A stretch of 23,580 nt of DNA from a virus. Positions within the stretch are counted from its first letter, which is position 1, and the number at the start of each line of letters is the position of its first letter. A program made the translations under genes and the position numbers. The notes beneath the pieces were generated by a model. That model did no database searches. It worked only from the letters and a program-made list of their open reading frames with translations, and was not told the origin of the DNA. The DNA lies in IMG/VR virus record IMGVR_UViG_3300033148_000585, positions 1 through 23,580 of that record, one strand, 5' to 3'. This document shows positions 1 through 23,580 of the stretch, piece by piece.

Positions 1-99
1 CTCCTGTGGTGTACCTTCTACTTTTTCAAGTAGTTCCTGCTCAACTTCTTGAACAGATTTTTCTTCTGCGCCATCTAAGGCTCTTACTTTTAATTCCAT
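1..99 (-). CDS. N-terminal fragment of an unknown protein, possibly head-assembly
   Basis: An open frame starts with ATG at 99 and runs off the left edge of the window, giving 33 residues that begin MELKVRALDGAEEKS and are rich in Glu, Gln and Val. It is the next gene downstream of the portal gene, after a 50-base gap that carries its own -7 promoter element. In many tailed phages the gene after the portal encodes a scaffold, head protease or capsid protein, and the acidic, coil-prone start would fit a scaffold. That is inference from position only; no domain can be seen in so short a piece. Confidence 0.6.
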   Translation of the reverse strand, partial: MELKVRALDGAEEKSVQEVEQELLEKVEGTPQE

Positions 100-114
100 T
101 TGATTTAATTTTTA

Positions 115-122
115 CAAAGTTA
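115..122 (-). promoter_or_regulatory. Candidate Bacteroidota -7 element before the left-edge gene
   Basis: On the minus strand the bases read TAACTTTG, matching the Bacteroidota -7 consensus TAnnTTTG. A TTTG lies further upstream at 141-138, but the 15-base spacing is shorter than the roughly 17-23 reported for flavobacteria. It sits in the 50-base gap between the portal stop and the ATG at 99, so it could give a separate promoter for the head genes. Confidence 0.4.
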
Positions 123-149
123 ATAATAAATATCGTTCAAATTATTCAC

Positions 150-2585
150 CTATTTTGGTTCAAATTCTGCTAAATCAAACCCATCTAATGAGTCTTCATT
201 TGATTCAAACCTTTGAGGTGGCAAATTGTTTTTTCTCTGTGTGATTAATTGAGATTGCTCTGAGTTCTGCTGACTGATTCTATCTGACTTAGCTTTTTCT
301 CTTGACTTCTCTCTATCTGCTAAACCTTTTTCAGACATATTTGCCAGCTGTTGATTATAATTAAACTCTTGTTGCATTAACTGGCTTTTTAACATTGCTT
401 CATTCTTTTGCTTTTCTATTTCAAATGCAATCTCTGCTTGTTTTAATTGCATCTTACCTTGAAGTTCAGCTTGTTGTTTTTGTAAAGCAAGTTCTGCAGC
501 CATTTGTTGAGACTGTAATTGCTGTTGAGCAATTATGGCTTGTTTTTGATTTGCCATCTCTTGCTCTCTTTCTTCTTTTTGCTTTCTCTTTAATTTTAAT
601 AATTGGTTGGCAAGTTTGATATTTTTAATTTCTCTTATATCTATAGCATCTTCTAAATTAATATCTTGTTTAGACAATGCCATTTGTATATTTTGCTCTA
701 ACTGAGCTTTCTCTTCTTCATCTGGAGCAACTTCAATGAAAATACCAAAGTCATATATATATAAATCTGATATATCATTTAAAATACTCACATTATATTT
801 TCCAATTTTATTTACAAAATCATCTTTAAAATCTGAATACTCTAATATATCTGCAACTCTATATGTTAATGCTTCTGATAAAGTTCTATAAATATATAAA
901 CTACCATCTAAAATGTGACGAGTAGCTGTATTAGAATTTAATGCTGCTAGTTTTTGTAAACCAACTAAAGCATTAGGGTCTGGTGTTGAAGCATCTCTTG
1001 CCTCATTCAATCCAGTTACCGTTCTAATCATATTTAAATAATGATTATAATTACCAATTAACATTTGAGCTTTAGATGCTCCTGAGTTTGAAGTTAGTTG
1101 TTGTATTGGAACTCTTGCATTATTAAACTCTCCTTCTTGTGTATAAGACCTACCAATAACAGAACCTGTTTGGAAATATAATCTTAATGCATCTTCAGGA
1201 TTATAAGCGTTACCTGTTCCTAAATCTACTTCATTTAGTCCATCAGCATCAATATAAACACCATCTGGGACAACTCTTGAAATTACTTGTTGTAGTTTCA
1301 GGTGAGTCATTTGAATTAAATCTGTAAAAGGAATCATTCTTCTTACTAAAGATTCAATCACTCCCTTATACATTCTTGGTGCTACAGCAACATAGTTTGG
1401 TAAAGCGTGCTGACTTGCAGACTTTGGTCTTACCATATTATGAGCTAACTCCCATTTTAATAAAATGTTTGTACCCATAACCATAACGCCATTATACCAA
1501 ACGTCAATAGTTTTTTCTATCTTTTCAAATCTTCCTTCCTCCATCATTTCTTCTGGTGGGTTAAAAGTATCATCTTTTTCAATAACCTTACTTCCTCCTG
1601 TTTCTAATATCTTTTTCTTATAAACCATTTTCTTTGTAGTTTTATAATTAAAATACATTAGCGTACAAGTATCTCTGTAAAATATATCATTCTCATAAAA
1701 CTGAGCTGTATTATAATAATCATACCAGCTCTGGCTATATTTACTTATTTCTTCTAGTTGTTGTGTAGTTAGTGTTGGGTCTATTTTTACTAATTCAGTT
1801 ATAGGTAATGTTTTAATCTCTCCCCAATAAAAACAATCTTTAAAGTGAGGGTCTTCTGTATAGCTGTATACTACATTAGCTGGGTCTACATAAGATATTT
1901 CAACACCAGCTCCTGGTAAAAATTCATGCTTTGCTACAGAAATACCTAAAACTGTTAAATCATAATCTAACCTTTTTCGCACATCTGCATAATGATTTTC
2001 TTCTAATATAGTGTTGATAGCTTCTTCTTCTGCTATCTCTATTGCAGGTTTATAATTTAACTGCATATATAATGAAAGCTCCTCGTCTGTATTTGGTAAA
2101 TTATCTTCTGGTAAAATAAAAGGATTAATTCCTGTTTCATTTTTAATAATCTGAAGTGTAGGCTTTGCAAGCATCTCACCTTTTACTAGGTCTTGATACT
2201 TACTTCTTTTTGATTGAGACAATGCATCTTGTGCATACGCTTTTACTTTAAAGAGCCTGTCTGACATTCCATTAACTACAATGTCTACAAATTTTGGAAT
2301 TACAGGCACTGGAGTCCAATCTAAATTTAAATAAGATAAATCACCATCAATTGCTAATTCATCTTTGTATTTTTTTATTGACTGTTCACCTCTTGCATAT
2401 AAGCGTAGTTTGTGAAAATCTCTCCATTGATTATAGTATCTGCATTGATTCCCATCCTTCTTAAACCACTCGTATTGTATAGCTTGTCCAATCTGTAGTC
2501 CAAATTCCATAGTTGCTTTTTCAGCATCTGATACAAATTGGCTAGGAAAACCTACAGATGAAATATTTATTTTTACATCTTTCAT
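150..2585 (-). CDS. Phage portal protein with long Gln-rich coiled-coil tail
   Basis: This 811-residue protein is the likely portal, the dodecameric ring at one capsid vertex through which DNA is packaged and ejected. The assignment rests on position directly after the large terminase and on overall character: a large alpha/beta body of about 650 residues, with segments such as VVPDGVYIDADGLNE and RTVTGLNEARDASTPDPNA that look like portal wing and stem regions. No motif is diagnostic. Residues about 665-750 form a highly charged, Gln/Lys/Glu-rich coiled coil, followed by an acidic tail (DSLDGFDLAEFEPK). That suits a barrel or crown extension into the capsid and explains why the protein is longer than many portals. 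The ATG overlaps the terminase stop as ATGA, suggesting coupled translation. No Shine-Dalgarno sequence precedes it. Confidence 0.85.
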   Translation of the reverse strand: MKDVKINISSVGFPSQFVSDAEKATMEFGLQIGQAIQYEWFKKDGNQCRYYNQWRDFHKLRLYARGEQSIKKYKDELAIDGDLSYLNLDWTPVPVIPKFVDIVVNGMSDRLFKVKAYAQDALSQSKRSKYQDLVKGEMLAKPTLQIIKNETGINPFILPEDNLPNTDEELSLYMQLNYKPAIEIAEEEAINTILEENHYADVRKRLDYDLTVLGISVAKHEFLPGAGVEISYVDPANVVYSYTEDPHFKDCFYWGEIKTLPITELVKIDPTLTTQQLEEISKYSQSWYDYYNTAQFYENDIFYRDTCTLMYFNYKTTKKMVYKKKILETGGSKVIEKDDTFNPPEEMMEEGRFEKIEKTIDVWYNGVMVMGTNILLKWELAHNMVRPKSASQHALPNYVAVAPRMYKGVIESLVRRMIPFTDLIQMTHLKLQQVISRVVPDGVYIDADGLNEVDLGTGNAYNPEDALRLYFQTGSVIGRSYTQEGEFNNARVPIQQLTSNSGASKAQMLIGNYNHYLNMIRTVTGLNEARDASTPDPNALVGLQKLAALNSNTATRHILDGSLYIYRTLSEALTYRVADILEYSDFKDDFVNKIGKYNVSILNDISDLYIYDFGIFIEVAPDEEEKAQLEQNIQMALSKQDINLEDAIDIREIKNIKLANQLLKLKRKQKEEREQEMANQKQAIIAQQQLQSQQMAAELALQKQQAELQGKMQLKQAEIAFEIEKQKNEAMLKSQLMQQEFNYNQQLANMSEKGLADREKSREKAKSDRISQQNSEQSQLITQRKNNLPPQRFESNEDSLDGFDLAEFEPK

Positions 2586-4828
2586 CTAATAATTTGACTT
2601 ATATTGCCTGTATTAGTATACCTTGCAAAGTTAATCTTTATTTTTGATTCTTTTTTTTCAGGCTGATACAAATGCTTTTGACAAGCCATTATAGCTAGCC
2701 CTGAACTAATTGTTGCATCGTATTTTGTTCTTTTAGTAATATCAAACCTAGCCCAGTCTTCTAATGTTCTTGTAAAAGCCATAGTGCCCATGTCTTGTTC
2801 TTCTCTAAAAGTACCATTAAAATCTATTCCAACATATTTTTCAATATAAGATTCTATAGCCGCAGCGTGTGCTTGTTTTATATCTTCACTACTGTTTGGA
2901 ATGCCTCCTAATTCTTTTTCTGATTTAGATAATTTAGTAAATGTTTTATCTGGTCTGTTCATACTAAAACCTCTGTACCCTCTGTTTTTAAAATGATATA
3001 ATAATCTTGGTTTGTTATTTTCCACCAATATAGGCATCCCGTAAAATATACAAGCCATCAACACTTCTTCAAAAAATATCTCAGCTGTTTGTGGTCTAGC
3101 TACATATTCTAAAAAAAACTCATTGCTTGGAGCTTCTTCCATATTAAATTTGGTTAAACCATGCAATGCACCATTAGAGCCTCTACCTCCAACTGTTCCA
3201 GATATATCATAGCTATCACAACCAAAAGCTCCAATATGCTCATTGCCAGGATATTTTATTCCATTTCTGGTTATAACTCTATTTTGTAATCCTTTACTTG
3301 GAGTCCAAGAAATTAAAAATCTACCTCTAGCATCTGGAGTCCATATTACTTTAGTATCTTTTACTCCATCTTTCCAATGAAAAGAACCTCTAGTTAAATG
3401 ATGTTCTTTTATCATTGAATCATTGTAATCTATCTGCTGATATATTTTTGTTAAATTGAACAATGAAGACTTACTCTCATCTCTAAATGCGTGAGATTCA
3501 CTTCTTGGAAACTGTCTGTAAAATTCATTCAATGCATCTGCATCATTCTTTAATGATTCTACTTCACCCTCCCAATAGTTTACAGCCCCTTGATAAATAT
3601 CTTCTCCATCAACTCCCTCTAAAGAATGTTCAGGATTTTCAAACACAGGCATACCATGCTTATCAATAAACCCTTCCATATTCCATTCCATAGGAATAAA
3701 TAAACTATACAAACCACTTTTAGTTTGTCCGTTTGAGTTTCTTAGTAATGGGTTTGAATCATCATATAGCTTTTTAAAATTATCTCCCCCTTTATCTAAT
3801 GCGTTAGATGTTGAACCCATCATACATTTACCAATAATTTTACTACCTAACCTTAAACAAGTCTTTGTTACTCTCCAGTTATTTAAAATATTATTTGGTT
3901 TTATCCATTTACCACTTTCATCGTGAACTAGTAATAATAATTTTTCCCCATCATAAGAGTTGTCATCTGTATTCTTCCAGTCTATTGTAGTATCTAATCC
4001 ATCCATCTCATCCTCATCCACATCATACATATTCTTTTTTGTAATCTTAGACGCAGGAACTCTATAGGCTAACTCAGTCTTTGGTTTATCCATACCATCC
4101 TGAATTGGTTTGAAAAAGAATGGAAGTCTATTTGATATAGGTACTACTTTGTCTGTAAACATTTTCTTTGCATCAGAACCTGTTTTAGAAAGTATACCTA
4201 CTCTTGAATCTCTCGCTAGTGTAGCTGTATTGACACATTCAGAAGAGCCCATAAAAGAAAAGCCTGAACGTCTTATCTTTAAATATATCATTCCAAAACT
4301 TCTCTTGTCTGCCTTACAAGCTTCCCAATAAATAAAAAAAATTCGATTTGCTTCTCTATAATCTGGATACCCTACATCAATACTGGTCCATTGTAAATAC
4401 ATATAATGAGCTCCTGTGATATATGTAGGAATACCATTATTCATAAACCAATGCCCTTGTTCTCTATTATCAAACTCTCCTTCAATATAATCTACCCATT
4501 GATTTTTAAATTCACTAGGCATATCATTCCATTGAAATATAGATTGGATTCTTGATAGTTGTTTAGGCAACTCATGTCTTTGCCAATATTGTTCTGATTT
4601 TTTATGGTGTCTTTGAAGACACTCTTTAGGCGTTTTTGGAAGCGCAATGTGTAATCCATTGATATTATATATCTCTCCAATCTGTCCAGATTTAGATATA
4701 ACCACCATGTCATATTTAGGATTATACCCATACAACCAACTCTTGTTTCTGTTTTTATTTGAAACTACAGACTTTGGAACATAGTCTTTAACTATGATAT
4801 ATAAACTATTTTGACCTTCTTTCTGCAA
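2582..4828 (-). CDS. terL: Terminase large subunit (packaging ATPase/nuclease)
   Basis: The 748-residue product is the DNA-packaging motor. The N-terminal ATPase part shows a degenerate Walker A-like loop, LKIRRSGFSFMGSSE (about residues 184-198), and a Walker B strand ending in Asp-Glu, LLLLVHDESGKW (about 296-307). The C-terminal RNase H-like nuclease part is marked by GAFGCDSYDIS (about 531-541), by a middle segment around LVENNKPRLL, and by KYDATISSGLA (about 709), which supply the expected acidic metal ligands. The reading frame opens with TTG at 4828 behind an AAGAGAGG-like stretch and overlaps the upstream gene by 23 bases. The first in-frame ATG is about residue 41, inside sequence that looks like part of the fold, so the TTG start is preferred but not certain. 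The stop overlaps the portal start. Confidence 0.9.
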   Translation of the reverse strand: MQKEGQNSLYIIVKDYVPKSVVSNKNRNKSWLYGYNPKYDMVVISKSGQIGEIYNINGLHIALPKTPKECLQRHHKKSEQYWQRHELPKQLSRIQSIFQWNDMPSEFKNQWVDYIEGEFDNREQGHWFMNNGIPTYITGAHYMYLQWTSIDVGYPDYREANRIFFIYWEACKADKRSFGMIYLKIRRSGFSFMGSSECVNTATLARDSRVGILSKTGSDAKKMFTDKVVPISNRLPFFFKPIQDGMDKPKTELAYRVPASKITKKNMYDVDEDEMDGLDTTIDWKNTDDNSYDGEKLLLLVHDESGKWIKPNNILNNWRVTKTCLRLGSKIIGKCMMGSTSNALDKGGDNFKKLYDDSNPLLRNSNGQTKSGLYSLFIPMEWNMEGFIDKHGMPVFENPEHSLEGVDGEDIYQGAVNYWEGEVESLKNDADALNEFYRQFPRSESHAFRDESKSSLFNLTKIYQQIDYNDSMIKEHHLTRGSFHWKDGVKDTKVIWTPDARGRFLISWTPSKGLQNRVITRNGIKYPGNEHIGAFGCDSYDISGTVGGRGSNGALHGLTKFNMEEAPSNEFFLEYVARPQTAEIFFEEVLMACIFYGMPILVENNKPRLLYHFKNRGYRGFSMNRPDKTFTKLSKSEKELGGIPNSSEDIKQAHAAAIESYIEKYVGIDFNGTFREEQDMGTMAFTRTLEDWARFDITKRTKYDATISSGLAIMACQKHLYQPEKKESKIKINFARYTNTGNISQIIR

Positions 4829-5087
4829 AACCTCTCTTAGTATCTACTTTTACATTTACTGTTTCATTTCCTGATAAAGCTTCTCTTTCTTGCTCAATAC
4901 GATTTAATATTTCAAACGCATCAAATATGGCAAGCTTTTTGGTAGCCGCAGCATTTTTTAATCTGTCTGCTGCTAGCTCATCTTCAGGGTCAGGTTTTAT
5001 TATCTCCTCTTTAGCTACCTTTACAAGTTGCTGTACCGCTCTTTCTCCAGCTTTTATGATTTCTAATTTTATTTCTTTATTTGTCAT
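4806..5087 (-). CDS. Small helical protein before terL, possible terminase small subunit
   Basis: This is a 93-residue, almost wholly helical and charged protein (MTNKEIKLEIIKAGERAVQQL at the start, ending KRGFAERRSK). It lies immediately upstream of the large terminase and overlaps it by 23 bases. Its ATG overlaps the stop of the preceding gene as ATGA. Size, helical content, basic tail and position are those of a small terminase subunit, which recognises the packaging site and recruits the motor. No helix-turn-helix motif is clear, however, so the function is an inference from position. A conserved phage protein of other function remains possible. Confidence 0.75.
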   Translation of the reverse strand: MTNKEIKLEIIKAGERAVQQLVKVAKEEIIKPDPEDELAADRLKNAAATKKLAIFDAFEILNRIEQEREALSGNETVNVKVDTKRGFAERRSK

Positions 5088-5647
5088 AACACTAAAGCAA
5101 TTTGATGGTCAAACATTCTGTATAGCTTTTCTCCATCAACTGTAAATTCATATTCACTTTCTGGCTGAAAAGATATTTTATCACCTTCTTTTATTCCCTT
5201 TAATTTAAGATATTTATTTGGATATTTCATAATACCTATAAGCGGCTCTTCTGAAAAAGGTTTGAAGATATAAGATTCTTCAGGAGGAACAGGCTTCACA
5301 AAACAATACCTATCATGTGCATACCACTCTTCATTTTGTTTATACATAAAAAACTGGTCTTGGTCAATAAAGAATAAATCATCTTTAAAAAAACTCTTAC
5401 CACTTTTCTCTCTACCCTTCATATCATAATATATTTTAAATACGTTATGATGCACCAGCAAAGTATCACCTTTTTTTATTGGACCTGAATAATCAATTGG
5501 AGTTGAAATAACCTCAGCATATCTGTTAGAAAACTTATGGTCTTCTTGAGATGTACTAATAATTAAATCTACTCCTCCAATATTTTTTGTATTATCGTAT
5601 CGCTTGCCTTTTATGGGTTTTACAATAAACTGAAAAGGAGACCTCAT
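5084..5647 (-). CDS. Tandem GroES-like (Cpn10) domain protein
   Basis: The 187-residue protein reads as two Cpn10-like domains in a row. The first (about 1-105) has FIVKPI (7-12), a GGVDLIIS segment (24-31) like the GroES mobile loop, AEVISTP (44-50) and IKKGDTLLV (57-65). The second (about 110-187) repeats the order with YCFVKPV (114-120), EEPLIGIMKYP (133-143), IKEGDKISF (152-160) and an end, DGEKLYRMFDHQIALVL, that matches the GroES finish VDGEEYLIMRESDILAVL in pattern. The second copy has no obvious mobile loop. GroES caps the GroEL chamber, and chloroplast Cpn20 is the known double-domain version. This gene lies just before the terminase and portal genes, far from the window's groEL and groES. 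It could be a co-chaperonin for head proteins, or a structural protein built on the same fold. The recognition comes from motif order by eye. Confidence 0.7.
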   Translation of the reverse strand: MRSPFQFIVKPIKGKRYDNTKNIGGVDLIISTSQEDHKFSNRYAEVISTPIDYSGPIKKGDTLLVHHNVFKIYYDMKGREKSGKSFFKDDLFFIDQDQFFMYKQNEEWYAHDRYCFVKPVPPEESYIFKPFSEEPLIGIMKYPNKYLKLKGIKEGDKISFQPESEYEFTVDGEKLYRMFDHQIALVL

Positions 5648-5871
5648 TAAAAGTTTATATTATATTCTATAGATACTGGAATAGCTGCAGTAAATTCTTT
5701 CCATAAAATTACTACATCTCCTTCTTGGATATAAATTTTAAAAGATTGTTTTTCTAAATCGTGTTTTATTAAATGAATTGTGTGAGTGTCGTTTAAAACT
5801 TTTTGACCTACTATATAATGCATAGCCCCTGACTTATAATCAGGACCTATAGAAATTTTTCTAATGTCCAT
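5647..5871 (-). CDS. Conserved small phage protein, function unknown
   Basis: The 74-residue product begins MDIRKISIGPDYKSGAMHYI and is mostly beta-strand-like, with an alternating hydrophobic end (FTAAIPVSIEYNINF). It has no signal peptide, membrane span or cysteine. From memory it resembles a small protein next to fibre and packaging genes in uncultured marine phages, but no function is known to me. Its stop shares one base with the ATG of the double-Cpn10 gene (TAATG), so the two are probably translated together, which makes a role near that protein plausible. It starts 17 bases after the stop of the 650-residue fibre gene. Confidence 0.75.
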   Translation of the reverse strand: MDIRKISIGPDYKSGAMHYIVGQKVLNDTHTIHLIKHDLEKQSFKIYIQEGDVVILWKEFTAAIPVSIEYNINF

Positions 5872-5887
5872 TTAATTTAATTTTATA

Positions 5888-7840
5888 CTATGTCAGTCTT
5901 ATTTTTAAAGTACCGCTTGTGTGATATAAACCACCAATTGGTACACCAGCCGCTCCCGCTGCTGTATCATCTGCATAGTTTTTAGCTACTGTTTCATCCA
6001 GTACAACCTGACTCGCTGCAGTAGCTGTTTTATTTGTAACGTGAATTGCGTTTACACTTGAAGAAGCATAACCTGCTCCAACCATAAATGCAGTTTCACC
6101 TTGACTTTGTACTGTTGCACTAACATCATTGTATGCTCCAGTAATTACACCTCTAACATCTGTACTTGCAGGAATACCCACAAGTTCATAACCAATCATC
6201 GCTGTTCTTGAAGTACCTCCAGAAATATCGTTATTTTCACCTATTAAATATAAATATTCAATACTTGAAGAAACTGTACTTCCTGTATTGCTTTTACCAA
6301 TTGCAACACTATATCCATTTTTTAAACTATTACTTCTACCAATAGCTACAGCATTACCTTCATCTTCAATATTATTTCCTACTCCAATTGCTGTTGAATA
6401 ACCAGAATTATCTATGGTATTGCTCTCTCCTAATATAGCGCTTCTAGTTCCATTTCGACTTATTGTTGAATTAGAACCATATATTTGTGCGTATGCACTA
6501 CCTGAGCCAGATATTGTAGAGCTACCGCCTATAACTACAGTGGTACCACTTAACGTTGAAGATGAGTCTCCTACTACTAAAGAGTTCGAACCAGATGCTG
6601 TTGAAGCTGAACCGAAAACTACCGAATAACTACCTCCAACTGTATTTCCAGAACCATGAGTAAAAGAAAAGCTTCCACTTACTGTATTTGCACTACCTCC
6701 AGCAAAAGAATGATTCGCAGATACTGTTTGGTTATAACCTACTGCCACACCACCTGGCGCATTACTTAAAGTATGTGCTTGACCTATTACTGTACTAAAA
6801 TTTGATGAATTACTAATTGTATTGTCATATCCAGCAGAAAAAGCATAATTTCCTCCACTTATTGTAATTTCTCTTCCTAAAGCTATAGCACCAAGTCCAC
6901 TTACACTATTTGAATTACCAATAGCAATTCCTTTTTCTTGTCCATTTACAGTATTTAAATTACCTATAGCAATTTGTTCAAGCCCAATAACACCTCCACT
7001 ACCTGAAGCATTGTTGTCATAACCAATTGCAATGTTTTTAGTTAAACCAGCAAAATTACTGTATCCAATAGCGATTCCATAAGTTGCATTAAATAAACCA
7101 TCTCCAGGCACATTGTTATCTTTACCTATAGATATAGAATAGTCTGCTTCAGCAATACTACCTTCTCCAGCAGCAAAAGAGCTTATTCCTCCTGACCATA
7201 CATTTTTTCCAAAAGCTACTGCATTTTCTCCAGTTGCTCCTTTTTCTGTTCCTACTACTGTACTTACAGAAACATCAAAAGCATTTAAACCTATGTTACC
7301 ATAGTTTGCAGCATCTCTTCCTGTTTTTACAATACCATCGCCATTGCCTTCGTCTAAAACTTGAAAAGGACTTACAGCTGATGGAACAGATGTTACCCAA
7401 GATGCAGTTGTTCCGTCAGAAAGTAATATAGCATTTGCCGCTCCTATTGCCAGCTCAGATTTTTTACCTGATGAATTACCAATCCAAATACTACCATAAG
7501 TTAAGTCTTGTACTGAATCATCATCAGTCCAAAGAACCTGACCTGAAGCATTAGAAACTAAAACTTGATTAGCAGCACCAATATTCCCTGCATTATCCTT
7601 TACAGGACCACCTAACTGAATACCTCCATAAAACAATGTTTCTGTAGATGTAGTATTCCCAGATAAAGTTACATAAGCTAAAGTTGGAACTGTTACAGTG
7701 TTAGTAGCAAATAATTGACCAATAGATTGTAAAGTAATCGTATTGGTATTGTTATTATTACTAACATCAGTCCCTATTATATAATCAGTTAACTGGGGTG
7801 TTATATTAGGGTATGCGGTTGTGTTGCTAATTCTTGCCAT
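5888..7840 (-). CDS. Tail fibre/adhesin with 14-residue YadA-like head repeats
   Basis: This 650-residue protein is probably a trimeric host-binding fibre. Its N-terminus (MARISNTTAYPNITPQLTDYI) resembles the virion-attachment starts of phage fibres. Residues about 206-590 are a run of short repeats with the pattern SxxxGxxNTVSGxx, for example SFAGGSANTVSGSF, SFTHGSGNTVGGSY and SVVFGSASTASGSN, each 14 residues. This is the left-handed beta-roll seen in YadA-type adhesin heads. The last 60 residues (VVLDETVAKNYADDTAAGAA then GVPIGGLYHTSGTLKIRLT) match a C-terminal cap common in marine phage fibres, from memory. There is no S74 chaperone domain, unlike the other two fibres here. The ATG lies 6 bases after the stop of the coiled-coil gene. 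Confidence 0.8.
   Translation of the reverse strand: MARISNTTAYPNITPQLTDYIIGTDVSNNNNTNTITLQSIGQLFATNTVTVPTLAYVTLSGNTTSTETLFYGGIQLGGPVKDNAGNIGAANQVLVSNASGQVLWTDDDSVQDLTYGSIWIGNSSGKKSELAIGAANAILLSDGTTASWVTSVPSAVSPFQVLDEGNGDGIVKTGRDAANYGNIGLNAFDVSVSTVVGTEKGATGENAVAFGKNVWSGGISSFAAGEGSIAEADYSISIGKDNNVPGDGLFNATYGIAIGYSNFAGLTKNIAIGYDNNASGSGGVIGLEQIAIGNLNTVNGQEKGIAIGNSNSVSGLGAIALGREITISGGNYAFSAGYDNTISNSSNFSTVIGQAHTLSNAPGGVAVGYNQTVSANHSFAGGSANTVSGSFSFTHGSGNTVGGSYSVVFGSASTASGSNSLVVGDSSSTLSGTTVVIGGSSTISGSGSAYAQIYGSNSTISRNGTRSAILGESNTIDNSGYSTAIGVGNNIEDEGNAVAIGRSNSLKNGYSVAIGKSNTGSTVSSSIEYLYLIGENNDISGGTSRTAMIGYELVGIPASTDVRGVITGAYNDVSATVQSQGETAFMVGAGYASSSVNAIHVTNKTATAASQVVLDETVAKNYADDTAAGAAGVPIGGLYHTSGTLKIRLT
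6075..7226 (-). repeat. Degenerate 42-base (14-residue) repeats in the 650-residue fibre
   Basis: This part of the fibre gene encodes roughly two dozen degenerate units of 14 residues, with some longer insertions. Conservation is at the protein level (xAxGxxNxxSG) and the DNA copies have diverged, so it is an old protein repeat and not a simple-sequence tract. Confidence 0.75.
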
Positions 7841-7846
7841 ATTATG

Positions 7847-8101
7847 TTATTCTTTTGGGCTCTCAGATTCTTCTTTCTCTGAGATAATTCCTGTTTCTAA
7901 ATTGATTACAGAATTAGCACCATACTTTTCAACAAGCTTTTGCTCTTGTTCCTTAAACATATTTTGAATTACATCTAAGCTTTTAAGAACTCCATGTTTT
8001 TGAATTTCTAAATCACCTAACTGTTGTTTAATAATTTGAAAATCTTTGTTTAACTTTTGTAAGATTTCTAATTCTTCTTGTTCTAATTTTTTTTCTGCCA
8101 T
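7847..8101 (-). CDS. Small coiled-coil (prefoldin-like) protein
   Basis: The 84-residue protein is a single long amphipathic helix for about residues 3-62 (MAEKKLEQEELEILQKLNK at the start), followed by a short hydrophobic strand (NSVINLETGIIS) and an acidic tail. The helix-turn-helix character, with a break near LEIQKHGVLK, recalls prefoldin-like or coiled-coil accessory proteins found next to fibres in marine phages. It may assist fibre folding or join the virion, but this is inference from position between the holin and the 650-residue fibre. The ATG is preceded by AT-rich DNA with a -7 element 24 bases upstream and no Shine-Dalgarno sequence. Confidence 0.8.
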   Translation of the reverse strand: MAEKKLEQEELEILQKLNKDFQIIKQQLGDLEIQKHGVLKSLDVIQNMFKEQEQKLVEKYGANSVINLETGIISEKEESESPKE

Positions 8102-8124
8102 TATTATTTAATTAAAGTTTTTTA

Positions 8125-8132
8125 CAAAATTA
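8125..8132 (-). promoter_or_regulatory. Candidate -7 element between holin and coiled-coil gene
   Basis: The minus strand reads TAATTTTG, matching TAnnTTTG, in the 49-base gap after the holin stop. No TTG-type -33 element is visible at the right distance, so the call is weak. The gap shows no clear hairpin terminator. Confidence 0.3.
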
Positions 8133-8150
8133 AGCATTATTTTTTAATCT

Positions 8151-8609
8151 TTATTTTCCTTTGATAATTTTACTTGCCTTTTCTGTAGTACGCCCACCAA
8201 AATAAGCTAAAACAACACTCATCATCACTTTCTCAAATGTATCATTCCATCTTTCTCCTATATAGAAAGGAATAGACTCAACACTATCCAAAATCCCCGC
8301 AAAGCTAAAAACAACAATACACCATACCAATACCAAAGGGCGAACATTTTTAGATAGCCACGAATCTGAGGCAGCATCGGCTTTCCATCTATTAGAGATT
8401 TCTTCCATCTCTTTATTCTGTTGTTCATAGATAAGTTGTTGTAGTTTGATTTTTTCTTCATTTGGAATATCTGATTTTGTTATTTCAGCTAAAGCTTCTT
8501 TTGGATTTGTAACACCTTGTAACACATTTCCAAGTGCAGGATTAATAACTGTTGCAGCACCAAATAATAGCTTACCAACTGTCGTATCTTTAAATTTTTT
8601 CTTACTCAT
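8151..8609 (-). CDS. Phage holin, 3-TM / gene-transfer-agent type
   Basis: The protein has about 152 residues from the ATG at 8609 (MSKKKFKDTT). The frame is open to a TTG two codons earlier (8615), but the ATG is preferred. Features of the 3-TM holin family are visible: an N-terminal amphipathic/hydrophobic segment (GKLLFGAATVINPALGNVL), a helical middle with SNRWKADAASDSWLSKNVRP (the A-x-x-DSWL-x-x-x-RP signature), a strong membrane span (LVLVWCIVVFSFAGIL), a last hydrophobic segment (VMMSVVLAYFGGR) and a lysine-rich end. Holins form inner-membrane holes that time lysis and release the endolysin. The gene follows the lipoprotein and M15 peptidase genes, as expected for a lysis cluster, and its start overlaps the lipoprotein stop. 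Confidence 0.85.
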   Translation of the reverse strand: MSKKKFKDTTVGKLLFGAATVINPALGNVLQGVTNPKEALAEITKSDIPNEEKIKLQQLIYEQQNKEMEEISNRWKADAASDSWLSKNVRPLVLVWCIVVFSFAGILDSVESIPFYIGERWNDTFEKVMMSVVLAYFGGRTTEKASKIIKGK

Positions 8610-8958
8610 TTCCAATTTTATTTTTTACACCAGGCGGTGGAGTAGGTTTACTTTTTCCTCCTTCTGGTATTTGTTTATTATTATTACTGCTATTATTACT
8701 TGACCTTCCTGAAGAACCACTGCTATAGTTATATTCGTTATGATAATTGTAATAATGTCTATTAAATCCATAATCATAACCCCATCCACTATAGCCACTA
8801 TAATTTATTATTCTGTAATTTATAGGTCTGATTAAATCAATAGGTATTCTTAAAGTATCTCCCTTTTCATCAATAGCTAAAACGTGAGTTATTTGAATTT
8901 TAGGTTTTGGTTGTATTGTACAACCCATAATTAATAATAAGAATAATAATTTACGCAT
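8602..8958 (-). CDS. Small lipoprotein in the lysis cluster, possible outer spanin
   Basis: The 118-residue protein begins MRKLLFLLLIMGC, a lipoprotein signal peptide with Cys13 as the probable lipidation site. The mature part has a short strand-rich segment, then a Tyr/Gly/Asn/Ser-rich low-complexity region (about 52-92), and ends in a proline stretch (KSKPTPPPGVKNK). A lipoprotein between the endolysin and holin genes, with a proline-rich part, could be an Rz1-like outer-membrane spanin subunit. It is longer than typical Rz1 proteins and the call is inferred. Its ATG overlaps the endolysin gene by 8 bases and its stop overlaps the holin start. Confidence 0.75.
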   Translation of the reverse strand: MRKLLFLLLIMGCTIQPKPKIQITHVLAIDEKGDTLRIPIDLIRPINYRIINYSGYSGWGYDYGFNRHYYNYHNEYNYSSGSSGRSSNNSSNNNKQIPEGGKSKPTPPPGVKNKIGNE

Positions 8959-9415
8959 TAGTTATATCAATATACTTTGTTTTACCATCGTCTCTAACAG
9001 CTTTTAATATTCTGTTTCTATTTTTCTCTTCGTTCACATACGATACATGAACCCAATCAGGATTGTCAGACGTTCCGAACTCCCATATCATTTGGTCGAA
9101 ATCTAAATTATCTTTAATCCAATCAAACATTTCTTTATTTGTTTTGTGACCATATACATCATCCAGGTCAACCGCTCTGCCCTGACAATGCTGTGACCGA
9201 CTCGACCCCCCGATGGCTTGATTGAGAGCAATACTTCTATACATGCTATTTATTTTAATAGGTCCTCCAACCCACTCTCTTAATGGCTCAAACACTTTCT
9301 CTGCTAATATTTTCATATTGTTTAGTGAATCACCATCAGGAGTATTATCAATTCCTAATCTTAAAGCTGTGATTGATTTTACAGCTTCCTTTTCTGAAAT
9401 ATGTTTACTAATCAT
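8951..9415 (-). CDS. Peptidase M15 family endolysin
   Basis: The 154-residue protein matches the M15 zinc peptidase family (M15_3-like), used by phages as L-alanyl-D-glutamate or D-Ala-type peptidoglycan endopeptidases. The metal ligands are recognisable: His76 in SRSQHCQGR, Asp83 in AVDLD and His123 in DWVHVSY, with Asp120 close by as a possible catalytic acid. An INSMYRS segment (55-61) precedes them, as in related enzymes. There is no signal peptide, so export would depend on the holin encoded two genes downstream. It starts with ATG 6 bases after the stop of the thioredoxin-like gene. The ORF is full length for the catalytic domain and lacks a separate wall-binding domain. Confidence 0.9.
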   Translation of the reverse strand: MISKHISEKEAVKSITALRLGIDNTPDGDSLNNMKILAEKVFEPLREWVGGPIKINSMYRSIALNQAIGGSSRSQHCQGRAVDLDDVYGHKTNKEMFDWIKDNLDFDQMIWEFGTSDNPDWVHVSYVNEEKNRNRILKAVRDDGKTKYIDITNA

Positions 9416-9421
9416 AATTTA

Positions 9422-9775
9422 TTAGTTTGAGGTTGCTCTTCTTGTAGCTTGCATTTTATATCTATTGATATATTCCTGAATAACACTAGGCTCTACTTGT
9501 AGCTTAAATGATAAATCAGCTGCCCATTGACCTCTAGGTTTTTGTGTCTTACTATCGTATAAAATAATTGTGGGTACTGATTTAATTTGATTTTTAATAT
9601 TTGCTGGTTGGTCCTCTAATTTAACTTTTAATATTTCAACACCTCTTAATTGTGATAAATATGCATAATCATTATCAGAGTTCCATTTTGAATTAATATG
9701 TAACAATGTCATATCTTGAGCATTAGTTAAGTAACTAACAAACAAAATAAATATTACATACATTAAATGTCTCAT
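9422..9775 (-). CDS. Secreted thioredoxin-fold protein lacking CXXC
   Basis: The 117-residue protein starts with a clear signal peptide (MRHLMYVIFILFVSYLTNAQ, cleavage near Ala19-Gln20). The mature part follows the thioredoxin pattern: a strand (MTLLHINSKW), a helix, a second strand (VEILKVKLED) and then SVPTIILYD with the cis-proline signature at 67-69. Where thioredoxin has WCxxC this protein has W31-N-S-D-N35, so both active cysteines are replaced and the protein contains no cysteine. It cannot be a normal disulphide oxidoreductase. It probably acts in the periplasm as a binding or structural protein. It lies inside the lysis cluster, its ATG overlaps the preceding stop (ATGA), and from memory similar proteins occur in other uncultured marine phages. 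Confidence 0.75.
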   Translation of the reverse strand: MRHLMYVIFILFVSYLTNAQDMTLLHINSKWNSDNDYAYLSQLRGVEILKVKLEDQPANIKNQIKSVPTIILYDSKTQKPRGQWAADLSFKLQVEPSVIQEYINRYKMQATRRATSN

Positions 9776-10080
9776 CTTTTATAAACTTTATCTTCTAATT
9801 CTTTTATTGATTGTTTATTGTCTAAAATATCTTCTTTTAAAACTTCAGTTGATTTTTCTATTTGAATAACATTACTTCTTATGAGTTCATCTTTTAGTTT
9901 AAACTCCATTTTTTGAACAAACTCATCACCGCTAAAATTATCAATCTGATTTCTTATATCTTGTATATCACCTTGCAATGTAAACCACATGCTAGCCAGT
10001 GATATTGTACCAGCAATAATAATCCCAATTGTTTTTAAATCGAGCTGTACGTTTGTATCCTCACCTATTTTTGTTGCCAT
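9772..10080 (-). CDS. Single-span membrane protein with coiled coil, possible inner spanin
   Basis: The 102-residue protein has a short polar N-terminus, one membrane span (IGIIIAGTISLASMWFTL, about 18-35) and then a long charged coiled coil to the end (through IRNQIDNFSG, STEVLKEDILD and KELEDKVYKR). This is the layout of an inner-membrane spanin (Rz-like) and also of some accessory lysis proteins. With a lipoprotein encoded downstream in the same cluster, an i-spanin/o-spanin pair is possible but unproven. It overlaps the 51-residue membrane protein gene by 20 bases at its start and the thioredoxin-like gene by 4 bases at its end. Confidence 0.75.
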   Translation of the reverse strand: MATKIGEDTNVQLDLKTIGIIIAGTISLASMWFTLQGDIQDIRNQIDNFSGDEFVQKMEFKLKDELIRSNVIQIEKSTEVLKEDILDNKQSIKELEDKVYKR

Positions 10081-10216
10081 TGAGTTCTTGTGTTTTTTTA
10101 ATTGTATAAACTATTGTTGCCACTAATAAAATTATTCTTAATATATCAACCACATAATCTGCAAAAGAAAAAGCCAGTGCAGATGTGTTTAATATGTATA
10201 GTTTTAAATCTTGCAT
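10061..10216 (-). CDS. 51-residue membrane protein, holin-like
   Basis: A complete frame from ATG at 10216 to TGA at 10061 encodes 51 residues: MQDLKLYILNTSALAFSFAD, then a hydrophobic span VVDILRIILLVATIVYTI, then a polar tail KKTQELNGNKNR. Its start shares a base with the stop of the upstream gene (TAATG), and its end overlaps the next gene by 20 bases. This tight coupling and the sensible sequence support a real gene. From memory it resembles small single- or double-span proteins in lysis regions of marine phages. A small holin, antiholin or pinholin role is possible but inferred. Confidence 0.7.
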   Translation of the reverse strand: MQDLKLYILNTSALAFSFADYVVDILRIILLVATIVYTIKKTQELNGNKNR

Positions 10217-10350
10217 TATCTTCCTTGACCTATATAAATTTTTTTATAATTCTTACTGCCCTTACATTTGCTAGTCTTGGTTTTGGCATGAACTCCAGGT
10301 CTACGCTTTTTATTCTCACGTCTATATGTAAAAATAATCCCTTTAGCCAT
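10216..10350 (-). CDS. 44-residue basic protein, unknown
   Basis: ATG at 10350 to TAA at 10216 encodes 44 residues: MAKGIIFTYRRENKKRRPGV followed by HAKTKTSKCKGSKNYKKIYI and GQGR. Lys and Arg make up a large share, and there is one cysteine. The HAKTKTSK...SKNYKK...GQGR pattern recalls a small conserved protein of uncultured marine phages (from memory), so it is kept as a gene despite its size. The start overlaps the preceding 25-residue frame by 8 bases and its stop shares one base with the next ATG. Function unknown; binding to nucleic acid or to an acidic virion surface is only a guess from charge. Confidence 0.65.
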   Translation of the reverse strand: MAKGIIFTYRRENKKRRPGVHAKTKTSKCKGSKNYKKIYIGQGR

Positions 10351-10420
10351 TTGGAGTGACGTATTCGTAAACTACCTCAATATTTTCTAGTGATGTAGTT
10401 TCATTTTCTTTGTCAAACAT
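10343..10420 (-). CDS. 25-residue acidic micro-ORF at head of the lysis cluster
   Basis: ATG at 10420 to TAA at 10343 encodes MFDKENETTSLENIEVVYEY then VTPNG. The frame starts 7 bases after a strong -7 element (TATCTTTG) and overlaps the next gene by 8 bases, which fits a real first gene of the lysis transcript. It is acidic and contains no cysteine or membrane span. It may be a leader peptide or a tiny structural or regulatory protein. The small size makes the call tentative. Confidence 0.5.
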   Translation of the reverse strand: MFDKENETTSLENIEVVYEYVTPNG

Positions 10421-10426
10421 ATAATG

Positions 10427-10434
10427 CAAAGATA
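10427..10434 (-). promoter_or_regulatory. Candidate -7 element driving the lysis cluster
   Basis: The minus strand reads TATCTTTGC, a full match to the Bacteroidota -7 consensus TAnnTTTG. It lies in the only gap (21 bases) between the 77-residue gene and the 25-residue micro-ORF. Transcription would begin about at the ATG, giving a nearly leaderless message. No clear -33 TTTG is visible upstream. Confidence 0.45.
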
Positions 10435-10441
10435 ATATATT

Positions 10442-10675
10442 TTAACTATCGTATGTTTGAAGACTTGCGAGCTGCTCTTCAGTGCATCCATTCGAAAACC
10501 ATTCTTTAGATAACATAAGTTGAATGTGTTCTTGATTTCTGTTAAAAGAATCTTGTTGCTCTTCATTCATTGATTCTAAAGCACTAAGTTCTTCACAAAT
10601 ATCCCAACTATGAAAACAGTTAGTAATGTGTCTTTGAATTTCTTCTTCAGTATAACTTTCTTCTATAATACTCAT
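10442..10675 (-). CDS. Small acidic protein after the giant fibre, unknown
   Basis: The 77-residue protein begins MSIIEESYTEEEIQRHITNC and is acidic and helical, with a second segment SKEWFSNGCTEEQLASLQTY. It contains three cysteines and no membrane span. It follows the giant fibre gene by only 6 bases, so it is co-transcribed with it. A fibre-assembly helper is possible from position, but no motif supports this. Confidence 0.75.
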   Translation of the reverse strand: MSIIEESYTEEEIQRHITNCFHSWDICEELSALESMNEEQQDSFNRNQEHIQLMLSKEWFSNGCTEEQLASLQTYDS

Positions 10676-10681
10676 AATTAT

Positions 10682-13600
10682 TTATTTATTTATTTGAGAC
10701 TTTAAATTTACGATTTCTTTTTGTAATTCTTTTATTGAGTTAACCAATATAGGAATTAAATAATCATTAGTCATTTTTAATTTATCCTCATTATTATTAT
10801 CTACTATAACTGGATTTTCTCCTTCTAATTCTAAAACATCTTGTGCTAAAAATCCATATCTTTCAATCCCATCAGCTTCTTCTGATTGTCTTTCTTTTTT
10901 AAACTCGTAAGAAACAGGTTTAAGTTTTTCAATAAATTCTAAACCTTTGTCAAGTTCTTTTATTTTAGTTTTATCTCTTGCATCAGAAACAGTAGTCCAT
11001 CCTATTTGAATGTAAGCTGCAGTATGGGATGTATTACCCATTTGTATTTCATTCGAGCCTGTTGTTACAATACCTAATGAATTTGTTGTTGAAGCATTTC
11101 TACCTGCATTTGCACCAATTAAAATATTGTTACTTCCACTCGTTAATTCATAAGCCGCAGAAATACCTAAACCTATATTACTATTTCCAGTAGTAGCTGA
11201 AGTTGGAGCTCCCTGTCCCATCGCACTCGCACCAATAGCTATATTGTTAAAACCTGTTGAAATATTACCTCCTGAATTTATTCCCATCGCAACATTGTTC
11301 CAACCTGTTGTTATATGATATAAGTTAGCGTGTCCCACACCAGAATTATTAAATCCAGTGCTTAAAGTAAGAGCTGCTTGATAACCAGATATTACATTTG
11401 AACTACCTGTAGTCGCAGATGCGCAGGCTTGATAACCACTTATAACATTATTTGTAGCAGTGGTCATATTTAGCCCTGCATTAGAACCTATTAATGTGTT
11501 ACGACCTCCACTTGTTAAATCTTGACCTGCTGTAAAGCCCATCACAGTATTATCACTTGAGGTCATAACGTGATTGTCACAGGCTTGTGAACCCATAACT
11601 GTATTTCTATTACCTACAGTAGAAAATCTACCTGTTATTGCGCCAACATAGGTGTTGTTTTCTCCTGTGGTATCTCTACCTGCTAAACCACCAACAAAAG
11701 TGTTGTAAAGGCTAGTTGCATTGGTTTGACCTGCTTGATGACCTATACAAACATTATAATTAGCGGTTGTTATAGTACCCCCTGCATTGTATCCCAATAA
11801 ACTATTATTACTCCCTGTTGTAATATTTTGTCCTGCATCTCTACCAACTGCTGTATTGTAATCACCACCTCTTATATCTCGTAAAGCTAAAGTCCCAACC
11901 GCTGTATTATTAATTCCTCCTTGTATTTCGTATCCTGCTGCATATCCTAAAAACGTATTAGCAGAACCATTATCGCCAGTCGTACCTCTACCTGCAGCAT
12001 AACCTACAAATGTATTGTCTCCTACGGTAGAAGATAAACCTGCCTGGTAACCTACAGCTACACTATTTGTTCCTGTAGCATTATTTTGTAAAGCTGAATT
12101 ACCAATAGCTACATTGTTACTTGCTGTAGTAACATAATATAAAGCATCTCTACCAATAGCCGTGTTAGCTGACGCTGTAGTAGCAGTATACATACTATTT
12201 CTACCTACGGCTACATTAGAGCCTCCAGTAGTCAAATGTCTCATTGATTCAAAACCTACAGTTGTATTTTCACTTGCTGTTGATATATTTCTTAAAGTTC
12301 TAAAACCGACTGCTGTATTTCGATGAGCTGACTGTCCGTTTGTACCAAAACCTGACTGCCATCCAACAAGTGTATTGTTGTCTCCATTACCATAAGTCAT
12401 TGCGCTTGTACCAACTACAGTATTATAATTACCAGATGTAACTTGCTGACCTGCATCGTATCCTATATAACAAGGTTCTGCTCCTGAAGTATGGAATCTT
12501 CCTGCTGTTCTACCTATAATAGTAGCATAACTCATCGAAGTTGCTGCTTCTCCTGCAAATCTTCCAATAATAACATTATAACTACCTGTTGTTAAACTGT
12601 TAGCTGTATTTTCTCCAACAATTACGTTATCTACTCCTGAAGTAACGGCTACACCTGCTGCATATCCAACGGCTGTGTTTCTTGAACCATTACAATTTTC
12701 TAAAGCATCGTTACCAACAGCTGTATTATAACTACCTACACCTAATTGCATAGCTGCCCTACCAAGTGCTGTATTACCTACTGAAGTTGTAGCTGAACCT
12801 AAGGACACTTCCCCTATAGCTGTATTTGACTGACCTGTAGTTAAAGCATCTCCAGAACCTCTACCAACTACTGTATTATTATAACCTGTTGTAATATTGA
12901 AACCTGCTTGATGCCCAACGGCTGTGTTATTGTTACCACTTGATAAACTATACATAGCTCCTCTACCTACAGCTACAGAATTTGTAGCAGCACCACCATT
13001 TACTCTACCTCCTGACTGTGAACCAACAAAAACATTTTCTCCTCCTGTGTTTAATCTACCTGCATAAAATCCTATATGTACATTTTCATTATTACTTGCC
13101 GTAAATCCTGCATCGTAACCTACATAAGTATTATAAATACCTCCTGTATTGTTATATCCTGCTTGTGCACCTATTGCAACATTATTGCTACCTGTTTGAT
13201 TTTCATATAAAGAACGATAACCAACTGATGTATTAGAAGCTCCTGATGTTGTATCATATTGCGAACCGTTACCTACTGCTGTATTAAAACTTGCCGTTGT
13301 ATTACTTTCAAGTGCTGCTCCACCGACTGCTGTGTTATAACCTCCTGTTGTATTAGAGTATAATGTTAATCTACCAGAAGCGTGATTTTCTGAGCCTGTA
13401 GTATTAAATCGCAAGGCCAGATAACCAAAGGCACTATTGTAATTACCTGAAGTATTTGCGTGTAATCCTAAATAACCTACAGCAGTATTTTGTATGCTTG
13501 TAGTTGTTGAACCTAAAGCTGCATAACCAATCGCTACTAAGTCATTTGAAGTCGTAACATATTCTCCTGCAGCCATACCAATCATTACAGAGTAACTCCC

Positions 13601-16600
13601 TGTAGTCATACGATTACCTGCTTGTGCACCTATTGCAACATTATTGCTACCTGTTGTAACGGCTTCTCCTGAAGCTTTTCCTAAAAATGTATTTTGAGTA
13701 CCAGATGTAATTGCTTGTCCTGATGTTCTACCAATTAAAGTGTTAGAATTCCCTCCAACTATTGCTTTTCCTGCTTGTCCTCCAATCGCTGTATTATCAT
13801 ACCCTGTCGTAATTGCTTGACCTGTATCTCTACCATATAAAGTATTATGCGAACCACCAGTTATATTATCTCCTGAATTATAACCTATTGAAGTGTTAAA
13901 TTGCCCTGTTGTTGAAACATTACCTGCTGAGAATCCATAAAAAGTATTACCATTATTTAAACTTTCAGTATTATAAATTCTGCCACCAGAATCAATACGC
14001 ATTCTTTCTGCTGCAGCATCCTCGTCATAAAATCTTAATGAACCATCTGTTAAACTTGAAATTAACCAATCTCGACCTGCAATAGATGATAATTCTATAT
14101 TCGCATCACCAGTAGTCGCTTTAAATCTTGCCCTGCTGCTTGTAACATTTACATCTAATTTAAAACTTGGAGTATCTCCAATACCTACATTACCTCCAGA
14201 TGTAATTGTCATCCTTGCAGAAGCATCTGGGTCTGCTACTATACTTGAAGTATTAGTTGCAAAAAATAAATTACCATTATAATAACTAAATATACCTGCT
14301 CTTGTATCGGTTGTAGATGTAATAGCATCTCCTCTTGTTGAAAATCCAATTCCCCAAGCGCCTGAGCTATTTAAATTAGCATTATTAGGTCTATGTATTC
14401 TTAAAGGTACGTTTTCGTTACTGTATATGTCTAATTTATGATTAGGCGATATAGTTCCTATTCCTACTCGTCCTGAACTGTCTATAGTTAAATTAGTTGA
14501 CGATAAAGTATTTGAAGTACCTAAAGACATTTTGGAATTTTCTGCTATTACATATACAGCAGTATCATTGTCATCAATTTGTATTCTACCTCTATTATCT
14601 GTGCTTTCAAATCTTGCTATAGTATCACTATTACCTGCATTTACGTCAAGTGAGACAGCAGGCGAAGAAGTTCCGATTCCTACTCGACCTGAACTGTCAA
14701 TACGCATTCTTTCATTATTGACATTTGTGGCAAATCTCATTGCATTGTCTGCGTGTAAATACTGAATAAAACCTGCTTGAACACTTTCAGGGTCTTGAAA
14801 AGCTATTGTAGCAGCAGCAGTATTTGGCGACTGTAAAGTTAATCCTACATTTCCGCTATTTTCTATTATTAATTCATCTGCATTAGTCCAAGCAGAACCT
14901 GCACCACTTGAACCATTTTCAATATGTAATTTTGCACTAGGCGAAGAAGTTCCTATACCTACTCGACCAGAACTATCTATAGTCATTTTAGTACTATTGT
15001 CAATACTAAATATCATTGATGTTCCTGCAACTGCATTTGACCTATCAGCAAAAAATCCCATTGCAGTATTTGATGTTAATATTTCACTTATATTTCCACT
15101 ACTACTATCTTCTATGTTTATTTGATAACCCTCAGATGTTACTTTTATACCTGAACTTGTTGTTTCAAACTTTTTAGAGTTGTCGTAATATAAGTTTACT
15201 GCACCATCACTTATGGCATCTATCATTGACTCGTTAGAGTTATTTCTAATTTTTAAGAAACTTGATTTTATAAATAAACTACCTGTGCCATCTTCATCAA
15301 TATAACTATTGCTACCATCGTGATATATTTGTAGGTCTCTACCTGTTCCAAAATCAGCAGTTATATTGTCATTATGCCTTGTTTTTCTTAAAAACAAAAA
15401 TTCTTCACTACTACCATCAATTCTCACATAATTTACAACTCCTCCGCTACCATCGTCTGTTCTAAATATAATGTCTTTGTCGTCTGAATAATTTGTAAAA
15501 TATAAGCTACCTGTATTGTTATCAACAAAAGCATTAGTGCCATTGTGATATATTTTTAAATCTGAATTTGTGCCAAATATTGCTCGACTATCATCTACAA
15601 AAGTAATATCATCTCCTGTGCTTACTTCTATATCCGTTCCTCCTGTAGTGTTTCCATTTGCTAATACTTCTGATAAAGTATCATTTGCGCCTATCTGTGA
15701 ATCTACATAATCTTTAACGGCAGCACTTGTAGGTATGCTTGTATCATTATCATTTGCAGGAATACCATCTGCTTCATCAACAAACTTTGTAATAGTAATT
15801 AAATTTGTACTATCTGTTAATGATGTACTCCATGCCAAATCACCTGTAACGTCAGCATCTCCTGTGACATCTAAGTCTCCAGAATTTCCAATCGTTACTG
15901 TAGTTCCGTCATCCTCAACCAGTCCTGTAGATAAAGTCGTAGGACCAGTCCATTTTGCTAATTTATTTGTTGCACCTGTTCCTGTAATTGCTGACGTATT
16001 ATCTATTTTTTGCCATGTATCTGTTCCTCCAGCTTCTACAAATATTGCCCAATCACCCACTTGCCAATCTGTAATCCCATCTAAGTTCGTACTACCTGCA
16101 ACACTAACAATATAAAAATGTCCTGTTGTTCCAGAACCACTTGTTAATGTTGGGGTGTTTGTACTTGCATTCCAAGTTCCATTATAAACCAAACCTTGTG
16201 GTAATTGTGTTATCTGAGCTTGTAAATATCCAAACGCTTCAAGTATTGTATCTGTAGCTGCAATATTTTGAGCTGTTCCTAAGTTAACACCTGTTATTAG
16301 TTTTCCTGTTACTGTAGTGTCTGCTATGGTTGTAGAGATAGCCACATTGCCTCCTGATGTGTAGGTATATGGTCCTCCAGTAGAAGTAGTATCACCAGTC
16401 AAGGTAATATTACCTGATGCAGCTAAAGCTGTAGCTGTGTCTGCATTTCCTTGTAACGCTCCAACAAAAGTTGTAGAGGTCACCGAAGTTAGTCCTGTTA
16501 TTGTAGTGTCTAAGTTTACTGTAATTGTTTCATCAAAACTTTGATTTAATGTAAAATCTCCTCCTCCATTTAAATTACTTCCAGCTGAAATAGTAATTGT

Positions 16601-18208
16601 ATTGTTATTTACAGCTGGATATGTTGGCGTAGGTACTGTTACTGTTTTAAGATTGATTGCAGTTATATGTCCTTCTGTTGAAGAAGTCACACTATCTACT
16701 GCCGTAAACGTTCCGCCAAACGCAGGTGAATCAGTAGACGTTGTATCAGTTCTCGATACTGAATCGTGATTAAATGTTATTGTTTCATTTAATGCTTGAT
16801 TTAATGTAAAGTCTCCACCGCCATTTAATAATGTTCCCGCATCTAATGTTATCGTTGCATCACTTGGTGTGGGAAGCGTAACTGTTTTTACATTAATAGC
16901 TGTAATGTGTCCTTGAGATGATGAAGATACTGAGTCTACTGAAGTAAATGTACCTCCAAATGCAGGAGATGATGATGAAGTTGTGTCTGCTCTTGATACG
17001 TTATCATGAACAATGTCTAAATTTTGATTAAGTGCTGTTGTTGTAATAACTGCTCCACCAGTAATGCTTAAAGCTTGACTGTCTAAATCAACTTGTCCAG
17101 TACCGCTATCTCCTGTAAAGTCTAAGTCCTGAGCAGTAACTTGGCTATCTACATAAGCTGTTGTTGCTACTTTAGTAGAATTGTCTCCTGCAAGCTGAGT
17201 AACTGCTGTAGTAGCCGAACTAATTGTACCGTCTAGCTGTCCATCAAAAGTAGTCCCAAAATAAGTTCCAGTAATAACAACTGAACTTGGTAGTCCAATT
17301 GTAATTGTTTGTCCACTTGCTACAGTAGTTGTTTGATTTGCAGTTCCCGCTATAGTTAAAGCTTGTGAATCTAAATCAACAGAACCTGTACCTGTGTCAC
17401 CTTGTATATCTAAATCTTGAGAAGTAACTTGACTATCTACATAATCTTTTACTGCTGCTGATGTTGGAATAGAAGTATCATTGTCATTCGCTGGTATTCC
17501 ATCTGCCTCATCTACAAACTTAGAAATATTAATAGACTCTCCAGTGTCTTGTAACGTTCCAAAAGCAACTGTTCCAGAAACTTCTGCATTACCAGTGATA
17601 CTAACACCTGTATTAATTGTGTTTAATTTAATGGCACCATAATAATTTAATTGAACCTGTCCTAAGCTTCCGTCTGCAACAATGTAAGGAGTAGTTGCCC
17701 CACCACTTCCATTGTCTGCTGAAATAATTACATCCTTGTCTGCAATTAAACTAATAATTTTTAAATCTCCTGTATTGTTTGTAATATATCCATCTGTGCC
17801 ATGATGGTAAAGTAAAAGCTCATTAGAAGCTCCTATCTTTAAATATTTATTTGTTCCAGAAACAGCAACGTCTCCGTTAAAAGTATTTGTAACTGTATTA
17901 GAATTTTGAGTAATACTTCCTGTAACAGTTAAGTTGTTTCCAATTGTTACATCATCAGGTAATCCAATCGTTAATGTTTGTGCACTTGCTGAAGTTTCAA
18001 TCTCGCTTGCAGTTCCAACAATACTAAAAGACTGTATAGCTAAATTTACACTCCCAGTTCCAGAATCTCCAATAAAATCTAAAGAAGAAAACGCTCCCAA
18101 AAAATTTGTAGGAGTTATTTTTACATTCTCAAGACCATTGTATCCAACTATAAATTGAACATCTGCACTGGTTGTCTTTGTATTAAATTGTGAAAACTTT
18201 ATTGCCAT
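10682..18208 (-). CDS. Giant S74-terminated tail fibre with 17-residue beta-roll repeats
   Basis: At 2508 residues this is the largest gene here and probably a trimeric host-binding fibre. The start, MAIKFSQFNTKTTSADVQFI, looks like a virion-attachment end. Residues to about 900 are beta-rich modules, including two TSIPTSAAVKDYVDSQ blocks, two related SPAFGGTF...HITAIN blocks and a WxVGDWAIF module (about 670-740). Four SSGRVGIGTSSP-type modules follow (roughly 1090-1370). Residues 1421 to about 2395 hold about 57 copies of an NTAVGxxAGxxxTTGSx repeat. The end is a peptidase S74 domain with Ser2408 and Lys2413 in SDARDK at the known Ser-Lys dyad spacing. It should chaperone trimer folding and then cleave itself off as about 101 residues, ending in a coiled coil (KELQKEIVNLKSQINK). 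Exact receptor and virion location are unknown. Confidence 0.9.
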   Translation of the reverse strand: MAIKFSQFNTKTTSADVQFIVGYNGLENVKITPTNFLGAFSSLDFIGDSGTGSVNLAIQSFSIVGTASEIETSASAQTLTIGLPDDVTIGNNLTVTGSITQNSNTVTNTFNGDVAVSGTNKYLKIGASNELLLYHHGTDGYITNNTGDLKIISLIADKDVIISADNGSGGATTPYIVADGSLGQVQLNYYGAIKLNTINTGVSITGNAEVSGTVAFGTLQDTGESINISKFVDEADGIPANDNDTSIPTSAAVKDYVDSQVTSQDLDIQGDTGTGSVDLDSQALTIAGTANQTTTVASGQTITIGLPSSVVITGTYFGTTFDGQLDGTISSATTAVTQLAGDNSTKVATTAYVDSQVTAQDLDFTGDSGTGQVDLDSQALSITGGAVITTTALNQNLDIVHDNVSRADTTSSSSPAFGGTFTSVDSVSSSSQGHITAINVKTVTLPTPSDATITLDAGTLLNGGGDFTLNQALNETITFNHDSVSRTDTTSTDSPAFGGTFTAVDSVTSSTEGHITAINLKTVTVPTPTYPAVNNNTITISAGSNLNGGGDFTLNQSFDETITVNLDTTITGLTSVTSTTFVGALQGNADTATALAASGNITLTGDTTSTGGPYTYTSGGNVAISTTIADTTVTGKLITGVNLGTAQNIAATDTILEAFGYLQAQITQLPQGLVYNGTWNASTNTPTLTSGSGTTGHFYIVSVAGSTNLDGITDWQVGDWAIFVEAGGTDTWQKIDNTSAITGTGATNKLAKWTGPTTLSTGLVEDDGTTVTIGNSGDLDVTGDADVTGDLAWSTSLTDSTNLITITKFVDEADGIPANDNDTSIPTSAAVKDYVDSQIGANDTLSEVLANGNTTGGTDIEVSTGDDITFVDDSRAIFGTNSDLKIYHNGTNAFVDNNTGSLYFTNYSDDKDIIFRTDDGSGGVVNYVRIDGSSEEFLFLRKTRHNDNITADFGTGRDLQIYHDGSNSYIDEDGTGSLFIKSSFLKIRNNSNESMIDAISDGAVNLYYDNSKKFETTSSGIKVTSEGYQINIEDSSSGNISEILTSNTAMGFFADRSNAVAGTSMIFSIDNSTKMTIDSSGRVGIGTSSPSAKLHIENGSSGAGSAWTNADELIIENSGNVGLTLQSPNTAAATIAFQDPESVQAGFIQYLHADNAMRFATNVNNERMRIDSSGRVGIGTSSPAVSLDVNAGNSDTIARFESTDNRGRIQIDDNDTAVYVIAENSKMSLGTSNTLSSTNLTIDSSGRVGIGTISPNHKLDIYSNENVPLRIHRPNNANLNSSGAWGIGFSTRGDAITSTTDTRAGIFSYYNGNLFFATNTSSIVADPDASARMTITSGGNVGIGDTPSFKLDVNVTSSRARFKATTGDANIELSSIAGRDWLISSLTDGSLRFYDEDAAAERMRIDSGGRIYNTESLNNGNTFYGFSAGNVSTTGQFNTSIGYNSGDNITGGSHNTLYGRDTGQAITTGYDNTAIGGQAGKAIVGGNSNTLIGRTSGQAITSGTQNTFLGKASGEAVTTGSNNVAIGAQAGNRMTTGSYSVMIGMAAGEYVTTSNDLVAIGYAALGSTTTSIQNTAVGYLGLHANTSGNYNSAFGYLALRFNTTGSENHASGRLTLYSNTTGGYNTAVGGAALESNTTASFNTAVGNGSQYDTTSGASNTSVGYRSLYENQTGSNNVAIGAQAGYNNTGGIYNTYVGYDAGFTASNNENVHIGFYAGRLNTGGENVFVGSQSGGRVNGGAATNSVAVGRGAMYSLSSGNNNTAVGHQAGFNITTGYNNTVVGRGSGDALTTGQSNTAIGEVSLGSATTSVGNTALGRAAMQLGVGSYNTAVGNDALENCNGSRNTAVGYAAGVAVTSGVDNVIVGENTANSLTTGSYNVIIGRFAGEAATSMSYATIIGRTAGRFHTSGAEPCYIGYDAGQQVTSGNYNTVVGTSAMTYGNGDNNTLVGWQSGFGTNGQSAHRNTAVGFRTLRNISTASENTTVGFESMRHLTTGGSNVAVGRNSMYTATTASANTAIGRDALYYVTTASNNVAIGNSALQNNATGTNSVAVGYQAGLSSTVGDNTFVGYAAGRGTTGDNGSANTFLGYAAGYEIQGGINNTAVGTLALRDIRGGDYNTAVGRDAGQNITTGSNNSLLGYNAGGTITTANYNVCIGHQAGQTNATSLYNTFVGGLAGRDTTGENNTYVGAITGRFSTVGNRNTVMGSQACDNHVMTSSDNTVMGFTAGQDLTSGGRNTLIGSNAGLNMTTATNNVISGYQACASATTGSSNVISGYQAALTLSTGFNNSGVGHANLYHITTGWNNVAMGINSGGNISTGFNNIAIGASAMGQGAPTSATTGNSNIGLGISAAYELTSGSNNILIGANAGRNASTTNSLGIVTTGSNEIQMGNTSHTAAYIQIGWTTVSDARDKTKIKELDKGLEFIEKLKPVSYEFKKERQSEEADGIERYGFLAQDVLELEGENPVIVDNNNEDKLKMTNDYLIPILVNSIKELQKEIVNLKSQINK
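11035..13948 (-). repeat. About 57 degenerate 51-base (17-residue) repeats in the giant fibre
   Basis: Counting by eye gives about 57 units with the pattern N-T/V-x-x-G-x-x-(A/S)-(G/L)-x7-8, most exactly 17 residues, a few 15-19, and two near the end longer (22 and 26). Examples are NTLYGRDTGQAITTGYD, NVAIGAQAGNRMTTGSY and NTAVGHQAGFNITTGYN. The DNA copies have diverged although the protein pattern is kept. Confidence 0.85.
15695..15787 (-). repeat. Copy A of a 31-residue identical block in the giant fibre
   Basis: This stretch encodes a 31-residue block from KFVDEADG to KDYVDSQ that is identical in protein to the block at 17429-17521. The two DNA copies differ at 23 of 93 bases, all silent. 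Confidence 0.85.
17429..17521 (-). repeat. Copy B of the 31-residue identical block
   Basis: The partner of the block at 15695-15787. All three serines use the other serine codon family (TCN against AGY) in this copy, so the copies are protein-identical but not a recent DNA duplication. Confidence 0.85.
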
Positions 18209-18209
18209 A

Positions 18210-18356
18210 TTACATTAATGATTCTGTTATTAATTCATCATTTAACTCGCTAGCCATTTCCTCATTTAATTCAGAATTTATAGCTTGAGACCTTATGTTT
18301 CCGTGGTCAAAAAGGTCTTGTCCTATAAAAATCCCATTAAATATTGCTATTGGCAT
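18210..18356 (-). CDS. 48-residue acidic protein, unknown
   Basis: ATG at 18356 to TAA at 18210 encodes 48 residues: MPIAIFNGIFIGQDLFDHGN, then IRSQAINSELNEEMASELND and ELITESLM. The N-terminus is hydrophobic and the rest is an acidic helix. It fits exactly between the 157-residue protein (10-base gap) and the giant fibre (1-base gap), which supports its being a gene. No family is recognised. It may be a helper for the fibre encoded next, but that is only from position. Confidence 0.65.
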   Translation of the reverse strand: MPIAIFNGIFIGQDLFDHGNIRSQAINSELNEEMASELNDELITESLM

Positions 18357-18366
18357 AACATTTATT

Positions 18367-18840
18367 TTACCACATGGCAATCAAACCTAAAGAAGTAGTT
18401 CCTGTGTCATATACTTCTCTTATATGAACTGGAACAAACTGTCCGTTGTTTAAATTCTGAAATGTCACATCATCTCCACCAACTGTTACTACTCTTACAT
18501 TACCTCCTACACCTACATACAAAACACATCCTCCTTCATAATCACCTTCATAAATCACATAATTTTTTGGAGAAACTGAAAATATATTATCAGAAATACT
18601 AAGTTGAGTTGCACTATCAATAGCTACAATTTCTGCAGCAGTACCATCTGTAGTATTATAAATAATATCTCCTTGACTATATGTGCCATTTGTAAAATTT
18701 GCATTAGAGTCTATAAGTTTATCAGCAGCTCCATTTGTTGTTTGACCACTTGATATTCTTTTTGCAGGGTTTGGAACTTTAACTCCATCCGCTGGATTAA
18801 CATCTATTGCTCTGGCTACTTGTAATTTTTCAGATGCCAT
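18367..18840 (-). CDS. Probable virion structural protein
   Basis: The 157-residue protein is beta-rich. It contains a segment of the type SQGDIIYNTTDGTAAEIVAI (about 55-74), common in phage tail or fibre proteins, and a conserved end: GCVLYVGVGGNVRVVTVGGD, then DVTFQNLNNGQFVPVHIREV and YDTGTT...IAMW. From memory the closing part matches a conserved virion protein of many marine phages. Placement among fibre genes supports a tail or capsid accessory role. There is no signal peptide or membrane span. The exact role is not clear from the sequence. Confidence 0.8.
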   Translation of the reverse strand: MASEKLQVARAIDVNPADGVKVPNPAKRISSGQTTNGAADKLIDSNANFTNGTYSQGDIIYNTTDGTAAEIVAIDSATQLSISDNIFSVSPKNYVIYEGDYEGGCVLYVGVGGNVRVVTVGGDDVTFQNLNNGQFVPVHIREVYDTGTTSLGLIAMW

Positions 18841-18842
18841 AA

Positions 18843-19004
18843 TTAATTTTTATCTTTTTTATTAAAAGGAAACAACCTGTTAAGGGTGTCACGTCTTTCA
18901 CTACAGCCACAGTCTCTTCCATTTGCAACTTTCTCTACAACTTTTTTGATTCCAGTCTTTTTTGTGAACTTTTCTATAGTATCACCGAGTCCTCTTGATT
19001 TCAT
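18843..19004 (-). CDS. 53-residue basic protein with CGC motif
   Basis: ATG at 19004 to TAA at 18843 encodes 53 residues: MKSRGLGDTIEKFTKKTGIK, KVVEKVANGRDCGCSERRDT, then LNRLFPFNKKDKN. A basic helix is followed by a DCGC pair and a conserved LNRLFPF segment. From memory, close relatives (GLGDTxExFTKxTGIKxxV...CGC...LNxLFPF) sit beside fibre genes in marine phages and flavophages. Its ATG overlaps the preceding stop (ATGA). Function unknown; the cysteine pair might bind a metal or form a disulphide. Confidence 0.8.
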   Translation of the reverse strand: MKSRGLGDTIEKFTKKTGIKKVVEKVANGRDCGCSERRDTLNRLFPFNKKDKN

Positions 19005-19135
19005 TTTGATTTACATTTACATAATTTGTTTGGACAATTATCTACGTTAATAGTTAGCTTTACAAGTAAAGCATTCCACCAACATTGTAATTTACATTTT
19101 GCCTTTTTTATAAGGGAATTTATTTTATTTGCCAT
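19001..19135 (-). CDS. 44-residue cysteine-rich protein, unknown
   Basis: ATG at 19135 to TGA at 19001 encodes MANKINSLIKKAKCKLQCWW, NALLVKLTINVDNCPNKLCK, then CKSK, with five cysteines at 14, 18, 34, 39 and 41. The CxxxC and CxxxxCxC spacing could bind zinc. It starts just after a strong -7 element and ends with an ATGA overlap onto the next gene. No family is recognised with confidence. Confidence 0.65.
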   Translation of the reverse strand: MANKINSLIKKAKCKLQCWWNALLVKLTINVDNCPNKLCKCKSK

Positions 19136-19139
19136 AGAG

Positions 19140-19147
19140 CAAAGATA
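19140..19147 (-). promoter_or_regulatory. Candidate -7 element before the cysteine-rich small genes
   Basis: The minus strand reads TATCTTTGC, the same nine bases as at 10434-10426. It lies in the 12-base gap after the RARH-type gene, and only 4 bases separate it from the ATG at 19135. The message would start at or very near the ATG. No -33 TTG is visible at the usual distance. Confidence 0.45.
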
Positions 19148-19438
19148 CTAATATTTTCCTTGTCTACTTTTTGGCGAAGATTGAGTTGAGCCTCCTTTAC
19201 CAGCCCATAATTTTTTGCAAGCCCAGTACCTTGCAGTCATTTTAGATTTTGCAGTATTACATTTGTGTCTGGCTCTAAAAGATTTTCTAGCTGCGGCAGA
19301 ATAATTATGACCATAACCTTTTGCTCCAAAGTGAATCAGTTTTTCTTTTCCACCTTCGCAAGCTTTAACCATTTTCTTTTTTCCAGCTCTGTCGCTTTTC
19401 ATTACGACATTACATTTCATTTTACTTTTGTCTGCCAT
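19148..19438 (-). CDS. Small basic protein with RKSFRARHxC motif
   Basis: The 96-residue protein has spaced cysteines and a basic core: KCNVVMKSDRAGKKKMVKAC, GGKEKLIHFGAKGYGHN, RKSFRARHKCNTAKSKM and ARYWACKKLWAGKGG. The pattern C...KxxVKxC..GKEKLIxFG...RRKSFRARHxC...ARYWxCKxW is, from memory, a widespread small protein family of marine phages and some large viruses with no known function. The Cys/His arrangement suggests metal binding. It starts 2 bases after the stop of the 507-residue fibre gene and precedes a promoter-like gap. Confidence 0.85.
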   Translation of the reverse strand: MADKSKMKCNVVMKSDRAGKKKMVKACEGGKEKLIHFGAKGYGHNYSAAARKSFRARHKCNTAKSKMTARYWACKKLWAGKGGSTQSSPKSRQGKY

Positions 19439-19440
19439 AA

Positions 19441-20964
19441 TTAATTACTTTCTAAAGCCTCCACTCTAGCTTTTAATTCTTGAACTGCTTTGATTAACAT
19501 AGGCACAAAAACAGAATACTTTACTGCTTTTGTCTGTTCTTCTCCTGACTCATAAACCATTCCAGGAAATATTTCCTCTAACTCTTGTGCAATAACTCCT
19601 AATTGTTTTTGGTCATCCCCTATGTAATTAAAATTAACAACTCTCACTTGAGATAAATCATCAAGCTTTGCACTAGCATCTGCAATGTTTTCTTTTAAAT
19701 TAACATCAGATAGCTGTCCATAAGCATTGTTAAAGTTTTCAATATTTCCGTTTGAATATATTTTTATTCTTTCAGTTGTACCCCCTTCTCCTAAAAAGAA
19801 TCTTGAAGTAGTGTTATTGTGGTCTGTTTGATTTACAACATTAAGCCCATAAACATTTCCAGTAGCACTTGAGTAAACCATCATTGTTGGGTCCCCATCT
19901 GTGTTATTTTCAAAAGAATGAAATGTATAACTTCCCCAAGTTAATGAACCATCAGCCGATGCTTTTGAATATCCTGTAGTTTTAGTTCCTTGAGTTGTTG
20001 TTTCAAACTTTTTAGAGTTATTATAGTATAAATTTACTGCACCATTAGCAATACCATCCATATACCATTCTCCACTCGTACTTCTTAAATTTAAACTATT
20101 ACTCGCTTGTATAAATAAATTTCCTGTTCCCTCATCACTTATATAGCTATTACTACCATTGTGATATATTTGCAAATCACTTCCAGCACCAAATTTAGCT
20201 ATACTACCATCTGCAAAATTTATATTATCTCCACTACTTACACTAATATCCGTACCTCCAGTTGTATTACCATTAGCTAACACTTCTGAAAGCTCGTTGT
20301 TATTTCCTATTGCTGAATCTACATACTCAGTAGTTGCTACTTTTGTTGAATTATCTCCTTGTGTTTGTGTGTTCGCAAATACATTTGCTGAAAAAGTAGT
20401 ATCTGTTGTAATATCATTTGGAACATCATTCGTTCTTAAAATACTTGAAACAATAATAGAACCTGCATTTCCACCTGAAACTTTCCCAACCTTTCCAACA
20501 TTCTGAACTAAATTTGTTCCACCAGGTCTTGATAAAGTTAATCCTCCACCAGCTTTTACATAAATTGTATCGTTAATTGTAGGAGTTGTTCCATCAATAG
20601 GGTCTGTTTCAATGTTAGTTAAAAGCCCCCCTGTTATAACAAATCCTTGTTCATTATTCTCTAAATCTGTTTTTAATAATCCTGTTGCTGGCATACGAAC
20701 TGGATTAGAAGCATCTGCTACTGCTACTTGAACTTTTGTTGAAGCTCCTACTGTTCCTACAATACAAACAGGTGTTCCTTTTGGAATTAAAGCTCCTGAA
20801 ACATTTTTACATTCAATTTCTACAATAGTAGCTGAATTATTAAAGTTCGCTATATCTTCAATTGTATATGCATCTCTTAATGCATCTAACATTGCAGACC
20901 CATAGTCTTTTGTATTTACTTCTGGAGCGACTCCATGAAATTTAGTTCCTGCTGGTATTGCCAT
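19441..20964 (-). CDS. S74-terminated tail fibre/spike, 507 residues
   Basis: A second S74 fibre. The N-terminal part (about 1-180) contains IPKGTPVCIVGTVG, GLLKTDLENNEQGFVITGGL and INDTIYVKAGGGLTLSRPGG, a beta-rich domain common in phage fibres and spikes. Next is a GDNSTKVATTEYVDSAIG link, then modules shared with the giant fibre: ELSEVLANGNTTGGTDI, SDLQIYHNGSNSYI and GAVNLYYNNSKKFETT. The end is a peptidase S74 domain of a different subfamily, LSDVNLKENI, with Ser419 and Lys424 at the catalytic spacing and a Q-LGVIAQELEEIFPGMV core. Self-cleavage before Ser419 would release about 89 residues. It probably forms a trimeric receptor-binding spike. It starts 4 bases after the stop of the 78-residue gene. 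Confidence 0.9.
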   Translation of the reverse strand: MAIPAGTKFHGVAPEVNTKDYGSAMLDALRDAYTIEDIANFNNSATIVEIECKNVSGALIPKGTPVCIVGTVGASTKVQVAVADASNPVRMPATGLLKTDLENNEQGFVITGGLLTNIETDPIDGTTPTINDTIYVKAGGGLTLSRPGGTNLVQNVGKVGKVSGGNAGSIIVSSILRTNDVPNDITTDTTFSANVFANTQTQGDNSTKVATTEYVDSAIGNNNELSEVLANGNTTGGTDISVSSGDNINFADGSIAKFGAGSDLQIYHNGSNSYISDEGTGNLFIQASNSLNLRSTSGEWYMDGIANGAVNLYYNNSKKFETTTQGTKTTGYSKASADGSLTWGSYTFHSFENNTDGDPTMMVYSSATGNVYGLNVVNQTDHNNTTSRFFLGEGGTTERIKIYSNGNIENFNNAYGQLSDVNLKENIADASAKLDDLSQVRVVNFNYIGDDQKQLGVIAQELEEIFPGMVYESGEEQTKAVKYSVFVPMLIKAVQELKARVEALESN

Positions 20965-20968
20965 AATA

Positions 20969-21205
20969 TTATCTTTTTACTCTTGCTGCCCTAGTGTTAG
21001 AAACAAATTGTTTTCTTTTACCTTGACGTTTTTTCTTTCTAGCCGTTGCTGCTCTCTCTGCTTTACTCAAGCTTTTTGCTTTACGCAAAGGTAAGCATCT
21101 ATCTGGATTTTTTTTATTCTTGCTTGTTCCACAAGCTCCAAGTATTGAACCATCTGTTCCAATACGTACCCATTTTTCTTCTCTCCATTTTTTTAAAGCG
21201 CCCAT
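20969..21205 (-). CDS. Small basic protein, KWVRIGTDGSILGACGTSK family
   Basis: The 78-residue protein begins MGALKKWREEKWVRIGTDGS and continues ILGACGTSKNKKNPDRCLPL, then a Lys/Ala/Arg-rich helical tail (KAKSLSKAERAATARKKKRQ). From memory the W-V-R-I-x-T-D-G-x-I-x-G-x-C-G-T-S-K motif with a second cysteine in NPDRCLP is a widespread conserved family in marine phages and viruses, with unknown function. The two cysteines could pair or bind metal. It begins with an ATG that shares a base with the stop of the 27-residue gene (TAATG). Confidence 0.85.
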   Translation of the reverse strand: MGALKKWREEKWVRIGTDGSILGACGTSKNKKNPDRCLPLRKAKSLSKAERAATARKKKRQGKRKQFVSNTRAARVKR

Positions 21206-21288
21206 TATTTTTTCTTTTTCTTATATGAGCTTTTGCTTTTTGACTTAGTTTTTGGCTTCATATATTTTATTTTTCCTTTGAGTGGCAT
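21205..21288 (-). CDS. 27-residue lysine-rich micro-protein
   Basis: ATG at 21288 to TAA at 21205 encodes MPLKGKIKYMKPKTKSKSKS followed by SYKKKKK. Thirteen of 27 residues are lysine. It shares one base with the next ATG (TAATG), and it fills the space between two conserved small genes. Very basic micro-proteins may neutralise nucleic acid or sit in the virion, but the role is unknown. Because the codons are AAA-rich in an AT-rich genome, chance is possible. Confidence 0.5.
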   Translation of the reverse strand: MPLKGKIKYMKPKTKSKSKSSYKKKKK

Positions 21289-21308
21289 AACTTATAATTT
21301 TAATTGTT

Positions 21309-21431
21309 CTACTTTTTTTTCATTGACCTTAGTTTTTTAAAATCCAAAGAGTTGATTACATCATAAGGAGGTGCAACCTTTGCAATTTTTTTCTGAGCCG
21401 CAGTCAGTTTACTTTTTACTTTTTTTGGCAT
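21309..21431 (-). CDS. 40-residue basic protein, MPKK...AAQKKIAKVAPP family
   Basis: The ATG at 21431 gives 40 residues: MPKKVKSKLTAAQKKIAKVA then PPYDVINSLDFKKLRSMKKK. The open frame extends upstream to 21494, but the N-terminal extension looks unlike a real protein and the inner ATG matches small phage proteins remembered from marine phages (KLTxAQKKIAxxAPPxDxIxxxDFKxLKxxKK). It overlaps the upstream 50-residue gene by 23 bases. Function unknown. Confidence 0.7.
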   Translation of the reverse strand: MPKKVKSKLTAAQKKIAKVAPPYDVINSLDFKKLRSMKKK

Positions 21432-21561
21432 AATTAGGGTCTTTACAATATTTACTTGCCGCCATATTTGCATAAGCACTAGGGTATCTATCAAAAGTTC
21501 TTTTTGCCCATGCTATACCTGCAGCACATATCTTATTTTTCTTTTTAGTTCTTCCTGCCAT
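21409..21561 (-). CDS. 50-residue basic protein with YPSAYAN motif
   Basis: ATG at 21561 to TAA at 21409 encodes MAGRTKKKNKICAAGIAWAK, RTFDRYPSAYANMAASKYCK, then DPNYAKKSKK. The pattern C-A-x-G-x-A-x-A-K-R-x-F-D-x-Y-P-S-A-Y-A-N...C is, from memory, a very widespread small protein in marine and cyanobacterial phages, with unknown function. The two cysteines at 12 and 39 and the strongly basic ends suggest a compact metal-binding or nucleic-acid-associated protein. The start lies 3 bases from the stop of the 69-residue gene. Confidence 0.8.
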   Translation of the reverse strand: MAGRTKKKNKICAAGIAWAKRTFDRYPSAYANMAASKYCKDPNYAKKSKK

Positions 21562-21564
21562 AAA

Positions 21565-21774
21565 TTATCTTCTTCCAATATATCCAGGTGGCAAACTTGG
21601 TCCTGAACCTAATCCTTTTAATCCTTTGATTAATGTGTTAGACTTTGTACTTCTTGGATTTCTTTTAGGTGTTACTCTTGTTGTTCCTGCATCTATATTA
21701 TTAGCTTGTTTATTGTTTACAGCTAATTCATCATATCTCTCAAGAAATAATTTAGGTTTCTTTTCGTCTGCCAT
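21565..21774 (-). CDS. 69-residue basic protein, first gene of the leftward operon
   Basis: The 69-residue protein begins MADEKKPKLFLERYDELAVN and ends in a disordered basic region with Gly/Ser/Pro turns (KGLKGLGSGPSLPPGYIGRR). No family is recognised. It is the first gene left of the divergent promoter gap, so expression of this and the downstream small genes may start there. The ATG at 21774 lies about 17 bases from the minus-strand -7 element. Confidence 0.7.
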   Translation of the reverse strand: MADEKKPKLFLERYDELAVNNKQANNIDAGTTRVTPKRNPRSTKSNTLIKGLKGLGSGPSLPPGYIGRR

Positions 21775-21780
21775 TTTATT

Positions 21781-21799
21781 TAACTTTGTTACAAAATTA
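21781..21799. promoter_or_regulatory. Divergent promoter pair with central palindrome (candidate operator)
   Basis: In the 38-base gap between the divergent genes, the plus strand has TAACTTTG at 21781-21788 and the minus strand has TAATTTTG at 21799-21792. Both fit the -7 consensus TAnnTTTG. The palindrome TTTGTTACAAA (21785-21795) overlaps both. A MarR-type protein bound here could repress both directions. No -33 TTG is evident on either side, so the promoters are candidates only. Confidence 0.4.
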
Positions 21800-21812
21800 C
21801 AAAATTTAATTT

Positions 21813-22247
21813 ATGCATAATGACTACTTAAAATATTGGCGAGTTATCCGTCAATATATCAAAATCAAATACAATCTCACTCAATCAGATTTAGACATTC
21901 TTTTATTTTTAAAATCTGAATCTTATTTTTCTAAAGACAAGTTTTTAGAGTTTGATGAAATACTCAGTTGGGACAAACAACGTTTTGAAAAACTAAGACA
22001 ACAAGGATGGATTGAAGTGTTTAGAAAAAGAGTTGGTAAACACAAAGCTTTGTATCAACTATCTTTTAAATCAAAAAGAGTATTAAACTCTATTTATAAA
22101 AAATTAAATGGGGAAGAAATACCGACCAGCCCCTCACAAAATAAAATGTTTGCAAAGAATGTATCGTACTCAGATAAAGTTTATAGGAATATGATTATAG
22201 AAATGAATCGTTCTATAAAACAACAACGACATCTCTCTCATGAGTAA
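21813..22247 (+). CDS. Winged-helix, MarR-like transcriptional regulator
   Basis: This is the only plus-strand gene. The 144-residue protein looks like a winged helix-turn-helix DNA-binding protein: helices in YWRVIRQYIKIKYNLTQSDL and DILLFLKSESYFS, a recognition-helix region around DEILSWDKQRFEKLRQQGW (about 48-66), and a wing-like strand pair IEVFRKRVGKHKALYQLSF (about 67-85). The C-terminal part is basic. MarR-type proteins bind palindromic operators, often in their own promoter, and a palindrome lies in the gap 18 bases upstream. It may therefore control itself and the divergent late genes. The start ATG is not preceded by a Shine-Dalgarno. Its end overlaps the convergent groES by 35 bases. 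Confidence 0.8.
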   Translation: MHNDYLKYWRVIRQYIKIKYNLTQSDLDILLFLKSESYFSKDKFLEFDEILSWDKQRFEKLRQQGWIEVFRKRVGKHKALYQLSFKSKRVLNSIYKKLNGEEIPTSPSQNKMFAKNVSYSDKVYRNMIIEMNRSIKQQRHLSHE

Positions 22248-22470
22248 TCGTTACTTTCTCTCCACTGATAATCATTGTATAAGACTGACGCTTGTCAAAA
22301 TAAATCGTATCACCTTTTTTAATTACAGTGACATCACTGCCTGGTTCTAATACTTCAGCCTTTTGATAACGCAATCCTTTTGTGTCTTCATGAGATAGTA
22401 ATAGTCCTGAGTCTGTCTCTATCTCTTCTTGAATATTTTTTACAACTATATTTTTACCTATCGCTTTCAT
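22213..22470 (-). CDS. groES: GroES-like co-chaperonin (short Cpn10)
   Basis: The 85-residue protein follows the Cpn10 order: MKAIGKNIVVKNIQEEIETD (first strand), a mobile-loop segment DSGLLLSHEDTK, AEVLEPGSDV, IKKGDTIYFDK, and a closing VTITHERDVVVVL. It is shorter than GroES of E. coli (97 residues) and near the size of phage co-chaperonins. GroES caps the GroEL chamber during folding. The gene begins 17 bases inside the groEL 3' end, so translation may be coupled. The order EL then ES is opposite to the usual bacterial groES-groEL operon. The 3' end runs 35 bases into the convergent regulator gene. Confidence 0.85.
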   Translation of the reverse strand: MKAIGKNIVVKNIQEEIETDSGLLLSHEDTKGLRYQKAEVLEPGSDVTVIKKGDTIYFDKRQSYTMIISGEKVTITHERDVVVVL

Positions 22471-22966
22471 AAGAACGTGCCATTGTGATTATTGCATTAG
22501 TAGAAAGAATGGTTACAGCTACACTCACTGCGTTCTGTAATGCACTCTTTGTTACTTTCATTGGGTCTATAACGCCCATCTTGATAAGATTGCCATACTT
22601 TTCATTCTTTAAATCATAACCCTTTTGCCAACCTTTCACATCTTTATAGACTTCTTTAACGTCTAGTCCTGCATTTGCGAGTATCTGAGTTAAAGGTGCC
22701 TTTAAAGATTGTGATAAAATTGCGTAAGCAATTTTTAAATTTTTATTTTTACCCTTCTTCTTCTCAAATTCCTGCGCCATTCTATACAAAGCAAGCCCAC
22801 TTCCAGGTAATATCCCTTCTTCAAGTGCAGATTTTACAGCACATACTGCATCATCTACTCTATCATACAACTCTTTCTGCTCTAAATCTGTATTACCACC
22901 TACATATATCACACCGATTCCACCCGTCAAAGATGCAATCCTAGACTCAATAAACTCTTTGTCTGC
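22454..22966 (-). CDS. groEL: GroEL 3' part, in the -1 frame relative to the 5' part
   Basis: Read in this frame, the protein continues the chaperonin with ADKEFIESRIASLTGGIGVI, then the equatorial-domain motif RVDDAVCAVKSALEEGILPG (Asp equivalent to the ATP-hydrolysis Asp398 of E. coli is kept), and ILANAGLDV and GNLIKMGVIDPMKVTKSAL before ending MARSYESDR. GGG near residue 415 of E. coli is GSG here, and the usual Gly-Gly-Met tail is missing. There is no credible start codon: the ORF could open only at TTG 22930, within the motif. It joins the 5' part by a -1 frame change or by a missing base. Its stop lies inside groES. Confidence 0.85.
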   Translation of the reverse strand, partial: ADKEFIESRIASLTGGIGVIYVGGNTDLEQKELYDRVDDAVCAVKSALEEGILPGSGLALYRMAQEFEKKKGKNKNLKIAYAILSQSLKAPLTQILANAGLDVKEVYKDVKGWQKGYDLKNEKYGNLIKMGVIDPMKVTKSALQNAVSVAVTILSTNAIITMARSYESDR

Positions 22967-23580
22967 TTTTTAGTAGCGTTCTCATGAGCAACCCATAGCT
23001 CTTTGACTCTTTCTTCTATCTCTGTTTGGTTAGTTGTTGTTTCATCTTTAAGGATGACCGTTGAATCTCGACCAACTATCACCTTAGCCGCATGACCCAA
23101 ATCAGTAAAATTAATTATACTCAAGTCATCCCCTGTCTTCTCGCTAAAGTATGTAGCCCCCACAGATAAAGCAATGTCTTGCATCAGCTCGTGTTGCTTA
23201 TATCCAAATGATGGAGGAGTGATAGCACATATCTTCAAGTTTCTTTTCATTACGTTTGCTGCCAATGTGTTGGTCACATTGTTTGCACAAGGCGCAATAA
23301 TCAAAAGCTTCTTGCCTTCAGCTATGATGGGTTTTAAAATATTCTCTATTTGTAATATATTATTTATCTCTGCATCCGACACAAGAATATGAACATCCTC
23401 TAAAATACACTCATCTTTCTTTTGGTCGTTGATAAATAGTGGTGACAAATAGCCCCTATCCACTTTTATTCCGTTAGTTGTTTCAAAATACGTTTCACTA
23501 GTCTGGGACTTTTCTACTGTAACAATCCCATCCTCGCCTACACTTTCGTAGACATCTGCAATTATTTTCCCAATCTTATT
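22927..23580 (-). CDS. groEL: GroEL-like chaperonin, 5' part (partial at right edge)
   Basis: The frame is open to the window edge and codes for the end of the intermediate domain and the whole apical domain of a Cpn60. It begins around GKIIADVYESVGEDGIVTVE (matching E. coli around residue 160) and reads VDRGYLSPLFIND, KKLLIIAPCAN, HELMQDIALSVGATYFSE and VIVGRDSTVI, ending in LLSLGLHL and a premature stop. The last residues after ENATKK are out of the GroEL frame, which resumes at -1. Chaperonin folds phage proteins such as capsid subunits, with GroES from the next gene. The start codon lies right of the window. About 375 residues are covered when both parts are joined, against about 366 expected from E. 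coli for the same span. Confidence 0.9.
   Translation of the reverse strand, partial: NKIGKIIADVYESVGEDGIVTVEKSQTSETYFETTNGIKVDRGYLSPLFINDQKKDECILEDVHILVSDAEINNILQIENILKPIIAEGKKLLIIAPCANNVTNTLAANVMKRNLKICAITPPSFGYKQHELMQDIALSVGATYFSEKTGDDLSIINFTDLGHAAKVIVGRDSTVILKDETTTNQTEIEERVKELWVAHENATKKQTKSLLSLGLHL
22966..22972 (-). other. groEL frameshift site, A5G run
   Basis: On the minus strand the codons read ACT AAA AAG, then CAG in the 5' frame. The homologous frame resumes at GCA, taking the last G of AAG as its first base. Either one A is missing from an A6 run, or the ribosome slips by -1 on AAAAAG. A fully canonical A_AAA_AAG heptamer is not present, since the first base is T. Confidence 0.8.

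Follow-up and report, generated by a model that had tools for sequence, protein, structure and literature searches.

Does a phage fibre repeat of 17 residues build the same beta-roll as the 14-residue layers of YadA-type adhesin heads, or a roll of another pitch and twist? The question is raised by a giant fibre gene in the virus record IMGVR_UViG_3300033148_000585, the 23,580 bases of which form the window analysed here. An earlier note on this DNA had counted about 57 copies of a regular unit, NTAVGxxAGxxxTTGSx, in the encoded protein, had set it apart from a 14-residue YadA-like unit in a neighbouring fibre, and had proposed a wider or differently twisted roll and a very long rod.

The giant fibre and its surroundings

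The terminase encoded in the window is 77% identical to that of the uncultured 60.9-kb podovirus MW202828 and approximately 45% identical to those of Flavobacterium elemo phages, and Cellulophaga phages match it too. These matches point to a host that is probably a member of Bacteroidota. A phage-encoded GroES (85 aa) and a GroEL interrupted by the window end lie at 22213-23580 (-), in the same order as in MW202828; the GroEL frame looks split near 22930, perhaps by a frameshift or through a sequencing error. Inside the lysis/fibre cluster, 9422-9775 (-) encodes a putative secreted thioredoxin-like protein of 117 aa.

Table 1 Fibre genes of the window and parts of the giant fibre
Feature	Position	Strand	Basis
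Giant fibre gene, 2,508 aa	10682..18208	-	Open reading frame
N-terminal ~40 residues, probable virion attachment segment	18089..18208	-	Weak likeness to the N-terminus of an MW202828 fibre
Residues 41-1420, non-periodic fibre modules	13949..18088	-	Two stretches in common with the 507-aa fibre, 62-64% identity
56-coil array of the 17-residue repeat, residues 1421-2377	11078..13948	-	Periodicity, profile; model of coils 1-16
Residues 2378-2407, array end and linker, predicted mature C-terminus	10988..11077	-	Sequence; putative S74-family cleavage
Peptidase_S74 intramolecular chaperone, Ser2408-Lys2508	10685..10987	-	Pfam PF13884; Ser-Asp start at 2408
650-aa fibre, YadA-like 14-16-residue layers, ~residues 204-555	5888..7840	-	Lag, YadA_head, layers
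507-aa second S74 fibre, modules in common with the giant fibre	19441..20964	-	PF13884, E 1.4e-12

The giant fibre (Table 1) matches PHROG tail-spike and virion-structural families (best 6e-107). Pfam PF13884 covers its residues 2408-2460 (E 8.8e-12; 45.6 bits, above the cut-off of 22), and a Ser2408-Asp motif, the candidate self-cleavage site, stands at the start of this domain. S74 domains trimerise, template the preceding beta-structure, and cleave themselves off, as established for endosialidase-type fibres. The array stops 31 residues short of this chaperone and so probably makes up the distal shaft in a tail fibre that is a homotrimer. The C-terminal outer-membrane anchor that defines a trimeric autotransporter adhesin was not found: Pfam gave no YadA-anchor match at the C-terminus of the giant fibre, where the S74 domain lies instead.

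At a comparable place, MW202828 carries a fibre gene of 281 residues (L003:13561-14403) that lacks the array and has a faintly similar N-terminus. The alignment of the two N-termini is weak (z 3.3, with the best shuffle scoring slightly higher). The comparison fits an exchange of the fibre body on a conserved anchor, the N-terminal likeness alone not being significant. Fibre-body exchange on a conserved anchor is the usual sign of host-range adaptation. The modules shared by the giant and 507-aa fibres, which align over 66-79 residues, suggest that fibre genes of a single phage have recombined with each other.

The 650-aa fibre is YadA-like, with layers much less regular than the array of the giant fibre. 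Its best autocorrelation lag is 14 (z = 5.7, residues 181-560), as expected from the unit described earlier, but the period is not uniform, since the layers run from 14 to 20 residues; the YadA_head match (E 1.7e-4) falls below the Pfam cut-off. The protein ends in GVPIGGLYHTSGTLKIRLT, and its fibre region weakly matches UspA1, AtaA, and a ryegrass ice-binding protein. An alignment-free model suggested a right-handed beta-helix; this was rejected as unreliable, as the model was poor (pLDDT 65) and contradicted the YadA-like sequence matches. No relatives of this fibre were found in IMG/VR besides another contig of identical sequence, which leaves its model unusable; the comparison of 14 with 17 residues therefore rests on the solved YadA and BpaC heads.

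Periodicity and spread of the 17-residue repeat

Autocorrelation over residues 1421-2391 of the giant fibre gave z = 22.8 at lag 17, 16.4 at lag 34, and 12.9 at lag 51, with every other lag at z ≤3. A repeat profile finds 54 copies in the array, compared with a mean of 0.2 matches in the shuffled protein, and two degenerate coils bring the total to 56; the earlier count came close, its 57th copy being the degenerate last turn. The 55 spacings between neighbours are 17 in 43 cases, 16 in seven, 19 in three, and 18 and 22 once each, and never 14. The array consensus, N-T-A-V/I-G-x-x-A-G/L-x-x-x-T-T-G-S-x, is essentially identical to the unit first described, the regularity of which is confirmed. 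Gly5, which corresponds to the invariant Gly8 of the roll, is kept in all 56 coils and in approximately 100% of 3,851 family coils. Where the spacing is irregular (16, 18, 19, or 22), the change in length always falls after coil position 9, never within the NTAVGxxA half.

Tandem Repeats Finder detected no tandem array at the DNA level. Adjacent coils are approximately 50% identical in DNA, and coil identity barely drops with distance along the array. A recent tandem duplication of DNA was rejected on these grounds. With diverged DNA and no tandem array, the repeats are therefore old, and their period has been kept at the protein level.

The repeat is widespread. We found it in 379 IMG/VR stretches and in 106 stretches of bacterial and archaeal species genomes, mostly Bacteroidota. 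A step of exactly 17 residues separates adjacent copies 4,002 times in a set of 176 distinct reading frames, the longest array having 154 copies. When the loop is disregarded in the search motif, the relatives show 1,765 spacings of 17 versus four of 14, and YadA-head controls show 92 of 14 versus three of 17, which bears out the separation of the two units. The repeat is common to Prochlorococcus phage P-SSM2, pelagiphages, roseophages, and Bacillus, Staphylococcus, and coliphages. A C-terminal domain resembling the S74 domain of the giant fibre is present in 94 of the 156 frames with an in-locus stop. Some Bacteroidota chromosomes (L117 and L143; G002 and G001) hold 11-21 matches each to the array, and the module is therefore not solely a phage part. 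One viral fibre of 3,109 residues (L029) has approximately 154 coils and would measure approximately 74 nm if it formed the same roll.

Sequence searches of Pfam, NCBIfam, and the PDB with the giant fibre returned no relative of the array, and neither did a PDB search with a 61-row profile; a seven-block alignment was too divergent to serve as a query. We found no solved structure and no Pfam or NCBIfam model covering the 17-residue repeat. Pfam YadA_head (PF05658) does not match the giant fibre and is absent among the first 25 of the 36 families listed for 61 relatives. Searches with the whole array and with the short fibre matched only another contig of identical sequence. Searches of the open-access literature turned up no account of a 17-residue roll. 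Left-handed beta-roll entries of the NCBI conserved-domain database may include some of these proteins.

Predicted fold and the three extra residues

AlphaFold2 was given coils 1-16 as a single chain with a gap-free 61-row alignment of 16-coil blocks. One of the five models was confident (pLDDT 84.7, pTM 0.81), the others scoring pLDDT 73.6 down to 55.5. Its top PDB match is the BpaC head 7o23, at a modest Foldseek E of 3.8e-3 (probability 0.96), and realignment of this predicted single chain to 7o23 gave Z 19.2 and 2.2 Å over 225 residues, in agreement with the beta-roll first proposed. Other YadA-type heads (YadA, CbpF, AtaA, and BoaA) gave Z 13-15.6, and other folds gave Z 12-15; as a predicted single chain, the array superposes on solved left-handed roll heads. 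Independently predicted viral models in BFVD agree (best TM 0.93, 0.9 Å, 257 columns, E 1e-13), and the array model also has matches among predicted proteins from Bodo saltans virus, Tupanvirus, and a chlorovirus.

GlmU and LpxD are also among the structure matches (Z 12-13), which would suit a left-handed beta-helix of the hexapeptide (LpxA/GlmU) kind, made by a monomer. Such a helix has approximately 18 residues per coil, close to 17, and each repeat would form one three-sided turn; 14 of the 61 relatives touch Pfam LbH_EIF2B, weakly (best E 3e-4) and without a match in the giant fibre itself. The BpaC superposition is nevertheless far better than these (Z ≤13, ~3 Å, 150-190 residues), the array consensus shows no hexapeptide motif, and the S74 domain indicates a trimer, so that we regard the hexapeptide helix as unlikely.

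The BpaC alignment spans all 272 model residues against the contiguous chain residues 48-272, with 47 model residues unpaired. As 16 × 14 = 224 and 16 × 17 = 272, one coil corresponds to one layer, with approximately three residues left out of each. Because 16 coils superpose on 16 BpaC layers at 2.2 Å, the pitch and twist of the modelled array look the same as in the 14-residue roll, with the edge bulged; a modestly wider cross-section is plausible, and the proposal of a different twist is not upheld. The 17-residue class is sharply apart in length from the 14-residue class, and Pfam YadA_head fails to recognise the array, as might be expected of a genuinely different trimeric fibre fold with a pitch or twist unlike YadA. 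However, the 16-on-16 superposition, albeit of a predicted single chain, leaves little room for such a fold, which we consider improbable. With 17 residues in 43 of 55 spacings, and not 14 (rarely 15) per layer, the array is therefore a variant of the roll fold and not a standard member.

We thus favour, with good though not full confidence, a left-handed parallel beta-roll of the YadA/BpaC type with 17 residues per layer, which would form the probably trimeric, S74-folded distal rod of the fibre. For the 14-residue layer, 92 control coils give the consensus G x N/S x V/T A I/V G x x A x A x; for the 17-residue unit, the 3,851 family coils give G x N N T/V A V/I G x x A L x x N T T. Layer positions 1-11 agree between the two classes, positions 5-8 and 11 of the control-coil motif having been fixed beforehand, and the following three positions become six. 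In a profile alignment of 17-mers with YadA-head 14-mers, coil pairs with coil, weakly (P 0.005), and the three-residue gaps fall after the A11 region, also weakly. Eleven positions per layer (G1 x N/S3 x T/V5 A6 V/I7 G8 x x A11) would fit the known roll, and the three additional residues would follow position 11, ahead of the next layer's glycine. These extra residues appear to form a loop in the latter half of every coil. Layers of the BpaC head rise by 4.8 Å and turn by 5.7 degrees, and loop insertions occur there between layer positions 14 and 1 (PMC9543794); the bulge at the coil edge would leave the rise of approximately 4.8 Å unaltered. Position 7 of the roll is close to the three-fold axis (PMC9543794), and the equivalent coil position 4 is hydrophobic in 95% of the coils of the giant fibre.

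Positions 9 and 12 of the coil vary together. Family-wide, Asn12 accompanies Leu or Met in position 9, and Gly9 is often found with an Ile, Leu, or Val in position 12 (Fisher p 4e-91, not a strict probability as the coils are related); by locus, the trend holds in 41 and is reversed in eight. In the giant fibre, the mutual information of the two positions exceeds all 500 permutations, the two-by-two test is borderline (p 0.057), and Gly9 coils cluster together (p 0.02). From these sequence patterns, we infer one hydrophobic plug per extension, supplied by either position 9 or position 12. This hydrophobic swap is a new detail. We lean, somewhat better than evenly, towards the broader reading that the 17-residue coil is an uncurated sub-class of trimeric beta-roll, used as an extendable rod in phages, Bacteroidota chromosomes, and some giant viruses, with the plug from position 9 (AL..NTTG) or 12 (AG..ITTG).

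For the giant fibre, we infer a homotrimer in which the S74 chaperone would fold the rod from the C-terminus, trimerise, and then cleave itself off. Three chains would probably twine into a rod of approximately 27 nm (56 × 4.8 Å). The very long rod of the earlier note is a relative matter: the predicted length would not be exceptional among relatives of up to 154 coils. The array may serve as both distal shaft and receptor-binding surface, with the variable positions 6, 7, 10, 11, 16, and 17 facing outward in stripes.

Comparison with known fibres and adhesins

Hundreds of viral and bacterial stretches encode the repeat, but with no curated family or solved structure to cover it, such proteins are annotated as hypothetical or as tail fibres. 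A beta-roll with a regular three-residue bulge would give a structural reading for all of them, together with a length ruler of approximately 0.48 nm per 17 residues. It could also offer a simple modular rod for design and help in tracing fibre exchange between phages and Bacteroidota.

Among phages, the same 17-residue consensus is present in approximately 22-30 copies in PSSM2_298 of P-SSM2, gp52 of Pelagibacter phage HTVC111P, gp55 of Venkman, and gp48 of CRP-7. Many of the relatives end in an S74-like domain, as the giant fibre does; the family majority reads AL..NTTG, whereas the giant fibre, with its 56 copies, prefers AG..[IV]TTG. A pelagiphage fibre with a YadA domain is known (PMC3909814). 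The 650-aa neighbour is similar to it in being a phage fibre with a YadA-like repeat region, and differs from the giant fibre in its irregular 14-16-residue layers and its lack of an S74 domain.

The predicted fold is similar to the rolls of the BpaC head (7o23), the YadA head (1p9h), and other trimeric autotransporter adhesins. The array shares with the BpaC and YadA heads the invariant glycine at position 8, Thr/Val at 5, Ala at 6, Ile/Val at 7, Ala at 11, and a glycine at 1, as well as the long uniform array and insertions at the same stretch of the layer. Unlike these heads, it goes unmatched by Pfam YadA_head, has 17 residues per layer rather than 14 (15 in UspA1), and belongs to a phage fibre that ends in an S74 chaperone instead of to a membrane-anchored autotransporter.
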